Assembly (NCBI GenBank): GCA_016218665.1
Contig: JACRDI010000024.1
Coordinates: forward strand, 1 to 64,000
Source of the DNA: Desulfovibrio sp.
GTDB lineage: Bacteria; Desulfobacterota; Desulfovibrionia; Desulfovibrionales; Desulfovibrionaceae
Length of the DNA: 64,000 bases
Direction of reading: 5' to 3'
Position 1 is the first letter of the stretch; each line of letters opens with the position of its first letter. Below the pieces are notes generated by a model. It was given only the letters and a program-made list of their open reading frames with translations, did not search any database and was not told the origin of the DNA. Below, piece after piece: positions 1 to 64,000 of this stretch. The position numbers and the translations under genes are program-made.

Positions 1-50
1 ATGCGTTCGCAACGCATAGGCCAGGGGTTCAATCCCCCTCATCTCCACCA
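1..50 (+). tRNA. 3' end of a tRNA (or tmRNA) gene, cut by the window edge
   Basis: The first 50 bases end in a T arm (stem AGGGG, loop TTCAATC, stem CCCCT), a 7-base acceptor strand CATCTCC, discriminator A and an encoded CCA at 48-50. Before it lies a hairpin ATGCGTT/AACGCAT with a CGC loop, which could be part of a long variable arm or of a tmRNA pseudoknot region. Five bases separate that hairpin from the T stem, which does not fit a standard class II tRNA well, so tmRNA is a real alternative. The 5' part lies outside the window, so identity and anticodon cannot be read. Confidence 0.7.
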
Positions 51-57
51 AAGAAAT

Positions 58-93
58 AAGGCCCTTACGGATGATTTCCGCAGGGGCCTTTTT
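58..93 (+). terminator. Rho-independent terminator after the tRNA-like gene
   Basis: The arms AAGGCCC (58-64) and GGGCCTT (84-90) pair and are followed by a T run. It starts eight bases after the encoded CCA, as expected for the terminator of the RNA gene. Confidence 0.8.
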
Positions 94-154
94 CGTTGGG
101 ACATATTTCTGGGACATACCAGAAAATCTATATAAATAATAAGTCGGCAACGCA

Positions 155-187
155 ATTTGGCACTGATCAGCGCGCGATTCGGCACTG
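155..187 (+). repeat. 11-bp direct repeat pair, ATTTGGCACTG / ATTCGGCACTG
   Basis: The two copies (155-165 and 177-187) differ at one base and are spaced 22 bp start to start, about two helical turns. They look like a protein-binding repeat or the terminal repeats of a transposon end such as IS21-type ends. That last identification is a guess. Confidence 0.45.
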
Positions 188-237
188 CCTGTCCTGCCCA
201 AAACGATGTTTGTTGAGCACATGGGCAGGACAGGCAG
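185..237. repeat. Perfect 16-bp inverted repeat with 21-nt spacer
   Basis: CTGCCTGTCCTGCCCA at 185-200 is exactly complementary to TGGGCAGGACAGGCAG at 222-237. The left arm overlaps the end of the second GGCACTG direct repeat. There is no T run, so it is not an ordinary terminator. It could be a mobile-element remnant, a recombination site or a structured RNA. Confidence 0.6.
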
Positions 238-450
238 GTGAAGACATTAATCGATCAATTCAGCCTTGAGAGCGCGCCACGCGCGCACCGCAGCCAGCCC
301 AAGGGCACGGCTGGTGAACGAGCGCAGCATCTCAGGATTCCTCGCTTTGTGATTCTCTTCTGCGCGGCGCCTTGCGGAAGGATGTGCGCATGGCCGCACG
401 ACAGGTCTGTTCCCTTGCGGGGAGCCCCATGGCCTTGCCCGGAAGCAGGA

Positions 451-483
451 AAAGCCCCTTGCGAGGGGGTCGCAAGGGGCTTT
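451..483. terminator. Strong 13-bp hairpin, possibly bidirectional terminator
   Basis: AAAGCCCCTTGCG (451-463) pairs perfectly with CGCAAGGGGCTTT (471-483) around a 7-base loop. The A/T ends on both sides give short T runs in either direction. It lies downstream of the leftward sugar cluster and could end its transcript. Confidence 0.55.
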
Positions 484-603
484 GGGTTGGCGAGGCCCAA
501 GGGGGGCGGGGCCTCGGCGGGAAGGGGCCCGGAGAGGGCTTTGGGGGGGCGATGTCAGGAAGATCCTTGCAGAACAGCGGGCTCCCTGAAAGCCGGGGAA
601 TTC

Positions 604-639
604 GCCAGCCAGACCGGGCAATTGCCCGGCCTGACTGGC
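604..639. repeat. 36-bp near-perfect palindrome downstream of the dehydratase gene
   Basis: The arms 604-621 and 622-639 match at 16 of 18 positions with no loop. It lies 75 bases beyond the stop of the leftward dehydratase gene. It may help end that transcript, but no T run follows in either direction. Confidence 0.45.
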
Positions 640-713
640 TCAACGGAGTGTGGGTCGCCCACTTGAGGCCAGGATCATGAAACGGATGAGGCGCATACTT
701 TCAGCGAACGCTC

Positions 714-1814
714 CTATTCGACAACGAGATGCAGCAGCGCCTCGCGTCCGATGCGTTCCCAGTCCCAGTCGATGCCGAGGCCGGGCGTTTCGGAGGGATG
801 CGCATAGCCCTCCGCAATGGTCACGCCGCTGCGGGTGATGCTGTCGAGCTGCGGGATGTATTCCAGCCAGAGGCTGTTGCGCACCGCACAGCACAGCGAA
901 ACGTGCAATTCCATCAAGAAATGGGGACAGACGAACTTGTTGAAGCACTCGGCCATGTGGGCGACCTTGAGCCACGGCGTGATGCCGCCGATGCGCGCGA
1001 CGTCGACCTGGATGATGTCCGCGGCGTTGGCCTGCAGGTATTCCTTGAAGTGGTGGATCGAATAGATGGACTCGCCGACGGCGATGGGAATGCGGCTCTG
1101 CTCGCAAAGCACGCGGTGGGAATCGACATCGTGGGCCAGGAACGGCTCCTCCACCCAGGACAGGTCGAGGTGCTCCAGCAGGGCCAGGCGCTGCTTGGCT
1201 TCCGAATAGCGGAACGCCTGGTTGCAGTCGGTCATGATGCAGTAGTCATCGCCCACCGCTTCCCGGACAGCCTCCAGGCGCTCCACGTCACGGCTGGCCT
1301 GCGGCGAGCCGATCTTGACCTTTGACCCGCCGAAGCCCTGGCGCTTGACCTCGAGCGCATCGGCGACAAGCTCCTCCGTGCTCAGGTGGAGCCAGCCGCC
1401 TTCTGTCGTGTACAGGCGGATGCGCTTGTGCGCGCCGCCGGCCAGCCTGTACAATGGCAATCCGGCCCGCCGGCACCGCAGGTCCCAGAGGGCGGTGTCG
1501 ATGGCGGCAAGGGCGAGCGAGGTGATGGCCCCCACCGAGGTGGCGTGCGTCGAGAACAGAAGCGACTGCCAAATCTGCTCGACCATGGTTGCGTCGCAAC
1601 CAATGAGGCGCGGCAGGAGATGGTCCTTGAGCAGCGCGACGACCGACGAGCCGCCGGTGCCGATGGTGTAGCTGTAGCCCTCGCCGATTTCATTGTCTTC
1701 CGTGGTCAGGCGGACGATGGGCGTTTCCTGGGACTCGAACGATTGTATGGCGTCGGTACGTTTGACCTTGGGTTTCAGGTCGACGAGAAAGACCTCGGCT
1801 TTGACGATTTTCAT
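714..1814 (-). CDS. Enolase-superfamily sugar acid dehydratase (mandelate racemase/muconate lactonizing type)
   Basis: The 366-residue protein has the full mandelate racemase subgroup layout: an N-terminal capping domain, a KVK motif (165-167), metal ligands near D195, E222 and E248, and an Asp/His dyad (D271 in VDVARIGG, H298 in CPHF). Family members remove water from aldonates or aldarates to give 2-keto-3-deoxy acids, or act as racemases. The start was placed at the second methionine because AGAGGG sits just upstream of it. It is the last gene of the leftward sugar cluster. The substrate is not readable; an L-fuconate, galactonate or galactarate-like acid is inferred from the neighbours. 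Confidence 0.85.
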   Translation of the reverse strand: MKIVKAEVFLVDLKPKVKRTDAIQSFESQETPIVRLTTEDNEIGEGYSYTIGTGGSSVVALLKDHLLPRLIGCDATMVEQIWQSLLFSTHATSVGAITSLALAAIDTALWDLRCRRAGLPLYRLAGGAHKRIRLYTTEGGWLHLSTEELVADALEVKRQGFGGSKVKIGSPQASRDVERLEAVREAVGDDYCIMTDCNQAFRYSEAKQRLALLEHLDLSWVEEPFLAHDVDSHRVLCEQSRIPIAVGESIYSIHHFKEYLQANAADIIQVDVARIGGITPWLKVAHMAECFNKFVCPHFLMELHVSLCCAVRNSLWLEYIPQLDSITRSGVTIAEGYAHPSETPGLGIDWDWERIGREALLHLVVE

Positions 1815-1895
1815 GTTTCCCTCTGTGCGTACGAATGGATGCTCTGGCGGCACGGCGCCCGTTTCATGCGCCCGTGGCCGCCGGTTCAGGTTCCT

Positions 1896-2891
1896 CTACT
1901 CGATACCAATCCGCGCAAGCTCGGTCCACAGGCTTTCGGGGATATCCAGCGCGGCCCACTCGAAGTTGCTGACCGCCTGTTCAATGGATTTCACGCCGCA
2001 GGCAACGGTCACGACGCTGGGATTGCGCAGCGGGAACTGCAACGCCGCCGCGCCGATGGGCACATCGTGCGCCCGGCAGATGTCGTTGATCTGGGCGACC
2101 TTGGCGAGCACTTCGGCCGGCACCTGGCCGTACTCGTAGGTTGTCTTCTTCTTGCCGGAGGCGGCGAGAACCCCTGTTGCAAAGGGGGCCGCCACGGAAA
2201 CCGACACGTTGTGGGCCAGGCACTTGCTGAAAAAGGCCTCGCGCTTGGTTTCGAGCAGGTTGTAACGATTGGCGAACATGAAGATGTCCGGCTTTCCGTG
2301 ATCCATCACTTCCATCAGGATCTCTTCTTCGTTGGCGCCGACGCCCCAGGCCTTGATCTCGCCGGCCGCCTTCAGCTCGTCCAGCGCCTTGAAGCCCGAG
2401 TCGCACAGCGCCTTGAAGTGCGCCCGTTCGACTTCTGTTTTGCCATGGGTGTAGGTGCCGACATCGTGGACATACAGGATGTCGATGCGCCGCGCGCCGA
2501 GGCGCTGGATCGAATCCTCGTACGAGCGCATGATGCCGTCGTACGAGTAGTCGTATTTACGATTGAACGGGTTCTCATTGTAGAAGAAGTCGCCCGCTTC
2601 CACACCAGGCTGGTCCTTGCGGGAAACGAGCAGGCGCCCGACCTTGGTCGAAAGGACGTAGTCCTGGCGGTCCAGCCCGCGCAGGCCGAGGCCGAGGCGC
2701 AATTCCGACAGGCCGCTGCCGTAGTGCGGGGCCGTGTCGAAGCTGCGCCACCCGACTTCGATCGCCTTCTCGACGACGGAAAGGGCTTCGGTGTTGGTGA
2801 GTTCCCGGAACAGGTTGCCGATGCTCGCACCGCCGAAGGTCAGGCTGGGAATCGCCAGCCCGGCGCTCTTGATAACGTTGACTCGGATCAT
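1896..2891 (-). CDS. Aldo/keto reductase, likely aldose 1-dehydrogenase type
   Basis: The 331-residue protein is an (alpha/beta)8 aldo/keto reductase. It shows the catalytic set Asp52 and Tyr57 in FDTAPHYGSG, Lys83 in STKVGR and a His in LYVHDV. The overall sequence resembles the D-threo-aldose/L-fucose 1-dehydrogenase branch, which oxidises the sugar C1 to a lactone with NAD(P)+. That fits the lactonase, dehydratase and aldolase genes in the same run. It is cytoplasmic with no signal peptide. A general aldehyde reductase role cannot be excluded. Confidence 0.82.
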   Translation of the reverse strand: MIRVNVIKSAGLAIPSLTFGGASIGNLFRELTNTEALSVVEKAIEVGWRSFDTAPHYGSGLSELRLGLGLRGLDRQDYVLSTKVGRLLVSRKDQPGVEAGDFFYNENPFNRKYDYSYDGIMRSYEDSIQRLGARRIDILYVHDVGTYTHGKTEVERAHFKALCDSGFKALDELKAAGEIKAWGVGANEEEILMEVMDHGKPDIFMFANRYNLLETKREAFFSKCLAHNVSVSVAAPFATGVLAASGKKKTTYEYGQVPAEVLAKVAQINDICRAHDVPIGAAALQFPLRNPSVVTVACGVKSIEQAVSNFEWAALDIPESLWTELARIGIE

Positions 2892-2930
2892 AGCTTCTGC
2901 CTCCGTTTAGGTGTGTTCCATACCCGGCGA

Positions 2931-4313
2931 TCAGGCGTTCGTCGCCTCTGTTTCGCGACATTCAGGACATGCGGCGTTGCCGCTGTTGCGGAAGATCAGC
3001 TTGATGAGCACCAGCACGACAACCGTCGCCGCCGCGACGATCAGGCTGGCGAGGAGCGGCCCGGTGCCTTCGAGCAGCGCGAAGATCTTGTAGAAGATGT
3101 AGCTCATGGCGTGCGAACCGCCGTCGATGGAAGACGCGGTCATCTGCTGCGGCACTTCCAGCCCGGCCTTGGACGCCAGTGCGTGCGTCACGTCGGCCAG
3201 GTCGGTTCCGAAGAGCAGGATGCCGCAAACGATGAGCGTGCCGTTGATGAGCCCGCGGAACATGTTGCCGTTGCACGCAATGGTGCCGAAGACGACAAAC
3301 ATCGGCAAATACGGGATGTCGGCAAAGGGCATCATGGTATTGCCGGGCAGCACGGTGCTGATCAGGATGGCCAGGGGCACCATCAGGATGCCGACGGAGA
3401 GAACGGCCGGGTTCTTGAACGTGACCTCGCCGCTGATGCCGAAGTACAGGTTCTTGTTCGGGAAGCGCCTTTTGACCCATTCGGCCGCCGTTTCCGTGAT
3501 CGGCACCAGCCCGCTGACGAGTATGCCGGCCATGGTCGGCAGCAGCACCATAACGGCGGCGAAATTGACGCCGCTCCGGACGACCTCGTTGAAGGGCAGA
3601 CGCGCCAGCGCGCCGATCAGGACGCCGAGGATCGCGCCCATGGCAAGCGGGCTGCCGAAAAATCCAAGCCTGGCCTCGATCTTCGTCAGGTTCAGGTCGA
3701 TGCGGTTGAGGACCGGAATCCGGTCGATGATCTTGTCCATCAGGAAGGCGAACGGCGCCCAGGCGACGATTTCGGCCTGGGTCACGGTAATGTTCGGCGT
3801 TCCACAGAACGTTTGCAGGCGGGGCGCCACGTAGTCGGCGATCTTGATGGTCACGACGAACGTGATCCAGCCGGCAAAGACACCGACCCAGAACGAGCCG
3901 GTGAACTGCTCGACGATGATTCCGGCAAAGACGAAGTGCCAGTAGTTCCAGAAGTCGACGTTGAGCGTCTGTGTCGTGTTGGTCGAAATCATGACCAGAT
4001 TGGTCGCGAAGCACAGGGCGTAGATGACCGGCAGGGAGAGCGAGGAGAGGCTGAACGCGCTGATCAGGGGCCAGCCAAGATCGAGCGAGGCGTAGTGAAG
4101 ATCCAGGCTCTTCACCATGGCCTCGGTGGAACCGGAAAGGGACTTGACCATGAAGCCGATCAGCAGCGACAGGCCGACATAGCCGATGCCGACCGTCATG
4201 GCGTTTTTCGCTGCCGGACCGGGCCTGGAGCCGAAAATCATGGCAATGGTGAACATGATCAAAGGGACAACCACAGCCGGGCCTAGGCCCAATATGTATT
4301 TGACGATCTCCAT
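2931..4313 (-). CDS. PTS galactitol-type EIIC membrane component, orphan
   Basis: The 460-residue hydrophobic protein has about a dozen predicted membrane segments and resembles GatC, the EIIC component of galactitol-type phosphotransferase systems. The start is the methionine of MEIVKY, preceded by AGGAG; upstream in-frame codons are not protein-like. No EIIA or EIIB gene, and no enzyme I or HPr, is visible in this window, so the usual phosphorylation partners are missing locally. It may work with partners encoded elsewhere or as a plain transporter or facilitator. It sits between the aldo/keto reductase and lactonase genes. Confidence 0.85.
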   Translation of the reverse strand: MEIVKYILGLGPAVVVPLIMFTIAMIFGSRPGPAAKNAMTVGIGYVGLSLLIGFMVKSLSGSTEAMVKSLDLHYASLDLGWPLISAFSLSSLSLPVIYALCFATNLVMISTNTTQTLNVDFWNYWHFVFAGIIVEQFTGSFWVGVFAGWITFVVTIKIADYVAPRLQTFCGTPNITVTQAEIVAWAPFAFLMDKIIDRIPVLNRIDLNLTKIEARLGFFGSPLAMGAILGVLIGALARLPFNEVVRSGVNFAAVMVLLPTMAGILVSGLVPITETAAEWVKRRFPNKNLYFGISGEVTFKNPAVLSVGILMVPLAILISTVLPGNTMMPFADIPYLPMFVVFGTIACNGNMFRGLINGTLIVCGILLFGTDLADVTHALASKAGLEVPQQMTASSIDGGSHAMSYIFYKIFALLEGTGPLLASLIVAAATVVVLVLIKLIFRNSGNAACPECRETEATNA

Positions 4314-4351
4314 CTCAAAGCTCCTCTTGTCCCATTGTTGTTTGCGTTTGC

Positions 4352-5197
4352 CTACCCATCCGCCAGGCCGTAAACATGCTTGGCGTTCAGCGCGAAGAAC
4401 TTGTCCTGTTCGGCCGCAGGCTTTGCGGCCACATATTCCGCGCACAGGCCAAGCACGCTCTTGTACTGCGCCGCCAGCAAAGACACCGGCCAGTCGGAGC
4501 CGTACAGCACGCGATCCGGGCCGAAGGCCTCGAACACGGTGGCCATGTACGGTTCGATGTCGCCGTAGGACCAGTTCTGGTGATCGGCTTCCGTGACCAT
4601 GCCTGAAAGCTTGCAGGAAACGTTGCCGTGCGCGCGCGCGATGCGCGTGAGCGTGTTCCGCCACGGCAGGAGCACACGGTTGCGGATGTCCGGCTTGGCG
4701 ATGTGCTCGATCACGAAAGCGACATCCGGGCAGGCGGCGATGAGCGTTTCCGCGGCTTCAAGCTGGCTCGCGGTGATCAGCAGCTCGTACACGAGCCCGT
4801 GCCTGCCCACCGTGCGCACGCCGGCGATGAAGTCCTGCTCCGTCAGGTGTTCCGGGGGCAGCCCCTGAGACATGTAGCGGATGCCCTTGAGCTTTGCGGA
4901 GCGCCGGGCGAGAGTTTCCAGGTCGGCCGCCACGGCGCTGCCCGCCGCGACATTGGCCCAGCCGATGACCCCCCGCACCACGGGTTCGTCCTCGGCGATG
5001 CCGAGGAGCCAGAGCGTCTCATCGAGCGTGGGCACCGCCTGCACGAGAATGCTGCCGGAGACCCCGCTCGCCGAGAGCACCTCCTTCAGGTCCGTGATCG
5101 AGAAGTCGCGGTGAATGGCGCAGCCCTCGGGAATCCACGAGAAGTGCTTCTCGTCGAGGGTCCAGAGATGGTTGTGCGTGTCGATGATCGTGTTCAT
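4352..5197 (-). CDS. Amidohydrolase, COG3618-type sugar lactonase
   Basis: The 281-residue protein opens with THNHLW, the metal-binding HxH motif (H8, H10) of the amidohydrolase superfamily. It ends with the strand containing YGSDWP, whose Asp is catalytic in the family. COG3618 members hydrolyse sugar lactones such as L-fucono- or L-rhamnono-lactone. Two close ATG codons exist; the inner one was chosen because GGAGG lies six bases before it, whereas it abuts the outer ATG. In this cluster it would open the lactone made by the aldo/keto reductase to give the acid for the dehydratases. Confidence 0.82.
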   Translation of the reverse strand: MNTIIDTHNHLWTLDEKHFSWIPEGCAIHRDFSITDLKEVLSASGVSGSILVQAVPTLDETLWLLGIAEDEPVVRGVIGWANVAAGSAVAADLETLARRSAKLKGIRYMSQGLPPEHLTEQDFIAGVRTVGRHGLVYELLITASQLEAAETLIAACPDVAFVIEHIAKPDIRNRVLLPWRNTLTRIARAHGNVSCKLSGMVTEADHQNWSYGDIEPYMATVFEAFGPDRVLYGSDWPVSLLAAQYKSVLGLCAEYVAAKPAAEQDKFFALNAKHVYGLADG

Positions 5198-5279
5198 GTG
5201 CATCCTCCGTCAGAGACCACTCACAGGGTTCGCGGCGCACAGCGCGTGGACCGCGTATCTGGCTGGCGCACCCCTTCTG

Positions 5280-6872
5280 CTACAGGTCCACCGACCGTTT
5301 CCAGAGCATGAAGTCGAACTGTTCCAGGCGGTCGGCCTTGGCCTTGTGATCGCCGCCCGCACAGGCCAGGGTGAGTTCGAACAGGCCGCGGGCTGTTTCT
5401 TCGAGCGGGGCGCCCTCGATGACCGGGCCGCAATCGTAGTCGATCATGTCGGCGAGCCGTTCCGCCATGGCCGTGTTGGTCGCCACCTTGAGCACGGGCA
5501 CGATGGGGTTGCCCGTGGGCGTGCCGAGCCCGGTGGTGAACAGGATAAGGTTGCAGCCGGCGGCCACCTGGGCGGTGACGGCCTCCACGTCGTTTCCGGG
5601 TGAGCAGGTCAGGGAAAGGCCCTGGACCGACATGGGCTCCGCATAGTCCAGCACCGCCTTGATGGGGGAACTGCCCCCCTTTCTTGCGGCCCCGGCGGAC
5701 TTGATCGCGTCCGTGGTCAGGCCGTCGTGGATGTTGCCCCAACTGGGGTTGTCGGCCATGGAGGTGCCGAAGAAGCCCGCCGTCCGCTCGTAGCGCTGCA
5801 TGAACTCCAGGAAGCGCTCCCGGTGGGCGGGGGTGACGCAGCGGTCGGCGATGCTGGCCTCGACGCCGTACAGCTCTGGAAACTCCGCCAGGTTGACCGC
5901 GCCGCCCAGCGCGACGACCCAGTCGGCCACCAGGCCCAGGGCCGGATTGGCGGAGATGCCGGAAAACCCGTCCGAGCCGCCGCATTTCATGCCGATCTTG
6001 AGTTCAGAGAGGGGCACGTCCGTGCGTCTGGAGCTGGCGGCCTCCGGCAGCAGGGCCAGGGTTTTCTCCAGGGCATTGCGCATCATGTCGGCCTCGCCCG
6101 CCCACTGCTGCCGGGTGTAGACCAGCACGGGCTTGCGGAAGCGCGGGTTGCGCTTGTGGAGCGCCTGCATGAAGGCCTCGGGTTGCAGCTTCTCGCAGCC
6201 GAGGCTGAACACGGTGACGCCCGCCACGTTGGGGTGGTCCGCGTAGGCGGCGAGGAGCCGTCCCAGGGTTTCGCAGTCGGAGGCAGCGCCTCCGCAGCCG
6301 CCTGTGACCGTGATGGCGCGCACGCCGTCGAGGCCCGGGAACAGGCGGGGGGGCGCGGCCAGGACCGGGCTTCCGGTCAGGCCGCGGGCGTGGTCGCCCA
6401 GGCTGTTGTCGGCATAGCCCAAGGCGCGGCCCAGCACGTCGGCCAGGCGCTGCGCGGCCCGGTTGACGCAGAAAACCAGGGGCAACACCAGCCAATAGTT
6501 GGCCGTCCCCACCCGTCCGTCATCCCGCACATGGCCCTTGAAGGTCCGCCCGGCATAGGCGGAAACGTCCGGCGGGCTCCACGCGGGCGGGGTGCCCGGC
6601 ACCACGCCGGGCGGGCGGCCGTAGTGGCGGATGTTGTCCACGGTGACGGCCTCGCCCGCAAGCAGCGGCCGCAGCGCCTTGCCCACGGGCGTTCCGTACA
6701 TGGTGACGCCGCCGCCCACGGGCACGTCCTCGGTGGTGAACTTGTGCTTGGCCGGTACGTCGGTGCGCAGCCGCAGTTCCATTCCCTGCCACTGGATGAC
6801 CTGGCCGGCACGCAGGTCCTGCAGGGCCACCATGAGATTGTCGGTCTCGTTGATTTTGAGCGCATGCCGCAT
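5280..6872 (-). CDS. UxaA-type altronate/sugar acid dehydratase, full length with SAF domain
   Basis: The 530-residue protein matches the full-length UxaA architecture: an N-terminal SAF-like domain (about 1-95), then the dehydratase body with Cys-rich motifs GGCGGAASDCET, LGCEK, GMKCGGSDGFSG and GNDVEAVT. Enzymes of this family use iron to dehydrate D-altronate or D-galactarate-type acids to 2-keto-3-deoxy acids. A GGAGG lies nine bases before the ATG. With an enolase-superfamily dehydratase also in the cluster, the two may act on different epimers or different sugars. The exact substrate is not readable. Confidence 0.88.
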   Translation of the reverse strand: MRHALKINETDNLMVALQDLRAGQVIQWQGMELRLRTDVPAKHKFTTEDVPVGGGVTMYGTPVGKALRPLLAGEAVTVDNIRHYGRPPGVVPGTPPAWSPPDVSAYAGRTFKGHVRDDGRVGTANYWLVLPLVFCVNRAAQRLADVLGRALGYADNSLGDHARGLTGSPVLAAPPRLFPGLDGVRAITVTGGCGGAASDCETLGRLLAAYADHPNVAGVTVFSLGCEKLQPEAFMQALHKRNPRFRKPVLVYTRQQWAGEADMMRNALEKTLALLPEAASSRRTDVPLSELKIGMKCGGSDGFSGISANPALGLVADWVVALGGAVNLAEFPELYGVEASIADRCVTPAHRERFLEFMQRYERTAGFFGTSMADNPSWGNIHDGLTTDAIKSAGAARKGGSSPIKAVLDYAEPMSVQGLSLTCSPGNDVEAVTAQVAAGCNLILFTTGLGTPTGNPIVPVLKVATNTAMAERLADMIDYDCGPVIEGAPLEETARGLFELTLACAGGDHKAKADRLEQFDFMLWKRSVDL

Positions 6873-6899
6873 GGAAGACCTCCGCGTTGCCGCCGCGCC

Positions 6900-8153
6900 T
6901 TACTGCGCTGCGGACTTCTGGCCGCACAGTCTGTTGTAGCGCTGGCCGTACAGGGCCACGAAGAGGAAGCAGAACACGGGCAGGCCGTAGGCCGTGGCGG
7001 TGTTGCCATAGGTGTCGGCCACCGCGCCCATGAGGATCGGCATGAGCGCCCCGCCCACGATGGACATGATCATGCAGGAGCTGCCGATCTTGGTCCTGGA
7101 CCCCAGGTGGCGCAGCCCCAGGGCGAAGATGGTGGGGAACATGATGGACATGAAGAAGAAGCAGGTGATGAGCGCGACCACGGAGACATACTGGATGCCC
7201 ATGAACACCACCACGCAGAGCAGGGCGCAGATGATGCCGTAGGCCGCCACGAGCCGCTCCGGGGCCACCTTCGTCATGGCCGCGGTGCCGACGAAGCGGC
7301 CGAGCAGGAAGCAGCCCAGGGCCACGGAGAGCAGGAACGCGCCGCGCTGGGAGGTGGCTCCCGGCAGGTACTCCACCGTGAGGTTGATGAAGAGCGCGGC
7401 AAGACCCACCTGCGCGGCGATGTAGAAGAAGTTGGCCAGCACGCCCCAGATGAATTCCCTGTGCGTGACGAGGGGCCTGCTGTCGGTCTCGGCCTTGTCG
7501 CCGCCGCTGTCCTTCTCGCGGATGTCGGGCAGCGCGGTGCGGGCGATGAACAGGGCCAGCAGCGTCACGACCACGCCGATGCCTACGTAGGTCTCCTTCA
7601 CCGCGCTCAGATCGGCCATGCCCGTGGCCGCGGCTCCGGAGTCGGCGCTGTTCGCCGCGGCGTAGAACATCACTCCGCCGAGCATGGGGCCCAAGAACTG
7701 GCCAACCCCGTTGAAGCACTGCGCCAGGTTCAGGCGCATGGCGGACGATTCCTCGGGGCCCAGGACCGTGGCGTAGGGGTTGGCCGCGGTCTCCAGCGCG
7801 CCGAGCCCCAGGGCCAGGATGAAGAAGGAGAAAAGGAAGAACGGGAAGCTGCCCTGGTCCGCCGCCGGGATGGTCAGGAACGCGCCCCCGGCAAAGAAGC
7901 ACAGGCCCAGGATGATGCCCGCCTTGTAGCCGAACCTGTTCATGAACAGGGCGGCCGGGATGGCGGCGACGAAATACGCGCCGAAATAGGCGAACTGGAT
8001 GTAGCCGGACTGGGCCTTGGTGACGTTCAGCACCTCCTGGAAGTGTTTGTTGAGCACGTCGACGAGGCCGTATGAAAGGCCCCACATGAAAAAGAGCACG
8101 GTGATGAGCGCAAGCGCACCCTTGAACTCCGGAGTCGTTATTTTCGACTTCAT
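6900..8153 (-). CDS. FucP-family sugar:proton symporter (MFS)
   Basis: The 417-residue protein has twelve predicted membrane helices and resembles the FucP (L-fucose/glucose/galactose:H+ symporter) branch of the major facilitator superfamily, with features such as FFMWGLSYGLVDVLN in helix 1. The start is the Met of MKSKIT, with GGGAGG upstream; longer in-frame extensions look non-coding. It is expected to import the unphosphorylated sugar across the inner membrane, which agrees with a pathway that begins with a C1 dehydrogenase instead of a kinase. Confidence 0.88.
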   Translation of the reverse strand: MKSKITTPEFKGALALITVLFFMWGLSYGLVDVLNKHFQEVLNVTKAQSGYIQFAYFGAYFVAAIPAALFMNRFGYKAGIILGLCFFAGGAFLTIPAADQGSFPFFLFSFFILALGLGALETAANPYATVLGPEESSAMRLNLAQCFNGVGQFLGPMLGGVMFYAAANSADSGAAATGMADLSAVKETYVGIGVVVTLLALFIARTALPDIREKDSGGDKAETDSRPLVTHREFIWGVLANFFYIAAQVGLAALFINLTVEYLPGATSQRGAFLLSVALGCFLLGRFVGTAAMTKVAPERLVAAYGIICALLCVVVFMGIQYVSVVALITCFFFMSIMFPTIFALGLRHLGSRTKIGSSCMIMSIVGGALMPILMGAVADTYGNTATAYGLPVFCFLFVALYGQRYNRLCGQKSAAQ

Positions 8154-8326
8154 GGTGTCCTCCCGGTTGGCGAAGAGCAGCCAGAGCGCTGCGGTCCGCA
8201 TAGGGTGGCCGGGGGGCTCAGCCCGGGGACGGCTGGCCCGCGACGGCCCGGTCAAGGCGCGTGTATTCTCCGTCCACCAAGAGCCCGCTGCCCGGTGACC
8301 CGGTCTTCATGTCGTAACCTCCCCGG

Positions 8327-9241
8327 CTATGCTCCCGCCACGGCGGATTTTCCGACGCCCATCTCCGCAAGCAACTCCTCCAGGCGGCGGGTCTGGGCGG
8401 CGTCCGCCGAGGGGAAGGGCCGCGTGCAGGCGGAGGAGGCGACGACCCCGCGCAGCACCAGCCCCTTCTTGATGACGGGGATGAAAATGTCCGCGATTCC
8501 GTACACGCGCATCAGGCCATCCACCTTGCGCTGGCACCGCGCAATGGCGCGGAAGTCTTCCCGGCGCAGCGCCTCCAGCCAATCCGCGAACACCTCGGGA
8601 ACGAGATTGGAAAGGCTGCCTATGCATCCGTTGCCGCCGGAGAGGACATTGTGCGCAAGATTGTTATCGTAGCCGCTGAACACCTCAAAGTGCGGAAAGC
8701 GTGATTTGACTTCACGGATTATGTCGGCCGTATGCCACATATCCATGACGGTGTCCTTGATGCCGACGATGTTGTCATGCTTGTCAGCAAGCCGAAGCAA
8801 AAGCCCTGTGGAGAGGGAATACCCTGTCCGTGCCGGAAAATTGTAGAGAATGATCTTTGCTTCAGTCCGTTTCGCTACATATGAATAGTATTCGAAGACG
8901 CAGTCATCATTGAGGCTGAAATAGTACGGGCTCACGATCATGACGCCGTGCAGGCCCAGATCGCAGGCATGGTTGGCCAGCGCCACACTTTCGTCCGGGT
9001 CCATCCGGCTCGCGCCGGCGAAGACGCGCATGGAGCCCCGGTCGAAGTCGGCGGCGATGCCCATGAGTTCCCTGGTCTGATCCATGCCCAGGCTGAAAAA
9101 CTCGCCCGAGCTGCCCAGAACGACGAAGCCGGACACCCCTCCCGAGAGCAGGTGCGCATAGAGCTTGTGGTTCTCCTCGCGGTCCAGCCGCCCCTTGGGA
9201 TCGAGAATGGTCACGGCTGGTGTAATGCACTGGAAATCCAT
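8327..9241 (-). CDS. DapA-superfamily aldolase/lyase (2-keto-3-deoxy sugar acid aldolase candidate)
   Basis: The 304-residue TIM-barrel protein shows the DHDPS/N-acetylneuraminate lyase signatures: GSSGE (43-47), Tyr133 in LYNFPARTG and the Schiff-base Lys162 in GIKDT. In sugar clusters such proteins cleave 2-keto-3-deoxy aldonates to pyruvate and an aldehyde. It is the first gene of the leftward cluster and starts behind GGAGG, next to the divergent regulator. Its base composition is clearly lower in GC than the housekeeping genes of the window. Dihydrodipicolinate synthase proper is unlikely in this context. Confidence 0.85.
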   Translation of the reverse strand: MDFQCITPAVTILDPKGRLDREENHKLYAHLLSGGVSGFVVLGSSGEFFSLGMDQTRELMGIAADFDRGSMRVFAGASRMDPDESVALANHACDLGLHGVMIVSPYYFSLNDDCVFEYYSYVAKRTEAKIILYNFPARTGYSLSTGLLLRLADKHDNIVGIKDTVMDMWHTADIIREVKSRFPHFEVFSGYDNNLAHNVLSGGNGCIGSLSNLVPEVFADWLEALRREDFRAIARCQRKVDGLMRVYGIADIFIPVIKKGLVLRGVVASSACTRPFPSADAAQTRRLEELLAEMGVGKSAVAGA

Positions 9242-9276
9242 TCAACCACCTCCGTTCCGGCCGCCCCAGAATTGTT

Positions 9277-9324
9277 TTGACAGCCCGTGTGTTCGTTTAT
9301 ACAAACCGCATTCATTTATACGAA
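9277..9324. promoter_or_regulatory. Twin operator-like repeats in the divergent control region
   Basis: TTCGTTTATACAAA (9292-9305) and TTCATTTATACGAA (9311-9324) are near-identical direct repeats 19 bp apart. Each is also an imperfect palindrome (GTTTATACAAAC; ATTTATACGAAT). A TTGACA at 9277-9282 precedes the first copy and a TATACA lies inside it, with a short 15-bp spacer, so binding would cover a rightward promoter. They lie between the leftward sugar genes and the IclR-type gene and are the natural binding sites for that regulator. Confidence 0.55.
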
Positions 9325-9440
9325 TGATTTCTCAATGCCCAAGCTCGGCAACATTGTCAAGCACGGGCGACATTGCTCCCAAACAGATTTTTCGCTAGAA
9401 AAAGGGGAATCATGTGAACGGACAAGGAAGGAGCCGCCCA

Positions 9441-10223
9441 ATGCCTGACAGCAGCCGCCACCAGCCCACCATCCGCGTGCTGGATGTCCTTGAGCGGCTG
9501 GCCTCGGCCCCGCAGGGGCTGAGCCTCACCGCCCTGGCCGCGGACACGGGGTTCTCGAAGAGCACGCTGTTTCCCATCATGAAAACGCTTCTGGCCAGGC
9601 GCTACATCCGGCTCGCCCCAGATACCCTGCGCTATCTGTGGGGGGTGGGCGGCATCGCCCTGGCCGGGGCCGGAATGGCCGCTGCACCCTGGCTCAGCGC
9701 CATCAACGACGAGATGCGGGCCGTGGTCCAAGGCTGCGGCGAAGTCTGCCAGATGGGCGTGCTCGAAGGGCGCGACATCCTCTACGTCGCCAAGGTGGAG
9801 GCCAAGCGCCAGGTGCGCCTGCTCTCGCAGGTCGGCAAGCGCCTTCCGGCCAACTGCACGGCCCTGGGCAAGGCTCTGCTTGCCCAGTTCGACCGCGCCA
9901 GGCTGGAGGAGATCTTCGCCGACGGACTTCCGGGCTTCACCGAGCGCAGCAGCGTCACCCTGGATGATCTGGAGGCGCGCCTGGAGGAGGTGCGCAGGCT
10001 TGGCTACGCCGAGGATGACCGCGAACTCCACGAGGAGACCGTGTGCCTGGCCGTGGCCCTGCGCCAGCGCGGGCGGCCCGTTGCCGCAATCAGCGTGTCG
10101 CTGCCGGTGTTCCGGGCGAATGGGGAGGCCAGGGAGGCCATTCTCGGCCTGCTCTTCGCGGCCAGGGAGCGTGTGGAGGCCATGCTGGACGGGCTGCCGG
10201 AACTGAATTTCGCCGAGGACTAG
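9441..10223 (+). CDS. IclR-family transcriptional regulator
   Basis: The 260-residue protein has an N-terminal winged helix (about 10-75, including LTALAADTGFSKSTLFPIMKTL) and a C-terminal IclR effector domain (about 85-255). A GTG lies 27 bases upstream in frame, but the ATG was chosen because GGAAGGAG sits directly before it. It is divergent from the sugar cluster. The likely role is control of that cluster, with a sugar acid or keto-deoxy acid as ligand, by analogy with KdgR-type relatives. Confidence 0.9.
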   Translation: MPDSSRHQPTIRVLDVLERLASAPQGLSLTALAADTGFSKSTLFPIMKTLLARRYIRLAPDTLRYLWGVGGIALAGAGMAAAPWLSAINDEMRAVVQGCGEVCQMGVLEGRDILYVAKVEAKRQVRLLSQVGKRLPANCTALGKALLAQFDRARLEEIFADGLPGFTERSSVTLDDLEARLEEVRRLGYAEDDRELHEETVCLAVALRQRGRPVAAISVSLPVFRANGEAREAILGLLFAARERVEAMLDGLPELNFAED

Positions 10224-10716
10224 GCGGCTCTGCCGCACAAGCGCCCGCACGTCCGGAGACGCCGCCGCCCCCTTTGCGCCCCGCGCGGCCAGGGCCGAGG
10301 GCTTGATCAAAGCCCGCCAAGGTGGCCTTTCCCCGTGTTGTCTCCCTTTGGATTGCCTGTGCTCTTTTTCAGCCAGAGCCGTCTTGAGGCTGAAAACCCG
10401 GAGTCGCTGACCGCCGGCCCCAGGTCACATCGTCGAAGTGAGCGTCTCGTGGTCCATTCTGTCTTCAGACCAGGCAAGGAAGGCTTCGCGCTCGCGTGCA
10501 ACCAGTTTGCCGACGCGAAAACGTTCCGATGAGTTTCACTCTATTCTCGGTGAGCAGCCGGCACTGATTGGCGCTGACGCGCTGCCGGTGTGTCATGCCC
10601 GGCACCTTGCCCGCCGCCGATGAACCGGCCCCGGACGCATCCACCTGCGGGGTGCCCAGGGCCGGTTCGGTGCAACGGATCACATTATCGCGCGACTGGA
10701 ATGTCCCATGCGGCTT
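10224..10716. other. Intergenic stretch with no recognisable gene
   Basis: About 490 bases separate the regulator stop from the stop of the leftward beta-propeller gene. The only clear structure is a GAACCGGCCC / GGGCCGGTTC inverted repeat (10622-10631, 10659-10668) near the right end, which may serve as a weak terminator for the two convergent genes. Short reading frames are present without ribosome binding sites or family resemblance. Confidence 0.5.
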
Positions 10717-11829
10717 CTAGCGTCCCCAGATGCCGGGGGCCAGGGGCTTGAAGCGGAAGATGGCGAAGGGCTTCCGGGTCATGTCCTTGCCGTTGTTGAA
10801 GACCCCGGCCAGGGGAAGCTGCGCGGCGGAGACGTACATGTAGCCGTCCTTGTTGTAGCTGACGCCATCCGGCCAGATGAGCTGCGCGTCCGCCGCGTAG
10901 GTGCGGGCCGTGCGCGTGTCCGCCGGGATGACGCCCACGGCCTTGTCGCCCACGTAGGTCAGATAGAGATTGCCTTCCACGTCGATGCTCAACCCGCCGT
11001 TGTTCTTCTTTTTCGCGTACGTCTCCACCTTGCCCGGCAGGGCGTTGTCGGGCGTGCGCAGCAGGTCGTCCATGCGGATGCGGTACACCGCGCTCCCGTT
11101 CAGCGGCGCAAAATACAGCCACGTGTTGGACCTATCCAGCGTGATGCCGTCCGCGCCCACCAGGATGGGCTTCTGCGTGCCGGGGATGTTCAGTTGCTTG
11201 CCATCGCTGACGATGGGCATGTTCTCCGGGCGCGTGCTTTTGTCGCCGGCCAGCACCCGGCGGGTGGCGCCCGTCTTCATGTCCAGGATCACCAGCGCGG
11301 CCTTGGTGCCGTCGCCGCCATTGGCGATTTCCTCGTCGGCGATGACCGCCACGCCCCTGGTCTCGTCCAGCACGAAGTCGTTCAGTTGCGATGTGCGGAG
11401 GCTTGCCGGAGCGGGAATGTAGTAGATGCGCTCAAGCTTGTTGGCGCGCGTGTTCCAGCCGACGAGCTTGGGCGTGACGCCGGACTTTGTGCCCATGTCG
11501 AGCATCCACACCACGCCCTGGCTGTCGTTGCGGAGGCCCAGCACGTCGTCGAGGTAGCGGTCATCGGTGGTGCGCCGCGTGTTCCACTCCGCATTGGGGT
11601 AGGGCGTGGATTTTTTCGTCCTGGGGTCATAGTGCATGACACGCACTTCCGGTGCAAAGAACGGATGATTGCTGAATATCAATTCGCCATTGTGGTCGAA
11701 GGCGATGTTTCCGACGGGATACGGCGTCTCTGCGTATTTTTCCGTTTTCACTTGCTGCTGGGCATGTGCATTCTGTGCGCTGACGCCAAGAACAAGCATG
11801 GCGGCAAGTGCATAGCCAAGGATTTTCAT
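10717..11829 (-). CDS. Secreted MRJP/SMP-30-like beta-propeller protein
   Basis: The 370-residue protein starts with a signal peptide (basic start, hydrophobic core, cleavage near AHAQ, residue 24). The rest consists of beta-propeller repeats with NIAFDHNGELIFSN, GADGITLDRSNTWLYFAPL and WPDGVSYNKDGYMYVS, typical of the Major Royal Jelly / L-dopachrome tautomerase-related family that neighbours SMP-30 lactonases. A perfect AGGAGG precedes the ATG. Bacterial members are periplasmic proteins of mostly unknown function. A lactonase role linked to the nearby sugar genes is possible but unproven. Confidence 0.75.
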   Translation of the reverse strand: MKILGYALAAMLVLGVSAQNAHAQQQVKTEKYAETPYPVGNIAFDHNGELIFSNHPFFAPEVRVMHYDPRTKKSTPYPNAEWNTRRTTDDRYLDDVLGLRNDSQGVVWMLDMGTKSGVTPKLVGWNTRANKLERIYYIPAPASLRTSQLNDFVLDETRGVAVIADEEIANGGDGTKAALVILDMKTGATRRVLAGDKSTRPENMPIVSDGKQLNIPGTQKPILVGADGITLDRSNTWLYFAPLNGSAVYRIRMDDLLRTPDNALPGKVETYAKKKNNGGLSIDVEGNLYLTYVGDKAVGVIPADTRTARTYAADAQLIWPDGVSYNKDGYMYVSAAQLPLAGVFNNGKDMTRKPFAIFRFKPLAPGIWGR

Positions 11830-11925
11830 TGTCGGCCTCCTGTGTGCTTTTAGCGCATACTATCTAACTATATTCACAATTATCCCCATTGTTCATGCGC
11901 AGTGCAGGGGATGACAAGAAGTAGG

Positions 11926-11945
11926 AATTATCGATAATTTGTCAA
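11926..11945 (-). promoter_or_regulatory. -35 box followed by perfect palindrome AATTATCGATAATT
   Basis: On the minus strand TTGACA (11945-11940) is followed directly by the 14-bp perfect palindrome AATTATCGATAATT (11939-11926), about 100 bases before the start of the beta-propeller gene. A repressor bound there would block the promoter. No clear -10 hexamer at 17 bp is visible, so the promoter part is tentative. Confidence 0.4.
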
Positions 11946-12468
11946 GGCGCCGTCCCGACGGGGGGAGCCTCAAGGCCTGCGCGGGCTTCGGCGCGCCGCC
12001 ATGCGTCTGTTGCGCTGGCCTGGAGGCGCGTCCGGCTTTTGCGGAGGCTGCGGAGGCCGCCGGACCGGAGCGTGGGGCGGCGCGCGGATGCGTCGCGGTG
12101 GCGTGCTGCTGTTCTTTCGCCTCGCGAACTCCTGGCCGGATGCTTCTGCCCGCATACGGCAGGCCGACGCCCGGATGCGGGGCGGCCTTGGCCGGTGTTG
12201 ACGCTGAAAGAAGAACGGCCGCCTCGTCCTGCCGGGAGCGCGGCCGCAACAGTAAACGGCGCCATGATCGGCCAGGGGGCGGCCGCGCCCCGCACTGGCC
12301 CCTGGCGGGAATGCTCCCGCCCGTTCATGCACGGAAAAACGGGCGCTGCGACAGTTGCGCCGCATTGCGCCCGGGCCGCGTCCGTCCTCCCGTGCAATCC
12401 TCCCCCTTGCGTGGGGAAGGCGACGCACGGATTATGCGTTCCACCAGTGCCTTTTGTTTTGTTTCGGC

Positions 12469-12496
12469 TTGCAAAACCATTGGGTTTCGCTATCCT
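12469..12496 (+). promoter_or_regulatory. Sigma-70-like promoter for the hybrid histidine kinase
   Basis: TTGCAA (12469-12474) and TATCCT (12491-12496) are separated by 16 bp and lie 55 bases before the kinase start. Confidence 0.45.
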
Positions 12497-12550
12497 GGCA
12501 GTGTATCGTCCGCGCCTCCCCCGGGTTGCGGCACAGCGTGTGAGGCCTCC

Positions 12551-14863
<2,313 letters not shown>

Positions 14864-14874
14864 CCGGCGCCCCC

Positions 14875-16827
14875 CTAGCCCTCTCCGCCGAGCTCCTTGA
14901 GCCGGGCCTCGGCCGCTTCCCAGCGGGCGAAGGCCTGCTCCAGCTCGGCCTCCAGGGCGGCGAGGGCGTCTTTGGCGCTGGTGATGGCCTCGGGCGGGCC
15001 CTTGTACAGCTCCGGGTCGGCCAGGCGCTCCGAGGATGCGGCCACCTGGGCCTCCAGGCTTTCCAGGCGGGCGGGCAGGGCCTCCAGCTCGGCCGTGAGG
15101 GTTTCCAGCTCGCGCTGCTCCTTGAAGGAGAGCTTGCGCGGCCTGCCCGGTGCGCCTGATGTGGACGGCGTGGACGGCGCGGACGCCTCCGACTCCCTGC
15201 GGGCGGGCCTGTCCTTCGGCGTTTCCGCGGCGTCGGGCTTCGCGGGCTCGGGCCGCTGGCGCAGCCAGTCGTCGAAGCCGCCCACGTACTCCCGCACCAC
15301 GCCATGCCCCTCGAAGGCCAGGGTGCTGGTGACCACGTTGTTCAGGAACGCGCGGTCGTGGCTCACCAGGATGAGCGTGCCGGGGTATTCCACCAGCCGG
15401 TCCTCCAGCAGCTCCAGAGTCTCGGCGTCCAGGTCGTTGGTGGGCTCGTCCATCACCAGCACGTTGGAGGGCCGGGTGAACAGCCGCGCCAGCAGCAGCC
15501 GGTTGCGCTCCCCGCCGGAGAGCACGCGCACCGGGCTGTTGGCCCGGTCGGAGGAGAAGAGGAAATCCTTCAGATAGCCCATGACGTGCCTGGTGCGGCC
15601 GCCGATGGTCACCTGGTCCGAGCCCTCGGCCACGCTCTCGCGCACGCTCTTGTCCGGGTCCAGCTCCTCGCGGTGCTGGTCGAAGTAGGCGACCTCAAGA
15701 TTGGTGCCCAGGCGCACGCTGCCGCCCGTTGGGGCAAGGCGTCCCAGCAGGGTCTGGATGAGGGTGGTCTTGCCCGCGCCGTTGGGGCCGATGAGCCCCA
15801 GCTTGTCCCCGCGCATGACGGTGAGGCTCAGGTCCTTGAACACCGGTTCCGGCGCGCCGGGCCAGACATGGCTGATGCCCTTGGCCTCGATGACCAGCCT
15901 GCCGGAGCGCTCGGCGTCCTGCACCACGATGGTGGCCGTGCCCATGCGCTCGCGCCGTCTGGCCCGCTCCTCGCGCAGTTTCTTCAGCTCGCGCACGCGG
16001 CCCTCGTTGCGCGTTCTGCGGGCCTTTATGCCCTGGCGCACCCACACTTCCTCGCGTGCCAGCTTCTTGTCGAACTCGGCCCAGTTCTTTTCCTCGGCCT
16101 CAAGGAGCGCCTCCTTGCGGGCCAGGAAGGTGTCGTAGTCGCAGCTCCAGTCGGCCAGCCTGCCGCGGTCCAGCTCGATGATGCGCGTGGCGATGCGCCT
16201 GAGGAACATGCGGTCGTGGGTGATGAAGACCAGCGTCTTCACGTGGCGCAGCAGGAATTCCTCCAGCCAGGCGATGGAGTCGATGTCCAGGTGGTTGGTG
16301 GGCTCGTCCAGCAGCAGCACGTCGGGCTGGCCAACGATGGCGCGGGCCAGCAGCGCCCGGCGCTTGAGCCCGCCGGAGAGCTCCTCGAAGCGCTGGTCTG
16401 GGTCCAGGGCGAGGCGCGTCACGGCCGCGTCCACGTCGGCCATGGCCTCCCAGCCGCCATGCTCGGAGATGTCGGCCTGGGCCGCGGCCAGGGCGCTGGC
16501 GTCGCCGTCCTTCTGGGCCCGGTGGTGCGCGGCGATGCGTTCGCCCATCTCGCCCAGGCCCTGGGTGACCACCTCGTACACGGTGCCGGAGAGTTCCTCG
16601 GGCACCTTCTGCGACAGGCGCGCGGTCTTGAGGCCCACGGCGCGGGCGATGTCGCCGCCGTCCGGGGTCAGGTCGCCGGAGAGCAGGCGCAGCAGCGTGC
16701 TCTTGCCCTCGCCGTTTCTGCCCACGATGGCGATGCGCTGGCCGGGCTCGATCTGGAAGCCGACGTTGTCCAGCAGCTTGGGGCCGCCGAAGCTCATGCT
16801 GACGTTGGTGACGCTCAAAAGTGCCAT
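14875..16827 (-). CDS. ABC-F family ATPase, Uup-like
   Basis: The 650-residue soluble protein carries two ABC ATPase domains: Walker A GRNGEGKST and GPNGAGKTT, signatures LSGGLKRR and LSGGERNR, Walker B LLLDEPTNHLD and LVMDEPTNDLD. Between them lies the ABC-F linker. At the C-terminus is a charged, proline/serine-rich spacer plus a coiled coil (about 555-650), the arrangement of Uup. These proteins act on ribosomes or nucleic acids and not in transport. No Shine-Dalgarno precedes the chosen ATG; instead a promoter lies seven bases upstream, which suggests a leaderless message. Confidence 0.88.
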   Translation of the reverse strand: MALLSVTNVSMSFGGPKLLDNVGFQIEPGQRIAIVGRNGEGKSTLLRLLSGDLTPDGGDIARAVGLKTARLSQKVPEELSGTVYEVVTQGLGEMGERIAAHHRAQKDGDASALAAAQADISEHGGWEAMADVDAAVTRLALDPDQRFEELSGGLKRRALLARAIVGQPDVLLLDEPTNHLDIDSIAWLEEFLLRHVKTLVFITHDRMFLRRIATRIIELDRGRLADWSCDYDTFLARKEALLEAEEKNWAEFDKKLAREEVWVRQGIKARRTRNEGRVRELKKLREERARRRERMGTATIVVQDAERSGRLVIEAKGISHVWPGAPEPVFKDLSLTVMRGDKLGLIGPNGAGKTTLIQTLLGRLAPTGGSVRLGTNLEVAYFDQHREELDPDKSVRESVAEGSDQVTIGGRTRHVMGYLKDFLFSSDRANSPVRVLSGGERNRLLLARLFTRPSNVLVMDEPTNDLDAETLELLEDRLVEYPGTLILVSHDRAFLNNVVTSTLAFEGHGVVREYVGGFDDWLRQRPEPAKPDAAETPKDRPARRESEASAPSTPSTSGAPGRPRKLSFKEQRELETLTAELEALPARLESLEAQVAASSERLADPELYKGPPEAITSAKDALAALEAELEQAFARWEAAEARLKELGGEG

Positions 16828-16834
16828 GCCGGGC

Positions 16835-16863
16835 TTCGTATGCTGCGCGGGGGGGCGGGTCAA
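16835..16863 (-). promoter_or_regulatory. Promoter directly in front of the ABC-F start
   Basis: On the minus strand TTGACC (16863-16858), a 17-bp spacer and TACGAA (16840-16835) are followed after seven bases by the ABC-F ATG at 16827. Transcription would begin at or next to the start codon. Confidence 0.45.
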
Positions 16864-16876
16864 GCAGGAGCTGCGG

Positions 16877-17497
16877 CTACGCGCGGCGGAGCAGGGCGGG
16901 CAGCGCCGCGAAGTCCGCGCAGGCGATGCCCATGTTCAGCATGTCGGCGATGTTGGCCGCGGCCACTTCCGGCGTCTGGGCCGAGCAGGCGTCGGTGACC
17001 ACCACCACCTCGAAGTCCCGCGCCATGGCGTCCACGGCGGTGCCGCGTACGCAGTTGGGGTACTGGGTGCCGCCGATGACCAGGGTGGTTATGCCCTGGC
17101 GGCGCAGCAGGACCTCGAATTCCGTGGCGTGGAAGGCGCTGAAGCGCGTCTTGCGCAGCACGGTTTCCCCCGGCAGGGGGGCAAGCTCGGGCACGATTTC
17201 CGCGCCGGGGGTGCCGGTGACGCAGATGCCCCGGCCCTGGCGGAAGGCCTCGCGGCGGAAGAGCTCCGCGTCGCTGCCGTCGGCCCTGTGGGCGCGCGCC
17301 ACGTGGAAGACGCGCCAGCCCTCGGTGCGGGCGTGCGCCAGCAGGCGGCGCAGCACGGGCAGGGTGGCCTGGGCTCCGGCCACGCAGGCGGGCGCGCCGG
17401 GCAGCACGAAGTCGTTCTGCATGTCGATGATGGCGAGGGCGATGGCCGGTGTGATGGCCGGGGCGGCGGGGCCGCCCGTGGTGCGCGTGGTGGGCAT
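16877..17497 (-). CDS. Isochorismatase-family cysteine hydrolase
   Basis: The 206-residue protein shows the family triad: Asp in IIDMQNDFV, Lys in LRKTRFSAF and Cys in TQYPNCVRGTAVDA. The family includes nicotinamidases, N-carbamoylsarcosine amidases and isochorismatases; the substrate cannot be told here. AGGAG precedes the chosen ATG. A second, different member of the family lies at 43460. The gene is leftward, with a small inverted repeat before it and the ABC-F gene after it. Confidence 0.85.
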   Translation of the reverse strand: MPTTRTTGGPAAPAITPAIALAIIDMQNDFVLPGAPACVAGAQATLPVLRRLLAHARTEGWRVFHVARAHRADGSDAELFRREAFRQGRGICVTGTPGAEIVPELAPLPGETVLRKTRFSAFHATEFEVLLRRQGITTLVIGGTQYPNCVRGTAVDAMARDFEVVVVTDACSAQTPEVAAANIADMLNMGIACADFAALPALLRRA

Positions 17498-17515
17498 GTG
17501 CAGGCTCCTGCTGTG

Positions 17516-17528
17516 TGTGCAATGCACA
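17516..17528. promoter_or_regulatory. Operator-like palindrome TGTGC-AAT-GCACA
   Basis: A 5-bp inverted repeat around three bases lies 19 to 31 bases before the start of the cysteine hydrolase. Its placement suggests a repressor site, but no regulator is adjacent. Confidence 0.3.
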
Positions 17529-17622
17529 ACACGGTAGCCCCTTGGCGCTGGCAGGGCAAGACTACGCATTGCGCCCGGCGGTGCACCGTTGTATGGTGCG
17601 CGCCGATGCCCCATCGGATTTT

Positions 17623-17650
17623 GTCCGCGTTTTTTGTCCGCGTTTTTTTT
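17623..17650 (+). repeat. Tandem GTCCGCG + poly-T repeat
   Basis: GTCCGCG followed by six T bases (17623-17635) is repeated directly with eight T bases (17636-17650). It lies between the cysteine hydrolase start and the stop of the small gene at 17689. Similar short pyrimidine-rich tandem repeats occur at 24481 and 29455. Confidence 0.5.
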
Positions 17651-17688
17651 GCCCTGGCGTTGCAGGCCGGGCGAGCGGATTCAGGGCC

Positions 17689-17835
17689 TCACGCCAGCAG
17701 GCGGCGGTACAGGGCGCGCTCGTAGGCGCGGCTCATGCGCCGGGCCACGGCGTCGCACAGGCCCGCTTCGCGCAGGCGGCAGTACAGGTGCAGGGGATTC
17801 AGCAGATGGTGCAGGCGTTCGCGCAGGGTGTCCAT
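17689..17835 (-). CDS. Small basic protein (48 residues), unknown function
   Basis: A strong ribosome binding site (GGAGGGGG) stands before this ATG. The 48-residue product is rich in Arg, Leu and His (LRERLHHLLNPLHLYCRLR at its N-terminal part) with two cysteines, and reads as one or two amphipathic helices. I recall similar short proteins in Desulfovibrio genomes but could not check. Its start lies only 25 bases from the divergent cbiR-like start, so the two promoters would have to overlap the opposite gene. No function is proposed. Confidence 0.5.
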   Translation of the reverse strand: MDTLRERLHHLLNPLHLYCRLREAGLCDAVARRMSRAYERALYRRLLA

Positions 17836-17860
17836 GGTGCCCCCTCCTTCGCGGGGGTGG

Positions 17861-18694
17861 GTGTATGCGGAATTTGAAGCAAGGGCCGTGCCGGAAGTGA
17901 AATCGTCAACAAGCGCGCGTACCGCGCCCGAGCTGCCCTGGACCATTGCCGCGCCCTCCTGCGTTTTGCCCGCCGGAGTGGCGGAAAATTGCACATTTCT
18001 GGCCCCCCGGTTCGACGAGATCGGCCTGGCCTTTTTCGAGACCGGCCCCTGCCTGGCCTACACCCGGCAGGACTTGCCGGACGAGCTTGCGGGGCTCCCC
18101 GTGAGCTGGCACGTGCACCTGCCGCTGGATCTGCCCTGGGCCGACGGGGGGGCTGGCGGCGGAACCGGCGGGGCGGAGCGCGTGGCCGGGGTGATCCTGG
18201 CCCTGGCGCGCAAGGTGGAACACCTGTCGCCCGGGGCCTTTGTGCTGCACCCGCCCCAGAGTCCGAAGGCCCTGGCGCGGCTGGCGGAACTGCTGGAAGC
18301 CGGAGGGCTTGAGCCCGAGCGCCTCCTGGTGGAGAACATCCAGGGCCGCGACCTGGAAGACCTGTGGCCAGCCATCTGCGGCAGCGGCCTGGGCGTGTGC
18401 CTGGACCTGGGGCACTTGCTGGCGCACGGGCAGGAGGACTTCCTCGCCCTGCCGGGGCTTTCCGCCCGGCTGGCCATGGTGCACCTGAACGCGCCCGATC
18501 CGCGGAAGCCCGCGCGGCATGCGGCCCTGTCGCTGCTCGACGGGCACGGCCAGGGCATCATGCGGGAGATGCTGGCCCTGCTCGACCCCTCGGGCGTGGT
18601 GATGCTGGAACTGTTTGGCGAGGCCGCCCTGGCCGAATCGCTGCGCGTGCTGCGCGGCCGGACGGGGACAGCGGGCGGGGAGAAAGCGGCGTGA
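17861..18694 (+). CDS. cbiR: CbiR-like cobamide remodelling phosphodiesterase (TIM barrel)
   Basis: The 277-residue protein is an AP-endonuclease-2-like TIM barrel. Motifs LLVENIQG, GVCLDLGHLLAHG, MVHLNAP and VVMLELFG carry Glu, Asp and His residues that would bind metals. Its N-terminal region (LPWTIAAPSCVLPAGVAENC) resembles CbiR, which in Akkermansia cuts the phosphodiester of cobamides so the lower ligand can be exchanged. The overlap with cobU supports this. The start is uncertain: GTG at 17861 follows a G-rich stretch, and GTG at 17888 or later would also fit. Confidence 0.65.
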   Translation: MYAEFEARAVPEVKSSTSARTAPELPWTIAAPSCVLPAGVAENCTFLAPRFDEIGLAFFETGPCLAYTRQDLPDELAGLPVSWHVHLPLDLPWADGGAGGGTGGAERVAGVILALARKVEHLSPGAFVLHPPQSPKALARLAELLEAGGLEPERLLVENIQGRDLEDLWPAICGSGLGVCLDLGHLLAHGQEDFLALPGLSARLAMVHLNAPDPRKPARHAALSLLDGHGQGIMREMLALLDPSGVVMLELFGEAALAESLRVLRGRTGTAGGEKAA

Positions 18695-19230
18695 TCACTT
18701 TCGTCACCGGCGGCAACAAGTCCGGCAAGTCGGACTACGCCCTGGGGCTGCTGGAATCCCTGCCGGGGCCGGCGGTCTTCATGGCCACGGGCAAGGCCCA
18801 GGACCTGGCCTTCCGCGAGCAGATAAGCGACCACCGCGTGCGGCGCGACCCCGCGCTGCCGGTGGTGGAGGCCGGCCGGGACTTGCCACATGCCCTGGGG
18901 ATGGCTAGAGAGGAATACAAGGCCGTGCTGGTGGACAGCCTGGATTTCTGGCTGTACCTCTGCATGCGGGAAGGCCGCGCGGACGAGTTCGCGGCGGCCC
19001 TTCTGGATACGCTGAAAACGCTGAAGGGCGGCGGGACGCACGTGATCCTGGTGTCCTGCGAGATCGGGCTCTCCCCGCTGCCGGCATCAAGCGAGACCAG
19101 GGCGTTCTTGAAGAAACTCGGGCGGCTCAACCAGGCCGTGGCGGCCCTGTCGGACGAGGCGTACCTCGTGGTGGCGGGCCTTCCCCTGGCGCTCAAAAAG
19201 GCGGAACATGGGTGTATCCAAGCTGACTGA
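18691..19230 (+). CDS. cobU: Adenosylcobinamide kinase / adenosylcobinamide-phosphate guanylyltransferase
   Basis: The 179-residue protein starts with the CobU P-loop GGNKSGKS, then MATGKAQD and ISDHRVRRD, the latter placing the His that is guanylylated in the family. It phosphorylates adenosylcobinamide and transfers GMP to make AdoCbi-GDP for nucleotide loop assembly. It starts at a GTG that overlaps the cbiR-like stop (GTGA) and ends inside the next gene, so translation is probably coupled. Adenosylcobinamide released by CbiR would be its direct substrate. Confidence 0.85.
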   Translation: MITFVTGGNKSGKSDYALGLLESLPGPAVFMATGKAQDLAFREQISDHRVRRDPALPVVEAGRDLPHALGMAREEYKAVLVDSLDFWLYLCMREGRADEFAAALLDTLKTLKGGGTHVILVSCEIGLSPLPASSETRAFLKKLGRLNQAVAALSDEAYLVVAGLPLALKKAEHGCIQAD

Positions 19231-20203
19231 CGAAAAGGTGCAGGCGCTGCTGCCGCTTTTGAACAAGGACCAGCGCTGGCTCATCGTCATCAACGCCGAC
19301 CCGGACTCCATGGGCTCCGCCCTGGGGCTCAAGGCCATCCTGTCGCGCCGCGTGCACGACATCGGCATCGGCCACGTGAACGAGATCAAACGGCCGGACA
19401 ACCTGGCCATGATCCGCTACCTGCGCGTGCCCACGCGCAAGCTCATCCCGAACCTCATCGCCCAGTACGACCACTTCGCCCTGGTGGACAGCCAGCCCCA
19501 CCACCACCCGGAGCTGGCCAAGCTCGACTACACCATCGTCATCGACCACCACCCGATTCTGCCGGACAAGCCGGTGAACGCGCCCCTGGTGGACATCCGC
19601 CCCAAGTTCGGCTCCACCTGCTCGCTTCTGGCCGAATACGTCCAGCGCCTCAAAATTCGCCCGCCCAAGCTGCTGGCCTCGGCGCTTTTGTACGGCATCA
19701 AGGCCGACACCATGAACTTCCAGCGCAAGTTCATCGACGCCGACATCAACGCCTTCAAGTACCTGTCCAAGTACGCCGACCACACCCTCATCACGCGCAT
19801 CGTGCGCAGCGAGTACCACCTGGAGTGGATGCGCTACTTCTCCCGCGCGTTCTACAACCTGCGCCGCATCGGCACGGGTCTCACCGCGCACCTGGGCAAG
19901 GTGGCCAGCCCGGACATCCTGGTGGTGGTGGCCGACTTCTTCATGCGCGTGCACTCCATTTCCTGGGACGCCGTTTCCGGCGTGTGCGACGACCAGCTGG
20001 TGATCATCTTCCGGGGCGACGGCATCCGCAAGGACATCGGCAAGTTCGCGGCCTCGCTCTTCGGCGACATCGGCTCCGCGGGCGGGCACAAGGGCGCGGG
20101 CCGGGCGGAGATTCCCCTGGCCGCCCTGGACGGCAAGGACCCGGAGCTCTACGTGCTCAAGAAGCTCTCCCGCGGCAAGACCAGCGGGTTCCAGCGGATC
20201 TAG
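19208..20203 (+). CDS. DHH-family phosphoesterase
   Basis: The 331-residue protein has the DHH motifs NADPDSMGSALG, VDSQPHHHP and VIDHHP, and the C-terminal DHHA1 motif GGHKGAGR. The family includes NrnA-type nanoRNases, pAp phosphatases and cyclic dinucleotide phosphodiesterases, acting with manganese in the cytoplasm. It begins 23 bases inside cobU and ends four bases before polA, so it is in the same transcript. A role in clearing short oligonucleotides next to DNA polymerase I is plausible but inferred. Confidence 0.85.
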   Translation: MGVSKLTDEKVQALLPLLNKDQRWLIVINADPDSMGSALGLKAILSRRVHDIGIGHVNEIKRPDNLAMIRYLRVPTRKLIPNLIAQYDHFALVDSQPHHHPELAKLDYTIVIDHHPILPDKPVNAPLVDIRPKFGSTCSLLAEYVQRLKIRPPKLLASALLYGIKADTMNFQRKFIDADINAFKYLSKYADHTLITRIVRSEYHLEWMRYFSRAFYNLRRIGTGLTAHLGKVASPDILVVVADFFMRVHSISWDAVSGVCDDQLVIIFRGDGIRKDIGKFAASLFGDIGSAGGHKGAGRAEIPLAALDGKDPELYVLKKLSRGKTSGFQRI

Positions 20204-20207
20204 CGCC

Positions 20208-23198
20208 ATGGCCCTCAAAGCCCGCCTGAACCTCGGCGACGCCGAGCCGCTGTACCTCGTCGACGGCACCAGCTTCCTCTACCGGGGCTTCTACGCCTAC
20301 CCGGACCTCAAGCGTTCCGACGGCATGGCCACGGGCGCCATCTTCATCGTGCTGCGCATCCTCCTGCGCATATTGCGCGAGGAAAAGCCGAAGTATCTCG
20401 GCTTCTTCATGGACGGCAAAGGGCCGAACTTCCGCCACGCGCTGTTCGAGCCCTACAAGGCCCAGCGGCCCAAGATGCCCGAGGACCTGGCCGCGCAGAT
20501 TGAACCCCTGCGCGAGGCCGTGCGCCTGCTGGGCCTGTCGCTCACCGTCAGCGAGGGCATCGAGGCCGACGACTGCATCGCCAGCCTGGCCGCGGCCAAC
20601 CAGGGGCAGCGCCCGGTGGTGCTGGTGGCGTCCGACAAGGACCTGAAGCAGTGCCTGACGCCCAGCGTGTACCTGTGGGACCCGGCGGGCAAGAACGAGA
20701 AGGTGACCGGCGAGGCCGACTTCATGGCCGAGCTGGGCATCCGGCCCGCCCAGTGGCCCGACTTGCAGGCCCTCATGGGCGACAGCTCGGACAACATCCC
20801 CGGCCTGCCGGGGGTGGGGCCCAAGACGGCGCTCAAGGTGCTGCACGACTTTCCGACCCTTGAGGACCTGAAGGCGGCGGAGGAGGCGGGCGACAAGCGC
20901 CTGCCCGAGAGCTTCCGCAAGAAGCTGGAAGGCCGCATGGACGACGTGTTCCTGTACCGCGAGCTCACGCGCCTCAAGACCGACGCCTGCCCGGAGCTGA
21001 CCCTGGACGCCCTGGCCGTGAATCCGCCGGACGTGGAGAAGCTGGCCGAGTTCCTGCGCGCCTACGAGTTTCGCAGCCTGCTGCGCGAGATCCCCCTGCC
21101 CCGGCAGGAGCAGGGGCCCGACCCGCATTCCGGCGGCTACGACGGCCCGCCGCCGTGGGAGGAGGGCGGCCATGCGCCGCTTGTTCCGCCCGCGCCGCTT
21201 TCCGCCGCCACCGCGGCGTTCACTGCGCCCGTGGGGAATGCGCCCGTGGGGAGCGCGCCGGCCAAGGCCGCAGCCTCGAAGAAGGCCGCCAAGGCCGGGC
21301 AGCTGTCCCTGTTCGGAACCGGCCCGGCAGCTGGCCCGGCAGCCGGCCAGGCAGCCAGTCAGGCCGCGCCCTCGCTGCTTGATTTCGCGTCCGCCGCCCC
21401 GGCCCAGGGCGTGCCCTCGCTGCCCCTGCGCCACGTGGCCGAGGCCTCGGCCCTGCCGGACTTTTCCGGCCGGAAGGTGGGCCTTGTGCCGTTTGGGGCC
21501 AGGGAAGGCCAGGGCGCAAGTCAGACCGGCGGCTACCGGCTGGCCTGCGAGGGCGACGAAGGCGAGCTGGTGTTCACCGGCAGCGCGGAGGCCCTGGCCC
21601 CGCTGCTGGCCCGGGCCGCGCAGGTGGCCGCGCCAAGCTGGCAGGAGCTGCTGCGCGCCAGCCGCGCCTGGGAGGCAGTGCCCCTGGAGCGCTGGTTCGA
21701 CCTGGGCCTGGCCGCGTACCTGCTGAACCCCGAGGACCGCAACTATTCCTTCGAGCGCCTGCGCCTGGCGCTGTTCATCGCGCCCGATCCCTTCCTGGAC
21801 CCGGAGGATGCTCCCCCCGATGGCGCGCTTGGCGAGGAGGCGCTTCCCCTTGAAACCCCCGAAGGGGGCCCCCTTGAAAGCCCCGAAGGGGACGAGCCCG
21901 CGCCGCACCCGGAGGCCCAGGCCCTGGCCGCGCTGGCCTGCGCGCGGGTGCTCTCGCGCCGCCTGGGCAACGCTGGGCTGGCCGAGCTCATGCGCGACCT
22001 TGAGACCCCGCTCATCCCCGTGCTTGCGGCCATGGAACGCCGGGGCGTGCGCATCGACTTCGCGGCCTTCAAGAGCTTTTTGGACGAGGTGAGCGCCGAG
22101 GTGGAGGCCCACACCCGGCGCATCCACGAGCTTGCGGGCGCGCCGGTGAACGTGCGCTCCAGCCAGCAGCTGGCCGAGCTTTTGTTCAAGAAGCTGGGCC
22201 TCAAGCCCGCGGGCAAGACGCCCGGCGGCGCGCTCTCCACCGGCAGCGAGGCCCTGGAGAAGCTCTCGGGCCAGCACCCTGTGGTGGACGAGATCCTGGC
22301 CTTCCGCGTGCAGGAGAAGCTGCGCTCCACCTACCTTGAGCCCATGCCGCGCCTGGCGGATTCCTCCGGCCGGCTGCACACGCGCTTCAACCAGCTGGCG
22401 ACGGCCACCGGGCGGCTCTCCAGCTCCGGCCCGAACCTGCAGAACATCCCCATCCGCGGGCCCCAGGGCGCGCGCATGCGGGCCTGCTTCGTGGCCTCGC
22501 CGGGCATGCTCTTCGTCGGGGCGGACTACTCCCAGGTGGAGCTGCGCGTGCTGGCGCACTTCTCCAAAGACCCCGCCCTCATCGACGCCTTCCGCAAGGA
22601 CGAGGACATCCACAGCCGCACCGCCGCGCTGCTCTTCGACACGGACGCGGCAAGCGTGAGCGCGGACCAGCGGCGCGGGGCCAAGACCATCAACTTCGGC
22701 CTCATCTACGGCATGGGCCCGCAGAAGCTGGCGCGGGAGCTGGGCATCAGCACCAACCAGGCCAAGGAGTTCATCGCCCGCTACTTCGAGAAGCTGGGCA
22801 CGCTGAAGGACTTCTACGAGGGGCTGGTGCAGGACGCCATGCTGCGCGGCTACGTGACCACCCTGGCCGGACGCCGCAGGCTGCTGCCGGAGCTCTTCTC
22901 GCGCAATCAGCAGGTGCAGGCCCAGGCGCGCAGGCAGGCGGTGAACACCGTCATCCAGGGCAGCGCGGCCGACGTCATCAAGCTGGCCATGCTGCGCGTG
23001 TTCGCCAGCCCGGAGCTGACGCGGCTCGATGCCAAGCTCATCCTGCAGGTGCACGACGAACTGCTGCTGGAAGTGCCGGAGCAGAACGCCCCGGCCGCGG
23101 CGCAGGAGCTTTCCGCCCTCATGCAGAACGTGGTCAGCCTGGACGTGCCCCTGAAGGTGGACGTGGGCCAGGGCCGCAACTGGGCCGAGGCGCACTAG
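20208..23198 (+). CDS. polA: DNA polymerase I
   Basis: The 996-residue protein has an N-terminal 5'-nuclease domain (about 1-295, VDGTSFLYRGFYA, EADDCIA, SDKDLKQ, GDSSDNIPGLPGVGPKTA). An Ala/Pro/Gly-rich linker follows (about 300-400). Next is a vestigial 3'-5' exonuclease domain without the DxE, NxxxD or YxxxD motifs, and the polymerase domain (about 605-995: TATGRLSSSGPNLQNIP, VGADYSQVELRVLAH, RRGAKTINFGLIYGMG, QVHDELLLE). It is somewhat longer than E. coli Pol I because of the linker. The linker contains QLSLF (365-369), a beta-clamp-binding type motif. Proofreading is probably absent, as in Thermus Pol I. Confidence 0.97.
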   Translation: MALKARLNLGDAEPLYLVDGTSFLYRGFYAYPDLKRSDGMATGAIFIVLRILLRILREEKPKYLGFFMDGKGPNFRHALFEPYKAQRPKMPEDLAAQIEPLREAVRLLGLSLTVSEGIEADDCIASLAAANQGQRPVVLVASDKDLKQCLTPSVYLWDPAGKNEKVTGEADFMAELGIRPAQWPDLQALMGDSSDNIPGLPGVGPKTALKVLHDFPTLEDLKAAEEAGDKRLPESFRKKLEGRMDDVFLYRELTRLKTDACPELTLDALAVNPPDVEKLAEFLRAYEFRSLLREIPLPRQEQGPDPHSGGYDGPPPWEEGGHAPLVPPAPLSAATAAFTAPVGNAPVGSAPAKAAASKKAAKAGQLSLFGTGPAAGPAAGQAASQAAPSLLDFASAAPAQGVPSLPLRHVAEASALPDFSGRKVGLVPFGAREGQGASQTGGYRLACEGDEGELVFTGSAEALAPLLARAAQVAAPSWQELLRASRAWEAVPLERWFDLGLAAYLLNPEDRNYSFERLRLALFIAPDPFLDPEDAPPDGALGEEALPLETPEGGPLESPEGDEPAPHPEAQALAALACARVLSRRLGNAGLAELMRDLETPLIPVLAAMERRGVRIDFAAFKSFLDEVSAEVEAHTRRIHELAGAPVNVRSSQQLAELLFKKLGLKPAGKTPGGALSTGSEALEKLSGQHPVVDEILAFRVQEKLRSTYLEPMPRLADSSGRLHTRFNQLATATGRLSSSGPNLQNIPIRGPQGARMRACFVASPGMLFVGADYSQVELRVLAHFSKDPALIDAFRKDEDIHSRTAALLFDTDAASVSADQRRGAKTINFGLIYGMGPQKLARELGISTNQAKEFIARYFEKLGTLKDFYEGLVQDAMLRGYVTTLAGRRRLLPELFSRNQQVQAQARRQAVNTVIQGSAADVIKLAMLRVFASPELTRLDAKLILQVHDELLLEVPEQNAPAAAQELSALMQNVVSLDVPLKVDVGQGRNWAEAH

Positions 23199-23635
23199 GG
23201 CGTGAGGCCTGCCGCCCCTGGGCGCTGGGGCAGGATGGCAGGCCCTCCGCAAACGGGTCGAGTCGCGTTTGGCGTGAAGGCTAGAGGCGTTGTCCACCGT
23301 GGCGTTGCTTCCGCCCATGGGGGGACCGCAAGTCTGTGGTCATGACCACTTGTTTGTCGGGCCAGCGGGGCGATCCGCTGGCTTTTTCGTCTGAGCGCGG
23401 GCGCGGCTGCGGGCTGATCGCCCCTGCAAGGCCGGGCGGTCCCAAGATGGGGTTGCGTTCGCCGGTGGCCGCCCAGACGCTTCCGTCTGCTCTCGTCTTC
23501 CCACGGCTTCGCCGCGTCGGCTTTCCGCCTTTTCCGCCGGTGCGCGCCGCCTCGTGCTCAGTCATTTTCCGTCCTTTGGCATCGCGGCAGAAAGCCCTTT
23601 CGGGCCGCGACGTTCTGCGCTATGGTGCCCGAATC
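23199..23635. other. Intergenic stretch between polA and cbiK with hairpins
   Basis: A GGCCTGCC/GGCAGGCC inverted repeat (23206-23213, 23237-23244) just after polA may stop its transcript. A perfect 14-bp palindrome GTGGTCATGACCAC follows at 23336-23349, then a strong terminator at 23361-23387. The palindrome plus terminator could be the end of a short RNA, but no promoter is clear. The remaining 250 bases are GC-rich and hold nothing I recognise; no cobalamin riboswitch boxes are visible before cbiK. Confidence 0.5.
23361..23387 (+). terminator. Rho-independent terminator
   Basis: GCCAGCGG (23361-23368) pairs with CCGCTGGC (23375-23382), followed by five T bases. It may end the polA transcript or a small RNA. 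Confidence 0.75.
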
Positions 23636-24457
23636 ATGCCCGCTTCCCAGAACGCCATCCTGCTTGCCGCCTTCGGCTCGCGCCTGCCCGCTGCCGAGGC
23701 CTCCCTCGTGGCCATCCGCGACCGCGCGTGCGCGCTGTACCCGGACTGGCGGGTGGAGACGGCGCTGACCTCGGGCACGGTGCGCCGCCACAAGGGCGCG
23801 CACACCCGGCAGGGCCAGTCGCCGGAGGACATCCTGAAGGGTCTGCTGCGCGACGGCGTCAAGCGCCTTGCCGTGCAGTCCCTGCACGTGATTCCCGGCG
23901 ACGAGTACAAGGGCCTGGAGCGCCTGGTGGCCGTGCTGTCCAAGGCCTCGGCCAGTCCCTCGCCAGGGCCGGACGGCTTCGAGCGCATCGCCCTGGGGCG
24001 GCCTCTCATGGGCAATGCCGACGACGTGCGCCAGGTGGCCCGCACGCTGCTCACTGTGCTCCCCCCCGGCCGCAAGCCCGGCGAGGCCGTGCTGCTCATG
24101 GGCCACGGCACCAGGGGCCGGGCCAACGGCATCTACCAGGACCTGGCCGACGAGCTGCGCACCCTGGACCCGCTGGTGCTCATCGGCGCGCTGGAGGCCG
24201 AGCCCGGCCTGGCCGCCAAGGTGGACGAACTGCGCGCCCTTGGCGCATCCACGGTGCACCTCATGCCGCTTTTGTTCGCGCGCGGGGTGCATGCCACGCG
24301 CGACATGGCCGGAGAGGGCAAAAACTCCTGGCGCGCGGGCTTGGCCAATGCGGGCTTCGCCTGCCAGACCCACCTCACGGGCGCGGGCGAGCAGCCAGCC
24401 CTGGCGGACATCTGGCTCGACCACCTGCGCGAGGCCGTGGAGCGCGTTTCAGCCTAG
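23636..24457 (+). CDS. cbiK: Sirohydrochlorin cobaltochelatase, cytoplasmic CbiK type
   Basis: The 273-residue protein resembles anaerobic cobaltochelatase CbiK: N-terminal ILLAAFGSR, the cobalt-binding histidines in LLMGHGTRG and RGVHATRDM, and Glu in ALEAEPG. It inserts Co2+ into sirohydrochlorin, the first committed step of the anaerobic B12 route. There is no signal peptide, so this is the cytoplasmic rather than the periplasmic form known in Desulfovibrio. No Shine-Dalgarno precedes the ATG; a TATGGT lies ten bases upstream, so the message may be leaderless. Confidence 0.88.
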   Translation: MPASQNAILLAAFGSRLPAAEASLVAIRDRACALYPDWRVETALTSGTVRRHKGAHTRQGQSPEDILKGLLRDGVKRLAVQSLHVIPGDEYKGLERLVAVLSKASASPSPGPDGFERIALGRPLMGNADDVRQVARTLLTVLPPGRKPGEAVLLMGHGTRGRANGIYQDLADELRTLDPLVLIGALEAEPGLAAKVDELRALGASTVHLMPLLFARGVHATRDMAGEGKNSWRAGLANAGFACQTHLTGAGEQPALADIWLDHLREAVERVSA

Positions 24458-24480
24458 CCCGGCCGGGCGCCAAAGACTGC

Positions 24481-24525
24481 CGAATCTTCTGTGCCCGGAT
24501 CTTTTATGCCCCGACCTTCTGCGGC
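24481..24525 (+). repeat. Three 15-bp imperfect tandem repeats
   Basis: CGAATCTTCTGTGCC, CGGATCTTTTATGCC and CCGACCTTCTGCGGC follow one another without a gap at 24481, 24496 and 24511. Confidence 0.5.
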
Positions 24526-24593
24526 CGAAAGGCTGCGCTCCCCCTGGACCCGCTGAATGGAAATGCCCGCGCGTGATTTCGACTGTCCGGGGT

Positions 24594-24615
24594 CCAAGGG
24601 GCGGATGCCCCTTGG
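24594..24615. repeat. Hairpin of a possible REP-like element
   Basis: CCAAGGGGC and GCCCCTTGG form a perfect 9-bp stem with loop GGAT. It is not followed by a T run, so a dispersed repeat is likelier than a terminator. Confidence 0.4.
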
Positions 24616-24833
24616 CCGCCGGAGGCCCTCTCCGCGCCAGCGCCAGCCTGCACTGCATCCGTTCGTACCACTTCCCCGCCTCCCGTGACTCCCTTCCGCC
24701 CGGCCCCTTTCACGAGGCCCGCGCGGCTTCTCCCCCTTTCTTGACTCCTGCGCTTTCGCCGCGCTATATCCAACATGCCGGAAAAGCCCACGCCCGGCCC
24801 CGCATGGACCTCCAACCCGCACGGAGGCGCCGC

Positions 24834-26852
24834 ATGACCCTCTCCATCCGCTCCCGGCTCATCGTGCTGGCCCTGGCTGCGGCCCTGCCCGCGTTCGGCA
24901 TCATGCTCCTCACCGGCCGCGAACTGGAGGAGAACGTGGTCAGCCGGGCGGAGTCCCACGCGCTGGAGCAGGTGCAGAACATGGCCGAGCACCACGAGCG
25001 CGTGGTGGAGAACGCGGCGCTCCTGCTGGCCACCCTGGCCAAGACCTCCGAGGTGCGCAGCCTTGCGCCCAGGGCCAGCCAGGAGCTCCTGGCGGACATC
25101 CAGCAGCGCAACCCGGTATATGTTTCCCTGGCCCTGGCCGACGCCCTGGGCCGGGTGCTGGCGCGCGCGCCGGAGACGCCGCTGCTGGGCGAGGGGGCGG
25201 AGCTGGCCCGCCAGCCGTTCTTCCGGGCCGCGATCTCAAGCGGGGACTTCGTCACGGGCGACTACGCCTACCTGGAGAGCGCGCGGCACGTGGTGCTGCA
25301 CTTCGCCATGCCGGTTTCCGGCGGTGCGGGCCGGGGCGTGCTGGTGGCGGCCTTCGACCTGCACCACTTCGGCGAGCTGTTCCGCAGCGCCGGCCTGCCC
25401 CCGGGCAGCGTGTTCACCCTCACCGACGCCAAGGGCATGCGGCTGACGCGTTTTCCGGAAACGGAGAAGTACACCTGGGTGCCGGACCTGCCGCGCATGA
25501 TCGGCCGCATGACCGGCCCGGCGGAGGAGGGGGCCTTCCGGGAGGTCGGCGTGGACGGAGTGCTGCGGCTGTACGCCTTCAAGCGCCTGCACTTCGCAGG
25601 GGCTCCCTTCCCGTACCTCATGATCCGCCTGGGCATTCCGGTGAACGAGGCCCTTTCCCAGGCGCGGACCGTGGTGCGCCGCAACATGCTGTTTCTGGGC
25701 CTGGCGGCGGCCCTGCTCATGGCCTCCGCCTGGGCGCTGGGAGAGGTGGCCGTGGCGCGCAGGCTCCGGGGGCTTGCGTCGGCCGCGGCCCGGCTGCAGG
25801 CCGGGGACCTGGGCGCGCGCTCCGGCCTGGGGGACGGGCACGGCGGGGGCCCGGCGGGCCAGCCGTCGGACGAGATCGGCCAACTGGGCCAGGCCTTCGA
25901 CGCCATGGCCCAGGCCCTGCAGGAACGCGAGCGGGAGCGCGACGCCTATGAGAACGAGGTGTGCCACCTGAACGAGTTTCTGGAGGACCGGGTGGAGAAG
26001 CGCACCAGGGAGCTGGCCGCGGCCAACAAGGAGCTGACGGCCGCCCTGGAGCGCCTGGGCCAGGCCCAGAACCAGCTCATCCAGTCCGAGAAGATGGCCT
26101 CGCTGGGCGGACTGGTGGCGGGCGTGGCGCACGAGATCAACACGCCCGTGGGCATCGGCGTCACCGCCGCCTCGCACCTGGAGGACAAGACCAGGTCCGT
26201 GCTGGACGAGTTCCGCGCCGGAACCCTCAAGCGCGCCAGCCTGGAGGAATACCTGGGCGTGTGCGACGAGTCCACGCGCATGATCCTGGCCAACCTGCGG
26301 CGCGCCTCGGACCTCATCCGCAGCTTCAAGCAGGTGGCCGTGGACCGTTCCACCGAGGAGCGGCGGGTGTTCGGCCTGCGCGCCTACCTGGAGCAGGTGC
26401 TGCTGTCGCTCCGGCCGCAGCTCAAGAAGACGGCCATCACCGTGGAGCTGGACTGCGACCCCGAACTGCAGATCGACTCCTACCCCGGCGTGTGGTCGCA
26501 GATCGTGTCCAACCTGGTGGTGAACGCCCTGCAGCACGCCTTCGAGCCCGGCCAGGCCGGGCGCATCGGCATCGCCGCGGCCGTGGAGGGCGACCGCCTG
26601 CGCTTCACCTTCTCCGATGACGGAAGGGGCATCGCGCCGGAGCATTTGGACAAGGTCTTCGAGCCCTTCTACACCACCTATCGCCAGAAGGGCGGCAGCG
26701 GGCTCGGCCTGTCCATCGTGTACAACCTGGTGACGCAGACCATGGGCGGCACCATCCACCTGGCCAGCGCGCCCGGCCAGGGGGCGGTGTTCAACATCAT
26801 GACGCCCCTCGTCCCGCCGGAGGACGGCGCAACGGGGACGCCCGGGGCCTAA
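24834..26852 (+). CDS. Membrane sensor histidine kinase with Cache-like sensor
   Basis: The 672-residue protein has a membrane segment (about 8-28), a periplasmic Cache-like region (30-280), a second segment (about 283-303), a HAMP linker interrupted by a Gly-rich insert, and a long coiled coil. His433 lies in AGVAHEINTPVG, typical of kinases of the HPK4 group, and an ATPase domain follows (NLVVNALQHA, DDGRGIAPE, GGSGLGLSI). There is no receiver domain. GGAGG precedes the ATG. Its stop overlaps that of lrgB by four bases; the lone receiver gene beyond lrgA could be its partner. Confidence 0.9.
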   Translation: MTLSIRSRLIVLALAAALPAFGIMLLTGRELEENVVSRAESHALEQVQNMAEHHERVVENAALLLATLAKTSEVRSLAPRASQELLADIQQRNPVYVSLALADALGRVLARAPETPLLGEGAELARQPFFRAAISSGDFVTGDYAYLESARHVVLHFAMPVSGGAGRGVLVAAFDLHHFGELFRSAGLPPGSVFTLTDAKGMRLTRFPETEKYTWVPDLPRMIGRMTGPAEEGAFREVGVDGVLRLYAFKRLHFAGAPFPYLMIRLGIPVNEALSQARTVVRRNMLFLGLAAALLMASAWALGEVAVARRLRGLASAAARLQAGDLGARSGLGDGHGGGPAGQPSDEIGQLGQAFDAMAQALQERERERDAYENEVCHLNEFLEDRVEKRTRELAAANKELTAALERLGQAQNQLIQSEKMASLGGLVAGVAHEINTPVGIGVTAASHLEDKTRSVLDEFRAGTLKRASLEEYLGVCDESTRMILANLRRASDLIRSFKQVAVDRSTEERRVFGLRAYLEQVLLSLRPQLKKTAITVELDCDPELQIDSYPGVWSQIVSNLVVNALQHAFEPGQAGRIGIAAAVEGDRLRFTFSDDGRGIAPEHLDKVFEPFYTTYRQKGGSGLGLSIVYNLVTQTMGGTIHLASAPGQGAVFNIMTPLVPPEDGATGTPGA

Positions 26853-27529
26853 AGCCCCAGCAGCCAGACGGCCAGGGGCGCGAAGCAGGCGGTGAACACG
26901 CCGGCCAGGATCATGGCCAGCCCGGCCATGGCGCCCTGCTGTTCGCCCTCCATGAGGGCCGTGGCCGTGCCCTGCCCGTGGGACACCGTGCCCAGGGCCA
27001 GGCCGCGGGCCATGGGGTCGCGCACGCGCGCCAGGGAGAGCAGCCAGCCGCCCATGAGGGAGCCCAGGGTGCCCGTGGCCACCACGAAGGCCGCGGCCAG
27101 GGGCGGTATGCCCTTGTAGATGGACGCGATTTCGATGGCAAAAGGAATGGAGACGCCCTTGGGCAGGATGGACACCACCACGTCGTGGGGCAGGCCGCCC
27201 AGTTTGGCTATGGCTCCGGCCGAGAGCATGGCCAGCAGCGCGCCCAGGGCCACGCTGCCCAGAATGGCCGGGGCGGCGCGCAAAAGCAGCAGGCGGTGGC
27301 GGTAGAGCGGCACGGCCAGGCCCACGGTGGCCGGTCCCAGCAGGAAGGTCATGATGTCCTTGGCCGGGACGTAGTCCTGGTAGGGCACGCCGCTGGCCGC
27401 CAGCACGGCGATGACGCTGCCCGCGCCCAGGGCCACCACGTTGAGCAGGGGGTGGCGGTAGCGCAGGTACAGGGCGCGCACGCCCAGGTACGCGGCCAGG
27501 GTCAGGGCGATGAAGAGGGCGGTGCTCAT
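26849..27529 (-). CDS. lrgB: LrgB/CidB-family membrane protein
   Basis: The 226-residue protein has six or seven hydrophobic segments and the LrgB signature SILPKGVSIPFAIEIA followed by GTVSHGQGTA. With LrgA it forms an inner-membrane pair first described as holin/antiholin-like. Relatives are now known to move pyruvate, glycolate or other small carboxylates. Its ATG overlaps the lrgA stop (ATGA), so the pair is translationally coupled. Confidence 0.88.
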   Translation of the reverse strand: MSTALFIALTLAAYLGVRALYLRYRHPLLNVVALGAGSVIAVLAASGVPYQDYVPAKDIMTFLLGPATVGLAVPLYRHRLLLLRAAPAILGSVALGALLAMLSAGAIAKLGGLPHDVVVSILPKGVSIPFAIEIASIYKGIPPLAAAFVVATGTLGSLMGGWLLSLARVRDPMARGLALGTVSHGQGTATALMEGEQQGAMAGLAMILAGVFTACFAPLAVWLLGL

Positions 27530-27918
27530 GCGCCCTCCTGCCCCTGTCCGGCATGCGGGGCCCGGCGGCGCGTGTTCAGGGCCTGCACCAGGCCGCCCAC
27601 GGCCAGAAGCGGCAGCACCGCGCTGACGACGATGGCCGCGGCGAGCGTCAGGCCGTAGTCGGCGAAGACTTGGCCCCATTCCATGAGGCCCACGGCCACG
27701 GGCACGAAGAAGAACACCAGGTGCTTGAGCAGGAAGTCGGCCGCCAGCTCCACGTGCTTGAGCTTGACCACGCCCAGGCAGAGCAGGACGAAAAGGAGCA
27801 CGACTCCGAGCACGTTGCCGGGGATGGGCAGGCCTGTGGCGGCGGCCAGCCAGCTGCTGCCCTGGTACACGGCCCACAGGATGGCCAGCTGTCCCAGGGC
27901 CTTTATGGTCTCGGTCAC
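27526..27918 (-). CDS. lrgA: LrgA/CidA-family membrane protein
   Basis: The 130-residue protein has four hydrophobic segments and the CidA/LrgA hallmark GLPIPGNVLGVVLLF and FFVPVAVGLMEW. The start is a GTG with GAGG upstream; no ATG in the same frame gives a full-length family protein. It is the first gene of the leftward lrgAB pair. Confidence 0.85.
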   Translation of the reverse strand: MTETIKALGQLAILWAVYQGSSWLAAATGLPIPGNVLGVVLLFVLLCLGVVKLKHVELAADFLLKHLVFFFVPVAVGLMEWGQVFADYGLTLAAAIVVSAVLPLLAVGGLVQALNTRRRAPHAGQGQEGA

Positions 27919-28248
27919 GCAGGAAACCTCTATTGTATGGGATGTGGGCGGAACGCCGCCCGCGCGGTGGGGGGCAGCATAGCCCAATCCCGGCCCGGGC
28001 GGAAGGGGCACGCGGGCGGAAGGGCCAGGGGCGCGGCCAGGGGCGCGGGGATCGAAAAACATTTTCCAGCAAGGTTTGAAACCGCCCGGCCCCCCTCGAC
28101 GAATCTTTCGCGATGTGGCATGAATCGCGGGCAGCGGGTGGGGCCGGAATCCCCCGACCGGAGTCCCCTTGTCGCATTCGCCGCGGCATTGGCCGGCGGC
28201 GGGGCGACGGCAGCCCAGGGACAGGCAACGACAGCCAAGGAGCGCGCA
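27919..28248. other. Divergent region between lrgA and the receiver gene, with tandem repeats
   Basis: A TACAAT (minus strand, 27937-27932) lies close to the lrgA start without a clear -35 box. In the middle, GGGCGGAAGGG occurs twice (27997-28007, 28014-28024). Directly after it CCAGGGGCGCGG is tandemly duplicated (28025-28036, 28037-28048). The rest shows no gene. Confidence 0.45.
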
Positions 28249-28638
28249 ATGGCCGAGCAGATCAAGGTGCTGGTGGTGGATGACGAGGAACGCTTCCGCA
28301 ACACGCTGGGCAAGCTCCTTACCGCCCACGGCATGACCGTCACCGTGGCCGACGGCGGACAGGCCGCGCTCGACATCCTGCGCAGGGAGCCCCACGACAT
28401 CGTGCTGCTGGACGTGAAAATGCCCGGCATGAGCGGCCAGGAGACCCTGCCCGAGATCAAGAAGATCGACCCGGACATCGAGGTCATCATCCTCACGGGC
28501 CACGCCTCGGTGGACATCGCCGCGGAGATGATGGCCCACGGCGGTTCGGACTACCTGCTCAAGCCCTATCCCATGGACGAGCTCCTGGGCATCATCCACA
28601 TCGCCTTCGACCGCCGCAAGACGGCCAAGGGCGCATAG
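28249..28638 (+). CDS. Single-domain response regulator
   Basis: The 129-residue protein is only a receiver domain: DDE acid pocket near residues 11-13, phospho-acceptor Asp in [11 protein letters not shown], Thr in ILTGHAS and Lys in LLKPY. No output domain follows, so it would act by protein contact or phosphorelay. AAGGAG precedes the ATG. It ends seven bases before the FAH-family gene, and the two are probably one transcript. The nearby orphan kinase at 24834 is a candidate partner. Confidence 0.9.
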
Positions 28639-28645
28639 GAGAGTC

Positions 28646-29422
28646 ATGCGCATCATCCGGGTCCGCTACCGCGAACGTTCCTTCTACGCCGCCATAACCA
28701 GCCCGGAAACCCTGCGCTGCCTGAACGCGGAGGAGGGCCTGCCCGACGAGATCCCCCTTGCCGAGGTGGAGCTGCTGCCCCTGGTGCGCCCCAGCAAGGT
28801 GGTCTGCGTGGGGCTCAATTACCACGCCCACGCCCGCGAGCTGGGCATGGCCGTGCCGGAGGAGCCCATCCTGTTCCTCAAGCCGCCCAGCTCGGTCATC
28901 GGCGCGGGCGACGCCATCGTCATGCCCGCCTGTTCCGAGCGGGTGGACCACGAGGCCGAACTGGCCATCGTCATGGGCCGCGCGGCGCGCTTCGTCAGCG
29001 AGGCCGACGCGCCCGCCCACGTGTTCGGCTACACCTGCGCCAACGACGTCACCGCGCGCGATCTGCAGAAGAAGGACGGCCAGTGGACCCGCTCCAAGAG
29101 TTTCGACACCTTCTGCCCCGTGGGCCCGTGGATAGAGACCCACGTGGGCGACGAGCGGGCCCTTGGGGTGCGCGCCCTGGTGAACGGGCATCTGCGCCAG
29201 GACGGCAGCACCGCGGACATGATCTTCCCGCCCATGGCCCTGGTGAGCTTCATCTCGCGGGTCATGACGCTTCTGCCCGGCGACGTGATCCTCACGGGCA
29301 CGCCGGCCGGCATCGGGCCGCTTTCCGAGGGCGACGAGGTGAGCGTGGAGATCGACCAGGTGGGCTACCTGCTCAACCCCGTGGTCAGCGAGGGCCCGGC
29401 CGACCCCGGCGCCGTGCAGTAG
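28646..29422 (+). CDS. Fumarylacetoacetate hydrolase-family protein
   Basis: The 258-residue protein shows the FAH fold motifs: [24 protein letters not shown] (metal-binding Glu), [26 protein letters not shown] and TGTPAGIG. Members hydrolyse or decarboxylate acylpyruvates and 2-oxo dicarboxylates, for example acylpyruvase or oxaloacetate decarboxylase. The substrate is not readable. AGGAG precedes the ATG, and the gene lies directly behind the receiver gene. Confidence 0.85.
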
Positions 29423-29454
29423 GCCCCTTCGGGGCGGACAGGGGCGTCGCCTCT

Positions 29455-29502
29455 GTGCGCCTTTTTCCGTGCGCCTTTCTCTGCGTGCCTTTCTTTGTGC
29501 GC
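29455..29502 (+). repeat. Three 14-bp imperfect tandem repeats before rpsB
   Basis: GTGCGCCTTTTTCC, GTGCGCCTTTCTCT and GCGTGCCTTTCTTT follow at 29455, 29469 and 29483, with a partial fourth copy GTGCGC. They lie between the FAH-family stop and the rpsB leader. Confidence 0.55.
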
Positions 29503-29657
29503 ACGGGGGCGCGGCGCCGTTTTTCCCCTTGCCAAGCGCGCGCGTTCGACGTAAAAGCAGCCGTTTCACAAATCACACGCCCCGGTTTTTTACTGGGTGC
29601 CCCGGGCGTTCCGGGGACGGCCATGCGCCGGGGCGGAGGGAAAACCCAGGAGGAATT

Positions 29658-30434
<777 letters not shown>

Positions 30435-30438
30435 GAAC

Positions 30439-31062
<624 letters not shown>

Positions 31063-31071
31063 GAAAACCGA

Positions 31072-31096
31072 ACGGGCCGCAAGGCCCGTTTTTTTT
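31072..31096 (+). terminator. Rho-independent terminator after tsf
   Basis: ACGGGCC and GGCCCGT form a 7-bp stem with loop GCAA, followed by seven or more T bases. It separates rpsB-tsf from pyrH. Confidence 0.92.
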
Positions 31097-31210
31097 GGTC
31101 CCTTCGGGGCTTTCAGGGGGGCTTTCCGGATGTGCCTTTCCGTAAAGGGCGCGGGCGGATTTCCTGTGGAGAGTCGCGGACGAATCGGGCATACACAAGC
31201 GGGGGAAGAC

Positions 31211-31933
31211 ATGGAAAAGCTGCACTACTCACGGGTTCTCCTCAAACTCTCTGGCGAGGCGCTGGCAGGCGAACAGCAGTTCGGCATCGAGCCCAAGGCC
31301 ATCGGCACCTTCTGCCGCGAGATCGCCGACGTGGCCAAGCTCGGCGTGCAGATCGCCCTTGTCATCGGCGGGGGCAACATCTTCCGCGGCATGGCCGCCA
31401 GCGAGCAGGGCATGGACCGCGCCCAGGGCGACTACATGGGCATGCTGGCCACGGTGATGAACGCGCTCGCCGTGCAGGACGCCCTGGAGAAGCTCGGCTG
31501 CGACACCCGCGTCATGACCGCCTTCACCATGAAGGAAGTGGCCGAGCCCTACATCCGCCGCCGGGCGGAGCGCCACCTGGAAAAGGGCCGCGTGGTCATC
31601 TGCGCGGCGGGCACCGGCAACCCCTACTTCACCACCGATACCGCCGCCGCCCTGCGCGCCTCGGAGCTCAAGTGCGAGGCCATCTTGAAGGCCACCAAGG
31701 TGGACGGCGTGTACGACAAGGATCCCAAGAAGTTCGCCGACGCCAAGCGCTACGACACCGTGACCTACATGGAGACCCTGGAGAAGCGCCTGGGCGTCAT
31801 GGACGCCACGGCCATCTCGCTTGCGCGGGACAACAACCTGCCCATCATCGTGTTCAATCTGTTCAAGGAAGGCAACATCCGCCGGGTCATCCAGGGCGAG
31901 AAGCTCGGCACCATCGTCGAAGGAGGGAACTAA
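31211..31933 (+). CDS. pyrH: UMP kinase
   Basis: The 240-residue protein has the PyrH motifs [34 protein letters not shown] and [10 protein letters not shown]. It phosphorylates UMP to UDP. It starts behind GGGGGAAG and is followed after one base by frr. Confidence 0.97.
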
Positions 31934-31934
31934 C

Positions 31935-32489
31935 ATGCACGCGGTTATCGAAGACGGCAAAAAACGCATGGCCGGAGCCCTCTCCAGCCTGACCAAGGAA
32001 TTCGCGCGGCTGCGCACGGGCCGGGCCTCGGTGTCCCTCATCGAGCCCATCGTGGCCGAGTACTACGGCAACCCCACGCCCATCAGCCAGATCGCCTCGC
32101 TCTCCGTGCCGGATGCGCGCACCATCACCATCCAGCCCTGGGACAAGGCCGCCTTCGGCGCGGTGGAGAAGGCCATCCTCAAAAGCGACCTGGGCCTCAA
32201 CCCGGTCAACGACGGCAAGCTCATCCGCATCGTCATTCCGCCCCTGACCGAGGAACGCCGCAAGGACCTCGTCAAGGTGGCCAAGAAGTTCACCGAGGAA
32301 GCCAAGGTGGCCGTGCGCAATGTCCGCCGCGACATCAACGAGGCCATCAAGAAGCTTTTGAAGGACAAGGACATCACCGAGGACGAGCAGCGCAAGATGG
32401 AGGCCGAGGTGCAGAAGCTCACCGACGACACCATCAAGAAGTGCGACGAGACCTTCTCCGCCAAGGAGAAGGAGATAATGGACCTCTAG
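31935..32489 (+). CDS. frr: Ribosome recycling factor
   Basis: The 184-residue protein matches RRF along its whole length: [34 protein letters not shown] and the helical [17 protein letters not shown] region. It splits post-termination ribosomes with EF-G. It lies directly between pyrH and uppS. Confidence 0.97.
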
Positions 32490-32492
32490 CCC

Positions 32493-33227
32493 ATGGGTGA
32501 CGCCTTGAGTTCTTCCACGCCCGCCGCCGTTCCGGCGCACATCGCCATCATCATGGACGGCAACGGGCGCTGGGCCCAGCGCCGGGGGCTCTCGCGCAGC
32601 GAGGGCCACCGCGCCGGGACACGCGCGGCCAAGGCCGTGGTCATCCGCGCCCGCGAGCTGGGCGTGCGCCACCTCACGCTCTACACCTTCTCGCGCGAGA
32701 ACTGGTCGCGCCCGAAGGAAGAGGTCGGGCTCATCTTCGACCTGCTGGTGGAGTACATGAAGGGCGAGCTGCAGAACCTGCTCGACCAGGACATCCGCCT
32801 GAGGGTCCTGGGCGACTTCGACGGACTGCCCTTCATCGCCCGGCAGAGCCTGTCGCACGTCATGGGCAAGACGGAAAATTGCCGCGCCATGACCCTCAAC
32901 CTGGCGCTCAACTACTCCGGCCGGGAGGAGATCCTGCGCGCCTGCCGCAACCTCGTGGCCAAGGGCGTGAAGCCGGAGGACGTGACCGACCAGGCCTTCG
33001 CGGCCGAGCTGTACACCGCGGGCCAGCCCGATCCTGACCTCATCATCCGCACCAGCGGCGAGCTGCGGCTCTCCAACTACCTGCTCTTCCAGGCCGCCTA
33101 CGCCGAGTTCTACTTCACCGACACCCTCTGGCCCGACTTCGACGCCGGGGAACTGGATCGCGCCCTGGCCGAATACCAGGGCCGGCAGCGGCGTTTCGGC
33201 AAGACGGGCGAGCAGGTGACCGGCTAG
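32493..33227 (+). CDS. uppS: Isoprenyl (undecaprenyl) diphosphate synthase
   Basis: The 244-residue cis-prenyltransferase has the catalytic MDGNGRWA (Asp), GHRAGTRA, TLYTFSRENWSRP and the C-terminal DLIIRTSGELRLSNYLLFQAAYAEFYF. It makes the C55 carrier for peptidoglycan and polysaccharide synthesis. It follows frr after three bases. The usual next gene cdsA is absent; two secreted DUF2059-like genes follow instead. Confidence 0.96.
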   Translation: MGDALSSSTPAAVPAHIAIIMDGNGRWAQRRGLSRSEGHRAGTRAAKAVVIRARELGVRHLTLYTFSRENWSRPKEEVGLIFDLLVEYMKGELQNLLDQDIRLRVLGDFDGLPFIARQSLSHVMGKTENCRAMTLNLALNYSGREEILRACRNLVAKGVKPEDVTDQAFAAELYTAGQPDPDLIIRTSGELRLSNYLLFQAAYAEFYFTDTLWPDFDAGELDRALAEYQGRQRRFGKTGEQVTG

Positions 33228-33304
33228 TTTCGCCCTGCGGCCGCACACGCGGCTTGCCTTTCCGGCCAAAGAGTGCTTCCCTGCGGCAAACGCAAGGAGC
33301 CGTC

Positions 33305-33859
33305 ATGCGCCACATCGCAGCAACCAGCCTTATGACCCTGTGTCTCGCCGCCCCGCTGACTGTTTTGCCGGCTGTGTTCCCGGCCCCGGCCCTGGCCGCC
33401 AAAGGTGAGGAAGCCCCGGTGGTTTCCCCGGCCGATGCCGCCAGCGACGCCGAGCTGCGCGAATACATCCGCCTCTTCGGCTACCGCGACATGCTGGAAG
33501 TGGGCGTGGAGCGGCAGCTCGCCTCGCTGCTGGAGCTGACGCGCCTGACCCGGCCGGGCCTGGCCCCGGGCGTGCTGGAGCTCATCGGCCAGGAGCTGCG
33601 CGCGGAGCTCAAGGGCGCCACGGACGAAGCCGTGGCCGAGATGGCGGCCGTGTTCAAGCGCCGCCTCACACGGGCGGACGTGGCCTACCTGAACGGCGTG
33701 GGCCGCGACCCGCGCATGCAGAAGGTCATCCGCCTGCAGCCGGTCATCGCCACGGATCTGGAAGAGGTCAGCGAGCGCCTGGCCGAGCGTGTCACCACCA
33801 AGGCCGCGCCCCGCATCGAGGAGCGCCTGAAGAAGCTGCAAGGCGGGCAGGAGGGCTAG
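33305..33859 (+). CDS. Exported DUF2059-like protein
   Basis: The 184-residue protein starts with a signal peptide ending near ALAA (residue 27). The remainder is helical (REYIRLFGYRDMLEVGVERQ, MAAVFKRRLTRADVAYLNGVG) and resembles the DUF2059 fold of periplasmic proteins. CAAGGAG precedes the ATG. The next gene encodes a second protein of similar type, so the pair probably acts together in the periplasm. The function is unknown. Confidence 0.65.
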   Translation: MRHIAATSLMTLCLAAPLTVLPAVFPAPALAAKGEEAPVVSPADAASDAELREYIRLFGYRDMLEVGVERQLASLLELTRLTRPGLAPGVLELIGQELRAELKGATDEAVAEMAAVFKRRLTRADVAYLNGVGRDPRMQKVIRLQPVIATDLEEVSERLAERVTTKAAPRIEERLKKLQGGQEG

Positions 33860-33889
33860 CCCCCGCCGCCATACCAAGGAGATGAGACC

Positions 33890-34438
33890 ATGCTGATGAA
33901 GAACGTCCGCGCCGCGTCTTTGGCCCTGCTGCTGGGACTTGCCTGCCTTGCCCCGGCCAGGGCCGAGGAACTGACCCCGGCCAGGCGCCAGGAGGTCGTG
34001 CGCCTCATCGAGGCCATGGGCGGCAAGGACATGATCATGCAGTTCGTGCACCAGAACATGAACACGGTGAAGAAGTTCCGGCCAGACATCACGCCGGAGA
34101 AGACGCCCCTGGTGGAGCGGGAGATCTCGGCCATGGTCTCGGAGAAGATCGCCGCGCCCGGCGGCCTGGCCGAGCAGCTGCTGCCCGTGTTCGCCAGGCG
34201 CTTCACCCCGCAGGAGCTGCGCGAACTGACGGCGTTCTACGAGTCGCCCACGGGGCGCAAGGTGGTGGCGGTGATGCCGGGCGCCATGAAGGAGGCCCGT
34301 GACGTGGCCCAGCGCATGGCCATAGGCATGATTCCGGAGCTGAACCAGCGCGTGACGGATGCGCTGAAGCGCGACGCCGCCAAGGGCGAGGCCGCGCAGG
34401 CGCCCGGCTCTCCGGCGGGCCAGGGCGGGCAGCTCTAA
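33890..34438 (+). CDS. Exported DUF2059 protein
   Basis: The 182-residue protein has a signal peptide (cleavage near ARAE, residue 24) and the DUF2059 pattern: TPARRQEVVRLIEAMGGKDM, FARRFTPQELRELTAFYESP and TGRKVVAVMPG. Its C-terminus is a loose Ala/Gly/Pro tail. CAAGGAG lies upstream. The stop overlaps the convergent radC stop by four bases. The family has no firmly known function. Confidence 0.75.
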   Translation: MLMKNVRAASLALLLGLACLAPARAEELTPARRQEVVRLIEAMGGKDMIMQFVHQNMNTVKKFRPDITPEKTPLVEREISAMVSEKIAAPGGLAEQLLPVFARRFTPQELRELTAFYESPTGRKVVAVMPGAMKEARDVAQRMAIGMIPELNQRVTDALKRDAAKGEAAQAPGSPAGQGGQL

Positions 34439-35151
34439 AGCAGCCCGGCGTCCTGGAAGCTGAAGTGCCGGCTTTCGGTGACGATGAGGTGGTCCAGCAC
34501 GCGCAGGCCCAGCTCCCGCGCGGACTGGGCGATGCGCCGGGTGAGGTCGCGGTCCTGGACGGACGGCGTGGGATCGCCGCCGGGGTGGTTGTGCGCCAAT
34601 ATGACGCCCGAGGCCTGGTGCTTGAGGGCCAGGGCCAGCACCTCCCGCGGGTAGACGGGGATCTCGTCCACCGTGCCCTTGCCCACGCGCTCCCAGGCCA
34701 TGAGCCGGTTCTTGGTGTCCACCAGGGCCACCCAGAACTCCTCCACCCCCAGGTGCCCGATGCGCGCGCGGGCGGCCTCGGCCACCACCTCCGGCCCGGA
34801 GAACACCTGCTTCTCGCGCACCGGGGCCTCGCCCAGCCGGGCGAAGACCTCCGCGAGCAGCGCCCAGTGGGCGGAGAGGCCCTCGCCGAAGCCGGGCACC
34901 TCGCGCAGGGCCTCCGGCCGGGCGGTGATGACCGCGCGCAGGGAACCGAAGCGGGCCAAGAGCTCCTTGGCCAGGGGCTTGGTGTCGCGCCGGGGCAGCA
35001 CCTGCCCCAGCAGAAGCTCCAGCAGTTCGTAGTCGGCCAGGGCCTTGGGCTCGGCGGCCAGCTTCTCGCGCAGGCGCTGGCGGTGGCCCAGGTAGTGCGG
35101 GGCCGGGGCCTCGGCGGCCTTCGGGGGCTTGACCTTTGGCGCGGGGCTCAT
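34435..35151 (-). CDS. radC: RadC-family JAB/MPN domain protein
   Basis: The 238-residue protein has the N-terminal helix-hairpin-helix-like region (YELLELLLGQ, VPGFGEGLSA) and the C-terminal JAMM metal site LAHNHPGGDPTPSVQD. RadC-type proteins were once tied to DNA repair, but their role remains unclear. The ATG overlaps the holA stop (ATGA), so it is the last gene of the leuS-lptE-holA run. The N-terminal 20 residues are Pro/Lys-rich. Confidence 0.9.
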   Translation of the reverse strand: MSPAPKVKPPKAAEAPAPHYLGHRQRLREKLAAEPKALADYELLELLLGQVLPRRDTKPLAKELLARFGSLRAVITARPEALREVPGFGEGLSAHWALLAEVFARLGEAPVREKQVFSGPEVVAEAARARIGHLGVEEFWVALVDTKNRLMAWERVGKGTVDEIPVYPREVLALALKHQASGVILAHNHPGGDPTPSVQDRDLTRRIAQSARELGLRVLDHLIVTESRHFSFQDAGLL

Positions 35152-36212
35152 GCCCGGCCTCCCGGCGCGGCGCCGCCCTCCCGCCCCTGCAGCAGGGCCG
35201 AGAGCCGGGCCACGTAGGACTCCAGGGTGTCGTCGGGCCTTCTGGCGCCGCTGATGACGCCGAGGTTGGCGTCCAGCGTCAGCTCGATGACCCGGGCGAT
35301 GCCGGCGCGGCCCAGTCTGCGGGCCATCTGCGCAAGGGCGGGCTTGTCGCGCGGGTTCATGCGCACCTTGTGCTCCTCGCCCTCGTTCAGCATCCACATC
35401 TGCCGGGCCTGCCAGGCCACGTAGCCAAGCAGCTGGAAGAGGATCTTGTCGCCGCCGGGGCGCAGGTGGTCGTCCAGCACGCGGGCCCACACGGCGCGCA
35501 TGGCCTCGGGATCGGCCTCGGGCGGCACGGCCAGGCCCTTGATGAAGTCGAAGAATTCCATGTCCCCGTGCGGGGCGATGAGTTCCGCGTGTCCGGGCGT
35601 CACGCGCTTTTCGTCGCCCGCGGCCAGCTCGATCTTGTCCAGCTCAAGGCCGGCGGCCAGGGCGTCGTAGGGCAGGGCGGCGCACAGCGCCTGCCTGGCC
35701 CCCTCGTCCAGGGCAAGGCCCTTCTCCTTGGCCCAGAGGTCGATGAACTTGGGCAGGGTGGCCTCGGTCAAACCCGGCGACTGCCAGATCCAGCCGCCCG
35801 CCTCGGCCGCCTGCCACAGCTTGCGCTTGGGCAGGAATACGGGCACGGGCGGCTTGCCCTCCTTCCAGCGGCCCTCCAGGCAGAACACGGGCAGCACGGT
35901 GGAGGCCGCCTGGCGCAGGGCCTCGTCCAGGCGGTCCCAGGCCTCGGCCTTCAGGCTCTCCGCCCGGCGCAGGATGAGCACCGTGGGCGTGGAGAAGAGG
36001 TTCTGGATGGTCAGCTCGCTCCAGTAGGCCTGGGGGAAGGGCTCGTCGTCGCCCCAGAAGACCTTGCGCACCGCCGTGCCTGCGCCGCCCCCCATCCCGG
36101 CGAGCAGCTTGGCCACCTGGCGGCGCAACAGCTCGGCATCCGGGCAGATGAGCACGCGGTGGCCCCGGCGGATGGCCGGGGAACCCGATGCGGCGGCCAG
36201 GAGCGAGGCCAT
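35148..36212 (-). CDS. holA: DNA polymerase III delta subunit
   Basis: The 354-residue protein fits the delta clamp-loader subunit by size and context: it lies after lptE, the usual order. It shows RRAESLKAEAWDRLDEAL and PVFCLEGRW in the expected places, and a C-terminal helical domain. Sequence conservation in this family is low, so position carries much of the call. It opens the beta sliding clamp for loading. Confidence 0.8.
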   Translation of the reverse strand: MASLLAAASGSPAIRRGHRVLICPDAELLRRQVAKLLAGMGGGAGTAVRKVFWGDDEPFPQAYWSELTIQNLFSTPTVLILRRAESLKAEAWDRLDEALRQAASTVLPVFCLEGRWKEGKPPVPVFLPKRKLWQAAEAGGWIWQSPGLTEATLPKFIDLWAKEKGLALDEGARQALCAALPYDALAAGLELDKIELAAGDEKRVTPGHAELIAPHGDMEFFDFIKGLAVPPEADPEAMRAVWARVLDDHLRPGGDKILFQLLGYVAWQARQMWMLNEGEEHKVRMNPRDKPALAQMARRLGRAGIARVIELTLDANLGVISGARRPDDTLESYVARLSALLQGREGGAAPGGRA

Positions 36213-36221
36213 GGCGGGCTC

Positions 36222-36746
36222 CTAGTAGTTCTCGGTCAGAAGGTCGGCCATGCGGCGCACCAGCTGGTCCGTCAAGCGCATGTCCGCCCCGTCGGAGTCG
36301 CCGGGGTAGAAGGATTCGGTCTGCGACTGCTCGCCGGAATCCCAGATGACCGTGCCGTCCGAGGCGCGGGTGACGCGGAAGGTGACCACGATGCCCGCGT
36401 TGAGCTTCACGCTCTGGTCCGACTGGCCAGCCACGGCCGTGGAGCGCGAGTAGCGCTTGATGGTGATGGCGAGCAGGCTGGTGGCTTTGGAACGTTCTGT
36501 CCAGGTCACCAGGCGGCGGCGGTTGAATTCGTCGCGGATGAGGGAGCGCAGCCGGGCCTCGATCCAGGCCTCGGTGGTGGGGTTGTCCACGCGCACCAGG
36601 TTCATGTTGCGCAGCTCGGCCGGCAGGCGGGAGGCCGCCTCGGTGCCGTCGGCCTGGGCCTGGCCCGTGAAGTGATAGCCGCAGCCGGCCAGGGCCAGCA
36701 TGAGCGGCACAGCCAGCATGAGCGCCAGGGCGCGGAACATGCGCAT
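36222..36746 (-). CDS. lptE: LPS-assembly lipoprotein LptE
   Basis: The 174-residue protein has a lipoprotein signal with lipobox LALAGC (Cys22) followed by GYHFTG, the hallmark start of LptE. It would plug the LptD barrel in the outer membrane and help deliver LPS. It lies between leuS and holA, the common order. It shows the organism has a typical Gram-negative outer membrane. Confidence 0.9.
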   Translation of the reverse strand: MRMFRALALMLAVPLMLALAGCGYHFTGQAQADGTEAASRLPAELRNMNLVRVDNPTTEAWIEARLRSLIRDEFNRRRLVTWTERSKATSLLAITIKRYSRSTAVAGQSDQSVKLNAGIVVTFRVTRASDGTVIWDSGEQSQTESFYPGDSDGADMRLTDQLVRRMADLLTENY

Positions 36747-36775
36747 GGAGACCTCCTTCGCGGCGGGCGCGGCGG

Positions 36776-39298
<2,523 letters not shown>

Positions 39299-39330
39299 CG
39301 TGCGTTCGCCTCCCCTTCTCGTGCGCGCTG

Positions 39331-39900
39331 CTATTGCTTGGCCTGGCCGGGCTCTTTGGCCTTCCTGGCGGCAGGCTTCCTGTCGCCCGTATTCTTGTCG
39401 TCTGGCTTGCCCGCCCCGTGCTCCCGGTCGATCTTCTTGGCCACGGTGCCCATGCGGCCCTGGTCCACCCCGCGGGCCACGGCGTCCAGGATGCCGTTGA
39501 CGAAGGCCCGGGAGTTCTCGTCGCCGAAGCCCTTGGCCAGCTCAATGGCCTCGTTGATGGCCACCTTGAGCGGGATGTCCTGGCGGTGCAGGATCTCGTA
39601 GAGGGAGAGGCGCAGGATGGCCAGCTCCACCTTGCCGATGCGGCTGATCTTCCAGTGGTCGGAGTGCTTGCCGATGACGGCGTCGATCTCGGCCATGCGG
39701 GAGCAGGTCCCCATGACCAGCTCCGAGGCGAAGCTCACGGCCTCGGGCGATTCGCAGTCCTCCACCGCCGGGTTGCGGGCAAAGGCGCGGCGCAGCGCCC
39801 CCTGCTCCTCCTGCGGGTCGAAGCCCAGGCCGAAGAGGACCTGGAAGGCCAGGGTGCGGCCCTGGCGGCGGCTGCCTTTGTTCTTGTCTGGTGCTGCCAA
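39331..39900 (-). CDS. nusB: Transcription antitermination protein NusB
   Basis: The 189-residue protein contains the NusB helical fold: [16 protein letters not shown] at the start and [45 protein letters not shown] at the end of the core. It binds boxA RNA with NusE (S10) in rRNA antitermination. A Lys/Asp/Ala-rich tail of about 35 residues extends beyond the usual length. Order ribH-nusB-leuS is on one strand. Confidence 0.95.
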
Positions 39901-39936
39901 CGGATGCTCCTGCCGGACGCGCGAAAGCGCCCGGTC

Positions 39937-39958
39937 CCCGCCCGCTTTTCCGGGCGGG
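39937..39958. repeat. 8-bp hairpin between ribH and nusB
   Basis: CCCGCCCG and CGGGCGGG pair around a CTTTTC loop in the 72-base gap between the two genes. No T run follows in the direction of transcription, so it may be an RNA processing or stability element. Confidence 0.4.
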
Positions 39959-39972
39959 CGTCTTGTCTTGCG

Positions 39973-40443
39973 TTAGATCTGGGCGGCCACGCGGGCGGTT
40001 TCGAGCATGGCCATGGCGGCGTCCACGCCCTTGTTGCCGGCCTTGCTGCCCGCGCGCTCGATGGCCTGCTCCAGGTTGTCCGTGGTGAGCACGCCGAAGC
40101 CCAGCGGCATCGCATACTCCATGCTCACGGCGGCCAGGCCCTTGGCGCACTCGTTCACCACCACGTCGAAGTGGGGGGTGGCTCCGCGGATGACCGCGCC
40201 CACGCAGACGATGCCGTCGTACTTGCCGGATGCGGCCAGCTTCTTGGCGATGACCGGCATCTCGAAGGCGCCGGGGATCTTCACCAGCACCAGGTCCTCG
40301 CGGCTGGCTCCGTGGCGCACCAGGGCGTCAACCGCGCCGCCGATGAGCTTGTCCACGATGAAGTCGTTGAAGCGGCTGGCCACGATGGCCACCTTGAGGC
40401 CCTTGGCGTCGAGCTGTCCCTCGATGGTCTTGATGTGGGGCAT
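39973..40443 (-). CDS. ribH: 6,7-dimethyl-8-ribityllumazine synthase
   Basis: The 156-residue protein shows the lumazine synthase motifs: [46 protein letters not shown] and [12 protein letters not shown]. It condenses the ribityl pyrimidine with dihydroxybutanone phosphate in riboflavin synthesis. It follows ribBA, which makes the latter substrate. Confidence 0.97.
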
Positions 40444-40470
40444 GTCGTCCTCCGTATATGGTCGGAAGTG

Positions 40471-41688
<1,218 letters not shown>

Positions 41689-41805
41689 GGATGAACCTCT
41701 CTCTTTCCTCATTGGCGCGGCGCGGTGGATGGCGCGTCCTGGCCGGATTCTCAAACAACGGAACCAATTCGCTTAGCCCAAAAAGCCGCGGCTGTGAAGG
41801 GCGAA

Positions 41806-41834
41806 ATTGTGCCTTGAAATACGGACGGTTGAAA
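41806..41834 (-). promoter_or_regulatory. Weak sigma-70-like promoter before ribBA
   Basis: On the minus strand TTTCAA (41834-41829) and CACAAT (41811-41806) are 17 bp apart, about 120 bases before the ribBA start. Both boxes are only partial matches. Confidence 0.3.
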
Positions 41835-41975
41835 GGCGAAGGCCGCACTTGCCCGGACAGGGGGGGGCGGCGCGGCCTCGCAGGGGGTGTGCGGCTGCGG
41901 GTGTTTTTCCCGCAGGGAGGGAGCGTGGGCGGGCCCTTGGGCCGGGGCTCGGGGCGGGGGGCCTCACGCTCGCCG

Positions 41976-43178
41976 CTATTGGCAGCCCTTGTTCAGGGCC
42001 GCCAAAGACGAGGCCAGGCTGGAGAGCCCGGACGAACGCGCGAACAGCACCGGCTTCATGCTGCCCTTGCACATGCGCTTCACCAGGGCGCAGGCCTCGT
42101 GGCTCACGCAGTCCACGGGGCAGACCACGGCGTCGGCCTTCGAGAGCAGCTGCTGCAAGCGTTGCGACGACTGCTCAAGCCCGCCGTCGTGGTGCAGCAC
42201 CTCGCAGCCGAAGCGCTCGCCCAGGAGCCTGTATTGGCTCTTGAGCCCGCTTCTGCCGCCCACGTAGAGCACGCACTTGCCGCGCAGATGCGGGCAGGGG
42301 CAGGCCTCCGGGTGCTCGCACGCGCCGCCGCAGGGCGGCTTGGGCTGCAGGCCCCCCAGCAGGGCCAGCTCCAGGGCGTCCACCTCGCGGTCACGTTCGG
42401 CCAGCTGGGCGCGCAAGCAGGACTCCTCTCGGTAGCCGCTCTCGATGAGCAGCGCCTGGCGGCGGCCCTCGGCCTGGGCCACCACAAGTCGGTCCTGCAG
42501 ATCCTCCAGCTGGGCGGACAGGACCTCGCGGGCGCGCTCCAGCTCGGCGATGCTGCCGGCCTCCAGCAGTTCCCGCAGGGAGAGGCGTTCGCGCTCGGCC
42601 TTTTCGCGGCGGGCGCGCTCGGCCGCCAGCTCGCGCTCCTGTTCCTGGGCGCGGCGCTTCCATACGGCCACGGCGTCGCGCAGCACGGTCTTGCGCTCGG
42701 CCAGGGCGGTGGTCAGCTGCTCCACCCTGGCCTGGGCCTCGGCCAGGCGGCGCAGATCGGCCCGGGTGCTGGCGCCCACCAGGTGCGAGAGCATGTGCAC
42801 CTCGCCGTAGACCTGGGCCAGCAGCTTCCCGCTGGCGCCCTGGTGGCGCATGATGGACCAGAACGCGCCGGGGATGTCGCCCGCGTCGGCCATCTCGGTC
42901 CACAGGGCCCAGAGGGCGTCGTCGCCCTCGGCCCTGGCGAAGCGCTTCATCTGCCGGGCGAACTTGCGGTCCAAAAACTTCTGCACGATCTTGGCAGGCG
43001 TGGCGGGCTGTCTGGCCAGGGTGACGAAGGCCCCATGCAGTTCGTAGTCCGACGCGCCGTCGGGCATGAGCAGCTGCACGCGGGAGGCCAGCTTGCGCAG
43101 CTCCGCGGTGCTGAGGCAGGTGCCGATGATGGGGCAGTGGTAGTCCTGGTGGTCCCACATGTTCCGTTTGAGCAGCAT
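41976..43178 (-). CDS. DUF2325 protein with coiled coil and Cys-rich knot
   Basis: The 400-residue protein has an N-terminal helical region starting CPIIGTCLSTAELRKLA, a long coiled coil (about 145-265), a Cys-rich segment (CGGACEHPEACPCPHLRGKC) and a C-terminal DUF2325 domain (VLYVGGRSGLKSQYRLLGER to the end). Known DUF2325 proteins are uncharacterised. The cysteines suggest metal or Fe-S binding. A Fur-box-like sequence in its promoter points to iron control. It lies upstream of ribBA on the same strand, about 290 bases away. Confidence 0.75.
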   Translation of the reverse strand: MLLKRNMWDHQDYHCPIIGTCLSTAELRKLASRVQLLMPDGASDYELHGAFVTLARQPATPAKIVQKFLDRKFARQMKRFARAEGDDALWALWTEMADAGDIPGAFWSIMRHQGASGKLLAQVYGEVHMLSHLVGASTRADLRRLAEAQARVEQLTTALAERKTVLRDAVAVWKRRAQEQERELAAERARREKAERERLSLRELLEAGSIAELERAREVLSAQLEDLQDRLVVAQAEGRRQALLIESGYREESCLRAQLAERDREVDALELALLGGLQPKPPCGGACEHPEACPCPHLRGKCVLYVGGRSGLKSQYRLLGERFGCEVLHHDGGLEQSSQRLQQLLSKADAVVCPVDCVSHEACALVKRMCKGSMKPVLFARSSGLSSLASSLAALNKGCQ

Positions 43179-43280
43179 GTCTCCTCCTTTGTCGGAGCGT
43201 GGCCCGGCCGCGAAAGGGGGCGGAGCCGGTCCGTTTTCGGTCAGGGAAATTCAGGTCCGCGAAGCATGGGCCCCTGTCTA

Positions 43281-43304
43281 ATTGAAAATGAAGTTCAATG
43301 TCAA
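43281..43304 (-). promoter_or_regulatory. Fur-box-like operator between -35 and -10 of the DUF2325 gene
   Basis: ATTGAAAATGAAGTTCAAT (43281-43299) has inverted ends ATTGAA/TTCAAT and matches the TTGAAAATnATTTTCAA pattern of delta-proteobacterial Fur sites in most positions. On the minus strand TTGACA (43304-43299) directly precedes it, so the site covers the spacer of that promoter. The -10 box (TTAGAC) is poor. Confidence 0.55.
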
Positions 43305-43459
43305 TTCGTATTGCGAAGCTTTTCGCAGCGAGGTTTTCTGTTCATGATTCCGCATGGCATTGCAGCATGGGCCAGCCTGGGGAGGCCGGCCCGGCATTTG
43401 GCCTTGGGCGCGATTGGTGCTACCAGGGGCAACAACACTTTGCGAAGCGGGAGATTTTC

Positions 43460-44005
43460 ATGAGCGACGCCCTGGTCATCATCGACATCCAGAACGACTA
43501 CTTCCCCGGCGGGGCCATGGAGCTGGAAGGAGCGGAGGAGGCCGGCCGGGCGGCCGCGGGCCTGCTCTCGCGCTTCCGCGCGGCCGGGCTGCCCGTCATA
43601 CATGTGCGGCACGAGAGCGTGCGCCCCGGCTCCACCTTCTTCCTGCCCGGCACCCCCGGCGCGGACATCCACCCCCTTGTGGCGCCGCAGCCGGGCGAGA
43701 CGGTCATCACCAAGCACTTTCCCAACTCCTTCCGCGAGACGCCGCTGCTTGAGATTCTGCGCGGATTTTCCGCCACACGGTTGACCATCTGCGGCATGAT
43801 GACGCATATGTGCGTGGATACCGGGGTGCGCGCGGCCTTCGACCTGGGCTTCTCCTGCCGCCTTGCGGCGGACGCCTGCGCCACGCGGGCGCTCTCCTTC
43901 GGCGGGCGTGCCGTGGCCGCGGCCGATGTGCAGGCCGCCTACCTGGCCGCCCTGGGCGCGGTATTCGCCCAGGTGGCGCCGGCCTCGGAACTGACGTTGC
44001 CGTAA
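43460..44005 (+). CDS. Isochorismatase-family cysteine hydrolase
   Basis: The 181-residue protein shows the triad Asp (VIIDIQNDYFPGG), Lys (VITKHFPNSF) and Cys (ICGMMTHMCVDTGVRAA). It resembles nicotinamidase-like and cinA-like amidohydrolases of this family; the substrate is open. GCGGGAG precedes the ATG. It heads the rightward run that continues through a lipoprotein and the cbi genes. Confidence 0.87.
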   Translation: MSDALVIIDIQNDYFPGGAMELEGAEEAGRAAAGLLSRFRAAGLPVIHVRHESVRPGSTFFLPGTPGADIHPLVAPQPGETVITKHFPNSFRETPLLEILRGFSATRLTICGMMTHMCVDTGVRAAFDLGFSCRLAADACATRALSFGGRAVAAADVQAAYLAALGAVFAQVAPASELTLP

Positions 44006-44036
44006 GCCCGGCCAAAGCAAAACCGTGAGGTCATCC

Positions 44037-44270
44037 ATGCGCGCCAAAGCCTTGTCCGCCTGCCTGTTCCTGCTGCTGCTCTCCGGCTGCCTGCCCAAGA
44101 ACAAGGACTGGACCCACCCCCAGGTGGCCAATCCCCGCAAGGAGGACCAGCTGTTCCAGGAGGACAGCGCCTTCTGCGAGGGCAAGGCGGGCCCGGAGCT
44201 GCAAGGCCAGGAGCGCCAGAAGGCCCTGGACGCCTGCCTGGCCCGCCTTGGCTGGCAGCGCAAGGAGTAG
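44037..44270 (+). CDS. Small lipoprotein, unknown function
   Basis: The 77-residue product has a lipoprotein signal peptide with lipobox LLLSGC (Cys18). A short polar region with two more cysteines follows (SAFCEGKAG, LDACLARLGW), which could form a disulfide. GTGAGG is well placed for the inner ATG, which was preferred over a GTG twelve bases upstream. It sits between the cysteine hydrolase and the SDR/DUF2867 gene, which starts five bases later. Confidence 0.7.
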   Translation: MRAKALSACLFLLLLSGCLPKNKDWTHPQVANPRKEDQLFQEDSAFCEGKAGPELQGQERQKALDACLARLGWQRKE

Positions 44271-44274
44271 GGCG

Positions 44275-45858
44275 ATGGAGCCCGGCACAGTCTTTGTCGC
44301 GGGCGCCACGGGCTACGTTGGCGGGCGGCTGGTGCCGCTGCTGCTGGCGCGCGGCTACACGGTGCACGCGGGCGTGCGCAGTCCGCGCAAGCTGGCGGCG
44401 CGGCCCTGGGGCGCGCACCCCAATCTGCGCGCCCTGCCCGCGGACGTCACCGATCAGGACAGCCTGGCCGTGGCCATGCGCGGCTGCCAGACGGCCTTCT
44501 ACCTCGTGCACTCCATGGGCGCCGGGGGCGACTTCGCCCAGGCCGACCGCGAGGCCGCGCGCAACATGGCCCAGGCGGCGGCGCGCGCCGGGGTCTCGCG
44601 CATCATCTATTTGAGCGGCCTGGGCGAAACCGAGGGCGGCGAGGAGCAGGGCCTTTCCGAGCACCTGCGCTCCCGCTCGGAGGTGGGGCGCATCCTGGCC
44701 GAGGGGCCGGTGCCCGTCACCGTGCTGCGCGCGGCGGTCATCCTGGGTTCGGGCAGCGCCTCCTTCGAGATCATCCGCAACCTGGTGGAGCGCCTGCCCC
44801 TGATGATCACCCCGCGCTGGGTGCGCACGCGCTGCCAGCCCATCGCCATCACCAACGTGCTGGGCTACCTGCTGGGCTGCCTGGAGAACCCGGCCACCGC
44901 CGGGCTGACCCTGGACATCGGCGGGCCGGACGTCATCACCTACGGCGAGCTGTTCCGCATCTACGCCCGCGCCGCCGGCATCCGCGCGCCGCTCATCGTC
45001 CCGGTGCCGCTTCTGTCGCCCACCTTGAGCGCCTTCTGGGTCAACCTCATCACTCCGGTGCCCGCGCACATCGTGCGGCCCCTCATCGAGGGCCTCAAGA
45101 ACGAGGTGGTCTGCCGCGACAGGCGCATCCTGGACCTGGTGCCGCAGGAGCTGCTCTCCTGCCGCGACGCCATCGCCCAGGCGCTTTCCGAGGCCAGGCA
45201 GGGACCGGTGCCCAGCTGCTGCCACGACGCCGGGAACGCCTGCGCGCCGGACTTCCTGGCCGCCCGCGTGGGCCGGGAGACCTGCCCGGCCGAGTGGTCC
45301 AAGGCGGGCGACGCGCCCTATGCCGGGGGCACGCTCTTCACGGCGGACTACTTCGCCACCCTGGACGCCCCGCGCGAGCGCGTGTGGGACGCCGTGGTCC
45401 GCATCGGCGGCGAGAGGGGCTGGTACGCGGGCGACCTGCTCTGGCGCATCCGCGGCCTGGCGGACAAGCTCGTCGGCGGGCCGGGGCACATGCGCGGCCG
45501 CCGCGACCCGGAGCGCATCGGCCCCGGCGACGCCCTGGACTTCTGGCGCGTGCTGGACGTGCAGACCGGAGTGCGCCTGCTGCTGCTGGCGGAGATGAAG
45601 GTGCCCGGCGCGGCCACCCTGGAGCTGCGTCTGCGGTCCGTGCCGCTGCCGGTGCCCCTGGACGACCGCGGAGGCACGCGGCTTGAGCTCTACACCAGCT
45701 TCCGCCCGCGCGGCCTGTGGGGGCTGCTTTACTGGTGGAGCATGTACCCGGCCCACGGGCTGCTCTTTCCCGCCATGCTGCGGAACATGGCCCGTGCGGC
45801 GCACGCGCCCCTGCTGGAGGGCCCCGCGAAAATCCCGCCGCGGCCCGGAGTGCTGTAG
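44275..45858 (+). CDS. SDR/NmrA-type NAD(P)-binding protein fused to DUF2867
   Basis: The 527-residue protein starts with a Rossmann domain (VFVAGATGYVGGRLVPLLLARG; about 1-300) of the atypical short-chain dehydrogenase type. It ends in a DUF2867 domain (about 345-510: TLFTADYFATLDAPRERVWDAVVRIGG, LRGLWGLLYWWSMYPAHGL). This two-domain architecture is widespread but uncharacterised; lipid or quinone-related roles have been suggested for some relatives. The gene lies six bases before cbiD. Confidence 0.83.
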   Translation: MEPGTVFVAGATGYVGGRLVPLLLARGYTVHAGVRSPRKLAARPWGAHPNLRALPADVTDQDSLAVAMRGCQTAFYLVHSMGAGGDFAQADREAARNMAQAAARAGVSRIIYLSGLGETEGGEEQGLSEHLRSRSEVGRILAEGPVPVTVLRAAVILGSGSASFEIIRNLVERLPLMITPRWVRTRCQPIAITNVLGYLLGCLENPATAGLTLDIGGPDVITYGELFRIYARAAGIRAPLIVPVPLLSPTLSAFWVNLITPVPAHIVRPLIEGLKNEVVCRDRRILDLVPQELLSCRDAIAQALSEARQGPVPSCCHDAGNACAPDFLAARVGRETCPAEWSKAGDAPYAGGTLFTADYFATLDAPRERVWDAVVRIGGERGWYAGDLLWRIRGLADKLVGGPGHMRGRRDPERIGPGDALDFWRVLDVQTGVRLLLLAEMKVPGAATLELRLRSVPLPVPLDDRGGTRLELYTSFRPRGLWGLLYWWSMYPAHGLLFPAMLRNMARAAHAPLLEGPAKIPPRPGVL

Positions 45859-45864
45859 CCCCGC

Positions 45865-47106
45865 ATGAGCAAAGACCGCCAGACTTCCACACGCACCTCC
45901 CTGCGTACTGGCCCGCGCGCGCGCCTGCGGGAGGGCTTCACCACGGGCTCTGCCGCTGCCGCGGCCGCACGGGCGGCCACGCTGTTCGCCCTGACCGGGG
46001 AGCGCCCCGCCACGGTGGACATCCCCTTGCCGCCCCCGCACCCTCCGCACGAGGGCCGGCTGTCCATCCCCGTGGCCGCCGTGGCCGAGGACGGCCTGGG
46101 CGTGCGCGCCGCGGTGGTCAAGGACGGCGGCGACGACCCGGACGCCACCCATGGCGCGCGCATCGAGGCCCACGTGACCCTGGACCCGGCCTTTTCCGGC
46201 GTGGGCCCGCACGTGCTCATCGGCGGCGGGCGCGGGGTGGGGCGGGTGACGCTGCCGGGCCTGCCCGTGGCCGTGGGCCAGGCGGCCATCAACCCCGGCC
46301 CCATGGAGCAGATCCGCGCGGCCGTGCTGGAGGTGCTGCCGGAGGATTTCAAGGGCATCGCCCTGGTGGTGGTGGAGGTGCCGGAGGGCGAGGAGCGCGC
46401 CCGGCACACCCTGAATCCGCGCCTGGGCATCATCGGCGGCATATCCATCCTGGGCACGGGTGGCATTGTGCGGCCCTACAGCCACGGGGCCTGGGCCGAG
46501 TGCGTGGCGCGCAGCCTGGACGTGGCCCGCGCGGCCGGGCAGGCTTGCGCCGTCATGACCACGGGGCGGCGCAGCGAACGCCTGTTCCTGGAGGCGCACC
46601 CCTTTGCGCCGGAGGTCTGTCTCGTCCAGGCGGCGGACTTCTACGCCCATTCCCTGGTCGCGGCGGCGGAGCGCGGCTTCTCCACCGTCGTCTGGGCGGT
46701 GTTCTTCGGCAAGCTGGTGAAGCAGGCCCAGGGCTTCGCCAACACCCACGCGCGCAGCGCCGAGCTGGATTTCTCCCTGCTGGCCGCGCGGGCCGTGCAG
46801 GCGGGCGCGGACCAGGCCGCGCGGGAGGCCATCGCCGGGGCCAACACAGCGGCCCAGGCCCTGGCGCTGGTGCCCGCCGGCGTGGCCGCTCGGCTCACGG
46901 CCCTGCTGGCGGCCGACGCCAAGGCCGCCGCCGCACGGCACCTGCGGGAGGCCGGAGCGCCCGCCCTGGACGTGCGCTACATCGTGTTCGCCCTGGACGG
47001 GGAAAGCGCCCCGGACCGGGCCGGGAATATCCTCTACGCCGATGGGATTGCGCCGACGCTGTTTTCCCCCGCCGCCCCTCTTCACCCCGGAGCCGGTTCG
47101 CGATAA
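45865..47106 (+). CDS. cbiD: Cobalt-precorrin-5B C1-methyltransferase
   Basis: The 413-residue protein matches CbiD: LREGFTTGSAAAAAA near the N-terminus, VVKDGGDDPDATHG, GVGRVTLPGLPVAVGQAAINPGP and IIGGISILGTGGIVRP. It adds the C1 methyl during anaerobic corrin ring contraction. It heads the cbiD-ET-G-H block. Confidence 0.95.
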   Translation: MSKDRQTSTRTSLRTGPRARLREGFTTGSAAAAAARAATLFALTGERPATVDIPLPPPHPPHEGRLSIPVAAVAEDGLGVRAAVVKDGGDDPDATHGARIEAHVTLDPAFSGVGPHVLIGGGRGVGRVTLPGLPVAVGQAAINPGPMEQIRAAVLEVLPEDFKGIALVVVEVPEGEERARHTLNPRLGIIGGISILGTGGIVRPYSHGAWAECVARSLDVARAAGQACAVMTTGRRSERLFLEAHPFAPEVCLVQAADFYAHSLVAAAERGFSTVVWAVFFGKLVKQAQGFANTHARSAELDFSLLAARAVQAGADQAAREAIAGANTAAQALALVPAGVAARLTALLAADAKAAAARHLREAGAPALDVRYIVFALDGESAPDRAGNILYADGIAPTLFSPAAPLHPGAGSR

Positions 47107-47115
47107 GGGAACCTC

Positions 47116-48351
47116 ATGTTCGACAAGTGCCAGAACCCCGTCCATGTCGTTGGCCTGCGGCCAGGGGCCCTGACCCCGCCCGCCGGAGTGGAGGACATCC
47201 TTGCCCGCGCCCAGGTGCTGGTGGCCGGGCGCAGGCTGCTGGAGGCCGCCCCGCGCTGCTGCCAGCCGGAGCGGGCCATCGCCGTGGCCGGGGCCCTCTC
47301 CCCCATCCTGGAGGAGATCGCCCGGGAGCGCGCCGCCGGCAAGGCCGTGGTGGTGCTGGCCGATGGCGACCCCCTGTTCTTCGGCCTGGGCAAGCGCCTC
47401 ATCGAGGCCCTGGGCGCACCGTGCGTGGTGGTGCACCCCAACCTGTGCACCCTGCAGATGGCAGCGGCCCGCGTGGGCCTGCCCTGGCACGACGTGCGCG
47501 TGGTCTCGCTCCATGGCCGCAAGGACTTCACCCCGCTTTTCGCCGCCCTGGCCCGCTTCGAGCGCATCGCCGTGTTCACCGACCCGGAAAACGGCCCGGC
47601 GGCCATCGCCCAGGCGCTGCTTGAACGCGGCGTGGTGGACGCCCAGCTCCTTGTGCTGGAAAACCTGGGCGAGGCCGGGGAGACCGCCCGCCGCCTGCGC
47701 CTGGAGGAGGCCTGGGACCTGCCCTTCTCGGACCTGAACCTGGTGCTGGTGGAGCGCACCGCGCCCCCGGAGATCCCGCTCATGCTGGGCATCCCGGATC
47801 ACTACTATTTTCACGAGAAGGGCCTCATCACCAAGATGGCCGTGCGCGCCACGGGCCTGGCCATGCTGGGCGTCCTGCCGGACTCCGTGGTCTGGGACCT
47901 GGGCGCGGGCTGCGGCTCCGTGGCCATCGAGGCCTCGCACCTGGCGCAGGAGGGCAAGGTCTTCGCCGTGGAGCGCGAGCCCAGGCGCGCGGCCATGGTC
48001 CGCGAGAACGTGCGGCGCATAGGGGCCTGGCTGGTGGAAACCGTGCAGGGCGAGATGCCCGAGAGCCTGGTGGAGCTGCCGGACCCGGACCGCGTGTTCA
48101 TCGGCGGCGGCCTGGGCGAGAACACCCGCACCCTGGCCCACGCCTGCCGCAGGCTCAAGCCCGGCGGGCGCATCGTGGTGCACGCCATCCTGCTCGACAC
48201 CCTCATGCGCGTGAAGGACTATTTCCAGACCCACAACTGGACCTTCGGCGTTTCCCAGCTGCAGGCCAGCCACGCCGACCGCCTGGGGGGCGACTTCATG
48301 CTGCGGGCCCAGAACCCGGTGTTCATCATCTGGGCGGAAAAGCGCGAGTGA
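47116..48351 (+). CDS. cbiET: Fused CbiE-CbiT precorrin C5,C15-methyltransferase/decarboxylase
   Basis: The 411-residue protein joins a CbiE-type tetrapyrrole methylase (about 1-205, ADGDPLFFGLGKRL) to a CbiT-type class I methyltransferase (about 225-411, SVVWDLGAGCGSVAIEAS). This is the same fusion as CobL. It methylates C5 and C15 and decarboxylates the C12 acetate. It overlaps the next gene by four bases (GTGA). Confidence 0.93.
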   Translation: MFDKCQNPVHVVGLRPGALTPPAGVEDILARAQVLVAGRRLLEAAPRCCQPERAIAVAGALSPILEEIARERAAGKAVVVLADGDPLFFGLGKRLIEALGAPCVVVHPNLCTLQMAAARVGLPWHDVRVVSLHGRKDFTPLFAALARFERIAVFTDPENGPAAIAQALLERGVVDAQLLVLENLGEAGETARRLRLEEAWDLPFSDLNLVLVERTAPPEIPLMLGIPDHYYFHEKGLITKMAVRATGLAMLGVLPDSVVWDLGAGCGSVAIEASHLAQEGKVFAVEREPRRAAMVRENVRRIGAWLVETVQGEMPESLVELPDPDRVFIGGGLGENTRTLAHACRRLKPGGRIVVHAILLDTLMRVKDYFQTHNWTFGVSQLQASHADRLGGDFMLRAQNPVFIIWAEKRE

Positions 48352-49445
48352 GCGCGGGCGCGCCCATGTCCGAGACCTCCGCATCCCCGCCGGTTTCGCC
48401 GGCACCGCGCACGGCCCTGTACGCCTTCAGCGCCGCCGGGCTCGAACTGGCCCTGCGCCTGGCCGGGCCGCTTCAGGCTGCGGTTTACGCCCCGCTGCGC
48501 CTGGCCTGCGCCGGCGCCATAGCCTTTGACGACCTGGCCGCGCTCATGGCCGAGACCTTTGCGCGCTATGAGCGCCACGTGTTCGTGGGCGCCACGGGCA
48601 TCGCCGTGCGGGCCATCGCCCCGCACCTGCGCGGCAAGACGCTGGATCCGGCCGTGGCGGTCATCGACCTGGCAGGGCGCTTCGCCGTGAGCCTGGTCTC
48701 CGGCCACGCGGGCGGGGCCAACGCCCTTGCCCGGGAGCTGGCGCGCCTCACCGGGGCCACGGCCGTCATCACCACGGGCACGGACGTTTCCGGCCTGCCG
48801 GGCGTGGACGAGCTGGCCGCGTCCAAGGGCATGGCGGTGGAGAACGCGGGCGCTGTGAAGGCCGTCTCCGCCGCGCTGCTGGAGGGCCGGCCCGTGCAGG
48901 TGTTCGATCCCGAAGGCCGGCTGCTGGGCGGCGAGGACGCGGGCGGGCTTTTCGCGTCCACCCGGCCGGAGGACTGGGACGCGGACGCCCCCGGCGTGTG
49001 GTGCCACTGGGCGTCCGGCGGGGAGTTTCCGCTGACCTTCCGCGCCTATCCGCGCTGCCTGTGCCTGGGCCTGGGCAGCCGCAAGGGCGCGGCGGAACGG
49101 ACGATTGTTGCGCACGTCACGCGCGTGTTTGCGCAGCATTCCCTGGCCCCCCAGAGCGTGCGGGCCGTGGGCACGGCAAGCATAAAGCGCGATGATCCGG
49201 GCATTTGCGCAGCGGCCAGGGCCCTTGGTCCGGAAGTTGTATTTTTCGAGGCGGAAGCCCTGGCGGAAGTGGAAACCGCCGGGCAGTCCGAGACGGTGCG
49301 GCGGCGCGTGGGCACCGGCAGCGTGTGCGAGGCCGCGGCCTTGCTGCTGTCCGGGGCGGACGAGCCGCTGGTGGCCAAGACCAAGGGCGAGGGCGTCACC
49401 TGCGCGGTGGCGCTCATGCCGATTCCGGGAGTGCAAGGAGAGTAA
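48348..49445 (+). CDS. cbiG: Cobalt-precorrin-5A hydrolase
   Basis: The 365-residue protein has the CbiG layout: an N-terminal domain with FVGATGIAVRAIAPHL, LVSGHAGGANALARELA, and the C-terminal CLGLGSRKGA and GVTCAVALMPIPG. It opens the lactone of precorrin-5A and releases acetaldehyde. The start is taken as the GTG overlapping the cbiET stop; an ATG 18 bases later is possible. Confidence 0.9.
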   Translation: MSAGAPMSETSASPPVSPAPRTALYAFSAAGLELALRLAGPLQAAVYAPLRLACAGAIAFDDLAALMAETFARYERHVFVGATGIAVRAIAPHLRGKTLDPAVAVIDLAGRFAVSLVSGHAGGANALARELARLTGATAVITTGTDVSGLPGVDELAASKGMAVENAGAVKAVSAALLEGRPVQVFDPEGRLLGGEDAGGLFASTRPEDWDADAPGVWCHWASGGEFPLTFRAYPRCLCLGLGSRKGAAERTIVAHVTRVFAQHSLAPQSVRAVGTASIKRDDPGICAAARALGPEVVFFEAEALAEVETAGQSETVRRRVGTGSVCEAAALLLSGADEPLVAKTKGEGVTCAVALMPIPGVQGE

Positions 49446-50240
49446 GTGGACAGGCGCATCACTGTTGTGGGGCTCGGCCCCGGGGACGCGGCCCTTCTGC
49501 CGCCCATGGCCAGGGAGGCCCTTTCGCGGGCAGGGGCCATCGTGGGCTACAAGGGCTACATCGAACTGCTGGAGCCGGAGTTGCTGCACGGGCGGCAGGT
49601 GCTCTCCACGGGCATGACAGGCGAGGTGGAACGCTGCAACGCGGCCATCGACCTGGCGGTTTCCGGCGTGGAGACGGTGGTGGTCTCCAGCGGCGACGCG
49701 GGCGTGTACGCCATGTCCGGCCTGGTGCTGGAGCTTCTGGAGGCGCGCGGGCTGCTGGACGCCGTCCGCTTCGAGGTGATGCCGGGCATTCCGGCCCTGT
49801 GCGCGGCGGCCGCGCTTCTGGGCGCTCCGCTCATGCACGACTTCGCCGTCATCAGCCTGTCCGACCTGCTCACCCCCTGGGAGCTCATCGAACGGCGGCT
49901 GGCTGCCGCGGCCGCGGCGGACTTTGTGGTGGTGCTGTACAATCCCCGTTCCGGCAGGCGGAAGGACCAGCTGCCCAGGGCCATGGAGATCCTCTCGGCC
50001 TCTCGGCCGGGAACGACCCCGGTGGGCCTGGTGAAGCGGGCCTTCCGGCCCGGGCAGGAGGTCCTCGCCACCACCCTGGCCGCCCTGGATGCGCAGGCCG
50101 TGGACATGCAGAGCATTCTGGTGGTGGGCAACGCCTCCACCAGGCTTGTGCGCGGTCGTGGCGGGGAGCGCATGCTCACCCCGCGCGGCTACGCCGGAAA
50201 GTACGCACTCGTCCAGGGCGAAGAGGCCGCAGGCTCGTGA
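49446..50240 (+). CDS. cbiH: Precorrin-3B / cobalt-factor III C17-methyltransferase
   Basis: The 264-residue SAM-dependent tetrapyrrole methylase shows VVGLGPGDAALL, VVVSSGDAGVYAMSGLV, VMPGIPALCAAAALLG and VVVLYNPRSGRR, the usual CbiH/CobJ motifs. It methylates C17 and contracts the ring. It begins with GTG immediately after the cbiG stop and ends the cobalamin block. Confidence 0.93.
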   Translation: MDRRITVVGLGPGDAALLPPMAREALSRAGAIVGYKGYIELLEPELLHGRQVLSTGMTGEVERCNAAIDLAVSGVETVVVSSGDAGVYAMSGLVLELLEARGLLDAVRFEVMPGIPALCAAAALLGAPLMHDFAVISLSDLLTPWELIERRLAAAAAADFVVVLYNPRSGRRKDQLPRAMEILSASRPGTTPVGLVKRAFRPGQEVLATTLAALDAQAVDMQSILVVGNASTRLVRGRGGERMLTPRGYAGKYALVQGEEAAGS

Positions 50241-50330
50241 AAAAAATCCCGGAAAAGTGGGCCCCCTCCCTTGCCAGGAAGCGCCGTTTGGGAGTATCTG
50301 AGTAACGTTCGTCTCGGAATGCCTCCCTGG

Positions 50331-50358
50331 TTGCAACAGTGAGGGGCTTCCATAAGGC
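50331..50358 (+). promoter_or_regulatory. Possible promoter of the cytochrome c3 gene
   Basis: TTGCAA (50331-50336) and TAAGGC (50353-50358) lie 16 bp apart, about 50 bases before the ATG. The gene is separated from cbiH by 165 bases, so its own promoter is expected. Confidence 0.35.
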
Positions 50359-50405
50359 TAGTGGTAGAGTGGAGTTCTCACATACGAGAAGGAGGATTGA
50401 GGAGC

Positions 50406-50810
50406 ATGAAACGTTCTCTCTTTATGAGCCTGGTCGTCGCCGCCCTGGCTTGCGCCCTGGCGCTGCCCCTGTACGCCGCCCCGGCCAAGAAGGCCCCGGA
50501 CGCCGACATCACCTTCAAGGCCCCTGAGGGCATGAAGATGACCAAGTCCCTGGTGAAGTTCCCGCACAAGAAGCACACTGAAGTGAAGTGCGCCGACTGC
50601 CACCACAAGAAGGATGCCAAGGGCAATGAATTTGCCAAGTGCGACGCCAAGGGTTGCCACGACAACCTGACCGCCAAGCAGGGCAAGGATTCCTACTACA
50701 ACGCCTTCCACGGCAACACCCCCAAGTCTTGCGTGGGTTGCCACAAGGCCAAGAAGGAAGCCAAGCCCAACGTTCCCACCGCTTGCGACAAGTGCCATCC
50801 GAAGGCCTAG
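50406..50810 (+). CDS. Periplasmic tetraheme cytochrome c3
   Basis: The 134-residue precursor has a signal peptide ending near LYAA (residue 24). The mature part has four heme-binding sites: CADCH, CDAKGCH (a CX4CH site), CVGCH and CDKCH, with extra axial histidines such as FPHKKH and NAFHGN. This is the type I cytochrome c3 pattern of Desulfovibrio, which takes electrons from periplasmic hydrogenases to membrane complexes. The last site is CX2CH, whereas D. vulgaris has CX4CH there. A strong GGAGG and a strong terminator frame the gene, in keeping with high expression. Confidence 0.96.
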   Translation: MKRSLFMSLVVAALACALALPLYAAPAKKAPDADITFKAPEGMKMTKSLVKFPHKKHTEVKCADCHHKKDAKGNEFAKCDAKGCHDNLTAKQGKDSYYNAFHGNTPKSCVGCHKAKKEAKPNVPTACDKCHPKA

Positions 50811-50829
50811 CAAGACGCACGCTCACCGA

Positions 50830-50858
50830 GGGGGCTGCGCAAGCGGCCCCCTTTTTTT
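50830..50858 (+). terminator. Rho-independent terminator after cytochrome c3
   Basis: GGGGGC (50830-50835) pairs with GCCCCC (50846-50851), with further weak pairing inside, followed by seven T bases. Confidence 0.88.
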
Positions 50859-50890
50859 AACTCTCCCTTCCGGTCATTAACTCTCCCTTC
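50857..50890 (+). repeat. 14-bp tandem direct repeat, 20-bp period
   Basis: TTAACTCTCCCTTC occurs at 50857-50870 and again at 50877-50890. It lies between the cytochrome terminator and the ribosome binding site of the acidic protein, so it is probably in or next to that gene's leader. Confidence 0.6.
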
Positions 50891-50904
50891 TGGAGGCGAA
50901 GCCA

Positions 50905-52599
50905 ATGGCGCCGACTTCCTCTTCCCCCAATGACGCTTTCGACCTGGACGGCCTGGACATGAAGGACGCGAAGCCCATGGGCGCCAAGGCCTCCGCTGCG
51001 GAAAGCGACTTCGAGAAAGAGCTGGAAGCCCTCTTCGCCGAGGAGCTGGCCTCGTCGGACGAGACGCCCGCCTCCGCGCCGCCAGTGGGCGGCCCCGACC
51101 TTGAGCCGGAGCCCGCGCCCGCCCCGGACACGCTGTCCGGCAGCGCCCCGGCGGACGAGGACATCCTGCTGCTGGACGACTTGGTGGCCGACGCGCCCGA
51201 CGCCTCCATCCCCGGGGAGGAGGAGGACATCCTCGACCTTTCGGCCTTCGCCGCCGGCGGCGAAATGGACCTGACCCCGCCCGCCGACGAGCCCGGCGGC
51301 AAGGACGGCGTCATAGATCTTTCCGGCCTGGACGAGATCATCACAGGCCTGGGCGACAAGAAGCCCGCCGCCCCGGCCGAGGAAGCGATGCTTGAGCCCG
51401 AGCCGCTTGAGCCCGCGCCCCTGGACAGCACCGACATGGCCGACCTGCTGGAGACCCTGGACGTGCCCAAGGCCGCGGCCAAACCCGCCGCGCCCGCGCC
51501 TGCCGAGGCCCCGGAGGACGATCTGCTGGAGCTTTCCCTGGGCGACCTGGTGGAAGAAGCGCCGGACGCCGCCGCCATCGCCGCCTCCATAGCCGAAGAC
51601 GCCCTCAACGAGGCCGCGCTCATGCCCTCGTCCGCCCCGGAAGAGCTCCAGGCCGCAGACGAGTCCGCCCTCGACCTGACCCTGCCCGACCTCTCCGATC
51701 CCGAGCCCGGCCGCGACCTCATCGCCGAGCAGGAGCAGGCCGACCTGGGCGGTGACCTCAATCTTTCCCTGCCGGACATGACGGACCTGCCGAACTTGGA
51801 AGACACGCCTTCCGCCGGTCTGGACCAGGTGCTGGAAGACGGCGACCTGGACATGAGCGGCCTCATGGAGGGCATCGAGCCCTCGGCCGGGGAGGAGCAG
51901 CCCGAGCTGCCGCTGAACCCCGACGACCTGCTGGCCCAGATCCCGGAATCCGGGGCCGAGCCGGCTTCTGAGCCCGGCCCTGAGCCCGGCCCTGAGGCTG
52001 TCGCCATGCCCGTGGCCGAGACCATCGAAGAGCCCGCCCTGCCCCTGGCCGACGCCGCCCTCGGCGCCGTGGCCGCCGGAGCGGCAGTGGCCGGAGTCGC
52101 CGCCGCCGGAGTCGCAGTGGCCGAGCCCGCTCCCGCGCCCGTCTCCGGAGACATCGCGGCCCGCCTGGCCGAGCTGGCCACCCAGGTCATGGGCAACAGC
52201 GTGGCCGTGGTGCGCCTGGAAGGCCAGCTGGCCGAGCGCGACAAGGCCCTGGCCGAGGTGCAGGAGCGCCTGCAAAACGCCCAGGCCGAGGCCCAGGCCC
52301 TGCGCGACGAGCTCTCCGCCCTGCGCGGCGAGCTTGAGGGCAGCCTTGGCGCGCGCCTGGACGAGGTGCGCCAGGCCGCCCTGGACGCCGCCGACAAGGC
52401 CGGCGCCCTGGGCATCCGCGTGGACGGGGCCGAGAAGGCCGCCACCGGAGCCGCCGAGCGCCTGGCCCTGCTGGAGGACCGCCAGACCCAGCTGGACCGC
52501 GAGATCTTCTCCGAGATCTCCCGCGCCGTCCCGCGCGAGGCCGCCCGCGTCATCCGCGAGGAGATCGCCCACCTGGCCGCCTCCATGCGCGACGAGTAG
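50905..52599 (+). CDS. Very acidic repeat protein with C-terminal coiled coil, unknown
   Basis: The 564-residue protein is recognised by no family I know. Residues 1-370 are rich in Asp, Glu, Pro and Ala and repeat a short acidic-hydrophobic motif about nine times (EDILLLDDL, EDILDLSAF, GVIDLSGLDEI, DDLLELSLGDL, SALDLTLPDL, DLNLSLPDM, DLDMSGLMEGI). A 25-residue Ala/Gly/Val stretch (about 385-415) follows, long enough to span a membrane but weakly hydrophobic. The C-terminal part (about 420-560) is a coiled coil. GGAGG stands before the ATG, and a terminator follows. It may be a scaffold with repeated docking motifs. Confidence 0.75.
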   Translation: MAPTSSSPNDAFDLDGLDMKDAKPMGAKASAAESDFEKELEALFAEELASSDETPASAPPVGGPDLEPEPAPAPDTLSGSAPADEDILLLDDLVADAPDASIPGEEEDILDLSAFAAGGEMDLTPPADEPGGKDGVIDLSGLDEIITGLGDKKPAAPAEEAMLEPEPLEPAPLDSTDMADLLETLDVPKAAAKPAAPAPAEAPEDDLLELSLGDLVEEAPDAAAIAASIAEDALNEAALMPSSAPEELQAADESALDLTLPDLSDPEPGRDLIAEQEQADLGGDLNLSLPDMTDLPNLEDTPSAGLDQVLEDGDLDMSGLMEGIEPSAGEEQPELPLNPDDLLAQIPESGAEPASEPGPEPGPEAVAMPVAETIEEPALPLADAALGAVAAGAAVAGVAAAGVAVAEPAPAPVSGDIAARLAELATQVMGNSVAVVRLEGQLAERDKALAEVQERLQNAQAEAQALRDELSALRGELEGSLGARLDEVRQAALDAADKAGALGIRVDGAEKAATGAAERLALLEDRQTQLDREIFSEISRAVPREAARVIREEIAHLAASMRDE

Positions 52600-52645
52600 C
52601 AAAAGCCCAGGCGCGGCAAACAGCCCGCGCCCGCACGCGAAAAAA

Positions 52646-52680
52646 GAAAGGCCGCTCCTTGCCGGGGCGGCCTTTTTCTT
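52646..52680. terminator. Bidirectional terminator between two convergent genes
   Basis: AAAGGCCGCTCC (52647-52658) pairs with GGGGCGGCCTTT (52664-52675) with one G-T pair and loop TTGCC. T runs follow on both strands. It serves the acidic protein gene and the leftward receiver gene. Confidence 0.85.
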
Positions 52681-52707
52681 TGCGCGCGCAAAGGCGGGGG
52701 AGGGGCG

Positions 52708-53823
52708 CTAGAGCGTGTGCGCCGGCACCAGCACCGTCACCGGCTCCACGATCTCGAAGGAGCGGGTGGACTCGATGAGGCGGTAGATGTTGCTCTCGTT
52801 CAGCTCGGAATCCTTGGCCAAGAGCAGCATGCCGTCCACGGTGACGATGCTCTCCTCAAGGATCATGTTCTCCTTCAGGTCGCGCATGGTCACGCGCTTG
52901 CGCACGTAGCCCGTCTCGGTGGGGATGGTGCTCTCGAAGGCGGCCAGGATGTCCGGGTCGTACACGCCCTTGGCCCCGGCCATCTGGGTGAAGATGGCGT
53001 TGGTGGGCAGGCCGCGGTTCAGCAGCATGTCGTAGTCCAGCACCACCTTGAGCACCCGCGCCCCGAACGGCGGGGAGCTGTCGTACCGGGCGTGCTGCTT
53101 CCTGATGATCTCGGCCACGAGGGCCATGCGCGGAATGTTGGCCAGCACGCCCGCGCCGATGGTGGGGTGGGTGTCGAAAAGCTTGCGCTCGTCCGGGGCC
53201 AGGTCCTTGCCCGCGGCGATCTTGTCGAGCACGTCCTTGGGCAGGGAAACGCAGCCGATGTGCGAAAGCATGGCCGCCATGTCCACCTCCCAGAACTGGG
53301 GGATGAGGATGGCCTTGGACAGGCGGTGCACCAGGCCGCGGATGCGCAGAGCCCGGCCGAAGGCCGCCGGGTTGGCCAGGCCCAGCACGTCGGTCAGGGC
53401 CTGGATGGCCCCGTGCAGGGTGTCCTGCAGAAAGCTCTGCTCGGCGATCTCCAGCTTGTGCTGCTCCAGGGCGGCGCTCAGCTGGGCGGTCAGGCTGTCC
53501 AGCGAGGCGGGCTTCAGCACCACGCGGAAGGCCTTGCCGTCCTCCACGGCGTTCAGCGCCAGGTCAAGCTCCTGGCGGGCGGTCATCAGCAGGCCCACGG
53601 TGTGCGGGTGGGCGGTCTTGATGGCCGTGAGCAGGGTGGTTCCGTCCTTCTTGCCCAGCTTGAGGTCGGTGAGCACCACGTCAAAGGGGCCCGAGGCGCG
53701 CACGGCCTTGAGCGCGTCCTCCACGCCCACCACGTGCTGCAGGTCGAAGCGCTGGGCCAGCCGCTCCTGCGTGTTGCCCAACGGGTTCGCGGTCCCCTCG
53801 ACCATGAGAATCTTGCCCGGCAT
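52708..53823 (-). CDS. Receiver protein with degenerate HD-GYP-like domain
   Basis: The 371-residue protein has an N-terminal receiver (Asp in DVVLTDLKLG) and a C-terminal domain with the spacing of HD-GYP phosphodiesterases. The key motifs are changed: the HD pair is SH in MLSHIGCVSLP, and no GYP follows. Later histidines remain (THPTIGAG, RKQHARYD), as does LDYDMLL. It probably no longer hydrolyses c-di-GMP and may bind it or act as an adaptor. GGAGG precedes the ATG. Confidence 0.75.
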   Translation of the reverse strand: MPGKILMVEGTANPLGNTQERLAQRFDLQHVVGVEDALKAVRASGPFDVVLTDLKLGKKDGTTLLTAIKTAHPHTVGLLMTARQELDLALNAVEDGKAFRVVLKPASLDSLTAQLSAALEQHKLEIAEQSFLQDTLHGAIQALTDVLGLANPAAFGRALRIRGLVHRLSKAILIPQFWEVDMAAMLSHIGCVSLPKDVLDKIAAGKDLAPDERKLFDTHPTIGAGVLANIPRMALVAEIIRKQHARYDSSPPFGARVLKVVLDYDMLLNRGLPTNAIFTQMAGAKGVYDPDILAAFESTIPTETGYVRKRVTMRDLKENMILEESIVTVDGMLLLAKDSELNESNIYRLIESTRSFEIVEPVTVLVPAHTL

Positions 53824-54137
53824 TGCTCCTCCAAAAGCGCGGGAGAGTCCACGCGCATGCGTCCTGAACGGGCGGAATACTGCGAGTGGGCGCTTCGTGC
53901 AACTGCGTATGCGCACAGTACGTGGTCGCCCGCGCGAAGGGCTCCTTTCGCCGCACTCGACGAACCGGCCCCGCGCGTGGTATGGGACGCGGATAAAACA
54001 AAGGGGGAGGGGCTTCACCGTTTCTTTCCCTTTCCCGCCCGGGGTCCACCGCGTGGTGCGGTCGCGGCCATTTCCCACCGGGCGGGTTTTTCGCACAGCC
54101 AAGCCGGGCGCGATGCCCGGAGCAAGAGGGCGCGGGC
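53824..54137. other. Divergent region without a gene
   Basis: About 310 bases separate the leftward receiver gene from the rightward small gene. Immediately before the small gene lies a CCGGGC/GCCCGG hairpin (54104-54109, 54115-54120). I see no clear promoter boxes or further structure. Confidence 0.5.
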
Positions 54138-54329
54138 ATGGATTCGCTTGAGAAGCAGGCCCTGCAGGTGGCCAAGGAAATCGTGGTCAAGTTCATCGAG
54201 GTGGGGCGCATTTCCCCGGCGAATTTTGCCGAGCATTTTTCGGAAATCTATTGCGAGATTCTGACCACCGTGTCCGGCGGCGGCGTGTGCGACCCCGACG
54301 CGGCGGAGACGAAGAAGAAGGGCGCCTAA
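54138..54329 (+). CDS. Small conserved-looking protein (63 residues), unknown
   Basis: The 63-residue protein is mostly alpha-helical (EKQALQVAKEIVVKFIEVGR, NFAEHFSEIYCEILTTV) with a short Lys-rich tail and two cysteines. It ends four bases before the ubiE-like gene, so the two are co-transcribed. I recall similar short proteins in Desulfovibrio genomes, unverified. The ribosome binding site is weak (AGAGGGCGCGGGC). Confidence 0.65.
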   Translation: MDSLEKQALQVAKEIVVKFIEVGRISPANFAEHFSEIYCEILTTVSGGGVCDPDAAETKKKGA

Positions 54330-54333
54330 GTCC

Positions 54334-55278
54334 ATGCAACGTCCCCCTTCCCAGGAGCAAATCCAGCGCGACCAGCTGCATGGCCGGCAGGTGGCGGCCA
54401 TGTTCGGCCGCATCGCCCGCTGGTACGACTTTCTGAACCACACCTTGAGCCTGGGGCTCGACATCTACTGGCGCTGGCGGCTGGCCCGCGTGGCCCAGCC
54501 CAGGCCCGGCGGCGCGGTGCTCGACCTGGCGGCCGGCACCATGGACGTGTCCCTGGCGCTTTTGCGCCAGTACCCGGACATCCGCGTGGCCGCGGTGGAC
54601 TACACCCTGCCCATGCTGGTGCACGGCAAAAGGAAGCTCAACGGTGCGCCCGGCGGGCAGATCATCCCGGCACAGGGCGACGGCCGCAGGCTGCCCCTGG
54701 CCGACGAGTCCATGGACGCGGCCACCATCGCCTTCGGCATCCGCAACATCCGGCCGCGCATGGCCGCCCACAAGGAAGTGCTGCGCTGCCTCAAACCGGG
54801 CGGGCGCTTCTGCATCCTGGAATTCGGCACCGGGCGGCGCAAGGTGTGGGGCGGGCTGTACAATTTCTACCTGGACAAGGTGCTGCCCACGGTGGGGCGC
54901 ATCTTCTCCGGCGACCGGGCGGCCTACCGCTACCTGGCGGAGACCATCCGCGAGTTCCCGGACGAGCGCCAGCTGGCGCGGGAGCTTCTGGAAGCGGGGT
55001 ACGCGCGCGTGTTTCACGTTGCCATGCTATCGGGCATCGTGTACCTGCATGTGGCGGAAAAGGCGGGCGAACTGGCCGGCGAGCTGGCGGGCGAAACGGG
55101 CGGCCGGGCGACCGGCGCCGGGGCTTCCGCAGGGCCTGCCGGGGGCGCTCCCGCGGGTGTGCCCGTGCGCAAAGACAGTCTGCGCAAAGACAGCCTGCGC
55201 AGGGACGACCCGCGCGAGGCCGTGCTGCGCTGCTTCACCCGCGAGGACCCGGGCAAGCCCCCGCGTGAGGACGGCTAG
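54334..55278 (+). CDS. ubiE: UbiE/MenG-type demethylmenaquinone methyltransferase with extra tail
   Basis: The 314-residue protein matches the UbiE/COQ5 family: FGRIARWYDFLNHTLSLGLD, VLDLAAGTMDVSLALL, ATIAFGIRNIRPR and GGRFCILEFGT. It would methylate demethylmenaquinone, which fits mqnB and the polyprenyl synthase downstream. From about residue 240 it carries an unusual tail of Gly/Ala-rich sequence and a duplicated RKDSL motif that typical family members (about 240 residues) lack. An equivalent methyltransferase of the same fold with another target cannot be excluded. Confidence 0.85.
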   Translation: MQRPPSQEQIQRDQLHGRQVAAMFGRIARWYDFLNHTLSLGLDIYWRWRLARVAQPRPGGAVLDLAAGTMDVSLALLRQYPDIRVAAVDYTLPMLVHGKRKLNGAPGGQIIPAQGDGRRLPLADESMDAATIAFGIRNIRPRMAAHKEVLRCLKPGGRFCILEFGTGRRKVWGGLYNFYLDKVLPTVGRIFSGDRAAYRYLAETIREFPDERQLARELLEAGYARVFHVAMLSGIVYLHVAEKAGELAGELAGETGGRATGAGASAGPAGGAPAGVPVRKDSLRKDSLRRDDPREAVLRCFTREDPGKPPREDG

Positions 55279-55293
55279 GCCGGGGACAGTGCG

Positions 55294-55494
55294 CTAGAAC
55301 GACCGGCCCAGGGCCACCAGCAGCACGCCCAGGATCATGGACGTGAGGCCCAGGACGCGCAGGGCGCGGGGCGGGCGGCTGGCCAGGGAGAGCAGGATCG
55401 CGGGCATGCGCTCGGCCAGAAGGAAATAGGGCAGGCCCTCCAGCAGGAAGGCCAGGCCAAGAGCCATGAAGAAGAGCGGCCAGTCGAAGTTCAT
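55294..55494 (-). CDS. DUF2065 small inner-membrane protein
   Basis: The 66-residue protein has two hydrophobic helices and the pattern FFMALGLAFLLEGLPYFLL, as in the YjeT-like DUF2065 family. It is encoded opposite to its neighbours between ubiE and the nucleotide-sugar dehydrogenase. The start was set at MNFDWP, with AAGG upstream. The function of the family is unknown. Confidence 0.78.
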   Translation of the reverse strand: MNFDWPLFFMALGLAFLLEGLPYFLLAERMPAILLSLASRPPRALRVLGLTSMILGVLLVALGRSF

Positions 55495-55592
55495 GGGGGC
55501 CTTGTATCCGCGCGGACGCCGGTTGTCCACAGCGGGCCGGGGCCTGGAGCAAAGAGCGGCGGGGCCTTGTCCCGTCAAGCAAAGGACGAGCA

Positions 55593-56915
<1,323 letters not shown>

Positions 56916-56925
56916 GGGCCCGGCC

Positions 56926-57693
56926 ATGCTGCTGGTCGCCGCCGCCACGGGCCTGGAGCTCCGCGCCGCCCTCGGCGTGCAGGCGGCGGACGTTGCGCGC
57001 CAGGGCGAGGTTTTCGCGGTCACGGCCCACGGCAGGCCCGTGCTGGCCCTGGTCACGGGCATCGGCGTGGTGAACGCGGCCTTTGCCCTGGGCAGGGCCC
57101 TGGGGCGGGGGCAGCAGAAGGTTTCCGGCGTGCTTTGTCTGGGTGTTGCGGGCAGCTTCGACACTGCGGCACGTCCGCTTGGCAGCGCCTGGCTGGTGGA
57201 GCGCGAGACCTGGCCGGAGTACGGCCTGCTTTTTTCCGGCCAGTGCGCGGCCGATGCGCGGGGCCTGGGCTTTTCCCTGGACGGCCGCACGGCCGGCGAC
57301 CCGGAGGCGGTGTTCGACACCCTGGCCTGGGACGCCCGGGCCGAGGCCGCGCGGCTGGACCTGGACGCATCCGGCCTCGGGCTCGCGTCCAGCCTCACCG
57401 TGAGCGGCGTGAGCGCGGACCCGCAGCGGGCGCGGGCGCTGGCGGAGCGCTTCGGCGCTGGTTTGGAGAACATGGCCCTGCTGGAGAACATGGCCCTGCT
57501 GGAAAATATGGAAGGCTTCGCCCTGGCCTACGCGGCCCGGCAGGTGGACCTGCCCTTTGCGGAGCTGCGCGCGGTCTCGAACGCCGTGGGCTCGCGCCCG
57601 CCAAAGGATTGGGACCTGCCCTGCGCCCTGGCCGCCCTGGGGTGCGCGGCGGAAAAACTTTTGGCCCCCCAGGCGGGCCCGGCCTCAACTTAA
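56926..57693 (+). CDS. mqnB: Futalosine hydrolase with in-frame tandem duplication
   Basis: The 255-residue nucleoside-hydrolase-like protein resembles MqnB: LVTGIGVVNAAFALG, GVAGSF, ENMEGFALAYAA near the active site and AVSNAVGSR. It splits futalosine to dehypoxanthine futalosine in the menaquinone route used instead of Men enzymes. Just before the conserved NMEG the segment GAGAACATGGCCCTGCTG (six codons) is repeated exactly, at 57466 and 57484, giving LENMAL twice ahead of LENMEG. It lies ten bases after the dehydrogenase gene and close to a polyprenyl synthase. Confidence 0.82.
   Translation: MLLVAAATGLELRAALGVQAADVARQGEVFAVTAHGRPVLALVTGIGVVNAAFALGRALGRGQQKVSGVLCLGVAGSFDTAARPLGSAWLVERETWPEYGLLFSGQCAADARGLGFSLDGRTAGDPEAVFDTLAWDARAEAARLDLDASGLGLASSLTVSGVSADPQRARALAERFGAGLENMALLENMALLENMEGFALAYAARQVDLPFAELRAVSNAVGSRPPKDWDLPCALAALGCAAEKLLAPQAGPAST
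57466..57501 (+). repeat. Exact 18-bp tandem duplication inside mqnB
   Basis: GAGAACATGGCCCTGCTG occurs at 57466-57483 and 57484-57501, followed by a diverged third copy starting GAAAATATGGA. The repeat keeps the reading frame. Confidence 0.9.
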
Positions 57694-57712
57694 AAATGTG
57701 GACGTGACCGGC

Positions 57713-58681
57713 ATGAACGAAATGCGCGCCTACTTCGCCCGGGAGATTCCCGGCATCAACGGCTTCCTCGCGGCGGAGGCGGACAAGCTTGACGGGCTGG
57801 TGCGCGAGGTGGCGCGCCACGTGCTGCTCTCCGGCGGCAAGCGCATCCGGCCCATGCTGACCATCCTCTTCGCCCGCGCCCTGGGCCACAAGGCCGACGA
57901 CATGCTTGCAATCGCCTGCGCCCTGGAGATGCTGCACACGGCCACGCTATTGCACGACGACGTGCTGGACCAGGCCGAGACGCGCCGGGGCCAGACCAGC
58001 GCCCACGTGGCCTTCGGCACCACCGAGACCATCCTGGCGGGCGACGTGCTCCTCGCCCTGGCCAACAAGCTGGGCGCGGACTACGACATCCCCCGGCTCA
58101 ACGCGCTCCTGGCCCGGGGCATCATGGCCACGGCCGAGGGCGAGATTCTGGAACTGGCGCACACCGCCAGGCCCACGGTGGACCGTCAGGCCTACCTGGA
58201 CATCATTATCGGCAAGACCGCCCGGCTCATCGAGACCGCCTGCCGCTGCGGGGCGGCGCTGGCCAGCCGCGACCGCGCCATGGAGGACCTGGCCGGAGAC
58301 TTCGGCCTGAATCTTGGCATCGCCTTCCAGCTGGTGGACGACGCGCTGGACTACGCCGTCTCCGAGAGCGAGATGGGCAAGCCCGCCGGCGGCGACCTGC
58401 GCGAGGGCAAGATGACGCTTCCGCTCATACTGTACCTGGAAAGCCTGCCCGAGGCCCAGGCCGCTGGCCTGCTTTCCGCCCTGCGCGAGAAGCGCCTCGG
58501 CGCGGACGAGGCCACGGACATCGTGGCCCAGGTGCGGGACAAGGGCTTTGCCGAGGCCACCCGCGCGGCCGCGCGCGGCTACGTGGACACGGCCCTCGCG
58601 GCCCTTGCCGCCCTGCCGGAGACGCCCGAGCGCGTGGTGCTCTGCCAGGCGGCGGAATACGTCCTCACCAGACGCAAGTAG
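57713..58681 (+). CDS. Polyprenyl diphosphate synthase
   Basis: The 322-residue trans-prenyltransferase has GGKRIRP, the first aspartate-rich motif LLHDDVLDQAETRRG and the second LVDDALDY. It would make the long isoprenoid tail of menaquinone (octaprenyl-type), in line with mqnB and the methyltransferase nearby. The ATG of MNEMRAY was chosen; a GTG just upstream is possible. It starts 20 bases after mqnB. Confidence 0.93.
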   Translation: MNEMRAYFAREIPGINGFLAAEADKLDGLVREVARHVLLSGGKRIRPMLTILFARALGHKADDMLAIACALEMLHTATLLHDDVLDQAETRRGQTSAHVAFGTTETILAGDVLLALANKLGADYDIPRLNALLARGIMATAEGEILELAHTARPTVDRQAYLDIIIGKTARLIETACRCGAALASRDRAMEDLAGDFGLNLGIAFQLVDDALDYAVSESEMGKPAGGDLREGKMTLPLILYLESLPEAQAAGLLSALREKRLGADEATDIVAQVRDKGFAEATRAAARGYVDTALAALAALPETPERVVLCQAAEYVLTRRK

Positions 58682-58702
58682 GCAGAGCCACAGGGGGGGC
58701 CG

Positions 58703-61216
58703 ATGCCCGGAAATCCGCTGCTCAACTCGCCGCACCTGCTGCAGAAGATCTCCCTGTCGCCGGTCATGCTCCGGCTCATGCAGGAGGCCATCAAGCCCGA
58801 GCCGGACTTCGCCGTCATGGGCGAGACCATCCGCCTGGACCCGGCGTTGGCCACCACCATCCTGAATCTCGTCAACTCCGCCTTCTACGGCCTGCCCCAG
58901 AAGGTGACGGACCTGCACCGCGCCGCCCTGGTGCTGGGCAGCCGCGAGATCCTCAAGGTGGCCGTGTCCATGACCCTGCACAAGGACCTGGAGCACGGCT
59001 TTCCGGATTGCCACTACGATTTCTACCCCGACTGGCGGCTCATCGTCTGGTCGTCCATCGCGGCGGAGCTGCTGGCGCAGAAGCTCTGCCCGGAGGAGGC
59101 CGACCACGCCTACCTGTGCAGCCTGCTCAAGGACGTGTCGCTGCTGTTCCTGCGCTGCGCCGCCAAGGAATGCCTGCCCGAGCCCGAGCAGCGCGACCGC
59201 ATCACCGTGCTCTCCAAGGGCCAGCTGGAACGCGAGACCGAGGCCTGGGGCATGAACCACTGCGCCCTCTCGCAGCTGCTGCTGGCCAAGTGGGGCATAC
59301 CCGCCGGCATGTGCGACAGCGTGCGTTTCCACCACGCCATGGACAGCCTCTCCGAGCTGCCGCCGCTCACCCAGGCCGTGGTCCTGGCCACCCAGTGGTC
59401 GGAGATGGAGCTGGGGCATTCCAGCGGGCCCTTCAGCGTGGTGCAGTTCGAAGGCTTGCTGCGCTCGGTGCTCTCCCTTTCGGACAAGGAGGTGGACGAA
59501 CTGCGCGCCCAGTGCCTGGGCAAGTTCCGCTCCATGCTCGCGTCCCTCGGCATCACGGAAGGGGAGGAGAACCGCCCCTACTACCGCCATTCGGTGAAGG
59601 CCATGCAGGGCTACTGCTTCCTCAGCATGGACCTGCTGACCGTGGAGGGCGGCCTTTCGGCCGTGGCGCGGGTGCTGGGCAAGCACGTGAAACTCAACTG
59701 GGACGTGAAGAGCTGGGACCTGGCCCTCAGGCTGCCGCACGGCGAGGGCTTCCGCCTGTTCCACCTGACGCCCAAGGGCGAGTTGGAGCGGGAGGAGGGC
59801 GTGCACGAGTTCTCCGCGCTGCCCTGGCGCATCCGCAGCCAGGCGCTGGAGATAGGCTCCTCCGGCCACAGGCTTGGCGAGCTGCGCCTGGGCGATGCCG
59901 ATCTGCCTCCCGCGGAGATGGACAACCTGGCCCTGTACCTGCGCTTCTTCGGCCAGGGCTTTGAGCATTACTGCGCCCGGCACGCCGTGCTGGAGGAGAA
60001 GGCCCTGGTCTTTGACCAGATTCCCGTGGGCGTGGCCCGGCTGGACGCCAGCGGCCGCGTGGTGGAGGGCAACCGCCGGCTGGACGAATTTCTGAACCTC
60101 GCCGCCCCGGCCAGGGGACAGCTCCTGGCGGAGCTGCTGCCCAGGCGCCTGCCGGGCGAGACAGGGGCGGAGTTCGCCGCCTTCGTGGCCGACGGCTCCC
60201 GCCGCAGCTTCGGCAAGATCGACTATTTCTTGTGCAAGGGGCCGGACGGCTCCGCCCAGGACGGCGCGCTCTGCCTTTCTGCCCACCGGGAGGAGGACGG
60301 CGGCGTGCTGGCCCTGCTGGAGGACCTGCGCGAGCTTTCCGAGATGGAGGTGCAGACCCTGCGGCGCAAGGGCTTCCTGGAGCGGCTCGTCAGCTCCATG
60401 CAGGAGCTGGTGCTCACCGTGGGCGCGGACGGCGTGGTGCAGTACTGCTCCCGCCAGGAATACGGCCTTGTGGGCCGCAGGTTCTTCGATGCCTTCGCCC
60501 CGGCAGAGGCCTCGGTGGCCGTGTGGAGCCCGTCCCTGCTGGCCGAGGGCGGCCAGCCCCACGTGGAGGCCGTGCTGCGCGCCACCGGCGGGGTGGAGCT
60601 GCCCTTCGAACTGTCCATCTCGCCCCTGGGCGGCAAGGGCTGCGGCGGCCAGGGCCAGCCGCGCGCGTCGCTGGCGCGGGAATGCCTGGTGGTGGGGCGC
60701 GACCTCACCCAGATCCGCCGGCTGGAGGCCAAGCTCAAGCTGCGGGCCATGCTCGACGCCCTCACCGGCCTGTACAACCACTACCAGTTCCACACCACCC
60801 TGGAGCGCGAGGCCAGCCGCAGCCGGCGCACCGGCCGGCCCATGGGCCTGGTGTTTTTCGATCTGGACAAGTTCAAGGACGTGAACGACGCCCAGGGCCA
60901 CGTGGCGGGAGACAACGTGCTGCGCGCCGTGGGCGCCACGCTGCTGCACCTGGTGCGCCAGGGCATGGACTACCCCTGCCGCTACGGCGGCGACGAGTTC
61001 GCCGTCATCGTCACCGAGGTGGACGAGGAGCGCCTGCACGCCATCGCGCGGCGCATCATCGAGGACGTGCGCGCCCAGTTCGGGGGCGCGGTGACCGTGA
61101 GCCTGGGCTGCGCCATGCTGCGAGAGGGCGAGGCTCCGCAGGAGCTGCTCAAACGGGTTGACAATCTGGCCTACAAAGCCAAGGCTTCTGGCGGCGACGT
61201 GATGATGGCGGGTTGA
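58703..61216 (+). CDS. HDOD-PAS-GGDEF signalling protein
   Basis: The 837-residue soluble protein starts with an HDOD domain (about 10-205, LDPALATTILNLVNSAFYGLP, VLGSREILKVAVSM). A GAF-like middle and two PAS-like segments (about 430-540 and 550-660) follow, then a C-terminal GGDEF domain (about 675-835) with GGDEF at 762-766. The active motif is intact, so it should make c-di-GMP. The RxxD inhibitory site usually nine residues before is not present at the right spacing (RQGMD). No EAL domain follows. Confidence 0.87.
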   Translation: MPGNPLLNSPHLLQKISLSPVMLRLMQEAIKPEPDFAVMGETIRLDPALATTILNLVNSAFYGLPQKVTDLHRAALVLGSREILKVAVSMTLHKDLEHGFPDCHYDFYPDWRLIVWSSIAAELLAQKLCPEEADHAYLCSLLKDVSLLFLRCAAKECLPEPEQRDRITVLSKGQLERETEAWGMNHCALSQLLLAKWGIPAGMCDSVRFHHAMDSLSELPPLTQAVVLATQWSEMELGHSSGPFSVVQFEGLLRSVLSLSDKEVDELRAQCLGKFRSMLASLGITEGEENRPYYRHSVKAMQGYCFLSMDLLTVEGGLSAVARVLGKHVKLNWDVKSWDLALRLPHGEGFRLFHLTPKGELEREEGVHEFSALPWRIRSQALEIGSSGHRLGELRLGDADLPPAEMDNLALYLRFFGQGFEHYCARHAVLEEKALVFDQIPVGVARLDASGRVVEGNRRLDEFLNLAAPARGQLLAELLPRRLPGETGAEFAAFVADGSRRSFGKIDYFLCKGPDGSAQDGALCLSAHREEDGGVLALLEDLRELSEMEVQTLRRKGFLERLVSSMQELVLTVGADGVVQYCSRQEYGLVGRRFFDAFAPAEASVAVWSPSLLAEGGQPHVEAVLRATGGVELPFELSISPLGGKGCGGQGQPRASLARECLVVGRDLTQIRRLEAKLKLRAMLDALTGLYNHYQFHTTLEREASRSRRTGRPMGLVFFDLDKFKDVNDAQGHVAGDNVLRAVGATLLHLVRQGMDYPCRYGGDEFAVIVTEVDEERLHAIARRIIEDVRAQFGGAVTVSLGCAMLREGEAPQELLKRVDNLAYKAKASGGDVMMAG

Positions 61217-61250
61217 GCCCCGCCCCGGAGCCGCGATAACGCTAGAAACG

Positions 61251-61270
61251 GCCGGCACCGCCGGTTTTTT
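61251..61270 (+). terminator. Short terminator just upstream of purL
   Basis: CCGGC (61252-61256) pairs with GCCGG (61260-61264) around ACC, followed by six T bases. It lies directly before the purL ribosome binding site GGAGGAG, so it may be a terminator of the preceding gene or an attenuator. Confidence 0.55.
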
Positions 61271-61284
61271 GGAGGAGACTTCCT

Positions 61285-64000
61285 ATGCTGCTGCGCTTTG
61301 AGGTGGGCCTGAAGCCCCAGGTGCGCGACGTGGTGGGCGAGCGCGTGGCCCGCAAGATCAAGGGCGAGCTGGGCCTGGAACTGGCCCGGGTGGGCATCGT
61401 GCGGGTGTACACAGTGGAGGGCCTGAGCGAGGCCCAGGCCAAGGCCGTCATCGACGCCGGGGCCCTGCACGACCCCGTCCTGCACGAGATTTCCCTTGCG
61501 CCCATGGCCAAGGCCGCGGACTTCGACTGGGCGCTTGAGGTGGGCTTCCGCCCCGGCGTGACGGACAACGAGGCCCGCACCGCGCGGGAGACCATCCTCA
61601 TCGTGCTCGGCCTCTCGGGCGAGGGGGCCAAGGGCGTGAAGGTGTACACCAGCGTGCAGCACCTGCTCAAGGGCGCGCCCGGCAAGGCGCTGGACGAGAA
61701 GACCGTGCTGCACATCGCCCGCGACCTGCTGGCCAACGAGCTCATCCAGCGCTTCGAGATGAAGAGCGCGGCGGACTGGGCCAAAGAGCCCGGCTTCGCG
61801 CCCAAGGCCGCGCGCGTCACCGGCCAGGCCAGCGACGAGGTGGCGGTGATTCCGCTGACCAGCATGACGGACGAGGAACTGGTGGCCTTCAGCCGGGCCA
61901 ACACCCTGGCCCTTTCCCTTGCGGAGATGAAGACCATCGTAGCCTACTACAAGGACCCGGCCACAAAGTCCGCGCGCCTGGCTGCCGGGCTTTCGCCGGA
62001 GCAGGCGGAAAACCCCACCGACGCCGAGGTGGAGGTGCTGGCCCAGACCTGGAGCGAGCACTGCAAGCACAAGATCTTCACCGCCAGGATAGACTACGAG
62101 GACGCCGAGACCGGCAGCCGCCGCACCGTGGACAGCCTGTTCAAGACCTGCATCCAGGGCTCCACCAAGGCCATCCGCGCGGCCAAGGGCAAGGACGACT
62201 TCTGCCTCTCCGTGTTCAAGGACAACGCCGGCGTCATCCGCTTCAACGAGCGCATGAACGTGTGCATCAAGGTGGAGACGCACAACTCCCCCTCGGCGCT
62301 CGATCCCTACGGCGGAGCCCTCACGGGCATCGTGGGGGTCAATCGCGACCCCATGGGCACGGGCCTGGGCGCAAATCTGCTCTGCAACACCGACGTGTTC
62401 TGTTTCGCCTCGCCTTTCTATGAGGGCGAGCTGCCCCCGCGGCTCTTGCACCCGCGCCGCGTGTTCGAGGGCGTGCGCGAGGGCGTGGAGCACGGCGGCA
62501 ACAAGAGCGGCATTCCCACCGTGAACGGGGCCATCGTGTTCGACGAGCGCTACCTCGGCAAGCCGCTGGTGTACTGCGGCACCGTGGGCACCATGCCCGT
62601 CACCGTGGCCGGCCGGCCCAGCCACGAGAAGTGCGCCAAGCCCGGCGACGTCATCGTCATGAGCGGCGGGCGCATCGGCAAGGACGGCATCCACGGCGCG
62701 ACGTTCTCCTCCGAGGAACTGCACGAGGGCTCTCCCGCCACGGCCGTGCAGATCGGCGACCCCATCACCCAGCGCAAGATGTACGACTTCCTCATGCGCG
62801 CCCGCGACCGCGGCCTGTACAACGCCATCACCGACAACGGCGCGGGCGGCCTGTCCTCCAGCGTGGGCGAGATGGCCCAGGACTGCGGCGGCTGCGACCT
62901 GGACCTGTCCAAGGCCCCGCTCAAGTACGACGGCCTCAAGCCCTGGGAGATCCTCATCTCCGAGGCCCAGGAGCGCATGACCTGCGCCGTGCCGCCGGAA
63001 AAGCTCGGCGAGTTCCTGGCCCTGTCGAAAGAAATGGACGTGGAGAGCACGGCGCTGGGCACCTACACGGACTCCGGGTACTTCCGCGTGCGCTACGGGA
63101 CCAAGGTGGTGACCCAGCTGTCCATGCACTTCCTGCACGAGGGCCTGCCCCAGATGGAGCTGAACGCCCGCTGGACCCGCCCGGCGGTCAAGGCCGACGC
63201 CCTGCCCAGGGACGTGGACCAGGCGAAGCTGATGGAGCGCATGCTCTCCCGGCTCAACATCTGCAGCAAGGAATACGTCATCCGCCAGTACGACCACGAG
63301 GTGCAGGGCAAGAGCATCGTGAAGCCGCTGGTGGGCGTGAAGCGCGACGGCCCGGCCGACGCCGCCGTGGTCCGGCCGGACTTCGAGAGCGACGAGGGGC
63401 TGGTCATCTCCAACGGCATCTGCCCCAAGTTCAGTGATCTGGACGCCTACTGGATGATGGCCAACGCCATCGACGAGGCCGTGCGCGGGGCCGTGGCCGT
63501 TGGCGGCGACCTGCGCTTCATGGCCGGCACGGACAACTTCTGCTGGTGCGACCCGGTGGAGAGCGAGACCACGCCCGACGGCCGCTACAAGCTGGCCCAG
63601 CTGGTGCGCGCCAACGAGGCCCTGGACCACTTCTGCCGCGGCTACGGCGTTCCCTGCGTGTCCGGCAAGGACTCCATGAAGAACGACTACAAGGGCGGCG
63701 GGGTCAAGATCTCCATCCCGCCCACGGTGCTCTACTCGGTCATGGGCAAGATGCCGGACGTGAAGAAGGCCGTGACCAGCGACTTCAAGGCCGCGGGCAA
63801 CTTCGTCTACGTGCTGGGTCTGACCCGGCCGGAGCTGGGCGGCTCGGAGCTGGCCAGCGAACTTGGGCTCTCCTGCGACCAGGTGCCCCAGGTGGACCTG
63901 GTGGCCGCGCGCGAGCGCTACCTCAAGTACTTCGAGGCCACCCGGCAGGGCCTGGTGGCCTCCTGCCACGACTGCGCCGACGGCGGCCTGGGCGTGGCCC
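61285..64000 (+). CDS. purL: Phosphoribosylformylglycinamidine synthase, fused PurS-PurL type, cut by the window end
   Basis: At least 905 residues are visible without a stop. The first 160 or so residues form two PurS-like ferredoxin folds (MLLRFEVGLKPQVRD and FDWALEVGFRPGVTDNEA). The catalytic body follows, with TWSEHCKHKIF, KVETHNSPSALDPYGGA, GVGTMPVTVAG-type strand, ITDNGAGGLSS and SGKDSMKNDY. It makes FGAM in purine synthesis; the amidotransferase partner (PurQ) is not visible. GGAGGAG precedes the ATG. Confidence 0.94.
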   Translation, partial: MLLRFEVGLKPQVRDVVGERVARKIKGELGLELARVGIVRVYTVEGLSEAQAKAVIDAGALHDPVLHEISLAPMAKAADFDWALEVGFRPGVTDNEARTARETILIVLGLSGEGAKGVKVYTSVQHLLKGAPGKALDEKTVLHIARDLLANELIQRFEMKSAADWAKEPGFAPKAARVTGQASDEVAVIPLTSMTDEELVAFSRANTLALSLAEMKTIVAYYKDPATKSARLAAGLSPEQAENPTDAEVEVLAQTWSEHCKHKIFTARIDYEDAETGSRRTVDSLFKTCIQGSTKAIRAAKGKDDFCLSVFKDNAGVIRFNERMNVCIKVETHNSPSALDPYGGALTGIVGVNRDPMGTGLGANLLCNTDVFCFASPFYEGELPPRLLHPRRVFEGVREGVEHGGNKSGIPTVNGAIVFDERYLGKPLVYCGTVGTMPVTVAGRPSHEKCAKPGDVIVMSGGRIGKDGIHGATFSSEELHEGSPATAVQIGDPITQRKMYDFLMRARDRGLYNAITDNGAGGLSSSVGEMAQDCGGCDLDLSKAPLKYDGLKPWEILISEAQERMTCAVPPEKLGEFLALSKEMDVESTALGTYTDSGYFRVRYGTKVVTQLSMHFLHEGLPQMELNARWTRPAVKADALPRDVDQAKLMERMLSRLNICSKEYVIRQYDHEVQGKSIVKPLVGVKRDGPADAAVVRPDFESDEGLVISNGICPKFSDLDAYWMMANAIDEAVRGAVAVGGDLRFMAGTDNFCWCDPVESETTPDGRYKLAQLVRANEALDHFCRGYGVPCVSGKDSMKNDYKGGGVKISIPPTVLYSVMGKMPDVKKAVTSDFKAAGNFVYVLGLTRPELGGSELASELGLSCDQVPQVDLVAARERYLKYFEATRQGLVASCHDCADGGLGVA

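Follow-up and report, generated by a model that had tools for sequence, protein, structure and literature searches.

A predicted beta clamp-binding motif in the linker of a Desulfovibrionaceae DNA polymerase I with a vestigial exonuclease domain

How DNA polymerase I (Pol I) is recruited to the Okazaki nick is not clear, according to excerpts of a 2024 review (PMC11253446). The polA gene of a Desulfovibrio sp. genome (GenBank assembly GCA_016218665.1) gives this question a specific form: does a pentapeptide between the 5' nuclease and the Klenow part dock Pol I on the beta clamp, DnaN, and what would such a tether mean for an enzyme whose proofreading domain appears dead? In what follows, the window is the whole stretch of DNA analyzed, positions 1 to 64,000 of contig JACRDI010000024.1 (64 kb).

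Domain layout and linker of the polymerase

The features discussed here are as follows.
20208..23198, + strand: polA, DNA polymerase I (PolA1), 996 aa (open reading frame; Pfam DNA_pol_A, 464.1 bits; 5_3_exonuc_N, 152 bits)
20250..21035, + strand: 5'-3' (FEN-like) nuclease domain, residues 15-276 (Pfam PF02739 and PF01367; pLDDT mostly >90)
21108..21395, + strand: Ala/Pro-rich linker, predicted to be disordered, residues 301-396 (pLDDT <50 at 301-314 and 316-396)
21261..21299, + strand: Lys/Ala-rich stretch immediately before QLSLF, residues 352-364 (sequence)
21300..21314, + strand: QLSLF, predicted DnaN (beta clamp) binding motif, residues 365-369 (sequence, conservation)
21411..21785, + strand: vestigial 3'-5' exonuclease domain lacking catalytic residues, residues 402-526 (0/5 DEDDy residues)
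21786..21884, + strand: second stretch predicted to be disordered, acidic, residues 527-559 (pLDDT <50)
22071..23189, + strand: polymerase domain, residues 622-994 (Pfam PF00476)

The protein scores above the equivalog cutoff of the NCBIfam model PRK05755 "DNA polymerase I" (856.6 bits against 720). It belongs to PolA1: a FEN-like 5'-3' nuclease and an A-family polymerase domain share one chain (Pfam, PRK05755), and a 3'-5' exonuclease fold, vestigial here, lies between them (model, Foldseek). The structure used throughout is an AlphaFold model built with 58 aligned PolAs as input (mean pLDDT of 85.5), and its best Foldseek matches are the Taq and Mycobacterium smegmatis Pol I structures. In this model the exonuclease vestige is folded, with ten-residue blocks mostly at pLDDT >90 except at residues 434-439 and at the end. 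The 2.85-Mb source assembly, given as 84% complete, yielded a single A-family polymerase match. Among the nearer named records (68 to 79% identity), four are titled Humidesulfovibrio, and other titles occur as well, including one Desulfocurvus.

The first-pass annotation, made from the letters alone, had placed QLSLF at residues 365-369 of an expanded, Ala/Pro-rich linker. The position is exact, and the surroundings agree: residues 296-410 hold 28 Ala and 20 Pro in 115 residues, and residue 315 is the sole exception to a pLDDT of <50 across residues 301-396. The linker is indeed expanded, with the stretch aligned to residues 296-404 having a median length of 49 aa in the family (85 rows) and 89.5 aa in the 12 genus rows counted, versus 21 aa in the sister families (30 rows). 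When all six frames of the 64-kb window were scanned for Q[LF][SD]LF, QLSLF was the single occurrence, and it matches the published clamp-motif consensus forms QL[SD]LF and QxxL(x)F (PMC4976356) exactly. The motif scan of PolA found no clamp-like motif in the second disordered stretch, residues 527-559; this acidic stretch (21786-21884), which precedes the thumb, contains the near-repeat PLETPEGG/PLESPEGD.

Conservation of the motif among Desulfovibrionaceae

Conservation of QLSLF in Desulfovibrionaceae PolA had been set beforehand as the test of the motif. From 197 genomes of the order with a match, a sample of 30 loci and 60 fetched stretches was drawn, and the final set comprised 143 distinct full-length PolA rows (85 Desulfovibrionaceae, 30 from sister families, and 28 outsiders). 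Twenty partial reading frames, locus L168, and duplicates were left out of the counts; the partials include polA genes from the source genus that are split or truncated (L012 and L014 to L019). The family set consists of the rows with group code f1 plus named loci assigned by title and identity, and the tree described below agrees with it. As controls for chance, the published consensus forms were compared with shuffled linkers, with the reversed motif, and with other first letters.

The motif passed this test. QL[SD]LF occurs in 22/85 family linkers (0.0 expected when each linker is shuffled), QxxL(x)F in 59/85 (1.06 expected), and the looser Q..[LM].?[FL] in 77/85 (5.07 expected). After the family was thinned to 38 sequences of <80% identity, the three forms were retained in 14, 24, and 33 sequences, respectively. 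Among the 30 sister-family PolAs the same forms were found 0, 0, and 1 time, and none was found in the 28 outsiders. The reversed pattern was absent from all 85 family linkers (1.04 expected). Swapping the leading Gln for Asn, Glu, Lys, or Ala gave 1, 5, 0, and 5 of 85 (0.48, 1.33, 1.41, and 5.25 expected), with Glu somewhat above expectation. A family pattern, Q[LFAMVGI][SGTDA]L[FL], which was chosen after the data had been seen, retrieved 71/85 family linkers (0.57 expected) and 0/30 sisters; all 73 of its matches lie in the linker, with none elsewhere in the 85 family proteins. The 14 family PolAs without this pattern hold near-forms in their linkers (MLSLF, QGMLL, QLPLF, ELSLF, and others), and one of them, L005 with QLPLF, belongs to the source genus. 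A loose pattern fitted post hoc to these misses covers 85/85 family linkers (6.6 expected by shuffling) and 1/30 sisters and is descriptive only.

The tolerated variants QLSLF, QFSLF, QASLF, QMSLL, QGTLF, and QLSLL all fit the published form Q-x-x-L-F/L. QMSLL, the form present in eight family PolAs, is what we take to be the clamp motif of Escherichia coli MutS. At the DNA level, the 22 genes with QLSLF use 18 different spellings for it, which indicates that selection acts on the peptide; the 12 genes with QFSLF use 10. QLSLF is conserved among orthologues and lies in a stretch that is exposed by its pLDDT. The linker outside the motif, by eye, varies freely across the family. The distance from linker start to motif ranges from 18 to 122 residues, as would be expected of a short linear motif whose surrounding strap is unconstrained. 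Taken together, a tag kept while its strap changes freely suggests a clamp-tethered, nonproofreading Pol I.

Some preferences extend beyond the pentapeptide. Across the 71 linkers that match the family pattern, the next residue is restricted (Gly in 38, Asp in 22, and Glu in 5). Lys makes up 11.4% of the 15 residues before the motif versus 2.8% of the 15 after it, and Asp plus Glu make up 5.5% versus 17.7%. This Lys-rich and then acidic surrounding possibly reflects contact with DNA or orientation on the clamp. One PolA, L031, has both QASLF and QFSLF in its linker and QIQLF further on.

Loss of the exonuclease site and history of the motif

The claim that the exonuclease domain lacks its DxE, NxxxD, and YxxxD residues also held. 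A distant DNA search turned up no E. coli polA, and reference positions were therefore taken from outgroup PolAs whose active site is intact; none of the five DEDDy catalytic residues (DxE, D, and YxxxD) is present at the aligned places of the source PolA, in an alignment that is uncertain residue by residue within the diverged domain. The Pfam 3'-5' exonuclease family is absent from the six matches of the protein up to an E value of 1. All five residues were found together in 0/85 Desulfovibrionaceae PolAs and in 0/30 from other Desulfovibrionales families (0/115 in total), and the DxE columns are gapped in 115/115; among the outsiders, the site is intact in 16/28.

Dead proofreading can be rejected as the novel part of this design, as about half of PolA1 orthologues carry substitutions in the exonuclease site (PMC12926913, in excerpt) and all 30 sister-family PolAs are dead as well. 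A rule by which a dead exonuclease entails a clamp motif fails on the same sisters, 30/30 of which are dead yet motif free. Because the sister families combine a dead site with the absence of the motif, proofreading was probably lost before the motif was gained.

For the history of the motif, a FastTree tree of 127 rows, including 12 of the 28 outsiders, was built from the nuclease and polymerase columns, with the linker and exonuclease columns excluded. The 85 family rows form one side of a branch with a local support of 99. On this tree, ten changes are required to explain the strict motif label. The loose label needs a single change by construction, having been assigned inside the family only, and is not evidence for one origin. 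Because the misses carry near-forms, we favor one gain near the family stem followed by scattered decay, a history that parsimony does not prove.

Possible role at the clamp and related systems

The presumed partner and a further putative clamp client are present in the same genome. The source genome encodes a DnaN that matches solved clamps. It has two IMS_C (Y-family) matches, and the one read, a DinB, carries QLSLL. Twelve of 20 fetched DinB loci from the same order contain QLSLL, QLSLF, QLGLF, or QMSLF, and such a motif was not found in the other 8. An E. coli Pol IV peptide is known bound to the clamp (PMC4976356), and a QLSLF peptide binds Bacillus subtilis DnaN with a KD of 3.8 µM, about five times weaker than it binds E. 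coli DnaN (PMC12309361). The DnaE of the source genome (L182) has QGMISMLDM followed by a Gly-rich stretch in the region of the internal clamp motif; no canonical motif was found there, making it less canonical than that of Pol I. No clamp motif is shared among LigA proteins from 16 loci of 15 genomes (the source genome gave no LigA match). Their matches are mostly QxxLGF within the fold, besides singletons that are not shared (QNSLF early in the L319 frame, QRSLL in L323, and QGRLL and QEFLDL near C termini).

We consider it likely that QLSLF functions in clamp binding and has been kept by selection in the strap of Desulfovibrionaceae Pol I, where it docks on DnaN and tethers the enzyme at nicks. 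The motif, its conservation, and the lost catalytic residues can be read directly in the sequences; from them we infer binding, a role in Okazaki maturation, and a substitution for lost proofreading. QLSLF would dock in the hydrophobic cleft of DnaN, and a clamp that stays behind on a completed Okazaki fragment, or one loaded where DNA is being repaired at a gap, would hold Pol I by its middle. Such a middle anchor would leave the flap nuclease and the polymerase on either side, free to alternate at the nick. Through docking, the enzyme would gain processivity over short gaps, and its strand displacement would be held back enough for ligase to seal the nick. With its proofreading site dead, the enzyme presumably cannot idle by 3'-5' excision, and a Pol I without idling would profit most from a clamp brake. 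In E. coli, loading of the clamp slows strand displacement by Pol I, including the exo-minus form, and with exo-minus Pol I it brings ligation back to varying degrees (PMC6010275); the clamp also raises the processivity of Pol I, and a loaded clamp helps ligation (PMC6010275, PMC11253446). On the contrary side, a study cited in PMC11253446 reported that the clamp did not stimulate Okazaki maturation in vitro.

Several other explanations were weighed against this tethering at nicks. A compositional accident might be suspected where the genome is high in GC and the linker rich in Ala and Pro, as the linkers are long and contain Ala, Leu, Ser, and Gln. Such rates are absent from the shuffled linkers, the reversed motif, and the 30 sister PolAs, however, and the synonymous spellings vary; at the level of the family, these controls refute a chance origin, which we regard as extremely improbable. 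The pentapeptide could instead be conserved for another partner and merely resemble a clamp motif. Conservation by itself is compatible with this, since short motifs can serve several partners, and the restricted residue after the motif goes beyond what the pentapeptide consensus needs. Against it, the tolerated variants follow the published Q-x-x-L-F/L form and DinB proteins of the same order use the same class of peptides, and we hold this alternative to be quite improbable.

A stronger competitor, although still an unlikely one in our judgment, accepts clamp binding and assigns it to damage tolerance or repair, with a proofreading-free A-family polymerase that fills gaps and bypasses lesions, as proposed for PolA2. 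In Actinobacterial PolA2, the combination of a dead exonuclease and QxxLF has been interpreted as marking a low-fidelity polymerase that uses the clamp, and lesion bypass involves Pol I in B. subtilis and Helicobacter pylori (both PMC12926913, in excerpt). The 84% complete assembly, however, gave no A-family polymerase match besides the motif-bearing PolA, whose 5' nuclease domain is present; the genome also has its Y-family matches, one of them read with a QLSLL of its own.

PolA2/APEX of Actinobacteria is the closest described system. Like the source PolA, it is an A-family enzyme with an inactive 3'-5' exonuclease domain and a QxxLF-type motif in an unstructured stretch; unlike it, PolA2 lacks the 5' nuclease, has its motif within a loop of the exonuclease vestige, and is confined to Actinobacteria (PMC12926913). 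The source protein, in contrast, is Pol I itself, with its 5'-3' nuclease domain in place and its motif in the nuclease-Klenow linker, ahead of the exonuclease domain. The E. coli Pol I-beta clamp pair resembles the proposed system in that the loaded clamp modulates nick translation and ligation (PMC6010275), and it differs in that the exonuclease of E. coli Pol I is live. The clamp-Klenow placement in that work was obtained by docking, and its text does not contain the term "binding motif" (PMC6010275). The clamp segment of DinB (Pol IV) is of the same pentapeptide class (QLSLL in the source genome); DinB is a Y-family enzyme, however, with its motif towards the C terminus rather than between two enzymes. 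The Pol I enzymes of Bacillus and Thermus (Bst and Taq), whose exonucleases are dead, share the fold and the vestigial domain.

In the excerpts of a 2026 survey, PolA2 is described as the first member of the bacterial A family with a recognizable clamp motif (PMC12926913), and we found no report of a clamp motif in Pol I itself in searches of one open-access library. If the tether proposed here is real, Pol I itself joins the polymerases with a recognizable clamp motif, beside PolA2. Because the motif-bearing family adjoins motif-free sisters with the same dead exonuclease, the part played by the clamp can be tested through five residues.

Clamp-like motifs also appear in Pol I of other phyla. 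Fifty Actinobacterial PolAs (three of them partial) were taken from a phylum sample centered on an Actinomycetota record. In their exonuclease-domain loop, Q..[LM].?[FL] occurs in 13/50 (2.6 expected) and QL[SD]LF in 0/50. Other first letters gave 8 for Asp (4.06 expected), 8 for Gly (3.98), 7 for Ala (4.9), 4 for Glu (5.68), 3 for Ser (2.47), and 2 for Asn (1.14). By eye, a QL-x-L/F core is present in more of these proteins than the 13 retrieved. QLSLL stands in the loop of PolA1 in L221, L224, L225, and L226, and QASLL in L198; others have a looser QLxL[DE]. M. smegmatis Pol I (6vde) likewise carries QLSLLDD in its exonuclease-domain loop. The excerpted survey text assigns such a motif to PolA2 only (PMC12926913). 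In Bacillota, where raw pattern counts alone were made (51 PolAs from 53 loci), the loose pattern falls between residues 291 and 520 in 11/51, most of them in folded parts by eye, and 40/51 lack it there, unlike the family; motif-like peptides occur only in single cases. Standouts among Clostridia/Bacillota are QINLF in the exonuclease loop of L259 (identical to L105) at residue 461, QGSLF in the linker of L299 at residue 351, and QPGLF in or near the linker of L298 at residue 305.

With 30 dead sisters and most Bacillota being motif free, a clamp-motif Pol I appears bound to clades and need not accompany a dead exonuclease. A tentative extension, which we think doubtful, is that clamp docking was added more than once to Pol I with decayed proofreading: in the Desulfovibrionaceae linker, in the Actinobacterial exonuclease loop (QLSLL, QGALDL, and a looser QLSLDV), and singly in Clostridia/Bacillota (QINLF and QGSLF). 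Exonuclease decay in the Actinobacterial and Bacillota sets is presumed in this reading, having been established here for Desulfovibrionales only. If multiple origins are correct, a clamp tether would be a recurrent, nonobligatory substitute for proofreading idling while nicks are being closed, and large parts of the bacteria would have a Pol I that is a client of the clamp.

Two minor observations concern the polA locus. The gene at 19208-20203 ends 4 bases ahead of the polA start and may encode a DHH-type phosphoesterase, a guess from weak, sub-cutoff NCBIfam pyrophosphatase matches. In two genomes of the source genus or near it (L014/L016 and L078), polA is split into two frames covering approximately residues 1-547 and 597-996; in these draft genomes, the split is a frameshift or an assembly error.
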